Assembly (NCBI GenBank): GCA_947631665.1
Contig: CANRMF010000016.1
Coordinates: 1-43,668 of the forward strand
Direction of reading: 5' to 3'
DNA length: 43,668 nucleotides
DNA from: an uncultured Lachnospiraceae bacterium
GTDB lineage: Bacteria; Bacillota; Clostridia; Lachnospirales; Lachnospiraceae
Shown: piece by piece, positions 1-43,668 of the stretch
Position numbering within the stretch: position 1 is the first letter of the stretch
Layout of the letters: every line of letters begins with the position of its first letter
Notes under the pieces: generated by a model
The model's input: the letters and a program-made list of their open reading frames with translations, nothing else
What the model was told of the DNA's origin: nothing
Database searches by the model: none
Position numbers and translations under genes: made by a program

Positions 1-288
1 ATTCTGGAGGAGTTTGATGAGGAGAAATATCTGGAAACGGTCAAAGCACATGAAAGAGAAGAAGGCATACAGATTGGTGAGCAGAGAGGCATACAGATTG
101 GAGAAGAACGAGGAAGAAAAGAAGGAATGCAAATCGGTGAAGAACGCGGAAAAGAGTTAGGGAAACAACTTGAGAAAATCAGCACAGCGAAAAAACTTCT
201 GGAAAGCCATGTGGAACGAAAAATAATCCTTACTGCTACAGGACTGACCGAAGAAGAACTAAACAAAATCGAGCAGGGTGAACTGTAA
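1..288 (+). CDS. C-terminal part of Rpn-family recombination-promoting nuclease / PD-(D/E)XK transposase-like protein (5' truncated by window edge)
   Basis: The frame is open from the first base and ends at TAA 286-288, giving 95 residues of a C-terminus. What is seen is a Glu/Lys/Gly-rich segment with repeats of the type IQIGEERG, followed by a short helical tail with LTATGLTEEELNKIE-like ending. Such G-x-x-x-G/E-rich tails followed by a 'TGLSxEEIxxI' end are typical of Rpn (YhgA-like) PD-(D/E)XK nucleases, which are common and often multicopy in clostridia. The nuclease core itself lies outside the window, so catalytic residues cannot be checked. Assignment rests on the tail only. Confidence 0.7.
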   Translation: MLEEFDEEKYLETVKAHEREEGIQIGEQRGIQIGEERGRKEGMQIGEERGKELGKQLEKISTAKKLLESHVERKIILTATGLTEEELNKIEQGEL

Positions 289-332
289 CCATTTACTCTG
301 CCTGAAGTAACGGATACGCAATTGAAGATGTA

Positions 333-376
333 ATAGCAAAAGGGAGTTTGGTATTAGTTAAACTCCCTTTTGCTAT
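333..376 (+). terminator. 17-bp perfect stem-loop after the Rpn-like gene
   Basis: Arms 333-349 and 360-376 are exact reverse complements with a 10-nt loop. There is no long T-run outside the stem, but the 3' arm itself contains CCCTTTT. It lies 45 bp after the stop codon and probably ends transcription of the upstream gene, possibly in both directions. Confidence 0.6.
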
Positions 377-552
377 AAACATACAGTACTTCTATTAAAC
401 CTTACAAGTCCGGTTAATAGGACAGCGATTTTAATAATATAAAGATATCAAAACAATGGAAGGCAGAGCAACAGAGATTTACTTGAGCAATGGCGTTTTG
501 CATAAGAGGAATATTAGGAATACAGCATATAAAAGAAAGAGAGAAACGGAAT

Positions 553-1206
553 ATGTGTTATGCAGTGGTTGATTTAGAAATGTGCAGCGTACCTAAGGCA
601 AAAAGAAATAAAAATTATCAATGGGCAAATGAGACTATACAGATTGGCGCGGTAATGCTTGATGAGAATTATAATATTGTAGATAAGTTTATGACATATG
701 TGTCGCCTCAATATGGATTTATAACACCGGTGATAGAGAGGCTTACCGGAATATCCCGACAGAAATTAGAAGGGGCGCCGGACATGAGTACTGCGCTAAA
801 AATGTTTGCATCTTGGCTGCCGGAGCAAACGATTTTAGCTGCATGGAGTGAAAATGATGAAATGCAGATAATGAGGGAAATTAAGGGAAAGGAAATTGAA
901 TTTGAAGGCATCAATAAAATAACAGATTGCTGGGTGGACTGCCAGATTACTTTTAGCGAAATTATAGGAAATAAACGAAGATATAACCTGCAGGAAGCGT
1001 TGAATTTATCCGGTATTGAATATGATTTGCATATACATGACGGATTGGTAGACGCCTGCAACACCGCATTGTTATTCAAAAAAATGAAAACTGAAAAAGT
1101 GTTTTCATTCAGCAAATATTATTTAGAGGCAGACAAAGAAACAACGTGCATGACATACTCACTTGGCAGTCTGATTTCAAGGTTGGACAGTGTGAAAATG
1201 GCTTAA
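553..1206 (+). CDS. DEDDh 3'-5' exonuclease domain protein (DnaQ/KapD-like)
   Basis: A 217-residue protein consisting almost entirely of an RNase H-fold exonuclease domain. Motif I is near the N-terminus (VVDLEMC, carrying the D-x-E pair), motif II is in WSENDEMQIM, and motif III is HDGLVDACNT with the H and D four apart, the DEDDh pattern. Such enzymes remove nucleotides from 3' ends of RNA or DNA using two metal ions; free-standing ones of this size resemble KapD/ERI1-type proteins. The ATG at 553 was chosen because motif I begins at once after it; an in-frame ATG at 490 would add 21 residues with no exonuclease similarity. It stands alone between two hairpins. Substrate is not predictable from sequence. 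Confidence 0.75.
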   Translation: MCYAVVDLEMCSVPKAKRNKNYQWANETIQIGAVMLDENYNIVDKFMTYVSPQYGFITPVIERLTGISRQKLEGAPDMSTALKMFASWLPEQTILAAWSENDEMQIMREIKGKEIEFEGINKITDCWVDCQITFSEIIGNKRRYNLQEALNLSGIEYDLHIHDGLVDACNTALLFKKMKTEKVFSFSKYYLEADKETTCMTYSLGSLISRLDSVKMA

Positions 1207-1248
1207 TAAAGTATAATTTTTGGGGTACAGCATTAAAAAGGCAGTTTT

Positions 1249-1316
1249 CGGCAGGTCTATGCGGGTGAATAAAAACAGGTATTGTTTAAAATTATTCGCC
1301 TTGACCTTGCCGTTTT
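1249..1316 (+). terminator. Imperfect inverted repeat plus T-rich tail after the exonuclease gene
   Basis: CGGCAGGTC at 1249-1257 pairs with GACCTTGCCG at 1303-1312 (one bulged base) and GGGTGAATAA pairs with TTATTCGCC inside it; TTTTCTTG follows. This reads as a factor-independent terminator about 40 bp after the stop. Confidence 0.6.
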
Positions 1317-1542
1317 CTTGTATTATAGTATCATATGAAACAGTTTTATATGATACTTTTTTGCATCATGGGAAATTCTCCTAAATTTTCCATGATATAA
1401 AAATGCTCCGCAAGGATTGCAGAGGCGCGGAAACGTAGTTATTCTTACGCATCTACGCCTCGCGTAAAGTGTCGTAAGCGACACTTGGCTCATATTTGAA
1501 GTTTATCAGAATCATAAAACAATTTCACAAAGGGGTGAATAG
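1317..1542 (+). promoter_or_regulatory. Hairpin-rich leader region in front of the MATE/MarR operon
   Basis: Four inverted repeats are packed in front of the MATE gene: AGTATCATAT/ATATGATACT at 1327-1336 and 1348-1357 followed by six Ts; a CATGGGAAATT/AATTTTCCATG pair at about 1366-1394; a GC-rich imperfect repeat between about 1403 and 1465; and AAGTGTCG/CGACACTT around a TAAG loop at about 1468-1487. The first could be an operator or a terminator. MarR repressors bind short palindromes near their own promoters, so one of these may be the autoregulatory site, but which one is not decidable here. Confidence 0.35.
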
Positions 1543-2922
1543 ATGTCTAAGAAAGAAATGTCACGCGCAAATATGATGCTTACGGAATCGCTTCCAAAAG
1601 TCATAACAAAAATGGCGCTTCCGTCCGTTATTTCTTTTATTATAACAACGGTATATAATCTGGCAGATACATTTTTTGTCAGCTCGCTTGGAGAAAGCGC
1701 AACAGCAGCGGTAAGCGTCAATGCATCTTTAGACCAGTTTATTATGATGGCAGGCTCGATGCTTGCGGTCGGCGCGGCAAGTTATACGTCCAGACTGCTT
1801 GGTGCAGGGGATAAAAAGAGGGCGGATCAGGTGCTTTCCACAGCTTTTTTTCTGGCAATGCTTTTTGGCGGCATTATTATGGTGCTGGGGCTTTCATTTA
1901 AAGTCCCGATGGTTCGTCTTTTGGGCGCTACCGATACCTGCGAAAGATATTCCGTTCAATATGCGGAATATGTGCTTTTAGTGGCTCCGCTGATGGCTGC
2001 AAATTTTGTAATGAATCAATGTCTCCGGTCAGAGGGCAGCGCGATGCTTTCCATGATTGGCATGGGGATTGGCGGCGTGCTAAACTGCATTTTGGATCCG
2101 ATTTTTATTTTCAAACTAGGAATGGGTGTTGCCGGAGCTTCTGCGGCTACTGCGATTTCCAAAACCGTCAGTTTCGTAATTCTTTTATATCCGTATATTA
2201 TGAGAAAGAGTATTTTGCATCTTTCCATCAGAAATTTCAAATTTGTAAAAAATATCATTATACAGATTGTAAGCGTGGGTTCATCGTCTATGTTCCGTTC
2301 CGGTCTTGCAGTCGTGTCTGCCATTGTTCTCAATAACATTGCCGGCGCCATTTCGGATTCTGTGCTTGCGGGTATCGGTGTTTCCACAAAAATCATGATG
2401 TTTCCGCTGAGCATTATTTTGGGATTTGGCACAGGGTTCCAGCCGGTTGCGGGTTACAACTGGGGCGCGGAAAGATATGACCGCGTGATGGAAAGTTACC
2501 GGTTTTCTTCAAAAGTGGCAGTCATCGGTTCTGCACTTATGGGACTGCTTATTTGGATTTTCTCAAAAAATCTGATTATCATTTTTGCGGGAAGTAATCA
2601 GGATATGATTCAAATCGGAATGCTCTGTATCCGTCTGCAATCGCTTGTCATGCCGATTCATGGCTGGGTAGCGGTGGTCAATATGCTCTGCGCCGGTCTT
2701 GGAAAAGCGAAGGGCGCGTTTTTACTTTCGACTGCCAGACAGGGAACCTGTTTTTTACCGATTGCTTATCCTATGGCATGGATTTGGGGCGCAGACGGAA
2801 TTGCGTCAGTTCAGGCAGTCGCAGACGTCATTACCCTGATTTTTGCGGTGCCGCTGATGTATAAGCTGAAACGTGAAATTTTGACGCTGGAAAGAAACAG
2901 ACAGGAGGTAAAGGCGTTATGA
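1543..2922 (+). CDS. MATE family multidrug/sodium efflux transporter
   Basis: A 459-residue, strongly hydrophobic protein of the length normal for MATE exporters, with about 12 membrane segments in two homologous halves (roughly residues 15-190 and 235-405). The N-terminal ALPSVISFIITTVYN-type segment, a DTFFVSSLG motif in the first loop, and GTGFQPVAGYNWGA in the second half are family hallmarks. MATE proteins expel cationic drugs or metabolites by Na+ or H+ antiport at the cytoplasmic membrane. The start is supported by AAAGGGGTG upstream of the ATG. The stop overlaps the start of the next gene (ATGA), so the two are translationally coupled, the usual arrangement of an exporter with its own MarR regulator. 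Confidence 0.93.
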   Translation: MSKKEMSRANMMLTESLPKVITKMALPSVISFIITTVYNLADTFFVSSLGESATAAVSVNASLDQFIMMAGSMLAVGAASYTSRLLGAGDKKRADQVLSTAFFLAMLFGGIIMVLGLSFKVPMVRLLGATDTCERYSVQYAEYVLLVAPLMAANFVMNQCLRSEGSAMLSMIGMGIGGVLNCILDPIFIFKLGMGVAGASAATAISKTVSFVILLYPYIMRKSILHLSIRNFKFVKNIIIQIVSVGSSSMFRSGLAVVSAIVLNNIAGAISDSVLAGIGVSTKIMMFPLSIILGFGTGFQPVAGYNWGAERYDRVMESYRFSSKVAVIGSALMGLLIWIFSKNLIIIFAGSNQDMIQIGMLCIRLQSLVMPIHGWVAVVNMLCAGLGKAKGAFLLSTARQGTCFLPIAYPMAWIWGADGIASVQAVADVITLIFAVPLMYKLKREILTLERNRQEVKAL

Positions 2923-3323
2923 CAGAGCACATTTTATCAAAACTGATACGCATTAACAGACAATGGAAAAAGGTATGCAGGAGTGCTCTTGCGCCGTATC
3001 AGTATATCGGAGTAATGCATCTGATTGTTATTTATGTCAACAGGTATCCGGGCTCGCGGCAGGAAGATGTTGCGGAATTTTATTCGCTTGACAAAGCGGG
3101 CGTCGCCAGAGATGCGCTTCGCCTTGAAAAAATGGGACATATCAGCAGACAGATTGATCCGGAGAGCAGGAGACAGTACAGCCTTTACCTGACAGAGCAG
3201 GGGAAAGAAATGGTCGGCGTTTTCAGGAAAATCTTTGTGGATTTTGAAAAAAGAATTTTGTCCACATTGTCTGAAAGCGAGAAAGAAACATTGCTGGGAC
3301 TGCTTGACAATGTAAATATTTAG
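2919..3323 (+). CDS. MarR family winged-helix transcriptional regulator
   Basis: A 134-residue protein of typical MarR length. The middle contains the winged helix-turn-helix: QEDVAEFYSLDKAGVARDALRLEKMG (about residues 51-76) as the helix-turn-helix and ISRQIDPESRRQYSLYLT as the beta-wing, followed by the dimerisation helix at the C-terminus. It overlaps the MATE gene by four bases and almost certainly controls it in response to a small ligand. Such proteins normally act as dimeric repressors at palindromes; candidate palindromes lie in the leader before the MATE gene. Confidence 0.9.
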   Translation: MTEHILSKLIRINRQWKKVCRSALAPYQYIGVMHLIVIYVNRYPGSRQEDVAEFYSLDKAGVARDALRLEKMGHISRQIDPESRRQYSLYLTEQGKEMVGVFRKIFVDFEKRILSTLSESEKETLLGLLDNVNI

Positions 3324-3408
3324 AAAAAATGGCCCACAGTGAAATTAGGGAAAGACACCGTTGTTTCAAATTTATCTCAAAATTTTTAATTTTGTGCTAC
3401 GCGAAGTA

Positions 3409-3436
3409 TTGCAAATTTGAAAAATGGGTGTATAAT
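3409..3436 (+). promoter_or_regulatory. Sigma-A type promoter for the sortase-anchored surface protein
   Basis: A -35 box TTGCAA (3409-3414) and a perfect -10 TATAAT (3431-3436) are separated by 16 bp. The predicted start near 3443 leaves an untranslated leader of roughly 190 nt before the ATG at 3633. Confidence 0.6.
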
Positions 3437-3442
3437 CTATAT

Positions 3443-3632
3443 GCCGACTGGGGAAAAACATTTTTAAAATGAGAAATCTTTGTCGGTAATAAAAATTGCA
3501 TACGGTAATACAATCAAAGTTGCAAGAGTTTGAATAATTTAAAGGACATAAAAAGCCAGACATTGAATTGTTTAAACATGGCCAATCATGTCCCTGGGGG
3601 TTTTAATTACAAAACATCGAAGGGAGATAATG
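3443..3632 (+). other. Long structured 5' leader (possible cis-regulatory RNA)
   Basis: Three stem-loops can be drawn in order: GCCGAC 3443-3448 with GTCGGT 3482-3487; TTGCA 3496-3500 with TGCAA 3521-3525; and GGACAT 3544-3549 with ATGTCC 3588-3593, which encloses a second helix GCCA 3555-3558 with TGGC 3579-3582. It does not match a riboswitch consensus that I can recall, so no ligand is proposed. Confidence 0.35.
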
Positions 3633-5738
3633 ATGAAAAGGGAAAAGCAAAAGATTACGAAACAGGTAATTGCCATAACCATGGCAGCAGTATTGACATT
3701 GTGCATCGTTTCGGGCGTTGGAATAACCGTTCGGGCAGGATACGATGCGGCGTCAGAAACTTACACGTATTCAGCAGACGATCCGTTGTATGCGGCGACT
3801 CATTTTCACATCTTTGCACAGAATAATGTTTCTATTGATGTTCATACGCATGGAAACATTGCCTGCAATACTTTCAGTGGCAGGGCAGGATTTGGCAGCA
3901 GACAGGATTTTTATCCGAATAATGAAAGTACGGAAGTAAACTATATCCGCAAAATCAATCAATGGGAGCCGGCGTTAGTGATAGGGACATTGATTCTGGG
4001 AGCGGATTATGAAATTACCTCTCCGGAAAATTCAGGACAGACGATTGTAGTAGATAAAACAGTAAACACGCCGGTGGTATTAGGCGCGGTAAAAAGAGAC
4101 AGTGTTGTAATTGAAAAAGAAGGAAAGCATATCATAGATTTAGACAGTGAATTTGTAAAGCTGCGTGGGCGTTCCACAGAATGGTCTCAGATGCCTTCTT
4201 CTTCTGATGCAAAAATAGACCTTACAAGAGACCACAACTTACGGGCTATTGAACTTGATAATATCAATATGGATTCCGGCATAACTTTTGTGAATGTACC
4301 ATATGAAGAAATGACGGCGTCAACAAATAAAGTTTCTATTTGGGGAATTGATGGTAACACAAAACATACCGGAATTGTCGTATTCAATGTTGACTTAAAA
4401 GGTCAAACGAATGCGGAAATCGGTTTCCCAATGGAGGGCTGTACCCTTCGGGATAACAGCAGCGGAATCAGTATAGGAAATAAAGAAGTCGGCGCTGATT
4501 ATTATGGAGTCTGCCGGTTTATATGGAATTTTTATGACAGCAGCAAGGCGGATCGGATTTACGATGGCAAACTTTCATGGACGGGCGTGAAATATGGAAC
4601 AGTATTAGCGCCGGGAGCAGATGTGACCTTTGGCGCTGTAAATGGTACTGTGATTGCGAAAAATGCAATTCACACCGGAGATGAGTCTCACCGTTGGGAC
4701 GTTATCAGTGAAAAAGCAGGAAACAGCCGGAATATTCCGAGCGAGACTGCCACTTCAAAAGAAACTGAAACTTCAACAGAGACAGTCACTCCAACGGAAA
4801 CAGTTACGCCAGCAGAAACAGTTGCACCAACAGAAACGGTTGCACCGACAGAAACGGTAACGCCGACAGAAACCGTTGTACCGACGGAAACAGTAACACC
4901 AAAAGAAACCGTTGCACCGACGGAAGCAGTTACGCCAGCAGAAACGGTTGCGCCGAAAGAAACGGTCATGCCGAAAGAAACGGTCACGCCAAAAGAAACG
5001 GCTGCACCAACAGAAACAGTAACGCCGAAAGAAACGGTTGCACCGACAGAAACGGTCACGCCAAAAGAAACAGAGGCAAAAACAGAGGTTGTTACGAAGG
5101 AAGAAACGACAACATCAGCGAAAAACGCTGCACCGGAAGAAACCACGACACAGGTAGAGGGTGCTTCGCCGGAGAAGACCACAGCGCCGGTCGAAACCGT
5201 TACGCCGGTGGAAACAAACAAAGCGGAACAGACGACTTCTCCAAAAGAGACGAAGGAAAATAATAAAGAAAAGAAAAATAAGAAAAAAGGAAGTATTCGC
5301 ATTTCCATTCATGATAAATTGACTGGAAAAGGAATTCCAAAAGCAACGGTAGACATTGTAAACGAAGACGGGGAAGTTGTAAAAACCGTTGTCACAAACG
5401 AAAGCGGAAATATCTTTGTCGAGGATTTGGAAGAAGGTTCATACACTATAAAAGTAAAAAGTATTCCGGAGGGATACAAAAATCCGGGAACGCAGAGCGT
5501 TTCAGTGACAGGAGGAAAGACCGTCACAAAATATATGACAGTAAAGAAAGACCTGCAGTTAAGTTATGGAGGAGTAGAACAGACTGAAAAGATTGTTGCT
5601 GACAGAAACGGAAATCACAGTCTGACATCTCCGCAGACAGGAGATAATGAACCGTATATACCATTCCTTGCAGTTATGACCGTTTGTATTGCCGGCGGCG
5701 TTGGATTTTATTTTAAAGGAAAACGAACCGCAGAGTAA
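3633..5738 (+). CDS. Sortase-anchored surface protein: choice-of-anchor A-like domain, Thr/Pro/Glu repeat stalk, Cna-B domain
   Basis: A 701-residue exported protein. The start at 3633 follows GGGAG with 6-bp spacing; an ATG directly before it (3630) is too close. Residues 1 to about 33 form a signal peptide ending VRA. About 40-350 resembles the choice-of-anchor A domain, including the closing GTVLAPGADVTFG and AIHTGDESHRW motifs. Residues 382-481 are about 16 tandem six-residue units of the form PTETVT/PKETVA, a likely extended stalk. A Lys-rich linker leads into a Cna-B-type beta-sandwich at about 553-641. The C-terminus has the sortase-type signal SPQTGD (666-671), a membrane segment, and a KGKR tail. 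It probably links to peptidoglycan and projects its N-terminal domain outward. It stands alone between its own promoter and a terminator. Ligand unknown. Confidence 0.85.
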   Translation: MKREKQKITKQVIAITMAAVLTLCIVSGVGITVRAGYDAASETYTYSADDPLYAATHFHIFAQNNVSIDVHTHGNIACNTFSGRAGFGSRQDFYPNNESTEVNYIRKINQWEPALVIGTLILGADYEITSPENSGQTIVVDKTVNTPVVLGAVKRDSVVIEKEGKHIIDLDSEFVKLRGRSTEWSQMPSSSDAKIDLTRDHNLRAIELDNINMDSGITFVNVPYEEMTASTNKVSIWGIDGNTKHTGIVVFNVDLKGQTNAEIGFPMEGCTLRDNSSGISIGNKEVGADYYGVCRFIWNFYDSSKADRIYDGKLSWTGVKYGTVLAPGADVTFGAVNGTVIAKNAIHTGDESHRWDVISEKAGNSRNIPSETATSKETETSTETVTPTETVTPAETVAPTETVAPTETVTPTETVVPTETVTPKETVAPTEAVTPAETVAPKETVMPKETVTPKETAAPTETVTPKETVAPTETVTPKETEAKTEVVTKEETTTSAKNAAPEETTTQVEGASPEKTTAPVETVTPVETNKAEQTTSPKETKENNKEKKNKKKGSIRISIHDKLTGKGIPKATVDIVNEDGEVVKTVVTNESGNIFVEDLEEGSYTIKVKSIPEGYKNPGTQSVSVTGGKTVTKYMTVKKDLQLSYGGVEQTEKIVADRNGNHSLTSPQTGDNEPYIPFLAVMTVCIAGGVGFYFKGKRTAE
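4776..5075 (+). repeat. 18-bp coding tandem repeat (PTETVT/PKETVA stalk)
   Basis: About 16 to 17 in-frame units of 18 bp encode six-residue Thr/Pro/Glu repeats. Most variation is at third codon positions or swaps T for K or A, so selection seems to hold the protein pattern. Such repeats readily change copy number. Confidence 0.85.
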
Positions 5739-5774
5739 GAAAGACGGAAGCATGGAATGACAGATTTTAATAAA

Positions 5775-5807
5775 AATGAGCTGCCATGAAAGGCAGTTCA
5801 TTTTTTC
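5775..5807 (+). terminator. Rho-independent terminator after the surface protein gene
   Basis: AATGAGCTGCC and GGCAGTTCATT pair (one G-T) around a 6-nt loop and run into six Ts. It lies about 40 bp after the stop codon. Confidence 0.85.
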
Positions 5808-5811
5808 TATC

Positions 5812-5856
5812 AGATTGTATTATCTGTAAAAATAAAGATTGTATCTGTAAAAATAA
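5812..5856 (+). repeat. Short direct repeat upstream of the CorA-like gene
   Basis: AGATTGTATTATCTGTAAAAATAA (5812-5835 by position) is followed immediately by a copy lacking three bases (5836-5856). It looks like a local slippage duplication just after a terminator. Confidence 0.55.
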
Positions 5857-5971
5857 AAATTCTTTTACCTGAAAAAAATTCTGATAAAGGGAGAAAATAA
5901 AAAATGACGCCGGATTTGCGGAAAACAGCGGGTTTTCCAAGAACTTCAGCAGTCAGATGAAAGGAGTTATT

Positions 5972-6886
5972 ATGAAACAGGCAACAGACACTTCCGAAAA
6001 AAATTCAAATGCTGTCCATGAAAAAAATCAGGAGAATAAAATTCGGTTTGAGATTATGCAGACGGCAGAGTTTCACAAGAAGAAAAAGCAGTTTTCCTAT
6101 CATGGAGAAATGCTTCAAAATCTCAGTTCTATCCGTTACTGCAAGGCAGAGGTATTCGAGAATTGTATCATCGGTTCGTTCCGCCTCCCTCAGAAAAAGG
6201 AGGAGAAAACTGCCGCGCTGACCTTCGGATTTTACCTGACAGAGCAGACGGTTGTTTTTGTCGAAGACGGAGATAAATTGAAAACCATGATACAAAAGCA
6301 TTTAAAATCGCTTCCAAAGACAGGCACTCCTGCGGAGTTTCTTCTGGCTGTTTTGGAACTGATGACAGAAGATGATTTGCTGTATCTGCTGCAAATTGAA
6401 TCGAAGGCGGGAAAAATGGAAGATGATATTGAAAACGGAATGACAAAAGATTTCTTTCCTATACTGACAAAGTACAGACAGAAATTGTCCGAACTGAATT
6501 CTTATTATGAACAGCTTGCCGATATCGGGGAATTTTTTCAGTCTGCCTCCTGCGCTTTGCTCATTCAAAATGAACGGGAATGGGGTAAATTTACCCGTCG
6601 TGTGGAGAGACTTCAAAACCATGTCAATCTTCTCCGCGAGAATATGCTTCAACTGCGTGAACTTTATCAGTCCGCACAGGACGCAAAGCAAAACAGGATT
6701 ATCGGAATTCTTACAGTCGTTACTACTTTCTTTCTTCCGTTGACGCTGCTGACGGGCTGGTATGGAATGAACTTTGTCCATATGCCGGAGCTGCAATGGC
6801 GGTATGGTTATGTTGCGGTTATTGTCGTGGCCGTTGTGATTGCCGTTTGGGAATTTATACAATTTAAAAGGAAAAAATTTTTTTAA
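5972..6886 (+). CDS. CorA-family divalent cation (Mg2+/Co2+) transporter
   Basis: A 304-residue protein with a soluble N-terminal domain followed by two C-terminal membrane segments. The loop joining them carries GWYGMNF (around residue 260), the GMN signature that forms the pore mouth of CorA channels. Length is close to the family norm of about 315. CorA proteins are homopentamers in the cytoplasmic membrane that admit Mg2+ or related cations. The ATG at 5972 was chosen because AAGGAG sits five bases before it; the upstream ATG at 5957 lacks a ribosome site. The C-terminal end is FKRKKFF, and the DNA coding for it is duplicated just downstream. Confidence 0.88.
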   Translation: MKQATDTSEKNSNAVHEKNQENKIRFEIMQTAEFHKKKKQFSYHGEMLQNLSSIRYCKAEVFENCIIGSFRLPQKKEEKTAALTFGFYLTEQTVVFVEDGDKLKTMIQKHLKSLPKTGTPAEFLLAVLELMTEDDLLYLLQIESKAGKMEDDIENGMTKDFFPILTKYRQKLSELNSYYEQLADIGEFFQSASCALLIQNEREWGKFTRRVERLQNHVNLLRENMLQLRELYQSAQDAKQNRIIGILTVVTTFFLPLTLLTGWYGMNFVHMPELQWRYGYVAVIVVAVVIAVWEFIQFKRKKFF

Positions 6887-6943
6887 GGAAATCAGTATAT
6901 CTTCTTATAAAAGAAAAAATTTTTTTAAGGGAATCAGTATATC
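6871..6943 (+). repeat. Direct duplication of the 3' end of the CorA-like gene including its stop codon
   Basis: 31 bases at 6871-6901, which include the last four codons and the TAA stop, recur at 6913-6943 with a single difference, an offset of 42 bp. The second copy is non-coding. Each copy contains the palindromic tract AAAAAATTTTTT. Confidence 0.85.
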
Positions 6944-7044
6944 CGCGCAGAAAAGCTGACAATATATGTTTGGAAAATATTGTAGGTTTGAGGTAATTGT
7001 GATAGAGTAGTGAGTGAAATATATTGGGCTAAGGAGGATACCAA

Positions 7045-9105
7045 ATGAAAAAGTTAAGTGGAAAGTCTTTACTTGCGGTATTGTTGGCGTTGACGTTATG
7101 TGTTTCGATGAATGTGATGCCGGCAAGCGCTGCAAAAAAGAAAGCGAAAACAAAAGGAAAGGTGACAACTGTGGCTGTAAAGGCGCCAACCGGTTCCAAG
7201 AAGGTTGCGTATGTTGCCAAAGGAAAGAGCATTAAGCTCAAAGCCGTTGTAAAGGCTAAGCCGAACAAAAAAGCAAACAAAAAAGTGACTTATAAGTCAG
7301 CGAACAAAAAGATTGCGACTGTATCGGCAAAGGGTGTTGTTAAGGGAAAGAAACTTGGAAAAACAAAAATCACCATGACTTCCGTTAAGAACAAAAAGAA
7401 GAAAAAGACGATTACAATCAGAGTGACAAATCCGGTCAAACAAGTAAAACTGAACCAGAAAAAAGTACAGGTCGGGCCGGGCGAAACAATAAAGTTAAAG
7501 GCGACTGTTAAAGCGCCGAAGAAATCATTTAAAAAGGTTCAGTTTATATCTTCAAACAGAAAAGTTGCAACCGTAAATAAAAAGGGAGTGGTGAAAACCC
7601 GTTCTACAGGCACCGCTAAAATTACGGCAAAGGCATATGACGGAAGCGGTAAGAAGGCTGTCTGCACAGTGAAAGTTGCCAACGGTATTAAAAATATTAC
7701 TTTTGATAACCCGCTGAAGGCTTATTCCGTCAGCAAAGTTAAGGTTACCTTAAACAAGGCGCAAAAACTGAATCAGTCTGATTTTACAATTAAGACAAAA
7801 ATAAATCCTGATGGTTCCTACAACTTACAGGAAAAAGTTAAAAATATTTATACAAGTGATAATACAAATTATTATGTATTTCTGAAAGACAGCAGTTTTG
7901 CAGTCGGTGAATATGTTCAGGTGACGGTGAATGCGCTGAAGGGCAGAAAAACTTTTGAAAAGCAGTTTACTTCAGATGCCAGAGAGCAGGAGATGCTGAT
8001 TGAAGCTGACGTAAATGATGTTATTGATAATTACGTTTCCTTTAATGATAGCGGCTCGCGGGGATATCTGAGTTATAAAATTGAGTCAGGAAGCCTTCCG
8101 GCAGGTCTTACATATGATACAAAAGAGAACAGAATACAAGGAATTGTGCGTGCCGTTGCAAATAATCAGAAAGTGACGTTTGCCGCAACCGACGAATATG
8201 GAAAGACATTCCGGACGATTGTAAAATTTATGATTGGTGATAAAAACCATATTGTCGCTGAAAATAAAGTAATCGGCGATAAGGCATACAATAAGGTATA
8301 CCCGCACACCGACGCATCTGTAACTTTACATGTCAGCGGCGGAAGCGGCAGCTATATTGCGAAAATGCTTGATGACTGCGGAGAAATTTTCAGTGTATCA
8401 TCTAATCCGTCAGACAGTATATACATTGATTGCGACCCAAGCCGTTTAACCCGTCCGGGTACATACAATGTAAAAGTCAGCATTACAGATGAACAAAATC
8501 CTGCGCTTTTCGTAATGGCGGTTTATACGGTTGTAGTATCAAATGCGCAGCAGGTAAATATTACATTAAACAATTTTAAAGATACGACAGACAGGGCAAT
8601 CCGTTTTTACAGTTATGAGGAAGATGAGACATATTTCTTCTATCCTTACAGCGAGAACTATGATGCTCAGGTAAGAAATATAGGAACAATCAAGGAATAT
8701 GTACCGAATGGACATTACAAGATTTATTCTATGGCGTACGGAACGGAAATTGTATATGCTGATTACTATGCAGTCAATGGTACGGTAAATCTTACATATA
8801 CACTATCCGAATTGTTTACTATTTCCGGCGTCATTAAGGATAAGAATGGAAATCCATACCAAAACGGCTGCTATGTTTACATTTATAAAGCAGACGAGCC
8901 GTATGACGACATAGACTATGACTATGTAAGTTCAGGAGATTATGACGATTACGGTGGAAGCGGAAAATATAATTTTACCGGTATTCCAAATGGCAGTTAT
9001 ATTGTGGAGGCTGTGGACGAAGGCGAGAGAATTCGTTCCGGAGTTCTCACTGTAAATAACGGAAATGTTACTTGTGATCTGACATTGCCAATCGCAAATT
9101 ATTGA
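7045..9105 (+). CDS. Secreted lysine-rich protein with BIG2 Ig-like domains and a carboxypeptidase-regulatory-like C-terminus
   Basis: A 686-residue exported protein. AAGGAGG precedes the ATG by a normal distance. Residues 1-29 are a signal peptide ending ASA. Two bacterial Ig-like (BIG2) domains follow at about 40-125 and 128-205, with the usual S(A/S)N(K/R)K(I/V)ATV and G(V)VK motifs and an extreme Lys content. The middle (about 215-500) looks like further beta-sandwich or cadherin-like modules (for example GSLPAGLTYD, typical of putative-Ig repeats). The last 95 residues (ISGVIKDKNGNPY, FTGIPNGSYIVEAVDEG) resemble a carboxypeptidase regulatory-like fold. No LPxTG motif or C-terminal membrane segment is present, so attachment would be non-covalent, perhaps by charge. 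No enzyme domain is recognised. Confidence 0.8.
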   Translation: MKKLSGKSLLAVLLALTLCVSMNVMPASAAKKKAKTKGKVTTVAVKAPTGSKKVAYVAKGKSIKLKAVVKAKPNKKANKKVTYKSANKKIATVSAKGVVKGKKLGKTKITMTSVKNKKKKKTITIRVTNPVKQVKLNQKKVQVGPGETIKLKATVKAPKKSFKKVQFISSNRKVATVNKKGVVKTRSTGTAKITAKAYDGSGKKAVCTVKVANGIKNITFDNPLKAYSVSKVKVTLNKAQKLNQSDFTIKTKINPDGSYNLQEKVKNIYTSDNTNYYVFLKDSSFAVGEYVQVTVNALKGRKTFEKQFTSDAREQEMLIEADVNDVIDNYVSFNDSGSRGYLSYKIESGSLPAGLTYDTKENRIQGIVRAVANNQKVTFAATDEYGKTFRTIVKFMIGDKNHIVAENKVIGDKAYNKVYPHTDASVTLHVSGGSGSYIAKMLDDCGEIFSVSSNPSDSIYIDCDPSRLTRPGTYNVKVSITDEQNPALFVMAVYTVVVSNAQQVNITLNNFKDTTDRAIRFYSYEEDETYFFYPYSENYDAQVRNIGTIKEYVPNGHYKIYSMAYGTEIVYADYYAVNGTVNLTYTLSELFTISGVIKDKNGNPYQNGCYVYIYKADEPYDDIDYDYVSSGDYDDYGGSGKYNFTGIPNGSYIVEAVDEGERIRSGVLTVNNGNVTCDLTLPIANY

Positions 9106-9191
9106 TAGGGGAATACGGAACATATTGTTGCGGGAGAGATACCCTGTGATATTTCAAAATATGCGTTGAAATGACAGAGAATTTCCAATAA

Positions 9192-9243
9192 AAAATGAAA
9201 TTCCATGAAGCAGAGATTTATCTGTCTAATGGAATTTCATTTT
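9192..9243. terminator. Bidirectional terminator between convergent genes
   Basis: Perfect 15-bp arms at 9192-9206 and 9229-9243, with an A-run on one side and a T-run on the other. It serves the BIG2 protein gene on the plus strand and the XRE regulator on the minus strand. Confidence 0.9.
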
Positions 9244-9254
9244 ATTTTGGGATA

Positions 9255-9533
9255 TTATTTCTTTTTCCGAAAGGCGTCAGCAACCGCCCTGATTGCGCGG
9301 ATTTCATCTTCTGACAAATCGGAAAGATCCATAACGGGGCCTCTTTCCAACCCTAACAGATAGTCTGTCGTCACATGAAATAATCTTGCATATTTTACGA
9401 CAACATCAGGGGACGGGCATCGTTCATTCAGTTCATAAAAAGAGATTACGGATTTTGTTACGCCGAGTTGGTCGGCAACCTGCTGTTGTGTCATGCCAGC
9501 CTGTTTTCGCAAAGTTCTTAATTTAGAATCCAC
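9255..9533 (-). CDS. XRE/Cro-type helix-turn-helix regulator
   Basis: A 92-residue protein. Residues 5-60 form the HTH_3 domain, with TQQQVADQLGVTKSVISFYE as the helix-turn-helix and the usual closing DYLLGLE. The remaining 30 residues form a short acidic helix, LSEDEIRAIRAVADAFRKKK, likely for dimerisation. It is transcribed away from the HExxH-protein gene at 9811, with 277 bp between them. A small XRE repressor opposite a HExxH protein recalls ImmR/ImmA pairs of mobile elements, where the protease inactivates the repressor, but the metallo-protein here is not a clear ImmA. Confidence 0.88.
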   Translation of the reverse strand: MDSKLRTLRKQAGMTQQQVADQLGVTKSVISFYELNERCPSPDVVVKYARLFHVTTDYLLGLERGPVMDLSDLSEDEIRAIRAVADAFRKKK

Positions 9534-9810
9534 TAGTTATCACCTCATTTCTACAACAAGTGTACTAAAATAAAGAGTAGCAATGGTTTATATAAATATG
9601 AAATTAGTTGATAGACGCAAAGAATTCTTTTTTATTATGGCTTTTCACAACATTTATTATGTACAAAATAAAAAAAGGTGCAATCAGGAATGAATACATG
9701 AATGGAAAAAAGAGTTACGGATACGAAATAACAAGAGAAATAATCAACCTGAAAAGCAAAAAAACATACACCAAGTAGAGATCATAGGAAATATAAAGGT
9801 AGGTAGTAAT
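9534..9810. other. AT-rich divergent intergenic region
   Basis: This 277-bp stretch is clearly more AT-rich than the flanking housekeeping DNA. It must contain the promoters of the XRE gene (leftward) and the HExxH gene (rightward). No perfect -10/-35 pair or convincing palindromic operator could be picked out. A 26-codon reading frame at 9698-9778 has no strong ribosome site. Confidence 0.5.
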
Positions 9811-10341
9811 ATGAATATATGGAAATGTGATAGGTGGAAAGAGATTTATCAAGGACATGAAATTCGTAGTGGTTTAAGATTAAGATTTGATACTGGTGTT
9901 GATGAAGACGTAAAAAATGCGTTAAAAGATTTTGCTAAATACTTAAGAAAAGAGTATATTTTTCCAATTAGAGTGCCTATTTATGTCCGATATACAATGA
10001 AAATTATGGCAAGAGATGGTGATTTGGTAAATGGTACGTTTTTGGGCCCATACGATAAACTTGAAGAACCATATATCAGAATTGCAGTAGGAGATTATTG
10101 CCAAGAGAAATTGAAAAGAGGAAAGGGAGAGGCAGTAATATCATATTTTTATGTTATAGCACATGAATTAACACACTATTTTCAATGGCTTAATCAGATA
10201 GAAATAACGGAAATTGGAAAAGAAAGACAGGCTACAAGATGGGCAGATATAATTGTGAAAAATTATATCCATATAAAAAATAAAGAGAAGTATGTTACTC
10301 GTTGTGCATTAGTAAATCTGTTTCCGCATACGAAATGTTAA
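9811..10341 (+). CDS. HExxH zinc-metallopeptidase-like protein of unknown family
   Basis: A 176-residue protein with AHELTHYFQW, giving the zincin motif H118-E119-x-x-H122. The third ligand is uncertain; E139 or nearby residues in the ERQATRWAD stretch could supply it, as in proteins with H-E-x-x-H followed by a downstream acidic residue. The N-terminal half contains a GLRLRFDTGVDEDVKNALKDFAKYLRK helix-rich segment and a beta-hairpin region. No signal peptide is present, so it should be cytoplasmic. DNA here is notably AT-rich. It ends inside the start region of a second frame at 10335 that looks like HEAT repeats; the pair may be one interrupted gene. Function not known; roles in repressor cleavage or regulation are only suggested by the opposing XRE gene. 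Confidence 0.65.
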   Translation: MNIWKCDRWKEIYQGHEIRSGLRLRFDTGVDEDVKNALKDFAKYLRKEYIFPIRVPIYVRYTMKIMARDGDLVNGTFLGPYDKLEEPYIRIAVGDYCQEKLKRGKGEAVISYFYVIAHELTHYFQWLNQIEITEIGKERQATRWADIIVKNYIHIKNKEKYVTRCALVNLFPHTKC

Positions 10342-10742
10342 AAAATATTGCTGAAAAAGATAGAATTGGTATGGTAAGAGGATATGCAATATTATCTTTA
10401 GGGTATATTGCCGTTAGGATTCATAAGCAAAGTGATTTAACAAAATTTTTGAAAAACAGATTAAAGACTGACAAAGTAGAGTTTACCAAAACTAATATAT
10501 ATACTGTTTTATATAGTTTAGGAAACAGAGATTATTTAGCATGTTTATTAGCTGCAATAAATTCAAAAGGATATCACAACAGATGTGAAGTGGTTAATAG
10601 TTTAAGTGAAGTTATCAATGATGATAATAAAGAGGTCATACTTACAGCATTATTAGAACGCAAAAAGATTGAAACAGCAGGGACAGTTATTTCTAAAATT
10701 GATGAAGTAATTGAAGAAATAGAAAGGCGGCAGGAAGAATAA
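10335..10742 (+). CDS. HEAT-repeat-like helical protein, overlapping the HExxH gene
   Basis: About 135 residues from ATG 10335; the frame is open back to a TTG at 10302. The sequence is a set of paired helices with HEAT-like features (GMVRGYAILSLGYIAV, TNIYTVLYSLGNRDYLACLLAAIN, CEVVNSLSEVIND), ending in a charged EEIERRQEE tail. The ATG overlaps the upstream TAA by a few bases, which would allow translational coupling, but there is no clear ribosome site. In the other frame the HExxH protein ends with KEKYVTRCALVN, which itself reads like the start of a HEAT helix. So the two may be a single protein split by a -1 frameshift. Such repeat folds act as protein-binding scaffolds; no partner is identifiable. 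Confidence 0.55.
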   Translation: MLKNIAEKDRIGMVRGYAILSLGYIAVRIHKQSDLTKFLKNRLKTDKVEFTKTNIYTVLYSLGNRDYLACLLAAINSKGYHNRCEVVNSLSEVINDDNKEVILTALLERKKIETAGTVISKIDEVIEEIERRQEE

Positions 10743-10822
10743 AATTAGAATATTTGTAAAGAAATACATAGAAAAAGGATAAAGATGCAAGATAGATATT
10801 CCAAAATGCTATATTCAAAAAA

Positions 10823-10856
10823 GAGAAAAGATGGCTAATGACAACCATCTTTTCTC
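10823..10856. terminator. Bidirectional terminator between the HEAT-like gene and the phenylacetate-CoA ligase gene
   Basis: Arms GAGAAAAGATGG (10823-10834) and CCATCTTTTCTC (10845-10856) are perfect complements with a 10-nt loop, lying between convergent genes. Confidence 0.8.
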
Positions 10857-10872
10857 CGTATATAATAGTTTT

Positions 10873-12171
10873 TTAAATCTTCCGGTTGTCAATTACGCGG
10901 ACTGCTTTTCCCTCAGAACGGGTAATGGATTTCGGCTCTACCAGAGTCACTTCTGCATAAATGCCAAGCATACTCTTTAAAGCGCTAATCAGTTCTTTCT
11001 GCTTCTTTGCCTTTGCCTCGTCTGTTTCTGCAAAGAGCTCCGGCGTCATTTCAACTTTGACTTCTAAAGTATCGCTGTTGTGTACGCGGTCTACAATCAA
11101 CTGATAATTTGCAGGCATACCTTTTTTAATTAACACTTCTTCCACTTGGGACGGGTAAACGTTTACGCCCTTGATAATGAGCATATCGTCTGTTCTTCCC
11201 ATCAGTCTGTGGATACGCGCGTGGGTACGGCCGCACTTGCATTTTTCGTGGGTAATATATGTAATATCTTTGGTACGGTAACGGATCAGAGGGAATGCCT
11301 CTTTTGCAAAACTGGTAAATACAAGTTCGCCGACCTGTCCGTCCGGAACCGGCTCCAGCGTTTCAGGATCGACAATTTCCGGAATAAATAAATCTTCGCA
11401 GATATGCATACCAGCCTGCTCCTGACATTCAAAAGATACACCCGGCCCTTCAATTTCCGTCAGACCGTAAATATCGTATGCCTTAATTCCCAATTTTTCC
11501 TGAATATCATTTCTCATTTCTTCAGACCATGCCTCTGCTCCGAAGATACCTGCCTTTAATTTGATTTTGTCCCGCAGTCCTCTTTCGTGAATTGATTCGG
11601 CCAAGTATGCCGCATAAGAAGGAGTACAGCAGAGAATGGTAGCGCCTAAGTCTACCATAAACTGGAGTTGTCTGTCCGTATTGCCTGAAGACATCGGAAG
11701 CGTCAGACAGCCGACCTTGTGGGAACCGTCGTTCAGTCCCGGGCCGCCGGTGAAAAGACCGTATCCATAGCAGACATGGCAGACGTCATCTTTATCTCCG
11801 CCCGCTGCGACAATGGCTCTTGCGCAGCCGTTTGCCCAGTTATCCAAATCCTTCTGTGTGTAAAAGTCGACAACTCTCTTTCCGGTCGTTCCGGAGGTAG
11901 ATTGAATACGCACACACTCAGAAAGCGGCAGCGCCAGCAGTCCATACGGATATGCGTCCCTCAAATCGTCCTTTGTCAAAAAAGGAAGTTTTACGATATC
12001 ATCAAGACTTTGAATATCGTCAGGAGTGACTCCTGCCTCCTCCATCTTTTTTCTGTAAAACGGTACATTTTCATAGACGCGTTTTACAACATCTTTTAAA
12101 CCGTCCTCATGCCACTGGGTAATCTGCTCGCGGGAGGCGGTTTCAATTTCTTCCTGAAAATACTTTCCCAT
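10873..12171 (-). CDS. paaK: Phenylacetate-CoA ligase family AMP-forming enzyme
   Basis: A 433-residue enzyme of the ANL superfamily that activates an aryl acetate (phenylacetate or indoleacetate class) to its CoA thioester with ATP. Seen are the phosphate-binding loop STSGTTGKRV (about residues 91-100), the substrate/adenine region YDIYGLTEIEGPG, and the C-terminal hinge GRTDDMLIIKGVNVYPSQVEE. Length matches PaaK. The start at 12171 is preferred because AAAGGA lies nine bases upstream; the ATG at 12177 is too near, and the frame extends back to 12246 without support. In anaerobes PaaK-like ligases work in amino-acid fermentation together with indolepyruvate:ferredoxin oxidoreductase, but those genes are not in this window. 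It is single, flanked by a terminator and a repeat array. Confidence 0.92.
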   Translation of the reverse strand: MGKYFQEEIETASREQITQWHEDGLKDVVKRVYENVPFYRKKMEEAGVTPDDIQSLDDIVKLPFLTKDDLRDAYPYGLLALPLSECVRIQSTSGTTGKRVVDFYTQKDLDNWANGCARAIVAAGGDKDDVCHVCYGYGLFTGGPGLNDGSHKVGCLTLPMSSGNTDRQLQFMVDLGATILCCTPSYAAYLAESIHERGLRDKIKLKAGIFGAEAWSEEMRNDIQEKLGIKAYDIYGLTEIEGPGVSFECQEQAGMHICEDLFIPEIVDPETLEPVPDGQVGELVFTSFAKEAFPLIRYRTKDITYITHEKCKCGRTHARIHRLMGRTDDMLIIKGVNVYPSQVEEVLIKKGMPANYQLIVDRVHNSDTLEVKVEMTPELFAETDEAKAKKQKELISALKSMLGIYAEVTLVEPKSITRSEGKAVRVIDNRKI

Positions 12172-12285
12172 TTTCATAATCCTTTCTGCAACAATATATT
12201 TTTGTACTGCGCCTATTGTCTTCCGGCAGCACAACGATAAAGACATTTTACAATATTTTTCACTTTAAAGCAATAAAGTTTTCGA

Positions 12286-12388
12286 CGATATAGACATAGA
12301 TTTTGACGATATAGACGTAGATTTTCGCCAGCGCGATGTGGATTTTGCAGATGTAGATGTGTGTTTCCGCCAGCGGCGATGTGGATTT
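12286..12388. repeat. Five degenerate tandem repeats of about 21 bp next to the first 74-bp array
   Basis: Units start at 12286, 12307, 12328, 12349 and 12368. The first two differ by one base (GACGATATAGACATAGATTTT type); the others keep GAT-GT-GATTT positions. The last unit runs straight into the first palindromic box of the 74-bp array. On the opposite strand the unit (ATATCGTCAAAATC...) partly resembles the 22-bp repeat near cysD. Confidence 0.7.
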
Positions 12389-12649
12389 ACATGTAAAATA
12401 CTTCAATTTGCAGGAATTGACATGTAATTCACTCCCGTTTCTCATAATTTTCAAACTTTTTTACATGTAAAAGTCTTGAATTTGCGGGAAATGACATGTA
12501 ATTTGTTCCCGTTTCTCATACTTTTCAAACTTTTTTACATGTAAAAGTCTTGAATTTGCGGGAAATGACATGTAATTTGTTCCCGTCTCCCATAATTTTC
12601 AAACTTTTTTACATGCAAAAGTCTTCAATTTGTGGGAAATGACATGTAA
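12387..12649. repeat. 74-bp repeat array 1: four 41-bp boxes with 33-bp spacers
   Basis: Boxes lie at 12387-12427, 12461-12501, 12535-12575 and 12609-12649, each exactly 74 bp from the next. Every box starts with TTACATGT/CAA and ends with GACATGTAA, and has an internal TTTGCRGG or similar core. Spacers are also conserved (TTCCCGTTTCTCAT and TTTTCAAAC blocks). It sits between the histidine kinase stop and the paaK start. It carries no credible gene. Confidence 0.95.
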
Positions 12650-12737
12650 TTCACTCTTTTTTCCCATAAAGCTCCCGTAAAATGAAAAGTCTGACTGAAC
12701 ATAACAAAAACGTGCGCCGCTAAATCCCTGCAAAAAC

Positions 12738-13865
12738 TTAAACAGCGTTTTGTCTGACAGGCAGTTTCACTGTAAATTGAGTAAAATCCTCGTTGCTGTC
12801 GGCGCATATTGTTCCTCCATGCAGTTCTACAATTTCTTTTGCAATAGCCAGTCCGAGACCGCTGCCTCCGGTACTGGAGGTTCTGGAAGAATCTGTCCGG
12901 TAAAATTTTTCAAATAATCTGTTGAGGCTTTCCTCTGGAATTTTTTCTCCCCGATTGCTGGTAGTGATTTCAACAAAACCGCCTTTTATGATGGAGTTTA
13001 CCGTAATCAGCCGGTCGGTGCTGTAATAAATCGCATTTTTAATCAGATTGCCGAAAACGCGGGCAAGTTTATCCGGATCGCCATAGATTGTGATATGAGA
13101 ATTGGATTTTAATTGAATTTCCCTGTGTTTTTCAATTAAAATCGGGTAGAAATCATCAGAAATCTGTTCGAGCATTAAATTCAGATTGATTTCTTTTTTG
13201 TCTAGCAGGATTGCTTGCGAATTAAATCTTGCAATATCAAATAATTCATCAATCAAATCTTCCAACTGGTAAGATTTTTCCAGAGCGACCTGAATATATT
13301 TTTCTTTCTGCTGCTGCGGCAGGTTTTTAATTTCGTCCAAAAGAGATAAATATCCAATCATAGAGGTGAGTGGAGTTTTTAAATCATGAGCCAGATAAAC
13401 AATGAGGTCGTTTTTCTTCTGTTCACTCTGCCTTGCCGCCAGTTCATTTTTCTCAGACTTCCTTTTTAAATAATTCATTTTCCGCTGCAGACTGTCCAAT
13501 TCTGTCGGAAGTTCAATATATTCAATATTTTTATCTAACAGATTTTGTGATGCAATGGAAATCGCGTCTACATAAGAAAAGACCTTTGTGATGAGTTGAT
13601 AAAGCAGTATGGAAAAGCCTATGAACCAGATAAAAAAGACAATGATAGTAAAGCACAACGGATTAAAAACAGTATCAAAAAAACGGATAGCCTGATAATA
13701 GACTTCCGGCGAATCGTCATACAGCCATTGAAAATCCAAACGGTTGATAACGGTATAAATGATGAAAAACACCAGCGGTATGGAAACTGTCCATACACAA
13801 ATTCTGACGGTAAAGCCTTTAAGCGTTTTTTTGATTAAGAAATTTTCTGAATTGTTATTTTTCAA
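12738..13865 (-). CDS. VanS-like sensor histidine kinase
   Basis: A 375-residue membrane kinase. Two membrane segments (about 20-42 and 72-92) bracket a short external loop of about 30 residues. The HisKA motif AHDLKTPLTSMIGYLSLL puts the phospho-accepting histidine at H160; the N box is GNLIKNAIYYS (N277) and the G box GGSGLGLA (333-340). The YLAHDLKTPLTS-x-IGYLSLL form is characteristic of VanS-type kinases. The start codon is TTG at 13865, overlapping the last codons of the response regulator by 11 bases; the pair is coupled. No vanHAX genes are nearby, so this is a cell-envelope or peptide-sensing system in the VanRS group rather than evidence of glycopeptide resistance. Confidence 0.9.
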   Translation of the reverse strand: MKNNNSENFLIKKTLKGFTVRICVWTVSIPLVFFIIYTVINRLDFQWLYDDSPEVYYQAIRFFDTVFNPLCFTIIVFFIWFIGFSILLYQLITKVFSYVDAISIASQNLLDKNIEYIELPTELDSLQRKMNYLKRKSEKNELAARQSEQKKNDLIVYLAHDLKTPLTSMIGYLSLLDEIKNLPQQQKEKYIQVALEKSYQLEDLIDELFDIARFNSQAILLDKKEINLNLMLEQISDDFYPILIEKHREIQLKSNSHITIYGDPDKLARVFGNLIKNAIYYSTDRLITVNSIIKGGFVEITTSNRGEKIPEESLNRLFEKFYRTDSSRTSSTGGSGLGLAIAKEIVELHGGTICADSNEDFTQFTVKLPVRQNAV

Positions 13866-14544
13866 TTTTATATCCCACTCCCCATACTGTAATAATATAT
13901 TTTGAATGTTTTCCGGTATCGTTCATTTTTTCCCGCAGATGTCTTATATGCACCATTACGGTATTGTTGTCGTTTTCGTAATATTTCTCTTTCCAGACAT
14001 TTGCAAACAGTTCTTCGGTTTTGATGACGCTTCCCCTGTGGGAGCACAAATACCATAAGATTTCAAACTCGGTCGGAGTCAGTTCAATTTTTTCTTCATT
14101 AAAATAAAACTCGTGAGCAGTCCGGTTTAATAAAATATTTCTGAAATCAATCACATCAGGATCGGTTCCGGCGGACGGATTGTATTTTGTATATCTTCTG
14201 AGCTGCGCCTTGACGCGTGCCATCAACTCCAGCGGTTGGAATGGTTTGGTAATATAGTCGTCGGCGCCGATAGTCAGACCGTTGATTTTATCCATGTCCT
14301 CTACCTTTGCCGTCACAAAAATAATGGGAAAATTGTACTGCTCCCGGATTTTTCTGCATAACGAAAATCCGTCAATATCAGGCATCATGACATCAAGCAC
14401 CGCAAGGTCGATAGAGAGCGTTTCCAAATCTTTCATGATATCCTTTCCGGAATAATATTTATACACATGGTAATTTGCGTTTTGCAAGCAGATTTCAATC
14501 AGGTCTGCAATTTCTTTTTCATCGTCCACGACAAGAATATTCAT
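13855..14544 (-). CDS. VanR-like OmpR-family response regulator
   Basis: A 229-residue regulator. The receiver has the acidic pair D7/D8, phospho-acceptor D51 in LAVLDVMMPD, T78 and K100. The C-terminal winged helix (about 130-228) has LTPTEFEILWYLCSHRG and VMVHIRHLREKM, the recognition-helix region of OmpR/PhoB proteins. The ATG at 14544 is preferred because GGAGG sits seven bases before it; the open frame begins at 14565. It lies between the C39 peptidase gene and the kinase, all on the minus strand with short gaps. A set of 11-bp direct repeats upstream of the peptidase gene is a good candidate for its binding site. Confidence 0.92.
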   Translation of the reverse strand: MNILVVDDEKEIADLIEICLQNANYHVYKYYSGKDIMKDLETLSIDLAVLDVMMPDIDGFSLCRKIREQYNFPIIFVTAKVEDMDKINGLTIGADDYITKPFQPLELMARVKAQLRRYTKYNPSAGTDPDVIDFRNILLNRTAHEFYFNEEKIELTPTEFEILWYLCSHRGSVIKTEELFANVWKEKYYENDNNTVMVHIRHLREKMNDTGKHSKYIITVWGVGYKIEK

Positions 14545-14608
14545 AGAATTACCTCCGGTTATCAAATAAATCAGACATCTTCTATACTACATGGAATAAA
14601 AGCAAATA

Positions 14609-15475
14609 TCAAATTGAATATTCCCATAGATTTTTAATCTGATATTCCAACCGTTCATACTCCCAAAGCTGATTGCTTTTTTCCGTACTGTTTGAATCAT
14701 TCACCCTGATTTTTCCGTCTTCAATTCCTGTCAGCACGATAAAATGTCCGCTTGTAGTAAAATCGCCCTTCCGCATACTGCAGATAATCGGGTGATGGGA
14801 TTTCAGCGCTTGAAAGATTGTACTTTCAGACAGCGCAATTTCCCGGCTCTGTATTCCAAACGATTGGGCGCCCTCCGTCATCAGACTCCAGCTTGTCCCT
14901 GTGCTTTTCGGACAATATCCGTTCTTTTGGGCAAAACGGGCTACCACATACGGGGTTATTGAAGTGTCGCCGGTCAGTCCAACAATCACCATAGAAAGCG
15001 CTGTCGGGCCGCACCCGTCTGTTCCGATGCAGCAGTCGCCATATTCTGCATAACCCCATCGGTGATCCCATTGAAGCAGCAGCGGAATTTTGCCTTTTTT
15101 GATGTTTCCCACATCATGGGCAAAAACCTTCCCTTTATTCTGAGGATATTCAAGAACAAAATCCAGCATATTCAAATTTCGCGTCAACATCTGCAAGAGC
15201 AGTTTGGGATAACGGTTATAATTTTGCAGAATATTGCCAATCCGGTCATCATATTTTTTTAACAGTTTCAATTTCTTTTTTAAGGGAAGATTGTCTGCAA
15301 TCGTGATATTTTCATAGCGGGGTTTTGAATTTTGAATATCAGTTTTTACTGATGTTATAGCGTCTTTTCCATCATCATAGTCCGTCAGGTTTTTAAGACC
15401 GGCAAAAAAGAAAACAAAAATTAGAAATATAAGAAAATATTTGACAGGTTTTTTTAATCTTCTGCGCCTTTTCAT
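14609..15475 (-). CDS. Membrane-anchored C39-like (papain-fold) cysteine peptidase
   Basis: A 289-residue protein with a basic N-terminus (MKRRRRLKK) and one membrane segment at about 12-27, so the remainder is outside the cell. The C-terminal half is a Peptidase_C39_2 type domain: catalytic Cys155 in GTDGCGPTALSM, His244 in TSGHFIVLTG, and Asn259/Asp260 in RVNDSNS, in the order expected of papain-like enzymes. The ATG at 15475 has GGAGG before it; upstream residues are not part of the signal. It is first in an operon with the VanR/VanS-like pair. Free-standing C39-like proteins are thought to cleave peptides or cell-wall material; there is no ABC transporter, so bacteriocin maturation is not implied. 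Confidence 0.85.
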   Translation of the reverse strand: MKRRRRLKKPVKYFLIFLIFVFFFAGLKNLTDYDDGKDAITSVKTDIQNSKPRYENITIADNLPLKKKLKLLKKYDDRIGNILQNYNRYPKLLLQMLTRNLNMLDFVLEYPQNKGKVFAHDVGNIKKGKIPLLLQWDHRWGYAEYGDCCIGTDGCGPTALSMVIVGLTGDTSITPYVVARFAQKNGYCPKSTGTSWSLMTEGAQSFGIQSREIALSESTIFQALKSHHPIICSMRKGDFTTSGHFIVLTGIEDGKIRVNDSNSTEKSNQLWEYERLEYQIKNLWEYSI

Positions 15476-15523
15476 TGAACTTCCTCCTAAAGTAAAATAC
15501 AAGTTGTTATATGTCGGAAAGTT

Positions 15524-15573
15524 TAGCATAGAAAAGAAATCAATTCTTTAACAAAACCTTATGAAAATCTTAA
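15524..15573 (-). promoter_or_regulatory. Candidate promoter and OmpR-type direct-repeat operator of the C39-VanRS-like operon
   Basis: Read on the minus strand from 15573, three hexamer-like elements TTAAG, ATAAGG and TTAAAG recur every 11 bp, the usual layout for PhoB/VanR binding. The third overlaps where a -35 box would be, 17 bp before a -10 TATGCT at 15529-15524. This fits an activator-dependent, self-controlled promoter. Confidence 0.45.
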
Positions 15574-15704
15574 TGTAAACATCGGCGGTATCGTGCAACG
15601 CAAGACGCCGGAGAGAGGGTAAAAAATTAAAAAAATAATTCTCTTTTCAAACATAAAAATAATTTCAACTCAAATATCATTTGAATTGATAGGATTTATC
15701 GGTA

Positions 15705-15718
15705 TGAAAACGTTTCAA
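15705..15718. promoter_or_regulatory. LacI/CcpA-like operator upstream of the GH3 gene
   Basis: TGAAAACGTTTCAA is a near-palindrome centred on ACGT and close to, but not a perfect match for, the catabolite-responsive element. It lies about 140 bp before the GH3 start. The inner 12 bases AAAACGTTTCAA also occur at 37215-37226. Confidence 0.4.
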
Positions 15719-15856
15719 AGACTACCAAAATAAAAAATATTTTTTTAATGACAAATTGTAGAAATTCATAAAATCATATGATATATTGTTTATAGTTTTG
15801 TGCGTGAGCATAATTTTTGGGGACGAAAAAAATTTAAAATTTAGGAGGATTAGTTC

Positions 15857-18625
15857 ATGTCGGAGAAACTCAAAGGGGTGCCGGTAGAAGGCTTTGCGGA
15901 AATGAGCAGACAGGCGGCAGCGGAAGGTATCGTCTTATTGAAAAATGAAGATGGGCTGCTTCCGTTTACAACAGAAGATAAAATTTCAGTTTTCGGACGG
16001 CCGATGATTGAATATTACAGAAGCGGTACCGGTTCCGGCGGAGCGGTACGCGTAGAATATGCGACAAATATTCTGGACGGTTTTGAAAACAGCGGTTTGA
16101 CCATCAATCAGGAAATTGTAAAGGATTATAAGGAATGGCTCAAAGACCACCCGTTTGATAACGGCGGCGGCGGCTGGGCGGCAGAACCATGGTTCCAAAA
16201 GGATATGGAAATCACCGCTGCCTATGCAAAGGCGCAGGCTGAAAAAACCAATAAGGCGGTTTATATTATCGGGCGGACTGCCGGCGAAGATAAAGACAAT
16301 TTTGCATGGGACGGCAGTTTTCTTTTGACGCCGGAGGAAAAGTCCAACCTGAAAAATATTACGGAAGCGTTTGAAGACGTGTGCGTTGTGTTAAATGTTT
16401 CCAATATTATTGATATGAAATGGATTGAAGACCCGGTTTATCAGGGCAGACTGAAATCCGTTGTAATCGTATGGCAGGGCGGTATGGAAGGCGGAAACGC
16501 AGTCGTAGACGTGTTGTCAGGAAAAGTGACGCCGAGCGGCAAACTGCCGGATACGATTGCTTATGATATTGAAGATTATCCGTCAACGAAAAATTTCGGC
16601 GATCCGCTGAACAATTTATATCAGGAAGATATTTATGTGGGATACCGTTACTTTGAAACTTTTGCACCGGAAAAAGTACTGTATCCGTTTGGCTTCGGTC
16701 TTTCCTATACGGATTTTGATATTGAAACTACGGACGTTTCCGAGACAAAAGAAAACATAGAGGTTACGGTTAAAGTGACCAATACCGGCGGAAAGTATGC
16801 CGGAAAAGAAGTAGTTCAGGTTTATTATGAAGCTCCGCAGGGAGCGCTTGGAAAGCCTGCGCGGGAACTTGGTGCATTTCAAAAGACAAAAACGCTTGAG
16901 ATGGGAGAGAGCGAAACGCTTAAAATCGTTCTGCCGAAAGAGCGTATGGCGTCTTATGACGACAGCAATGCGACCGGACATAAATCCTGTTATGTGCTTG
17001 AGGCGGGGGCGTACCATATTTATGTGGGAAACAGCGTCCGGCACAATACGCAGGTCTATACATGGGAGTTAGACAAACTGCAGGTAGTGGAACAGTTGTC
17101 TGAGGCAATGTGTCCGGACGATGAAAAATTGACTTTATTAAAGCCGGGCGAAAGAAAGCCTGACGGAACCTATGAAATGACTTATGTACCGTCTCAGAAA
17201 CCGACGGTTGACATGGCAAAGAGGATTGAAGAAAATCTTCCGCCGACGATGGAAATTACCGGCGATATGGGCATTACCCTTCAGGACGTGCGCGATGGAA
17301 AAGCAGATTTAGATCGGTTTATCGCACAGCTTGACGTATCGGAGCTGGCGCTGATTGTCCGCGGCGAGGGCATGAGCAATCCGCGTGTTACGCAGGGTAC
17401 GGCGTCTGCGTTTGGCGGTTTGAGCGATTCCCTGTTTGGTTACGGAATTCCGGCAGCCTGCTGCGCAGACGGGCCGAGCGGACTGCGCTACGAGGGAAAG
17501 GCGACGCAGCTTCCAATCGGAACAGCGCTTTCTTCCAGTTGGAATCCGGAACTGGTGCGCGCACTTTACACGATGGAGGGACAGGAATTATTGCGGAACG
17601 AGGTGGATACCCTGCTGGGGCCGGGCGTCAACATTCATCGAAATCCGTTAAATGGCAGAAATTTTGAATATTATTCCGAAGATCCGTTACTTTCCGGACT
17701 GATGGCGACTGCGGCGACCGGAGGCATTAAAGATGGCGGCGCTTGGGGTACGATTAAACACTTCGCGCTGAACGGACAGGAATCCCACCGCTTTAAAATC
17801 AATGCGGTTGCATCTGAGAGAGCAATCAGGGAAATTTACCTAAAGACCTTTGAAATGCCTGTCAAGGCAGGAGAAGTGATGGCGCTGATGACTTCTTACA
17901 ATCCGATTAACGGGCATTGGGCGGCGTCCAACTACGATCTCTGCACGACCATTCTTCGAGGCGAGTGGGGATACAAAGGCTTTGTCATGACAGACTGGTG
18001 GGCGAAAATGAATGACGTCGTAGATGGCGGCGAGGAGTCCAACAAGGATATCCGCGACATGGTTCGTTCACAAAACGACGTATATATGGTTGTCAATAAT
18101 AATGGGGCGGAAGTCAATTCCAACGGAGACAATACGGAAGAATCCGTCAAAAACGGTACGCTGACGATTGGCGAACTGCAGCGGGCGGCAAAAAATATCT
18201 GCAATTTTATTCTTTCCGCTCCGGTTATCCACAGACCGCTCATTGATACAGATGTGGCAAAACATTTTGACGCTGATCCGTCCGGAAAAGCAGACTATCA
18301 GATTTACCGTCTGGCGCAGGACAATAAAGTAATGTTCCAAAGCGGAACACAGGCGTCAGTCGAGGTTGATGAAACTGCGGAATACACAGTGATTGTCAAT
18401 ATTAAGTTTGACAAAAGCAATTTATCCCAGTCTACGGTAAACGTTGTGTCCGGCGATGAAACGATGTTTGTCATTCAGACCAACGGAACGGACGGAAACT
18501 GGATTACACAGAAACTCTGCAAGGTACAGCTTGATCAGGGTATTTACAACCTGAATCTGGTTGATGTTCTGGCGGGCATTAAAGTGAATTATATTCAGTT
18601 TAAGAAAATTCATAAAAAGAAATAA
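15857..18625 (+). CDS. Glycoside hydrolase family 3 beta-glycosidase with circularly permuted domain order
   Basis: A 922-residue, apparently cytoplasmic enzyme (no signal peptide). Domain order is reversed from most GH3: the C-terminal alpha/beta domain comes first (about 15-245, RQAAAEGIVLLKNEDGLLPF-type opening split as RQAAAEG and VLLKNEDG), then a fibronectin-III-like domain (about 255-400, after YPFGFGLSYTDF), then the TIM-barrel domain (about 490-790) with the nucleophile in FVMTDWW at Asp713. Conserved substrate loops ADGPSGLR and LGPGVNIHRNPLNGRNFEYYSEDP are present. This order is known from Ruminococcus albus and Butyrivibrio beta-glucosidases. The tail (about 825-922) looks like an extra beta module. 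It would release glucose or related sugars from the non-reducing ends of imported oligosaccharides. TAGGAGG precedes the ATG. Confidence 0.92.
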   Translation: MSEKLKGVPVEGFAEMSRQAAAEGIVLLKNEDGLLPFTTEDKISVFGRPMIEYYRSGTGSGGAVRVEYATNILDGFENSGLTINQEIVKDYKEWLKDHPFDNGGGGWAAEPWFQKDMEITAAYAKAQAEKTNKAVYIIGRTAGEDKDNFAWDGSFLLTPEEKSNLKNITEAFEDVCVVLNVSNIIDMKWIEDPVYQGRLKSVVIVWQGGMEGGNAVVDVLSGKVTPSGKLPDTIAYDIEDYPSTKNFGDPLNNLYQEDIYVGYRYFETFAPEKVLYPFGFGLSYTDFDIETTDVSETKENIEVTVKVTNTGGKYAGKEVVQVYYEAPQGALGKPARELGAFQKTKTLEMGESETLKIVLPKERMASYDDSNATGHKSCYVLEAGAYHIYVGNSVRHNTQVYTWELDKLQVVEQLSEAMCPDDEKLTLLKPGERKPDGTYEMTYVPSQKPTVDMAKRIEENLPPTMEITGDMGITLQDVRDGKADLDRFIAQLDVSELALIVRGEGMSNPRVTQGTASAFGGLSDSLFGYGIPAACCADGPSGLRYEGKATQLPIGTALSSSWNPELVRALYTMEGQELLRNEVDTLLGPGVNIHRNPLNGRNFEYYSEDPLLSGLMATAATGGIKDGGAWGTIKHFALNGQESHRFKINAVASERAIREIYLKTFEMPVKAGEVMALMTSYNPINGHWAASNYDLCTTILRGEWGYKGFVMTDWWAKMNDVVDGGEESNKDIRDMVRSQNDVYMVVNNNGAEVNSNGDNTEESVKNGTLTIGELQRAAKNICNFILSAPVIHRPLIDTDVAKHFDADPSGKADYQIYRLAQDNKVMFQSGTQASVEVDETAEYTVIVNIKFDKSNLSQSTVNVVSGDETMFVIQTNGTDGNWITQKLCKVQLDQGIYNLNLVDVLAGIKVNYIQFKKIHKKK

Positions 18626-18637
18626 GATTGTTTTAAG

Positions 18638-18686
18638 AAAAAAAGGACGTTTCAAAAGTCAACCGGCTTTTGAGACGTCCTTTTTT
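18638..18686 (+). terminator. Strong rho-independent terminator after the GH3 gene
   Basis: A stem of about 20 bp (18639-18658 with 18667-18686, one G-T pair) and a short loop, with an A-run before and a T-run after. Confidence 0.9.
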
Positions 18687-18749
18687 GCCGCTGCATTTTA
18701 CGGTGTGTTATCACTGGCTGAAATTCTAAATTTGTATCAACTTCTCGTC

Positions 18750-18778
18750 TTGTTTTACCCCTTGAAATATTGTATACT
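18750..18778 (+). promoter_or_regulatory. Promoter for the hydratase-glgB unit
   Basis: -35 TTGTTT (18750-18755), 17-bp spacer, -10 TATACT (18773-18778), about 80 bp before the hydratase start and after the GH3 terminator. Confidence 0.55.
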
Positions 18779-18858
18779 TAATATATTAGCGGCATAATCT
18801 TCCTTTTGGCGGATTCTGCGGCATAAGACTGAAAAATATGGAAATACAGGAGGCACAG

Positions 18859-21153
18859 ATGATTACATTAAGCAAAGGCGGCGCATACCTGATTGACGGC
18901 GTTGATGTTGTTGAAGAAGGTAATGAAGATTTATTAAAGAGCAAGTTGGGAGGTCGTGCGCTCTCCAAAGAGGAGGCGGCAGAAAATACGATGGCTTACC
19001 GTATTTTGGCGGAGCACAACACCTCAGGAAATATGCAGGAGCTTCAGATTAAGTTTGACAAACTGACGTCTCATGATATTACGTTTGTAGGGATTATTCA
19101 GACGGCAAGGGCGTCCGGACTTGAAAAGTTTCCGATACCATATGTACTGACAAACTGCCACAACAGCCTGTGTGCAGTCGGCGGTACGATTAACGAAGAT
19201 GACCATATGTTTGGTCTTTCCGCAGCGAAAAAGTACGGCGGCATTTACGTTCCGCCACATCAGGCAGTCATTCACCAGTTTGCCAGAGAGATGCTCGCGG
19301 GCGGCGGCAAAATGATTTTAGGTTCTGATTCACATACCCGCTACGGCGCGCTCGGTACAATGGCAATGGGCGAAGGCGGCCCGGAATTAGTAAAGCAGTT
19401 GTTATCGCAGACCTACGATATCCATATGCCGGAGGTCATTGGGATTTACATGACGGGAGAGCCTGCAAAGGGCGTCGGCCCGCAGGACGTTGCGCTTGCC
19501 ATTATCGGAGCCGTTTTTGAAAAAGGTTATGTAAAAAATAAAGTCATGGAATTTGTAGGGCCGGGCGTGTCCAATCTGTCTGCCGACTTCCGTATCGGCG
19601 TAGACGTCATGACAACAGAGACGACCTGCCTTTCCTCCATTTGGAAAACGGACGAAAAAATCAAAGAATTTTATGAAATTCATGGCAGAGTTGAAGATTA
19701 TAAAGAATTAAATCCAAAGGACGTGACCTATTATGACGGCATGGTTTATGTGGATTTGTCGAAAATCAAACCGATGATTGCAATGCCGTTCCACCCAAGC
19801 AATACATATACGATTGACGAATTGAACGACAACCTTGAGGACATTCTCCATGATGTGGAATTAAAAGCGCTCGTTTCTCTTGACGGTCAGGTCGATTACC
19901 GGCTGACGGATAAAATCAGGGACGGCAGACTGTATGTAGAGCAGGGGATTATTGCAGGCTGCGCCGGCGGCGGATTTGAAAATATCTGCGCGGCGGCGGA
20001 TATTCTCAAAGGCAGAAATATCGGCGCGGACGAGTTTACATTGAGCGTGTATCCTGCCTCCATGCCGGTTTATATGGAACTGATTAAAAACGGAGCGGCA
20101 GCGGATATTATGGCAGCCGGCGGCGTGTTAAAGACAGCGTTCTGCGGCCCATGCTTCGGCGCGGGAGATACGCCGGCGAACAATGCGTTCAGTATCAGAC
20201 ATTCTACGCGGAACTTCCCAAATCGTGAGGGAAGCAAACTGCAGAACGGACAGATTTCTTCCGTAGCGCTGATGGACGCGCGTTCGATTGCAGCCACAGC
20301 GGCAAACAAGGGCTACCTGACTTCTGCGATGGATTTAGATGTAGAATATCAGAATAAAAAATATCATTTTGACAGCAGTATTTATGCAAACCGCGTATTT
20401 GATTCCAAAGGCGTGGCCGATCCGGACGCAGAGTTGAAACTCGGCCCGAACATTAAGGACTGGCCGGAGATGGTGCCATTGACGGAAAACCTGCTGCTGA
20501 AAGTCGTTTCCGAAATTCATGATCCGGTGACGACCACAGACGAACTGATTCCGTCCGGAGAGACGTCTTCTTACCGTTCCAACCCGCTCGGACTTGCCGA
20601 GTTTGCGCTTTCCCGTAAGGATCCGGCATATGTCGGCAGGGCAAAGGAAGTGCAGAAGGCTGAAAAGGCAAGAGAAGCGGGACAATGTCCGGGAACAGTC
20701 CTGCCGGAGATTAAGGAAATGACGTCCCTCATTAAAAGGGAACTGCCGCAGTATCCAATCAGCAGGGAAACGATTGGAATTGGCAGCACGATTTACGCGG
20801 TAAAACCGGGCGACGGTTCTGCGAGAGAGCAGGCGGCGTCCTGCCAGAAGGTGCTCGGCGGCTGGGCAAACATCGCGCAGGAATATGCGACCAAGCGGTA
20901 CCGTTCCAACCTGATTAACTGGGGTATGCTTCCGTTTATCTACGGAGAAAAGCAGCTTCCGTTTAAACTGAACGATTATATTTTTGTGCCGGACATTATC
21001 CGGGCGGTCAAAGAAGGCGCGACACAAGTGCCTGCCTTTGCAATTGACGAAAATCAAAAGATTACTCCTTTTACTTTGACGCTGGGAGAGATGACGGAAG
21101 ATGAAAGGGAGATTATCTTAAAAGGTTGTTTAATCAATTATAATAGAATTTAA
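18859..21153 (+). CDS. Aconitase-superfamily hydratase (YbhJ-like)
   Basis: A 764-residue member of the aconitase / isopropylmalate dehydratase superfamily, which carries a [4Fe-4S] cluster and moves water across a double bond of a small carboxylic acid. Motifs are the [22 protein letters not shown] substrate loop (split as GSDSHTRYG and MGEGGPE), [12 protein letters not shown] with two probable cluster cysteines, and the C-terminal swivel domain with [10 protein letters not shown]. It resembles the poorly characterised YbhJ-type 'hydratase' rather than citrate-cycle AcnA. The ATG at 18859 has AGGAGG five bases upstream; the frame is open from 18838. glgB follows after 19 bp, so the two are probably co-transcribed. 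Substrate unknown. Confidence 0.85.
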
Positions 21154-21172
21154 GAAACATAAAGGAGGCTAT

Positions 21173-23137
21173 ATGGAAAATAGACATGTCATAACAAAAG
21201 ACGACTGCTATCTGTTCGGAAAGGGAATCCATTATGAAATTTACAATAAACTGGGCGCCCACATTACGGAAATGAACGGAGTCAAAGGCACCTATTTTGC
21301 AGTCTGGGCGCCGAATGCAGAAAATGTATCCGTTGTAGGAGATTTCAATGGCTGGATTGGAAACAATCACAATATGAAAATGGGCAACCAGTCCGGAATC
21401 TGGGAATTATTTATTCCTGAGATTGGGGAAGGGGAGCTTTACAAGTATGCCATTGTAACGAAAACGGGCGATACATTATTCAAAGCGGATCCATATGGAA
21501 ACTGGGCGGAAATGCGTCCGGGCAATGCGTCGCGTATAGCCGATATTGACACATACCAGTGGAAGGACGACCGGTGGATTCAGCAGAAGGCGCGGGAAAA
21601 TCATTATGAACAGCCGATGTCCATTTATGAAGTCCATTTGGGTTCATGGAGAAAGGAATTTAAAAACGCCGAAGACGAGGACGGTTTTTACGATTACAAA
21701 AGGCTCGCAAAAGAACTTGTGGCATACGTCAAAGACATGGGCTACACGCATGTCGAGCTGATGGGCGTTTTAGAGCACCCGTTTGACGGTTCATGGGGAT
21801 ATCAGGTGGTCGGTTATTATGCGCCGACTTCAAGATATGGCGCGCCGAAGGATTTCATGTACCTGATTGACGCATTCCACAAGGCTGGGATTGCCGTTAT
21901 TCTTGACTGGGTTCCGGCGCATTTTCCGAGAGATGCGCATGGTCTTGCAATGTTCGACGGAACGCCGCTTTACGAATATGCGGATACGAGAAAAGGAGAA
22001 CACCCTGACTGGGGTACGAAGGTGTTTGACTATTCCAAGACGGAGGTCAGCAATTTCCTGATTGCAAACGCGCTGTTCTGGGTGGAAAAATATCACATTG
22101 ACGGCTTGCGGGTTGATGCGGTGGCGTCTATGCTGTATCTCGATTATGGCCGTCAGGACGGACAGTGGGTTCCGAATATTCATGGGGACAATAAAAATCT
22201 TGAAGCGATTGAGTTTTTCAAGCATTTAAGCAGTATTATGAGATACCGTAATCCGAGAGCGTACGTCATTGCGGAAGAATCTACCGCATGGCCGAAGGTG
22301 ACGATGCCGCCTGAGGAGGGAGGACTTGGTTTTTCTTACAAATGGAACATGGGCTGGATGCACGACTTTTTAGAGTACACGAAACTGGATCCGTATTTCA
22401 AAAAAGGCGCGCACAATCTGATGACATTTGCGATTACATACGCATTCAGTGAAAACTTTATTCTGGTGTTATCCCACGACGAGGTGGTTCATCTGAAATG
22501 CTCTATGTTAAATAAAATGCCGGGCTATCCGTCCGACAAGTTTAAAAACCTGAAAACAGCGTATACTTTTATGATAGGCCACCCCGGAAGAAAACTTCTG
22601 TTTATGGGACAGGAATTTGCGCAACTTCAGGAATGGTCTGAAGCGAGAGCGCTCGACTGGTATCTTTTAGAGGAGCCGGAACACAGGGATATGCAGGAGT
22701 ATGTGAAAAAACTTCTCCATATGTACAAAAAATATCCGGCGCTGCATACGGAAACGAAGGGTTACAGCGCATTCCAGTGGATTAACGCAGACGACCGCAC
22801 CCGAAGCATTTTCAGTTTTATCCGTCATACGACAGAACGCGATTATAAAAATTCCGTTGGGTTTGTATGCAACTTCACGCCGATGGAGCGGCCGGACTAT
22901 GTCGTAGGTGTTCCGAAAGCGGGGACGTACAAACGGATTATTACGACCGAAACCGGAGATGTCGCGGACGTGAAGTATAAAGCGGTCAAAGGGGAGTGCG
23001 ACGGAATGCCGTACAGACTGGAAATTCCGCTCCGACCGTTCGAGTCGGTAGCGTTCGAGTTCCCGAAAGTAGTCCAAAGAAAACCAAAAACGAAAAAAGA
23101 ATCAGCAAAAAAGCCTTCAGGCAAAAAGAAGAAATAA
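21173..23137 (+). CDS. glgB: 1,4-alpha-glucan branching enzyme
   Basis: A 654-residue GH13 enzyme that cuts alpha-1,4 chains and rejoins them as alpha-1,6 branches in glycogen. An N-terminal CBM48-like domain (about 20-110, FAVWAPNAENVSVVGDFNGW) is followed by the catalytic barrel with DWVPAHFPRDAHGL, nucleophile D315 in GLRVDAVASMLYLDY, acid/base E368 in VIAEES, and D436 in LSHDEVVH. Length is normal. The last 25 residues form a Lys-rich tail (KTKKESAKKPSGKKKK) that is unusual for this enzyme. AAAGGAGG precedes the ATG. It works with GlgC/GlgD, whose genes lie at 34.4 kb in the same window. Confidence 0.96.
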   Translation: MENRHVITKDDCYLFGKGIHYEIYNKLGAHITEMNGVKGTYFAVWAPNAENVSVVGDFNGWIGNNHNMKMGNQSGIWELFIPEIGEGELYKYAIVTKTGDTLFKADPYGNWAEMRPGNASRIADIDTYQWKDDRWIQQKARENHYEQPMSIYEVHLGSWRKEFKNAEDEDGFYDYKRLAKELVAYVKDMGYTHVELMGVLEHPFDGSWGYQVVGYYAPTSRYGAPKDFMYLIDAFHKAGIAVILDWVPAHFPRDAHGLAMFDGTPLYEYADTRKGEHPDWGTKVFDYSKTEVSNFLIANALFWVEKYHIDGLRVDAVASMLYLDYGRQDGQWVPNIHGDNKNLEAIEFFKHLSSIMRYRNPRAYVIAEESTAWPKVTMPPEEGGLGFSYKWNMGWMHDFLEYTKLDPYFKKGAHNLMTFAITYAFSENFILVLSHDEVVHLKCSMLNKMPGYPSDKFKNLKTAYTFMIGHPGRKLLFMGQEFAQLQEWSEARALDWYLLEEPEHRDMQEYVKKLLHMYKKYPALHTETKGYSAFQWINADDRTRSIFSFIRHTTERDYKNSVGFVCNFTPMERPDYVVGVPKAGTYKRIITTETGDVADVKYKAVKGECDGMPYRLEIPLRPFESVAFEFPKVVQRKPKTKKESAKKPSGKKKK

Positions 23138-23144
23138 AAGTTAT

Positions 23145-23175
23145 AAAAAGGGCAGTTTTGTGACTGCTCTTTTTT
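23145..23175 (+). terminator. Terminator after glgB
   Basis: GGGCAGT pairs with ACTGCTC around a short loop, followed by TTTTTTT. The next gene begins 17 bp later, so it may give partial termination. Confidence 0.75.
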
Positions 23176-23191
23176 AACAAAGGGAAAATAT

Positions 23192-25300
23192 ATGAAAAGA
23201 AAGATTATCATTGTTTCAGTTATTTTAATTATCGTGATTGCTGCGGTCGCAGGGGCGCTTGTTTACAATCATCAAAATTCTTCCGGCGAAAAAACGGAAG
23301 TGGCGGACACTTATCAGGGCACCCTGCCTGACGTGAATGTGCTTTACGGAACGGAAACCGTATGCAGGCTGAGCGGTTATCGGACAGATATGAATGAGGC
23401 AATGAGCCGTCAGGACATTATTCCGGTTGCGCCGGACAGAAAAGTTCCGGTGCGGATTCAAAAAAACGGGAACAACATTCAGAAAATTCTTTATGAAGTA
23501 CACGCATCAGGAGACGGGCGTTTAGTGGACAGTGGCGAGGTCTCCGGCTGGGACGAAGATGAAAAGACAATCCCGTTTGAACTGGTCGTCAGCGCTATTA
23601 TGAAAGCCGGACAGGAATATCTGTTCCGCTTTACGCTGGAGACGGAAAAATACGGAAAAGTCAGTTACTATGCCCGGATTATGATTACAGACGCCGAGTT
23701 TGTGTCAGAGCAGATCCGGTTTGCAAAGGACTTCAGCGATAAAACGTTTGACAGCACAAAGTCGCAGGAACTCGCATTTTTGATAGAGCCTGATCCGAAG
23801 CTGCCAAATGACAATCTGGGAAAAACGACCATTCAGTCCAGTTACGGTATGCTTATCTGGAGTACCCTGCTGCCGCAGAAGACGGGAAAGACTTCCATTG
23901 CGGCAAAGGAATTCTGCATCAAGGATTCCGGCGAGGCGGGGACGTATACAATGAATTACCGGATAAAATCAGTAAACGCCGAAAAGGTCGAAGAATATTA
24001 TAATGTGGCGGAAACCATTACAGTCTGGACTTGCGCGGGAAAGCAGTATGTCCTTGCTTATGACCGGGAGGTCAATCAGATATGGGTTGCAGATGGACAC
24101 AATATCGGAAACAGTTTTATTGACTTGGGTATTCAAAACTTTGATACGGCAAGCCATGTGGAGAGTAAGAACGGGCAGTATGTAGTTTTTGATATCAATA
24201 ATGACGTTTATCTGATGGACATTACGACCAAAACGGTGACGCCGGTGTACCGGTTTGACGCGCCGGATAGTGAAGCGCTGTACCGGACAAAGGTGAAGGT
24301 TTTAGGGGTAGACGACAAAGGCAATGTGGACTATATGATTTACGGATACAGTCCGTCGAAAGAACACGTCGGGAAAAACGGTATTTCCGTCCTTCAATAT
24401 GATGCGGCAAAAAAGCAGTCCGAAGAAAAAGCGTTTATCGTTTCGCAGTTATCTGCCGCCGTCCTGCAGCAGGAATTTTCCGGACTCTGCCATATCGGCG
24501 ACGAAACGGTTTATCTGAAAATCGGAAAAAATATTTATTACGCCAATATCCGGACAAAGGAAGTCGGCATTTTGGTGGAAAATCTCGAAGATGGAAGTTA
24601 TGCGGTCAATGAGGACGGCTCCATGTTTGTCTACAATACCAACGGAAAGGCTTATGCGGACAGCCTGACAATCGTTAATCTGGACAACGGAGAAACGCAG
24701 GAGAAGGAGGCCGGCGAGGGAAAGGTGATGAAAGTCTACGGATATACCGGTGAAAATCTGGTATATGGTCTGGCAGAACAGGCGGATTTGCAGCGGTATG
24801 ACTTCTTTCCGGCGGACATGTTAAAGATTGTCGACCACAATATGGGAGAAATCAAATCCTATTTTAAAACGGGCGTCTATATCACAGAGGTGGAAATTTC
24901 CGATACGATTATCAATATAAAGCGGAGAAAAAAATCAAAGAAGATAGAGGACGACCAATTATTGTTTAATGCAGAAGATAAGGTGGCGGTCGCTTATCCG
25001 AGCCATTGGGAAGATGATGTAAAACAGAAGGAGCTTGCCATTGCGTTTGAACACAATTTAGACGCCAACACCGAACTTGTCATAGAAAAACAAAAGCCTG
25101 TGGTTTTTGACAGCCATGTGGAAATTGATCTGCCGGCTGTATATACCAACGAGGGTGACTTTTATGTATACGGTTATGGAAAACTTCAGGAGATTTTGAA
25201 AAATCAGACGCAGGCGCAGCAGTCTGCGAGGGAGTTTTACGGACTTGTGACAGACCGGACGGGAAAGAAAGTATGGGTTTTTGAGGAAAATTATTCATAA
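23192..25300 (+). CDS. Membrane-anchored extracytoplasmic protein of unknown function
   Basis: A 702-residue protein that I do not assign to a family. Residues 4-26 form a single N-terminal membrane segment after a short KRK, with no evident cleavage site, so the rest is probably outside the membrane. The remainder is beta-rich: about 45-270 looks like two beta-sandwich segments, and about 280-560 has recurring short strands with dipeptides such as YVVFDINNDVYLMDITTKTV, VYLKIGKNIYYANIRTKEV and FVYNTNGKAYADSLTIVNL, suggesting a beta-propeller-like fold. The C-terminal 60 residues include YTNEGDFYVYGYGKLQEILKNQTQAQQSARE. It is followed after 33 bp by the SbcD-like gene, but a shared role is not evident. 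A weak ribosome site (AAAGGGAAA) precedes the ATG. Confidence 0.7.
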   Translation: MKRKIIIVSVILIIVIAAVAGALVYNHQNSSGEKTEVADTYQGTLPDVNVLYGTETVCRLSGYRTDMNEAMSRQDIIPVAPDRKVPVRIQKNGNNIQKILYEVHASGDGRLVDSGEVSGWDEDEKTIPFELVVSAIMKAGQEYLFRFTLETEKYGKVSYYARIMITDAEFVSEQIRFAKDFSDKTFDSTKSQELAFLIEPDPKLPNDNLGKTTIQSSYGMLIWSTLLPQKTGKTSIAAKEFCIKDSGEAGTYTMNYRIKSVNAEKVEEYYNVAETITVWTCAGKQYVLAYDREVNQIWVADGHNIGNSFIDLGIQNFDTASHVESKNGQYVVFDINNDVYLMDITTKTVTPVYRFDAPDSEALYRTKVKVLGVDDKGNVDYMIYGYSPSKEHVGKNGISVLQYDAAKKQSEEKAFIVSQLSAAVLQQEFSGLCHIGDETVYLKIGKNIYYANIRTKEVGILVENLEDGSYAVNEDGSMFVYNTNGKAYADSLTIVNLDNGETQEKEAGEGKVMKVYGYTGENLVYGLAEQADLQRYDFFPADMLKIVDHNMGEIKSYFKTGVYITEVEISDTIINIKRRKKSKKIEDDQLLFNAEDKVAVAYPSHWEDDVKQKELAIAFEHNLDANTELVIEKQKPVVFDSHVEIDLPAVYTNEGDFYVYGYGKLQEILKNQTQAQQSAREFYGLVTDRTGKKVWVFEENYS

Positions 25301-25333
25301 AAAAGGTTGAGATTAAACAGTCAGGAGGAAGAC

Positions 25334-26398
25334 ATGAAATTTATTCATACGGGAGATATTCATCTGGGCGCAAATCCCGAAAACAAAAAGGCATGGGCAA
25401 AGAGCAGGGGAGATGAAATCTGGAGCACCTTTGAAAAGCTGATTAAAAAAATTAAAATGGAGCCGGTGGACTTGCTGATTATTGCAGGCGATTTGTTTCA
25501 CAGACAGCCGTTGCTGCGGGAACTAAGAGAAGTGGATTATCTTTTTTCCACGATTCCGGACACGACGGTCGTGCTTTGCGCGGGAAATCATGACGCCATC
25601 AAAAAGGGCTCGTTTTATAAGGACTTCGAGTGGAGTAAAAATGTAGTTTTTCTGGCTGAAAACACAATTCAGAAAGTGGAACTGCCGAAATTAAACGTAT
25701 GTGTTTACGGACTCAGTTACGACCGGACAGAAATTCAGGACGCGCTGTATGACCATATCATCGTAGACAATCCTGAGATGATAAACATTCTGGTAGCTCA
25801 TGGCGGAGACGAAAAGCACATTCCAATCAATAAAAGGAAAGTGGCGATGTCAGGATTTGACTATGTGGCAATGGGGCATATACATATTCCAAACATTGAT
25901 GAGAAAAACAGAATGGCATATTGCGGTTCGCTGGAGCCGATTGATGTGGGCGATATGGGAGAGCGCGGATACATTTACGGAAATCTCACCAAAGAAAGGC
26001 TGGATATCCGTCTGGTGCCGTTTGCGCAGCGGATTTATATGGATTTAAACTATACCATTACCCCGAATATCACAAACATGGAACTGCGCCATCAGTTATC
26101 ACAGTTGATAGAGGAGCAGGGCGCGCAGAATATGTATCGGATTATTTTAAACGGATACCGCAATCCGGACTTTGAAATCAGGCTTTCCGATATTGAGGAA
26201 ATCGGAAATATCGTGACCATTCAGGACGATACCGTACCGGATTACGATTTTGAGGAACTTTACGAGGACAACAGGGACAATATTCTGGGAATGTTTATCC
26301 ACAGATATCTGGAGCAGAAATCGCTCGACTCATCACAGAAAAGAACGTTATATTATGGAACAAAAGCGCTGTTAGACGCAATGGAGGAACGGATATGA
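25334..26398 (+). CDS. SbcD/Mre11-type DNA repair exonuclease (YhaO-like metallophosphoesterase)
   Basis: A 354-residue nuclease subunit with all metal-binding motifs of the calcineurin-like phosphoesterases: D8 and H10 in TGDIHLG, D53 in AGDLFH, N85-H86-D87 in AGNHD, H156 in VAHGG, and H182/H184 in GHIH. These bind two Mn2+ ions for cleavage of DNA ends. AGGAGG is five bases before ATG 25334, so the open TTG at 25307 is not used. The stop overlaps the start of the next gene by four bases (ATGA); the two form a Mre11-Rad50-like pair of the Bacillus YhaO-YhaN type. The C-terminal part would be the partner-binding region. Confidence 0.9.
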   Translation: MKFIHTGDIHLGANPENKKAWAKSRGDEIWSTFEKLIKKIKMEPVDLLIIAGDLFHRQPLLRELREVDYLFSTIPDTTVVLCAGNHDAIKKGSFYKDFEWSKNVVFLAENTIQKVELPKLNVCVYGLSYDRTEIQDALYDHIIVDNPEMINILVAHGGDEKHIPINKRKVAMSGFDYVAMGHIHIPNIDEKNRMAYCGSLEPIDVGDMGERGYIYGNLTKERLDIRLVPFAQRIYMDLNYTITPNITNMELRHQLSQLIEEQGAQNMYRIILNGYRNPDFEIRLSDIEEIGNIVTIQDDTVPDYDFEELYEDNRDNILGMFIHRYLEQKSLDSSQKRTLYYGTKALLDAMEERI

Positions 26399-28296
26399 TT
26401 ATAAAAGAATTGGAATTAACAAACTTTGGAAAATTTAATCACCAGTCTGTTTCCCTCAAGCCGGGGCTCAACATTATCTATGGGGAAAATGAAGCCGGTA
26501 AAACGACGCTTCATACCTTTATCCGGGGAATGCTTTTTGGCATTGAAAAACAGCGCGGCAAAGCAAGCGCTAAAGATTTGTACACCAAATATGAGCCATG
26601 GGAAAATCCGTCTTACTATGAGGGAACAATGCGGATTGAAAATGGCGGCGTCAATTATCGGATAGAGCGGATTTTCCATAAAGAAAACAAAGCGTTTCAC
26701 GTCATCAATGAAGATACGGGAAAAGAACTGACGCAGAATGAAATTGACACCCTGTTTGCGGGGCTCAATGAAAGCTGTTATTACAATACCGTCAGTATCA
26801 GCCAGTTGGGCAGCACTACGGATAAGGAACTCGAAACAATCTTAAAAAATTATGCGGCAAATATCGGCTCCACCAAGTCAATGGAAATTGACATTAAAAA
26901 AGCGTTCTCGGATTTGGACGGGCAGAAAAAGAAAATTGCTTCCGAAAACCGTATCGGGGAAGAAGATATGATTCAGAAATCTATTTACAATGCAAAAGAC
27001 CACATTGAGATTTCTGAGAGGGAGCAGCAGCAGATTATCGCTACGATTGAGGAAAAGAAAAAAATCGTAAAAGAGTATGATGAAAAGGCGCAGGAACTTG
27101 CGGGGCTGGATTCCAAACGGCTGGAAGAACTCGCAAAGCAGAATGAGCGAAAAGACAATCTCTATCAGGAGATTACGTCCATTACCGCCGAACTGGACAA
27201 GCATACGGAAACGCTTCAGCAGATTGAAGAACATCAGGAAAACCTCCGCCAGACATTAAAAGAGCGCGGAATTGAATCGCCGCAGATGATGGAGGAGTTA
27301 AACGAGAAGGTGTTGAACCGTTCCACGATGCCCGCAGTGTTTATTATTTTAATGATGGCAAGCATCGGCGTCATGATTGGCCTGATTGCGGGAAATTACC
27401 GTATGCTGCAGTTCCCTGAAACATGGGTAAAACCGCTGATTTGTCTTGGATTTACGATTGTATTTTTACTGCTGGCGATTATCAGGTATTTATGGAATAA
27501 AAGAAAAAAGGAAAAGAAGCTTGAGGCTGTAAAAGAACTCCGCCAGATGATGGAGAGGCTTGAGGCTGCAAACCACGAGGAAATTTATACAAAACGTCAG
27601 GCGGACAGAAAAAAACAAAATCTGGAAAATGTGCAGAACCTACTCAAGGCAGAGGAGGAACGGCAGCTGACGCAGCAGGATTACAGCGAAGAACTCAAAG
27701 AATTAGAGAGCAGACGGCGGGAAGTCAGCGACGAGATTTCCAAAGCGCAATGGGTTCTCGAACAGAAGCAGGAACGGGATATTGAAGCGGGAAGACGCAT
27801 TGATGAACTGCAGTTGCGGCTGGAAAAAATTGAGAAGGCGAAAGAAGAAATACAGGCAATCGAAAACGCAAAAGAGTCGATTGAAGAAATTGCGACGGAA
27901 ATCCGTAACAGTTTCGGACGCAAACTCAATGAAAAGGCTTCTTACTACATATCCTGCATTACAAATGGAAAATATGACAGTTTGTATATTGATGAACGAT
28001 TGAATATCTCTGTCAATGGCAGAAAATCATTGATACCGACCTCAAAACTCAGCAAGGGAACTGCCGAGCAGGTTTATATGGCGCTGCGGCTGGCGGCGGC
28101 AGATATCATTTTTGAGAATGACAGGAAGCCGATTTTGTTAGACGACGCTTTTGTCATGTATGATAATAAACGAATGGGAAATACCCTCAGGTTTATGGCG
28201 GAAAGCATGGAGCAGGTAATCGTATTTTCCTGCCACACAAGAGAAAAAGTCATGGCGGATAAACTGGGACTTCAATACCATTTCATTCGCTTGTAG
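26395..28296 (+). CDS. Compact YhaN-like SMC/Rad50-type ATPase with central membrane segments
   Basis: A 633-residue ABC-type ATPase. Walker A is GENEAGKTT (residues 30-38); the ABC signature region LSKGTAEQVYMALRLA is near 552 and Walker B PILLDDAF near 579. Two coiled-coil stretches (about 190-300 and 370-510) flank a central pair of hydrophobic helices (about 312-333 and 347-366) with a short turn, so the coil apex seems to be inserted in the membrane rather than carrying a zinc hook. Bacillus YhaN is far longer (about 960 residues), so the coils here are short. It should pair with the upstream nuclease in DNA-end processing, possibly at the membrane. Confidence 0.85.
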   Translation: MIIKELELTNFGKFNHQSVSLKPGLNIIYGENEAGKTTLHTFIRGMLFGIEKQRGKASAKDLYTKYEPWENPSYYEGTMRIENGGVNYRIERIFHKENKAFHVINEDTGKELTQNEIDTLFAGLNESCYYNTVSISQLGSTTDKELETILKNYAANIGSTKSMEIDIKKAFSDLDGQKKKIASENRIGEEDMIQKSIYNAKDHIEISEREQQQIIATIEEKKKIVKEYDEKAQELAGLDSKRLEELAKQNERKDNLYQEITSITAELDKHTETLQQIEEHQENLRQTLKERGIESPQMMEELNEKVLNRSTMPAVFIILMMASIGVMIGLIAGNYRMLQFPETWVKPLICLGFTIVFLLLAIIRYLWNKRKKEKKLEAVKELRQMMERLEAANHEEIYTKRQADRKKQNLENVQNLLKAEEERQLTQQDYSEELKELESRRREVSDEISKAQWVLEQKQERDIEAGRRIDELQLRLEKIEKAKEEIQAIENAKESIEEIATEIRNSFGRKLNEKASYYISCITNGKYDSLYIDERLNISVNGRKSLIPTSKLSKGTAEQVYMALRLAAADIIFENDRKPILLDDAFVMYDNKRMGNTLRFMAESMEQVIVFSCHTREKVMADKLGLQYHFIRL

Positions 28297-28404
28297 AAAG
28301 GCTCAGAAATTGAATGGGAAAATCGGGAAGCTTTCAGCGCTGTCGCGTCAATCAAATATGCGATGAATGAAATAAATGCCATATTCGCTTGTATTGAAGC
28401 TTCA

Positions 28405-28815
28405 TTACATGCAAATCCCTGCGAAAAGATGGATTTGACATGTAATTTGATTTGAAATTTGTGGAAAGCAAGCGTATTTTACATGCAAATCCCTGCAAAA
28501 AGATGAATTTGACATGTAATTTGATTTGAAATTTGTGGAAAGCAAGCGTATTTTACATGCAAATTCCTGCGAAAAGATGGATTTGGCATGTAATTTGATT
28601 TGAAATTTGTGAAAGGCAGGCGTATTTTACATGCAAATTCCTGTGAAAAGGTGGATTTGGCATGTAATTTGATTTGAAATTTGCGAAAGGCAGGCGCATT
28701 TTACATGCAAATTCCTGCAAAAAGGTGGATTTGACATGTAATTTGATTTGAAATTTGCGAAAGGCAAGCATATTTTACATGCAAATCCCTGCAAAAAGGT
28801 GGATTTGGCATGTAA
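28405..28815. repeat. 74-bp repeat array 2: six 41-bp boxes with 33-bp spacers
   Basis: Boxes begin at 28405, 28479, 28553, 28627, 28701 and 28775, every 74 bp without exception, each 41 bp long. The box arms TTACATGCAAATCC and GGATTTG-(A/G)-CATGTAA form a 14-bp stem with one bulged base and a loop such as CTGCGAAAAGAT. The spacers (TTTGATTTGAAATTTG...) are nearly identical. The whole array reads as the reverse complement of array 3. It lies between two convergent genes. Confidence 0.97.
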
Positions 28816-28833
28816 TCCCCCGAAATGTAAGAA

Positions 28834-28906
28834 AAGAGAGACGATAGACTGATGATACGCCCTTGTCTGTTTGGCAGGGGCGCATCTATTTCTATCTGTC
28901 TCTCTT
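28834..28906. terminator. Long terminator hairpin after prs
   Basis: AAGAGAGACGATAG (28834-28847) pairs with CTATCTGTCTCTCTT (28892-28906) and an inner helix GATACGCCC/GGGCGCATC closes the loop. U-rich flanks on both sides suit termination of prs (minus) and of anything read through the repeat array (plus). Confidence 0.8.
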
Positions 28907-28947
28907 AAAATTTTTCCACGCTGCGCTTTGCAGCCGGTTTTTCTCAA

Positions 28948-30117
28948 CTATCTGTTATTATACAAATTCACTTTTTCCTGAATTTTCTTATATGGATCAA
29001 GCAATTCACTGATGGAGCCGTCATGGTTTAACGAATCAATGAACAATGCGGTAAATTTGGAGACATCGACATCGATGTACCATTCGCGGCTTAAAAGCTC
29101 CGGCGTCTGATATACGCAGTTGGTCGTCATGACCTTGCTGATTAAGCCCTGCTCATACGCTTCGTCAAATTTTTCAAGTCCGTTTGTGAAAAGACCGAAA
29201 GTGGAAGCGACAAATACACGATTTGCATTACGCTTTTTCAACTGTTTTGCGACGTCAAGCATACTGTCGCCGGAGGAAATCATATCGTCCACGATAATCA
29301 CGTCTTTTCCCTCTACGGATTCGCCGAGATATTCATGAGCCACAATCGGATTTCTGCCGTTTACAATCGTGGTATAATCCCTTCTCTTATAAAACATACC
29401 CATATTGACGCCGAGTACGTTTGCATAGTATACGACTCTGCCCATTGCGCCCTCGTCCGGACTAATCATCATTAAGTGGTCGGAATCAATCTTTAAATCA
29501 TCGACATTTCGTAACAGATTTTTTATAAACTGATAAGTTGGCATGATTGATTCAAATCCGCTGATTGGAATTGCGTTATTGACTCTCGGATCATGAGCGT
29601 CAAAAGTAAGAATATTGTCCACACCCATAGACACCAACTCCTGAAGCATGACCGCGCAGTCCATAGATTCGCGGGAGGTGCGCCGGTGCTGTCTGCTTTC
29701 ATACAGGAAAGGCATAATGACCGTAATTCTGTGAGCCTTACCGCTTGCGGCGGCAATCACCCTTTTGATATCTGCATAGTGGTCGTCCGGTGACATGTGA
29801 TTTTTATGACCGCACACCGTATATTCAATACTGTAATTGGTCACGTCGTCGATAATGTAAAGGTCAGCGCCGCGGACGGAGTCTTTCAGCGAACATTTCG
29901 CTTCTCCGGTGCCGAAACGGGGAGTGCATACATTGAGAAGATACGAATCCTTGACATATCCCTGATAGGTAATCGGGGATTCCTTAGAAGCCAGACGTTC
30001 TTTCCGCCAGCTTGAAATGTAGGCGTCTACGGTATCTCCGAGTTTCTTACTGCCGGATAATGCAACAATCGCCAAATGTCCTACCGGAATTGATTCTACA
30101 TATTTTTGGTTTGCCAT
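28948..30117 (-). CDS. prs: Ribose-phosphate pyrophosphokinase (PRPP synthase), long clostridial form
   Basis: A 389-residue enzyme that makes PRPP from ribose 5-phosphate and ATP for nucleotide, His and Trp synthesis. Seen are the flexible-loop region YESRQHRRTSRES, the substrate region LTFDAHDPRV, and the PRPP-binding motif DVIIVDDMISSGDS (about 270-284). The protein is some 70 residues longer than the usual 315, with extra sequence at the N-terminus and around the C-terminus; such long forms are seen in clostridia, sometimes beside a normal-length copy. GGAGG lies ten bases before the start. It is the last gene of a dnaD-dnaC-prs operon, 27 bp after dnaC. Confidence 0.93.
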   Translation of the reverse strand: MANQKYVESIPVGHLAIVALSGSKKLGDTVDAYISSWRKERLASKESPITYQGYVKDSYLLNVCTPRFGTGEAKCSLKDSVRGADLYIIDDVTNYSIEYTVCGHKNHMSPDDHYADIKRVIAAASGKAHRITVIMPFLYESRQHRRTSRESMDCAVMLQELVSMGVDNILTFDAHDPRVNNAIPISGFESIMPTYQFIKNLLRNVDDLKIDSDHLMMISPDEGAMGRVVYYANVLGVNMGMFYKRRDYTTIVNGRNPIVAHEYLGESVEGKDVIIVDDMISSGDSMLDVAKQLKKRNANRVFVASTFGLFTNGLEKFDEAYEQGLISKVMTTNCVYQTPELLSREWYIDVDVSKFTALFIDSLNHDGSISELLDPYKKIQEKVNLYNNR

Positions 30118-30144
30118 CTTGAAATTTCCTCCATTGTGAAAAAG

Positions 30145-31137
30145 TTAAAGTGAATAGTTCTTTTTAATTCTTATATCATCACCGAAAATCTTCAATAAAG
30201 TATAATTTCCCGCTGTTCTGGAAAAAATACGCTCCTCATATCTCTCCTGCAATTCCTGCAGGGAAAGATTGGTAGAAACAATTGTAGATTTTTGGTGTAT
30301 AAGGCGTTCGTTTAAACAATCAAACAGGACGGAGTCCGTAAATGAGTTAGTCATTTCCGTACCCAAGTCGTCAATAATAAGTAAATCGCAGGTCAAAAAT
30401 TCTTCCATGCTGATTTGAGAATATACGGAACGGTTGCCGCGGTGGAATGAGTAATCTGCCAGCAGGTCAAAAAACTGAACGGCAGAAAGGTAGATAACGG
30501 AGTAAGATTTTTCAATCAACTCCTTTGCAATACAGTTAATTAAAAAAGTCTTTCCGGTGCCCGCCCTGCCGTAAAACAGCAGATTTTCAAAGGATTTATC
30601 AAAATAATTGATAAAATAATGACAGTGATCCACGACTGTTTCGATATTCTCAGCGGCGGAAATGCCGGTTGTCTGGTCAATATCATTTTCGGAATATAAA
30701 TCATAATCAAACGTATCAAAATTTTCCCTTGCCAGAATCTCCTGCAGTTCAGAACGGGAGTAGAGAAGCTTCACAATCTCGTCTTTGAGGCAGTGGCAGG
30801 GTTTCCCGTCGATGTATCCTGTATCGCGGCAGTCCGGACAGGTAAATATCTCGTCTAAATAGTCTACGGAAAAACCGTTCGCCAGTAACAGGACTTTTTT
30901 GCGTTCGGAGATTACGGCAATATCTTCTTTGAGCCTGTCCTTAAAAGAAGAATCTCCTGAAAGCGCTTTTTTTGTTGCGCGGACTGCCAGTGAGGAAATC
31001 TCCCTGTCCAGATCCGCAATTTCCGGTATCAGCCCGTAGACTTTTTGTATGCGCTGTTCCATCTCAATTTTATTGCTGATGCGGCGGTCATTGTAGCGGT
31101 TTGCCAGAATTTCCGCCTGCGTTCTTGTGATTGCCAT
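30145..31137 (-). CDS. DnaC/DnaI-like helicase-loader ATPase
   Basis: A 330-residue AAA+ protein that loads the replicative helicase. A zinc-binding cluster Cys100-x2-Cys103 and Cys114-x-Cys116 (FTCPDCRDTG, GKPCHC) precedes the AAA+ core with Walker A GRAGTGKT (190-197), Walker B DLLIIDDLGTE (251-261), and an arginine-finger area near SRTAGNY. The N-terminal 95 residues are helical and charged, as in DnaI-type loaders that bind DnaB/DnaC helicase. AAAGGAG stands before the ATG. It is between the DnaD-type gene (37 bp upstream) and prs, giving a primosome operon. Confidence 0.9.
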   Translation of the reverse strand: MAITRTQAEILANRYNDRRISNKIEMEQRIQKVYGLIPEIADLDREISSLAVRATKKALSGDSSFKDRLKEDIAVISERKKVLLLANGFSVDYLDEIFTCPDCRDTGYIDGKPCHCLKDEIVKLLYSRSELQEILARENFDTFDYDLYSENDIDQTTGISAAENIETVVDHCHYFINYFDKSFENLLFYGRAGTGKTFLINCIAKELIEKSYSVIYLSAVQFFDLLADYSFHRGNRSVYSQISMEEFLTCDLLIIDDLGTEMTNSFTDSVLFDCLNERLIHQKSTIVSTNLSLQELQERYEERIFSRTAGNYTLLKIFGDDIRIKKNYSL

Positions 31138-31173
31138 AAATACTCCTTTTCATACAGGTTTTATGTCCGCAAA

Positions 31174-32283
31174 TTATTCCCCGTCTTTTTTAGACTGAAA
31201 CTTTTTGTCCCTGCCGGACAGAAGTTTTTTCTCTAAATCGTTGTAATTATAATTTCTCTGCTCAAACGTTTTTGCTTTTTTGGTGTGGCGCGCGGCCGTT
31301 TTCGGTTTAAAACTTTCCTGCATGTCCTTTTCGTGGATAGAATCCAGCTTTTCAATCGCTTCCATTGACAAAGCGTTCTTCCGGTACCAGTTCGTCAGAA
31401 TGGAATCCGCATATTGGAAACTGCCGGTATGGGTATGCTCCATAGTGCGGTGGCAGGCTTCTAAAATAATCTCGTCGGAAAAACCGTATTCATCAGTCCA
31501 TTTGGAAATATAGGAAATTTCTTTTTTGACCGGTGCGTTCGGCGTGGAGCCAAAAATTTTGTAAATGCTCTGGCAGACTGCCTGACGGAGTTTGTCGTCG
31601 TTTTTTGCCTCCTCCTCTGTGGAAATTCCTTTTTTTGCGTATTCCACAGCCTGCTTTTCAATCGCGGAAAGCGTCTTATGGCCTGAAGAAATACAGGTTT
31701 CCATCAGGTATTCGATAAAATCGACTTCAAGGTTGAGGCCGTCGAGCATATATAAAATACAGTGAATGTCGTTGGAGTTTAAAGTTTTTCCAAGATACGT
31801 CTGCGCCAGAAAAATCAGATGCTCCACACGACTGTCAGAGGAATACTGACGAATCTGTGCGGCAGTATATTTTTTCTTTGCAGGAATTACAGGAAGGGAA
31901 GCCTCCGGTATTGGAACCGGAAAACTTTCTCCGGCCGCCTGCGCCAGAACCTTCTCCTCAGAAACCTCCTGAGAAGCCTTCACAGGTTCGAGCCGGATAC
32001 CGGTTAATTCATTTTCCCGATTAAAAGATAACGTGATGAGCCCTTGGGAAGCCCAGTAATTTAACGCTCTCATCACATCAGAATCGAGCAGATTAAACTG
32101 GTCTGCAATCTGCTCCGTAGAAAGTTCGGAAGCGTCCGCGGGGGAGCCGTTCATCAGGCGCACCAGATGCAGGTAAATTTTTACAAATTCACCATTGGCC
32201 GCCGGCATATATTCATCTATAAAAATATTTGACACAGAGGTAAAGTCCGCAAAACTCCCCCTGTCCAAAAACAATTTGCACAT
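31174..32283 (-). CDS. DnaD-domain primosome protein
   Basis: A 369-residue protein with a winged-helix-like N-terminal part (about 20-90, NGSPADASELSTEQIADQF) and two helical DnaD/DnaB_2 domains (about 135-210 and 225-305). The second shows the family motif in YADSILTNWYRKNALSMEAI. A flexible Lys-rich C-terminal tail follows. DnaD proteins remodel DNA and recruit the helicase loader during initiation and restart in Firmicutes. It is followed by a DnaC-type loader in the same operon, the common arrangement in clostridia. A promoter candidate lies 110 bp upstream. Confidence 0.88.
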   Translation of the reverse strand: MCKLFLDRGSFADFTSVSNIFIDEYMPAANGEFVKIYLHLVRLMNGSPADASELSTEQIADQFNLLDSDVMRALNYWASQGLITLSFNRENELTGIRLEPVKASQEVSEEKVLAQAAGESFPVPIPEASLPVIPAKKKYTAAQIRQYSSDSRVEHLIFLAQTYLGKTLNSNDIHCILYMLDGLNLEVDFIEYLMETCISSGHKTLSAIEKQAVEYAKKGISTEEEAKNDDKLRQAVCQSIYKIFGSTPNAPVKKEISYISKWTDEYGFSDEIILEACHRTMEHTHTGSFQYADSILTNWYRKNALSMEAIEKLDSIHEKDMQESFKPKTAARHTKKAKTFEQRNYNYNDLEKKLLSGRDKKFQSKKDGE

Positions 32284-32585
32284 ATCTCAGTTCCCTCTAT
32301 CTATTTAAAACCTCTGTCAAAATTCCGATGATTACACGAACAGAAAAATTCTGACTGTAAACAAAAAGAATACGTTGTTGCTCTTACTTAAAAGAGTATA
32401 ACAAAAAAATCATAAAAAGCAACGTCACAAATTGGGTGAAACGCCCATTTTTAAAGGGGTTGAGGGGCTTGTTAATAATGTTAATAATGATGATAACAAA
32501 ATAAAATAAATTGTCGAAAACTGTCGTTTCGCCAGCAGATAAAAGAGAAGGCGTGGTTGCGGATTTTGATTGTTATGTAAACGAA
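32284..32585. other. Intergenic region between murC and dnaD with a candidate dnaD promoter
   Basis: On the minus strand, TATACT (32400-32395) is preceded at 16 bp by TTGCTT (32422-32417), a plausible promoter for dnaD-dnaC-prs. A small GGGTG-AAA-CGCCC hairpin followed by ATTTTT is at about 32434-32452. The rest (to 32585) is AT-rich with a repeated TTAATAATG and shows no gene. Confidence 0.45.
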
Positions 32586-32633
32586 AAAACCATAAACTTT
32601 TGTTAATAAAAAATAACAAAAATTTATGGTTTT
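32586..32633 (-). terminator. Terminator after murC
   Basis: 20-base arms 32586-32605 and 32614-32633 pair with a single mismatch around an 8-nt loop; on the minus strand the stem ends in a T-run. Confidence 0.8.
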
Positions 32634-32642
32634 GATAATGAT

Positions 32643-34025
32643 TTATTTTTCCAACAGGTCATCGCCTATTTTTACTACATCTCCGGCACCCATAGTTATT
32701 AACAAATCCTCTGATGAACAATTTTTTCTTAAAAAATTTTCTATTTCCAAAAAACTTGGGAAATAATAGGTCTCTGTTCCCAGAGTTTTGATTTTTTCCA
32801 TCAGGTCGGCGGAACTGATTCCCAGCGTATTTTTTTCGCGGGCGGCATAGATATCTGCGAGGATAACCGCGTCTGCCTTGGAAAGCTCCTGCGCAAACTC
32901 ATTCATCAGCGCTTTGGTTCTGGTGTAGGTGTGCGGCTGGAATACCACCCACATTTTTTTGTGGGGACAGAGCTTTGCCGTTTCAATCGTTGCCCTGATT
33001 TCGTCAGGGTGGTGCGCGTAGTCGTCGATAACCGTCGCGTTTTGAAATGTTCCTTTATATTGAAATCTCCGGTCTGTACCGGTGTACTGTTCAAGCCCTT
33101 TTAAAATCACGTCATCGCTGAAGCCTAAAAGATGCGCAGTGGCAATCGAAGCAAGGGAATTGAAAATGTTATGCTGTCCGGTTACCGAAAGCTTCACGCG
33201 CGTTTGGATTTTTCCGTTTACCATCAAATCATAGGAACCGCGCGCATAAGCATCGTATGTAATATTGACGGCGCTGTAATCACTTTTTTCAGGATTGGAG
33301 CCTACGGTAATCACGCGGCAGCGCAAATCCTTTGTAAAATATTCGATATCGGCGATATCGCTGTTGATAATCAGCGCGCCGTCCTCCGGAATCAGAGAGG
33401 CGTAGGTCTTAAAACTGTGGCGGATATCGTCCAAATCCTTAAAAAAGTCTAGATGATCCGCAGCGACATTTAAAATAATGCCGATTTTCGGCGGGAAGGA
33501 CAGAAAACTGTTGGTGTATTCACAGGATTCCGTAATAATATAGTCCGAATGTCCGATACGCGTATTCCCTTTGATGACCGGCATGATGCCGCCGACCAAA
33601 ATCGTCGGATCCGCGTCTGCCGCCAGAAGAATCTGCGAAATCATGGAGGTCGTCGTCGTTTTTCCATGTGTGCCGGATACGCCGATGGACATCGGATAAT
33701 TTTTCATAATCTGTCCGAGAAATTCGGCGCGGCTGAGCATCGGAATGTTTTTCTCCCTCGCAGCGGCAAGTTCGGGATTATCCTGTTTGACTGCTGCGGT
33801 GTAAATCAATACCGCGACGTCATCTCCCACATTTTCAGCAGTCTGGCTGTAAAAGACAGCAGCGCCGAGTTTTTCCAGATGCGCGGTGATTTCTGAGGGG
33901 CGGATATCCGAACCGGTTACGGTAAAGCCTCTTGAAAGCATAATTTCCGCAAGCCCGCTCATGCTGATGCCGCCAATTCCCGTAAAGTGGAGTTTTACGG
34001 GCGTATTAAAATTTAATTTGTACAT
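32643..34025 (-). CDS. murC: UDP-N-acetylmuramate--L-alanine ligase
   Basis: A 460-residue Mur ligase that adds the first amino acid of the peptidoglycan peptide, using ATP. The N-terminal Rossmann-like domain starts with HFTGIGGISMSGLAEI; the ATP-binding loop is SGTHGKTTT (117-125); the central domain has ESCEYTNSFLSF and NVAADHLDFFKD; the C-terminal domain has DDYAHHPDEIRATI and FQPHTYTRTKAL. Length is typical. It is transcribed alone and away from glgC, with a 360-bp shared control region. Confidence 0.97.
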   Translation of the reverse strand: MYKLNFNTPVKLHFTGIGGISMSGLAEIMLSRGFTVTGSDIRPSEITAHLEKLGAAVFYSQTAENVGDDVAVLIYTAAVKQDNPELAAAREKNIPMLSRAEFLGQIMKNYPMSIGVSGTHGKTTTTSMISQILLAADADPTILVGGIMPVIKGNTRIGHSDYIITESCEYTNSFLSFPPKIGIILNVAADHLDFFKDLDDIRHSFKTYASLIPEDGALIINSDIADIEYFTKDLRCRVITVGSNPEKSDYSAVNITYDAYARGSYDLMVNGKIQTRVKLSVTGQHNIFNSLASIATAHLLGFSDDVILKGLEQYTGTDRRFQYKGTFQNATVIDDYAHHPDEIRATIETAKLCPHKKMWVVFQPHTYTRTKALMNEFAQELSKADAVILADIYAAREKNTLGISSADLMEKIKTLGTETYYFPSFLEIENFLRKNCSSEDLLITMGAGDVVKIGDDLLEK

Positions 34026-34388
34026 ATGAAAAGCCTTTCTTATTTTATTAGAGCGCAGTGGGAAAAATCCCGTCGGACAGACGCAATTTGTAGAAAAAAA
34101 TCAATGCCCGGCGCACTCAAAAACTCTTTGTTAATAGTATACTCTTATTCCTTAAAATTTTAAAGTAAAAAAGCCGAATAATTAAATTATACGAAAAAAC
34201 ATTTAATATATTGTGCAATATGCACAACAAAAGTCGAAAAAGTTTAAAAAAAAAGGAAAAAGACGACAATAAAATGTATAAAAACTCTTTTATTCAAAGT
34301 GCTTTAATGTTATAATCTGTTATATCAATACAATCAGACAAAGAGACGTCAGGTTGTCTGAACAAAAAAATGCAACGAGGTGATTGAC
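34026..34388. promoter_or_regulatory. Divergent control region between murC and glgC
   Basis: On the plus strand an extended -10 (TGTTATAAT, hexamer 34311-34316) with only a weak -35 marks the glgC promoter. The transcript would begin near 34323 and contains a hairpin TCAGACAA/TTGTCTGA at 34334-34341 and 34354-34361 before the ribosome site. On the minus strand TATACT at 34141-34136 is a weak candidate for murC. The remainder is AT-rich. Confidence 0.5.
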
Positions 34389-35660
34389 ATGATTAAAAAA
34401 GAAATGATTGCGATGCTGTTAGCGGGCGGTCAGGGAAGCCGTCTGGGCGTACTGACAGCAAAAGTGGCAAAACCCGCAGTTGCTTTTGGCGGAAAATATA
34501 AAATTATTGATTTTCCGTTAAGTAACTGTATCAATTCGGGGATTGATACTGTCGGGGTTTTAACCCAGTATCAGCCGCTCCGGTTAAATGCCCATATCGG
34601 AATCGGTATTCCTTGGGACTTAGACCGGAACATTGGAGGTGTTACTGTTCTTCCACCATACGAAAAAAGCAAGAACACAGAGTGGTACACAGGTACGGCA
34701 AATGCAATTTACCAAAATCTTGAGTACATGCAGTCCTATAATCCGGATTATGTGTTAATCTTGTCGGGCGACCACATCTACAAGATGGATTACGAAGTGA
34801 TGCTGGATTACCACAAGGCAAATAATGCGGACGTTACGATTGCGGCGATGCCTGTTCCATGGGAGGAGGCAGGAAGATTCGGCGTGGTGGTTGCAGATGA
34901 AAACCATCAGATTTCCGAATTTCAGGAAAAACCGGAAAATCCAAAGAGCAATTTAGCGTCGATGGGTATTTATATTTTCAGTTGGCCTGTTTTGAGGGAC
35001 GCGTTGATTCAGTTGAAAGACCAGCCGAAATGTGATTTTGGTATGCACGTCATTCCTTATGTACATCAGAACGGAAAGCGCATTTTTGCGTACGAGTACA
35101 CCGGCTACTGGAAAGACGTCGGGACATTAAAATCCTACTGGGAAGCAAATATGGAGCTGATTGATATTGTTCCGGAATTTAATTTATATGAAGAATTTTG
35201 GAAGATTTATACGAAAAATGACGCGTTGCCGCCACAGTACTTATCTGCGCAGTCGGAGATTTACCGCAGTATTATCGGAGAAGGCTGTGATATCCGGGGT
35301 GGAGTTTTCAACTCGGTTATCAGCGCCAACGTCCATGTAGAGGAAGGCGCGCAGGTTCATGATTCCATTATCATGCAGGGCTGTACGATTAAAAAAGGCA
35401 CGAAGATTTATAACTCTATCATTGCTGAAAATGTTGAAATCGGAGAAAATGTAACCATTGGTGTCGGCGAATATGCCGAGAGCCAGCTCAGTAAAAAAAT
35501 ATACAACTGTGAGCTTGCTGTGATTGGAGAAAACTCTGTGATTCCTGATGGCGTAACCATCGGGCAGAACGTAGCAATTTCAGGAAAGACAGAAATAACG
35601 GATTACCCTGACGGAAAACTACCATCAGGAGGCTATATCGTTAAGGCAGGTGAGATTTAA
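34389..35660 (+). CDS. glgC: Glucose-1-phosphate adenylyltransferase (ADP-glucose pyrophosphorylase)
   Basis: A 423-residue enzyme that makes ADP-glucose, the committed step of glycogen synthesis. The nucleotide-binding signature [10 protein letters not shown] (11-20), the sugar-phosphate region [10 protein letters not shown], and [15 protein letters not shown] are present, with a C-terminal left-handed beta-helix (from about 290, hexapeptide repeats such as [25 protein letters not shown], split here by position). The start at 34389 follows GAGG with 8-bp spacing; the GTG at 34380 overlaps that site. Its stop TAA shares its last A with the start of glgD. In Firmicutes GlgC and GlgD form a mixed oligomer. 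Confidence 0.96.
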
Positions 35661-36781
35661 TGAGGGCAGTTGGAATTATTTTAGCAGGTGGAAATAACAG
35701 TAAGATGCAGGATCTTTCAAAGAAAAGAGCCGTAGGAGCCATGCCGATGGCAGGCAGTTACAGGGCGATTGATTTTGCATTGAGTAATATGACAAATTCC
35801 CATATCCAGAAAGTGGCGGTGCTGACGCAGTACAACGCGCTTTCCTTAAATGAACATTTAAGTTCATCAAAGTGGTGGGATTTTGGTAGAAAACAGGGTG
35901 GACTTTATGTATTTACACCGTCCATCACATCGGACAACGGCTTCTGGTACAGAGGTACGGCAGATGCGATTGCGCAGAACATCGCATTTCTCAAAAAGAG
36001 TCACGAGCCGTATGTGATTATCGCTTCCGGCGACGCCATTTATAAAATGGATTATAATAAGGTTCTCGAAAAGCATGTCGAAACCGGCGCCGACATTACT
36101 GTGGTTGGCAAAAAACTGCCGGAGGGTACGGACGTATCCGCTTATGGCGTTATTTCTACCGATGAAACAGGCAGAGTGACAGATTTTATAGAAAAACCGA
36201 TTGACAGCAACAATACCTTTGTATCGACCGGCATTTATGTAATCCGCAGGAGACTGCTGATACAGTTGATTGAGGAATGTGCTGTGGAAGACCGTTATGA
36301 TTTCGTCATGGACGTTCTGATCAGAAATAAAGATGCAAAGAGAATTTACGCATACAATCTGGATCCTTACTGGAAAAATATTGCCAGTGTTAAAAATTAC
36401 TTTGAAGCAAATATGGACTTTTTGAATGATGAAGTGAGGGATTTCTTCTTTAATCAGTATCCGGACGTATACTCAAAGGTAGAAGATTTGCCGCCGGCAA
36501 AGTATAATCCGGGCGCAAGAGTCTGCAACAGCCTTATTTCAAGCGGCTGTATTATCAATGGCGAAGTGAATCATTCCGTCATCTTCAAGCAGGCTTATAT
36601 CGGAAATAACTGTATCATTAAAAATTCCATCATTATGAATGATGTGTATATCGGAGACGGCGCAGTGGTGGAAAATTGTATTGTGGAGAGCCACAGTACC
36701 ATCAATCCGAATGAACGGTTAGGAGAAGCCGATGGAGAAATTACCATCATCAATGAAAGAAATTTCAGGTATAGTTTATAA
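35660..36781 (+). CDS. glgD: ADP-glucose pyrophosphorylase regulatory subunit
   Basis: A 373-residue paralogue of GlgC. The N-terminal signature is degenerate (LAGGNNSKMQDL in place of AGGxGxRL), and the usual catalytic Lys/Arg pattern is weakened, as expected of GlgD, which raises GlgC activity rather than acting alone. FIEKPIDSNN and YWKNIASVKNYFEANMDF match the GlgD subgroup, and a beta-helix closes the protein. The ATG overlaps the glgC stop by one base, so the pair is strictly coupled. Confidence 0.95.
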   Translation: MRAVGIILAGGNNSKMQDLSKKRAVGAMPMAGSYRAIDFALSNMTNSHIQKVAVLTQYNALSLNEHLSSSKWWDFGRKQGGLYVFTPSITSDNGFWYRGTADAIAQNIAFLKKSHEPYVIIASGDAIYKMDYNKVLEKHVETGADITVVGKKLPEGTDVSAYGVISTDETGRVTDFIEKPIDSNNTFVSTGIYVIRRRLLIQLIEECAVEDRYDFVMDVLIRNKDAKRIYAYNLDPYWKNIASVKNYFEANMDFLNDEVRDFFFNQYPDVYSKVEDLPPAKYNPGARVCNSLISSGCIINGEVNHSVIFKQAYIGNNCIIKNSIIMNDVYIGDGAVVENCIVESHSTINPNERLGEADGEITIINERNFRYSL

Positions 36782-36797
36782 GGAAAGGAAGTAAAAA

Positions 36798-37070
36798 ATG
36801 AATATAACAGATATCAGAGTCAGGAAAATGACCAAAGAAGGAAAAATGAAAGCAGTTGTGTCCATTACGATTGACGGAGTGTTTGTAGTGCATGACATCA
36901 AAGTAGTCGAGGGAGACAAAGGTTTGTTTATTGCAATGCCGAGCAGAAAGGCAGCAGACGGGGAATACAGGGATATTGCACACCCAATCAATTCCGAGAC
37001 GCGCGGTTTCATTCAGGAGAAAGTACTTGAAGCGTATGAAAACGCATTGATGGAGCCGGACGAGGTATAA
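36798..37070 (+). CDS. spoVG: SpoVG family septation / RNA-binding regulator
   Basis: A 90-residue protein nearly identical in pattern to SpoVG: N-terminal ITDIRVRKM, central [21 protein letters not shown] and HPINSETR, and a C-terminal helix. SpoVG is a small nucleic-acid-binding protein that affects septation, sporulation and, in several species, virulence or metabolism. It begins 16 bp after glgD behind AAGGAAG and ends before a clear terminator, so it appears to be the last gene of a glgC-glgD-spoVG unit. Confidence 0.95.
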
Positions 37071-37100
37071 AATCATAAAAATATAAAAACATTTTTACCT

Positions 37101-37137
37101 GTGGGGAATCGACATAGCGGATTCCCCACTATTTTTT
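37101..37137 (+). terminator. Terminator after spoVG
   Basis: GTGGGGAATC and GATTCCCCAC pair across a 9-nt loop, with ATTTTTT following. Confidence 0.9.
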
Positions 37138-37214
37138 ACAAAAAACCGAATGACTTTGAAAAGAAACACTGTATTTTTTGTTCAAATAGGCGAAAAAATC
37201 AGTTTTCATTGCAA

Positions 37215-37226
37215 AAAACGTTTCAA
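37215..37226. promoter_or_regulatory. Second LacI/CcpA-like site, upstream of the beta-helix surface protein
   Basis: AAAACGTTTCAA, the same 12 bases found before the GH3 gene, lies 80 bp upstream of the ATG at 37307 and within the likely promoter. Confidence 0.4.
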
Positions 37227-37306
37227 TAACCTAAACTGAATACAGTTTACAGGCGGGGACGCCAAAATTGCAGAACAGCAAAGGGATAATTTTAGGAGGA
37301 AAAGAA

Positions 37307-40300
37307 ATGAAAAAGAGTTATGCAAAAACACTCGCATTTGTTCTGGCTTTGGTAATGGCCGTTTCAGGAATTACATGGAGCGGTATCAGTGAAAAAACGG
37401 TAGCTGCGGCTACTTATGAAGATTCTTCTACGGCAGATGGGCCTGAAGAAGCGACAACAAACGCGCAGGTGTATTTTGTAAACGTAGCAAATGGAGCATT
37501 AGTTACCGTAAACGGTACGGAAAATGATCCGATTGATGTGAGTACAAGATATACGAACGCGAACAGTGTTCCGACAAACGGCTGGTTCACCGTTTATTAT
37601 GGTGAATATGACGGAAAGGAAGTTGTAAACTTTACTTCTTCCACATCAACCAGTTGGAAAGCAGAGGGAGATAAGGTATTCCAGATTGCAAGAAGAACCA
37701 ATCCGGGCGGTTGGGAATCCGTTCAGATTGTACCGAACGGAGATGGAACCATTTCCTTTGCAAGCAGTCAGAATGACAACGCTCTGACAATTGTTGACCA
37801 GAGACTTGCCGTCAGCAATATCTCAAAAGACGATAAAGGTTCATTGTCAAACAATGAAAAGTTTTATATGTTCACACAGACAGCACCGAAAAAGGCAAGA
37901 GAGATTAAACTTTCCAATGTATCAGGAAACAGTGTGGACGTTTCATGGACAGGCTGCAGCCAGCATTTATATTCCGCATATCAGGTTTATTATGCAACGT
38001 CTGAGAAAGGCCCGTATACCCTTGCGGGAGCGACCGGCGACACGACGTTTATGGTAGATGAGTTAAATGTCAATACCCGTTATTTCTTCAAGGTGCGGAC
38101 GATTACAAACTTACGTCAGGGAAATTACAGCGCTTATTCAGACAGCGCGGTTGTATACACGAATACCCTGAAAAATGCAGATCCGTCCAAAGTTTCCATC
38201 AGGTCGGTGACCGAAGGAGACGACGGTTCCCAGACCATTACATGGCGTCAGGGACGGAATACACAGTACTATCAGATTTTACGCGCTGAGAGCCGTTATG
38301 GAGAATACAAAGTAATCGGCACGACGACGACGCTGAGTTATACGGATACGGATACCAATAAAGATTCCAAATATAGAAATTATTATAAGGTACAGGGTGT
38401 AAACGGCGAAAGTTATGGCGCATTGTCCGAACCGGGTTCTCTGGAAATCAGTATGTTCGGCGCAAATACATATGTATTTAATGAAGACGACAATGTTGAC
38501 GAGGTCAACGCAGCAATTCATCAGATTTATTTAGAGCAGCACCCGTCACAGTTTGGTTCCGGAAGATACCAGTATTTCTTTAAACCGGACATTGATGGCG
38601 ACGGCGTTGGAGATTACAACGACCTTGCACCGATTAAGGTTGGATATTATACGGCGACAAGCGGACTTGGACTGCTTCCATATGATGTGGAGCTCAACAA
38701 CGTTATGTATCCGGCTGCATTATCAGACTTTAATGCGACCTGTAACTTCTGGACATCTATTGAAAACCTGACAATTTCAGACGAAACGGTCAATGGAAGC
38801 TCCAATACCGGTCTATACGACTTCTTGGAGAACACCTTTATGTGGTCTGCTTCACAGGCAGCTCCGGCAAGAAGACTGGTTGTTGAGAGAGAAGCAATGT
38901 TTGACTGGAACTACGGCTGGGCTTCCGGCGGATACTTTGCCGATACGGTCTTCAAACAGAAAACGGGCTCTTATTCCCAGCAGCAGTATTATTATAGAAA
39001 CTGCCAGTTCAATCCTGATGTGGAGGACAGCATTTACGGCGTAAACTGGAATCAGGTCATTCAGGGCTGCACCGGCGTTGATATGGTGAACAACAAAGAC
39101 AACAGTAACAATTTATTTAATAAAGGAAAAGCTTTACTTGCAAGACAGGGCTTCTCCAACTGGGCAAGCCGCGGTTGTACGACGGTTCTTGACAAGACAG
39201 ATTCCACCAGAGAAAAACCGTTCCTGTTCTTTGACAGTGAGGCAGATGAATACAAGGTATTTGTACCGTCTGTAAGAAAAGATTCCACAGGCGTAAGCTA
39301 TACGGAGGACAGCGCAGGGCCGGGTAAAATCCTGACGCTGAACAGCTTCTACATTGCGCACCCGGACGATACGGCGGAAGTGTTAAATGAAAAGTTAGGC
39401 TGCGGTTACAACCTGATTTTAAGTCCGGGGACCTATACGCTTGAGGAACCTCTTGAGGTAACACATGAAGATACAATTATCATGGGCTTAGGCATGGCGA
39501 CACTGACTGCGGAAGACAGTAACGACGATACCTTTATCCGCGTAGCAGGAAAGGTTTATGATGAAAGCGCAGAAGTTATCGGACAGAAAGATATCGGAGG
39601 CGTTGAAATCTGCAACATCATTCTTGATGCAGGAAGAAAGACAAACAGCCTGATTGAAATGGGCTACGAGGGAACGAATGTCAACCATTCCAATAACCCG
39701 TCTGTCCTTCAGGACGTTATCTGTCGTGTCGGCGGTACCGGAACACTTGGAACAACCGGCTCATGTATGGTTATTAACAGCAATGACGTTATCGTTGACC
39801 AGACATGGATTTGGAGAGCCGACCATGGCGACAATACGGGCTGGTATGAAAATACGGCGAAGAACGGTCTGGTGGTCAACGGCGACAGAGTGACGGCGTA
39901 CGGTCTGTTCGTAGAGCATTTCCAAGAATATGATATCCTTTGGAGAGGCGAATACGGCGCAACCTACTTCCTTCAGAATGAGAAATGTTACGATCCGCAG
40001 GATCAGGGCGAATGGATGTCACATGGCGGACATAAAAACGGATATGCGGCGTACAAGGTTACAGAAAACGTAAAGAACCATTATGCGGTAGGTCTTGGTG
40101 TTTATGACGTATTTATCAATACAAACGGCGCGAGCATTTTCCTTGACAATGCGATTGAAGTTCCGAATGAACCGAACGTATGGATTGAAAATGCCTGCAT
40201 CGTAGAAATTGCAAACGGACATGGCCCGCGTGTGGGAATTAACAATATTGTCAATGATACCTGTCCGGGAATTACGACCGGCGAGGGCACATCTTCTGAC

Positions 40301-41377
40301 GGAAGCGAAACGACAAGCGGCGGTTACGCTATCCAGAGATTGTTAAGCTACAATAATAAAAATGCAATCTCCCTTCCGGACAATTATGCAAATAATGACG
40401 AATTTGGGCCGGACGGACTGATTACAAATACTGGCTCTGAAACAGGCGAGACCCCTTCCAGAGACCAGAATGCGGAAAAGGATATCCAGAAAGAAAAGGA
40501 AACGATGGATAACAGTATTCCGCTTGACGACATGGACGATGCAAAGTTCCAGCAGAAGATTAAAGATGCGACTGACGAGTGGAATTGGGCGCACCAAAAC
40601 CACCCGAAGCCGGAAACGCCGAAGAACCCGCGTCCGCAGATGACAAACGAAGATGAAATTTTAAGACAGAACGGCGTACAGGTCGGAGCAGTGTTTACAG
40701 AAGGAAACTACAACTATATGGTAACTTCCGTATCCGCAACGACCATGAAGGGAACGGCGCAGTGTCTTGGATTTAAGAGCGCAACGCTTAAAAACACTGC
40801 AACGGCAATTACCATTGCAGCGACAGCGACGCACAACTCCTTTATCTTTAACATTACTTCTGTAAAGGGCTCTGCGTTTAAGTCCTCAAAGAAGGTAAAG
40901 AAGGTTACCATCGGAAAATATGTGACGACTATCGGTTCCAGCGCATTTGCGAAGCTGAAGAAACTGACGACAGTAAAAATCGGCGCAAAAGTTACTACGA
41001 TTGGAAACAGCGCATTCTCAGGCTGTCCGAAGCTCAAAAAGATTACCTTTGGTAAAGCAGTAAAGAAGATTAACAAGAATGCGTTTAAGGGCGCAAAGAA
41101 GGTAAAGACCATCAAACTCGGAGCAAAGGTGACGACCATCGGCGCCAGCGCATTTGCAAACTGTACTTCACTGAAAACCATTACTTTCGGCAAGAAGGTA
41201 AAGAAGATTAACAAGAAGGCTTTTGCAAAGGACAAAAAGATTAAGACAATTACCTTTAAGGGAAAAGCGCTCAAGAAATTCAAAAAGAATGCTTTTGATA
41301 AGAGCGTTAAGAAAGCAAAACTGAAAGGCAATAAAAAATCCATTAAGGTATTTAAAAAGTCATTAAAAATTAAATAA
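37307..41377 (+). CDS. Large secreted multidomain protein: FnIII modules, GH55/pectin-lyase-like beta-helix, lysine-rich LRR_5 C-terminus
   Basis: A 1356-residue exported protein. AGGAGG stands before ATG 37307; the open frame to 37268 is not needed. Residues 1-36 are a signal peptide ending VAAA. About 48-185 looks like a beta-trefoil (fascin/ricin-like) module. Two fibronectin-III domains follow (about 195-285 and 288-380). From about 400 to 1000 is a parallel beta-helix region of the type seen in GH55 and related pectin-lyase-fold enzymes, opening with a Ca-binding-like DIDGDGVGDYND; catalytic residues could not be fixed. A charged linker (about 1020-1110) leads to the C-terminal BspA-type leucine-rich repeats (about 1180-1340, IGxxAFxxCxxLKxIxF pattern), extremely Lys-rich. 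Likely a polysaccharide-acting or binding surface protein held by its basic tail. No sortase signal. Confidence 0.82.
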   Translation: MKKSYAKTLAFVLALVMAVSGITWSGISEKTVAAATYEDSSTADGPEEATTNAQVYFVNVANGALVTVNGTENDPIDVSTRYTNANSVPTNGWFTVYYGEYDGKEVVNFTSSTSTSWKAEGDKVFQIARRTNPGGWESVQIVPNGDGTISFASSQNDNALTIVDQRLAVSNISKDDKGSLSNNEKFYMFTQTAPKKAREIKLSNVSGNSVDVSWTGCSQHLYSAYQVYYATSEKGPYTLAGATGDTTFMVDELNVNTRYFFKVRTITNLRQGNYSAYSDSAVVYTNTLKNADPSKVSIRSVTEGDDGSQTITWRQGRNTQYYQILRAESRYGEYKVIGTTTTLSYTDTDTNKDSKYRNYYKVQGVNGESYGALSEPGSLEISMFGANTYVFNEDDNVDEVNAAIHQIYLEQHPSQFGSGRYQYFFKPDIDGDGVGDYNDLAPIKVGYYTATSGLGLLPYDVELNNVMYPAALSDFNATCNFWTSIENLTISDETVNGSSNTGLYDFLENTFMWSASQAAPARRLVVEREAMFDWNYGWASGGYFADTVFKQKTGSYSQQQYYYRNCQFNPDVEDSIYGVNWNQVIQGCTGVDMVNNKDNSNNLFNKGKALLARQGFSNWASRGCTTVLDKTDSTREKPFLFFDSEADEYKVFVPSVRKDSTGVSYTEDSAGPGKILTLNSFYIAHPDDTAEVLNEKLGCGYNLILSPGTYTLEEPLEVTHEDTIIMGLGMATLTAEDSNDDTFIRVAGKVYDESAEVIGQKDIGGVEICNIILDAGRKTNSLIEMGYEGTNVNHSNNPSVLQDVICRVGGTGTLGTTGSCMVINSNDVIVDQTWIWRADHGDNTGWYENTAKNGLVVNGDRVTAYGLFVEHFQEYDILWRGEYGATYFLQNEKCYDPQDQGEWMSHGGHKNGYAAYKVTENVKNHYAVGLGVYDVFINTNGASIFLDNAIEVPNEPNVWIENACIVEIANGHGPRVGINNIVNDTCPGITTGEGTSSDGSETTSGGYAIQRLLSYNNKNAISLPDNYANNDEFGPDGLITNTGSETGETPSRDQNAEKDIQKEKETMDNSIPLDDMDDAKFQQKIKDATDEWNWAHQNHPKPETPKNPRPQMTNEDEILRQNGVQVGAVFTEGNYNYMVTSVSATTMKGTAQCLGFKSATLKNTATAITIAATATHNSFIFNITSVKGSAFKSSKKVKKVTIGKYVTTIGSSAFAKLKKLTTVKIGAKVTTIGNSAFSGCPKLKKITFGKAVKKINKNAFKGAKKVKTIKLGAKVTTIGASAFANCTSLKTITFGKKVKKINKKAFAKDKKIKTITFKGKALKKFKKNAFDKSVKKAKLKGNKKSIKVFKKSLKIK

Positions 41378-41420
41378 GAAATCCATTAAGGTATTTAAAA
41401 GTCATTAAAAATTAAATAAG
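41336..41420 (+). repeat. Tandem duplication of the 3' end of the beta-helix protein gene including the stop codon
   Basis: The 43 bases 41336-41378 (last 13 codons, stop and one base) are followed directly by a 42-base copy at 41379-41420 that lacks one A in an A-run. The second copy is outside the gene. Confidence 0.92.
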
Positions 41421-41447
41421 AAATCTAATTAGATTTCAATGGGAAAG

Positions 41448-41488
41448 AGGGCTGTTGCACTGACTCATGTCAGCGCAACGCCCTTTTT
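41448..41488 (+). terminator. Terminator after the beta-helix protein gene
   Basis: GGGCTGTTGC pairs with GCAACGCCC (one bulge), with an inner CTGAC/GTCAG helix, followed by TTTTTTG. Confidence 0.85.
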
Positions 41489-41622
41489 TGTATAGGGCAG
41501 GGCGCTGTTTGGGCAGCGGTGGGCGTTGGGGTATTATTGCGAAGTTTTTGTGTAGAAAAATGAAGCTTTAATTCACAAAGGAACATATACTCTGCCATCT
41601 CCCTCCGCAAGTATTGGCTTGA

Positions 41623-42327
41623 TTACATGTAAATTTCTATTTTGGCAGAGATTTACATGTAAAAAAGTGCTGATTTTTTTGAGGTTCGGATTTGATTACA
41701 TGTCAAATCCATCTTTTAGCAGGGATTTGCATGTAAAATACGTTTGCTTTTTGCAAAATTCAAATCAAATTACATGCCAAATCTACCCTTTTGCAAGAAT
41801 TTGCATGTAAAATATGTCCGCTTTCCGCAAAATTCAAATCAAATTACATGCAAAATCCATCTTTTTGAAGGGATTTGCATGTAAAATGTTCCAACTTTCC
41901 GCAAAGTTCAAATCAAATTACATGTCAAATCCACCCTTTTGCAGGAATTTGCATGTAAAATATTCCAACTTTCCGCAAAATTCAAATCAAATTACATGCA
42001 AAATCCACCCTTTCGCAGGGATTTGCATGTAAAATATTCCAACTTTCCGCAAAGTTCAAATCAAATTACATGCAAAATCCACCTTTTTGCAGGGATTTGC
42101 ATGTAAAATATGCCCGCTTTCCGCAAAATTCAAATCAAATTACATGTCAAATCCACCTTTTAGCAGAAATTTGCATGTAAAATACGCTTGCCTTCCGCAA
42201 AGTTCAAATCAAATTACATGTCAAATCCACCCTTTCGCAAGAAATTGCATGTAAAATGTTCCAGCTTTTCAAAAAGTTCAAATCAAATTACATGCAAAAT
42301 CCACCTTTTGCAAGAATTTGCATGTAA
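41623..42327. repeat. 74-bp repeat array 3: ten 41-bp boxes with 33-bp spacers
   Basis: Box starts are 41623, 41696, 41770, 41844, 41918, 41992, 42066, 42140, 42214 and 42288. Spacing is 74 bp throughout except 73 bp after the first box, which lacks one base; the last box also is 40 bp. Boxes pair as TTACATG(T/C)-(C)AAATCC with GG(A/G)ATTTGCATGTAA. Spacers are conserved (TTCC, CCGCAAA and TTCAAATCAAA blocks). It fills most of the 1.3-kb gap before cysD. Confidence 0.97.
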
Positions 42328-42406
42328 AATAGTTCTGGTTTCTAAAAGTCTTTTCATTCAGCAGCCCCATCTTTTCTTGCAGCAGGGCAGAAAAGCAAAA
42401 TTTTGC

Positions 42407-42560
42407 CAGATAATCCATCAAAAAGAGCCGCATAATCCATCAAAAAGAGTCAGATAATCCATCAAAAAGAGTCAGATAATTCATCAAAAAGAGCCAGATA
42501 TTCCATCAAAAAGAGTCAGATATTCCATCAAAAACAGCCGTATATTCTATCAAAAAAACT
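42407..42560. repeat. Seven 22-bp tandem repeats (iteron-like) upstream of cysD
   Basis: Units CAGATAATCCATCAAAAAGAGT and close variants start at 42407, 42429, 42451, 42473, 42495, 42517 and 42539, exactly 22 bp apart. Later copies change AATCC to ATTCC. The end of the last unit forms a small hairpin CTATCAA/TTGATAG (42547-42566). They finish about 119 bp before cysD. Confidence 0.95.
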
Positions 42561-42678
42561 TGATAGCATAAAAAACGGCAAAATAAATAAGAAAATCACA
42601 ATTGTATCGTTTTTAACAGATAGAATTACGATGAATAACTAAAAAATAATAACATATATAAGAAAGAGGTTATTTCAT

Positions 42679-43578
42679 ATGGATAAAATGTCGCATTTAG
42701 ATGCATTAGAAGCGGAGGCTATTTATATTATCAGGGAGGTGGCAGCGGAATGTGAACGGCCGGTCATGCTTTACTCCATCGGAAAAGACAGCTCAGTTAT
42801 GCTGCATCTGGCGCTCAAAGCATTTTATCCGGAAAAACCACCGTTTCCTTTTCTTCATATTGATACCACATGGAAATTTAAAGAGATGATTCAGTTTCGC
42901 GACCGCATGGCAGAAAAATATGGGATTGAAATGCTTACCTATACCAATGAGGAAGGAATCCGGCAGGGTATAAATCCTTTTGACCATGGCTCTGCGTATA
43001 CAGACATTATGAAAACGCAGGCGTTAAAACAGGCGCTTTCCAAGTACGGATTTACTGCTGCGTTTGGCGGCGGAAGGCGCGACGAGGAAAAGTCAAGGGC
43101 GAAGGAGCGGATTTTTTCTTTCCGGAATAAAGAACAGGCATGGGATCCGAAAAACCAGAGACCGGAAATGTGGAAACAGTATAATACAAAAATTTTTCAA
43201 GGGGAAAGTATTCGGGTATTTCCGTTGTCAAATTGGACGGAGACCGATATCTGGCAATATATCCGCAGGGAGAATATCGAAATTGTACCCCTGTATTTTG
43301 CGGATTACAGACCGGTCGTTTACAGAGACGGAAATATTCTGATGGTAGACGACGACAGAATGAAACTTCTGGAAGGGGAAAAACCGGAAATGAAAAAAGT
43401 ACGGTTCCGGACGCTTGGCTGTTATCCGCTGACGGGCGCTGTCGAGTCTGATGCAGATACGTTAGATGCGATTATCGAGGAGACTTTAAGCGCCGTATCT
43501 TCTGAGAGAACCAGCAGAGTGATTGACCACGAAGCGGCAGGAAGTATGGAGAGAAGAAAGAGAGAGGGATATTTCTAA
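42679..43578 (+). CDS. cysD: Sulfate adenylyltransferase subunit 2
   Basis: A 299-residue PP-loop ATP pyrophosphatase that, with the GTPase CysN, makes adenosine 5'-phosphosulfate from sulfate and ATP, the first step of sulfate assimilation. The PP-loop is [10 protein letters not shown] (residues 32-41); [37 protein letters not shown] (as shorter motifs [15 protein letters not shown]) and [13 protein letters not shown] are CysD hallmarks. Length is standard. AAAGAGG precedes the ATG. cysN begins one base after its stop. Upstream lie the 22-bp repeats; no T-box or SAM riboswitch was recognised. Confidence 0.97.
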
Positions 43579-43579
43579 A

Positions 43580-43668
43580 ATGCGGAGTTTGTTAAAATTT
43601 ATTACCTGCGGAAGCGTGGACGATGGAAAATCCACGTTAATCGGGCACATGCTTTATGATGCGAAATT
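43580..43668 (+). CDS. cysN: Sulfate adenylyltransferase subunit 1 (5' part, cut by window end)
   Basis: The first 29 codons include the P-loop [17 protein letters not shown], typical of the CysN GTPase that drives APS formation by CysD. It starts one base after the cysD stop, so the two are coupled. Whether APS kinase (CysC) is fused downstream cannot be seen. Confidence 0.93.

What the first reader, a model, noticed from the sequence alone, without database searches (positions are those of the whole stretch)
41623..42327. Ten-copy array of 41-bp hairpin boxes with a near-invariant 74-bp pitch
Read directly: ten boxes, starts 74 bp apart (one step 73, where a box lacks its bulge base). The boxes have paired arms TTACATG...CAAATCC / GGATTTGCATGTAA around a loop that varies (CACCTTTTTGCA, CATCTTTTAGCA and so on), with compensating closeness in the arms. 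Spacers of 33 bp are also conserved, so this is neither CRISPR nor a simple satellite. Length is kept more strictly than sequence, which points to a structural constraint such as phased protein binding or a repeated RNA fold. I do not recognise a named repeat family.
Basis: seen in the sequence. Interest (0 to 1): 0.88.

Follow-up and report, generated by a model that had tools for sequence, protein, structure and literature searches.

The report
Helically phased arrays of paired DNA words
A gut bacterium's chromosome carries about sixteen scattered repeat arrays that share only a short paired DNA word and an exact spacing of seven DNA turns, which looks like a landing platform for an unidentified DNA-bending protein; some related species have similar arrays built on other words and spacings.

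Summary
The ten-box array is real and not alone. The window holds two more arrays (12387-12649, 28405-28815); the genome holds 16, and its 88 exact boxes all lie in array context. Between arrays the interior and spacer sequences differ widely, but the end words (TTACATGY...RCATGTAA), box length (40-42, mostly 41), spacer (33 or 34) and pitch (73-75) hold. A/T- and G/C-rich stretches alternate with a 10.57-bp period, seven turns per unit, in phase across arrays (0 of 5000 rotations). Box interiors pair no better than halves of unrelated arrays, so a conserved hairpin or RNA fold is not supported. A congener has arrays of the same plan with another word (TACCCC...GGGGTA) at pitch 94 (nine turns), three others have 64-65, and a second genus has TTACATA arrays at pitch 74-75. 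Best reading: binding platforms for an unidentified sequence-specific DNA-bending protein, with units exchanged between loci. Main rival: a REPIN-like mobile family; RAYT transposase was not found in this genome and solo boxes are absent here, but arrays do copy between loci and some array-bearing relatives have Y1 transposases. Role unknown.

The parts
41623..42327 (.). Array 3 (the finding): ten boxes of 40-41 bp, nine 33-bp spacers, pitch 73-74
28405..28815 (.). Array 2: six 41-bp boxes, five 33-bp spacers, same sequence family as array 3 in inverted orientation, between convergent genes
12387..12649 (.). Array 1: four 41-bp boxes, three 33-bp spacers, different interior and spacer sequence, same end words and pitch
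42066..42106 (.). One typical box: word TTACATG, 27-bp interior, word CATGTAA
   Evidence: fold
42107..42139 (.). One typical 33-bp spacer, A/T at both ends
42138..42220 (.). 83-bp stretch (one whole unit plus the next word) identical to a stretch of another array of the same genome (L070, contig C13)

Best explanation
The arrays are dispersed, multivalent binding platforms for a sequence-specific architectural protein. Shown: fixed words TTACATGY/RCATGTAA at both ends of each box; box length and pitch fixed to within about 1 bp while interior and spacer differ between arrays; helical phasing of A/T and G/C over the unit; in this genome, occurrence only in tandem arrays; the same plan in several species and in a second genus. 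Inferred: a dimeric protein binds each word (TTACATGTAA is itself a 10-bp palindrome, so dyads would lie 31 and 43 bp apart in turn, close to 3 and 4 turns, on one face of the DNA), and the DNA between words is bent toward it, so that an array forms a regular wrapped or coiled nucleoprotein patch. Arrays lengthen and shorten by tandem duplication and exchange units between loci. The chromosome-level role (nucleoid folding, anchoring or segregation, insulation) is a guess, and the protein is not identified.
For: Lengths: in 15 arrays of this genome all 81 steps are 73-75 and all spacers 33 or 34 (the 16th array, C57, came later). All 88 exact boxes are in arrays, the C5 box among degenerate neighbours (with 14, 69). 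Phasing: GC power at 10.57 bp 0.735, no more than 0.08 at the periods tried outside 10-11.5 bp, 0 of 5000 rotations (8 sequence clusters, words masked); seven per 74 bp is the strongest harmonic in 19 of 27 arrays, and 22 of 27 pass p<0.05 against column permutations that keep words and tandem period. The different word system of G019 peaks at 10.44 bp, 0 of 3000 rotations (13 arrays, 38 units; no column permutation was run there). Units of G013, G189 and G012 against a template made without them: mean correlation 0.28 at zero shift, negative at half a turn. Pitches 74, 94, 64-65 are near 7, 9, 6 turns. At five orthologous loci words are 94-100% identical and interiors 66-81% (units were picked with at most one mismatch per word, so word identity is partly built in). 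No dyad pairing of interiors beyond chance.
Against: No protein, footprint or phenotype. A wedge model of static curvature (angles recalled) puts 20 of 28 TTACATG arrays beyond all 200 shuffles, and 5 of 10 G019 arrays, but those shuffles destroy the tandem period and so are lenient, and the finding's own array is not above them (114 of 200 reach it); L066, L070, L073, L075, L081, L082 are not clearly above either. So phasing is not simply intrinsic curvature. Five of 27 arrays fail the phasing test, and in 4 of 6 independent loci some other shift scores slightly higher than zero shift. Arrays copy between loci, sit in a 1.13-kb inverted-repeat element in G013, and an array end plus adjacent noncoding DNA (291 bp, 94%) is shared by G011 and G022. 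G019 also has single TACCCC boxes. Most species of the genus show no array with these words, and at the array 2 locus 18 of 21 genomes show no such tandem array (three of these loci are cut by contig ends). Unrelated arrays share 0.366 base identity against 0.268 when shifted, so remote common descent may carry part of the phase signal.
Confidence: 0.48

Rival explanations
1. A REPIN- or MITE-like selfish family: the inverted words are ends recognised by a transposase acting in trans, arrays are tandem copies, and the fixed length and phasing reflect the geometry of the transposition complex.
For: Same family at three loci of this genome, with an 83-bp identical stretch between two of them; same family at different loci and different families at one locus in G000 and G011; G013 arrays lie in a 1.13-kb element with inverted ends present at two loci; a shared array end plus noncoding DNA in G011 and G022; Y1 transposase genes occur in some array-bearing relatives (two each in G013 and G004, a broken one in G022, a sub-threshold one in G006); REPINs of P. 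fluorescens are also inverted word pairs with preferred distances and tandem clusters (passages of PMC3116915).
Against: Y1 transposase/RAYT (PF01797) is not found in G000, G011 (84% complete), G019 or G009; none of 88 exact boxes of G000 is isolated, whereas most REPINs are singlets; flanks of 14 G000 arrays share no sequence beyond the words, and I saw no target duplication by eye; none of the 29 G000/G011 neighbour proteins scanned is a transposase above cut-off (one has a sub-threshold transposase zinc-ribbon match).
Confidence: 0.29
2. Ordinary tandem satellites that arose once, spread, and drift; the shared words and pitch are leftovers of common ancestry and the phasing is a by-product of AT-rich DNA.
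For: Homogeneity within arrays, composite arrays and exchange between loci show tandem-repeat dynamics; residual identity between unrelated arrays.
Against: Interiors diverge at orthologous loci while words and lengths hold (with the selection caveat on words); a different word system with another pitch follows the helical rule; column-permutation control.
Confidence: 0.13
3. RNA or single-stranded hairpins: transcribed repeats or cruciforms whose stem is the functional unit.
For: Boxes fold better than shuffles: of 10 folds, 7 at z -2.9 or lower, up to 14-bp stems in the window family.
Against: Interior pairing over 27 arrays 0.394 against null 0.414; a hairpin does not need a fixed loop or spacer length; no bias of array orientation toward genes; no Rfam match.
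Confidence: 0.04
4. A centromere-like system, such as the RacA-binding clusters of Bacillus subtilis (recalled; here only a title in a reference list was seen). This is a special case of the platform reading.
For: In the one complete relative, G019, 10 of 13 arrays lie within 575 kb of the skew-inferred origin.
Against: Not significant once three neighbouring arrays count as one (11 loci, one-sided p 0.11; 13 arrays p 0.02); tested after seeing the map; contig order of G000 unknown.
Confidence: 0.1

Closest known systems
REPINs / BIMEs with RAYT transposases (passages of PMC3116915)
   Same: Inverted word pairs bounding a less conserved interior, intergenic, many loci, tandem clusters, preferred distances (71 and 110 bp in P. 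fluorescens)
   Different: No RAYT found in the array-rich genomes, no pairing beyond the end words, no solo copies in G000, pitch fixed to about 1 bp across dissimilar sequences and near whole helical turns
RacA/ram clusters and other centromere-like site clusters (from recall)
   Same: Clusters of inverted sites scattered over a large chromosomal region
   Different: Origin proximity not established; factor unknown; strict tandem pitch
Phased A-tract DNA in prokaryotes (PMC3940949, outline and abstract read)
   Same: A/T runs repeated with the helical period, proposed to aid nucleoid compaction
   Different: Here phase is locked to a fixed word in discrete arrays of fixed pitch, not a diffuse genome-wide signal
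Plasmid iterons and parS/parC centromeres (from recall)
   Same: Regular, helically spaced protein sites
   Different: About 16 dispersed chromosomal arrays rather than one locus; no Rep or Par family among the 33 neighbour proteins scanned

Membership tests
REPIN/RAYT | Y1 (RAYT) transposase in the genome | tested here: not met
   PF01797 not found in G000, G011, G019, G009; found in 6 of 23 genus genomes at E<=0.001, 5 over cut-off, among them G013, G004 and (broken) G022, which bear arrays or remnants. Not met for the window's genome, open for those
REPIN/RAYT | REP hairpin within each word (recalled) and mostly single copies | tested here: not met
   No pairing of interiors beyond chance; none of 88 exact boxes of G000 isolated
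MITE | Terminal inverted repeats with target-site duplication | tested here: inconclusive
   Words are inverted ends, but flanks of 14 G000 arrays share nothing and no duplication was seen by eye; the G013 carrier element has inverted ends (20 bp at 90% in one copy, 14 bp in the other)
CRISPR | Constant repeat with unique spacers | tested here: not met
   Spacers are alike within an array, boxes differ between arrays
Integron attC array | RYYYAAC/GTTRRRY core boxes (recalled) | tested here: not met
   Words are TTACATGY/RCATGTAA; no integrase search was made
Centromere-like site clusters (RacA type) | Clusters concentrated round the origin | tested here: inconclusive
   G019: 13 arrays p 0.02, 11 independent loci p 0.11
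Centromere-like site clusters (RacA type) | Presence of the cognate anchoring protein | not tested
   No search for RacA was made
Known RNA family | Rfam model match | tested here: not met
   0 matches at gathering threshold in the window

The most novel reading that the evidence does not exclude
Lachnospiraceae species carry a fast-changing chromosome-organising system: a word-specific DNA-wrapping protein and dispersed arrays whose pitch is quantised in whole helical turns (7 turns at 74 bp, 9 at 94, 6 at 64-65). Word and pitch switch between species together with the protein, so that arrays and protein coevolve as satellite DNA and centromere proteins do in eukaryotes.
Probability: 0.27. 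Interest if true: 0.88.

Novelty: new variant of a known kind. Interest (0 to 1): 0.72.

Why it matters
If the reading holds, sequence alone gives the repeat length, the face of the helix and the recognition word of an unknown bacterial chromatin-like assembly, and offers species in which word and pitch differ, so the cognate protein could be found by pull-down and by comparing gene content. Even under the mobile-element reading it would be a dispersed family whose units are held in length to about one base pair.

Tried and rejected
Hairpin/RNA reading: not supported by the dyad-pairing control. CRISPR: excluded by layout. RAYT/REPIN: transposase not found in G000, G011, G019, G009, but present in other array-bearing relatives, so weakened rather than excluded. 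Phage or plasmid origin: no match to array 3 in the phage and plasmid collections and no TTACATG two-box match in viral contigs. Linked gene: 29 proteins beside G000/G011 arrays and 4 beside G189 arrays were scanned with Pfam; most are core enzymes, four have no family, none recurs apart from shared loci and a Dus-type gene beside one G000 and one G189 array (39% identity); no trans factor found. Conserved positions across word systems: the genes beside array 2 lie beside two G019 arrays and an aminotransferase neighbour recurs, but by a rough estimate, made in no call, chance overlap would be about one gene, so only suggestive. Word avoidance outside arrays: none in the fetched G000 loci (TTACATG 18 seen, 22 expected). 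Tandem-repeat periods of whole turns in general: seen in fetched G000 loci (11 of 21) but not in G011 (0 of 9) or others, so dropped. A family-wide TACCCC search used spacers up to 57 bp and so could not see the 58-bp spacers of G019; it says nothing about the 94-bp type elsewhere. Three single two-box matches in Campylobacteraceae and Thiotrichales contigs were taken as chance without study. The de novo scan also returned a few other runs (L159, L143, L155, L074, L077, L178), not pursued; its block-shuffled control gave none. Literature: full-text searches listed no description of this family; the library lacks most subscription papers, so this absence is weak.

Full report
Observation. The array exists as described: ten boxes bounded by TTACATG and CATGTAA between 41623 and 42327, with one step of 73 and eight of 74, and nine spacers of exactly 33 bp. 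The pattern has no matches in 100 shuffles of the window. The window contains two more arrays, at 12387-12649 and 28405-28815.

Whole genome. Split by the base next to each word they number 31, 19 and 38, which adds to 88, and those lists are whole. They form 16 arrays; 15 were examined in detail, and the sixteenth (C57, three boxes at 74-bp pitch) was found last. The single exact box on C5 has degenerate neighbours at the right distances, so I count none as isolated. Over the 15 arrays, with up to one mismatch per word and box lengths 37-45 allowed, 86 of 96 boxes are 41 bp, nine are 40 and one is 42; all 81 steps are 73-75 and all spacers 33 or 34. In G011, 13 arrays give 88 boxes and 75 steps, 71 of them 73-75; the other four (31, 43, 43, 62) look like chance overlapping matches.

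Sequence between the words. Units are alike within an array, but arrays fall into sequence clusters (8 among 27 arrays at the threshold used) that share little apart from the words. At five loci shared by G000 and G011, words are 94-100% identical while interiors are 66-81% and spacers 55-83%; units were chosen with at most one mismatch per word, so word identity is partly built in. At a sixth shared locus the two species carry different families. Exact stretches of 83 bp (G000) and 77 bp (G011) are shared by arrays at different loci of one genome, so units are exchanged or copied.

Helical phasing. Averaged over array families (27 for boxes, 24 for spacers), GC content along the 74-bp unit swings regularly, with A/T minima near 11, 21, 31, 42, 53, 63 and 74. 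On 8 clusters, words masked, power peaks at 10.57 bp (0.735; no more than 0.08 at the periods tried outside 10-11.5), and none of 5000 rotations reaches it. With a permutation that keeps words, composition and tandem period, 22 of 27 arrays pass p<0.05, and seven per unit is the strongest harmonic in 19 of 27; five arrays do not pass. Six loci of G013, G189 and G012 follow the same phase weakly: mean correlation 0.28 at zero shift and negative at half a turn, though in four of the six another shift scores slightly higher. A static wedge model, with angles recalled, puts 20 of 28 TTACATG arrays and 5 of 10 G019 arrays beyond all 200 shuffles, but not the finding's own array (114 of 200 reach it), and its shuffles do not keep the tandem period (two of the stretches, L077 and L080, included flanking DNA). 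Bendability or phased contacts therefore fit better than fixed curvature.

Not a conserved hairpin. Boxes fold better than shuffles (7 of 10 folds at z -2.9 or lower), as inverted words must, but over 27 arrays interior pairing is 0.394, against 0.414 when the right half comes from another cluster. Spacer dyad pairing is 0.256 (same call, no control). By a simple ORF caller, 30 arrays (28 of G000/G011, one of G012, one of G019) lie between genes of every orientation: 14 co-directional, 6 convergent, 4 divergent, 6 with one neighbour missing. Rfam has no match in the window.

Other species. The two-box TTACATG pattern occurs in 4 of 40 genomes of the relatives set, counting G000: G000, G011, G012 and G022, all one genus. 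A de novo scan of sampled stretches found a TTACATA version in G013. Of 392 genomes of the order, 3 have TTACATR arrays: G000, G013 and G189, the last in another genus, with box 40 and pitch 74-75; that draw did not include G011 or G012. G019, a complete 2.86-Mb genome, has no TTACATR array but 50 boxes of the form TACCCC...GGGGTA, none in its reversed-pattern control. They make 13 arrays with box 36 and pitch 94, with single steps of 93 and 95, plus a few lone boxes; the units are phased at 10.44 bp (0 of 3000). G009, G004 and G006 have TACCCC boxes at pitch 64-65. The other TACCCC matches (9 of 23 genomes have any) are about as many as in the control and taken as chance. At the array 2 locus, 21 of 23 genus genomes have the flanking PRPP synthetase gene; only G000 and G011 show the 74-bp array and G019 a 94-bp one.

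What it is likely to be. TTACATGTAA is a 10-bp palindrome, and the consensus after TTACATG is Y, A/C, A. If a dimer sits on each word, dyads are 31 and 43 bp apart in turn, close to 3 and 4 turns, so sites face the same way; this is inference. The simplest account is an architectural protein that binds words in series and bends the DNA between them. The rival, a mobile family with word ends, has real support: copying between loci, the G013 element of 1.13 kb with inverted ends at two loci, a 291-bp stretch of array end plus noncoding DNA at 94% in G011 and G022 where no flanking proteins matched (the G011 contig ends beside the array), and Y1 transposases in G013 and G004. It is weakened by the missing RAYT in G000, G011, G019 and G009, the lack of solo boxes in G000, and flanks of 14 arrays without common sequence. 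Origin proximity in G019 is suggestive only (p 0.11 for 11 loci).

Known systems. REPINs (PMC3116915, passages read) are the nearest published design, with preferred distances of 71 and 110 bp and tandem clusters; in the window's genome this family fails the RAYT, hairpin and singlet tests. Phased A-tracts in prokaryotes are known in general (PMC3940949, outline and abstract). Searches listed no account of such arrays. I rate it a new variant of a known kind: dispersed arrays of protein sites or word-bounded repeats are known, while the word-locked pitch near whole turns and its change between species are new to me.

Noticed in passing
window 42405-42556: A second, unrelated tandem array (22-bp unit, about seven copies, with an A5 run in most units) lies just downstream of array 3.
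   Followed up: partly
window 12280-12388: A 21/42-bp tandem repeat abuts array 1; intergenic repeats in fetched G000 loci have periods near whole helical turns in 11 of 21 cases, but 0 of 9 in G011.
   Followed up: partly
L180 about 9156-10282 and L182 about 8692-9818 (G013): A 1.13-kb noncoding element (91% identical) with inverted ends and large internal inverted repeats occurs at two loci and carries the same three-box TTACATA array.
   Followed up: partly
L080 184-474 and L119 about 3093-3383 (G011, G022): An array end and the noncoding DNA beside it are shared at 94% over 291 bp although no encoded proteins of the two loci matched.
   Followed up: partly
L113 and L148 (G019, 309 and 428 kb): The two genes that flank array 2 in the window (PRPP synthetase, AAA protein) are about 119 kb apart in G019 and each has a TACCCC array at its 3' end, as if a rearrangement had gone through an array.
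   Followed up: partly
G019 spacers, L143-L156: The 58-bp spacers share a loose central motif like GCAACATA.TGTAT, a possible second site in that system.
   Followed up: no
window 4752-5108: Coding tandem repeats of 18 bp and multiples inside ORF 3588-5738.
   Followed up: no
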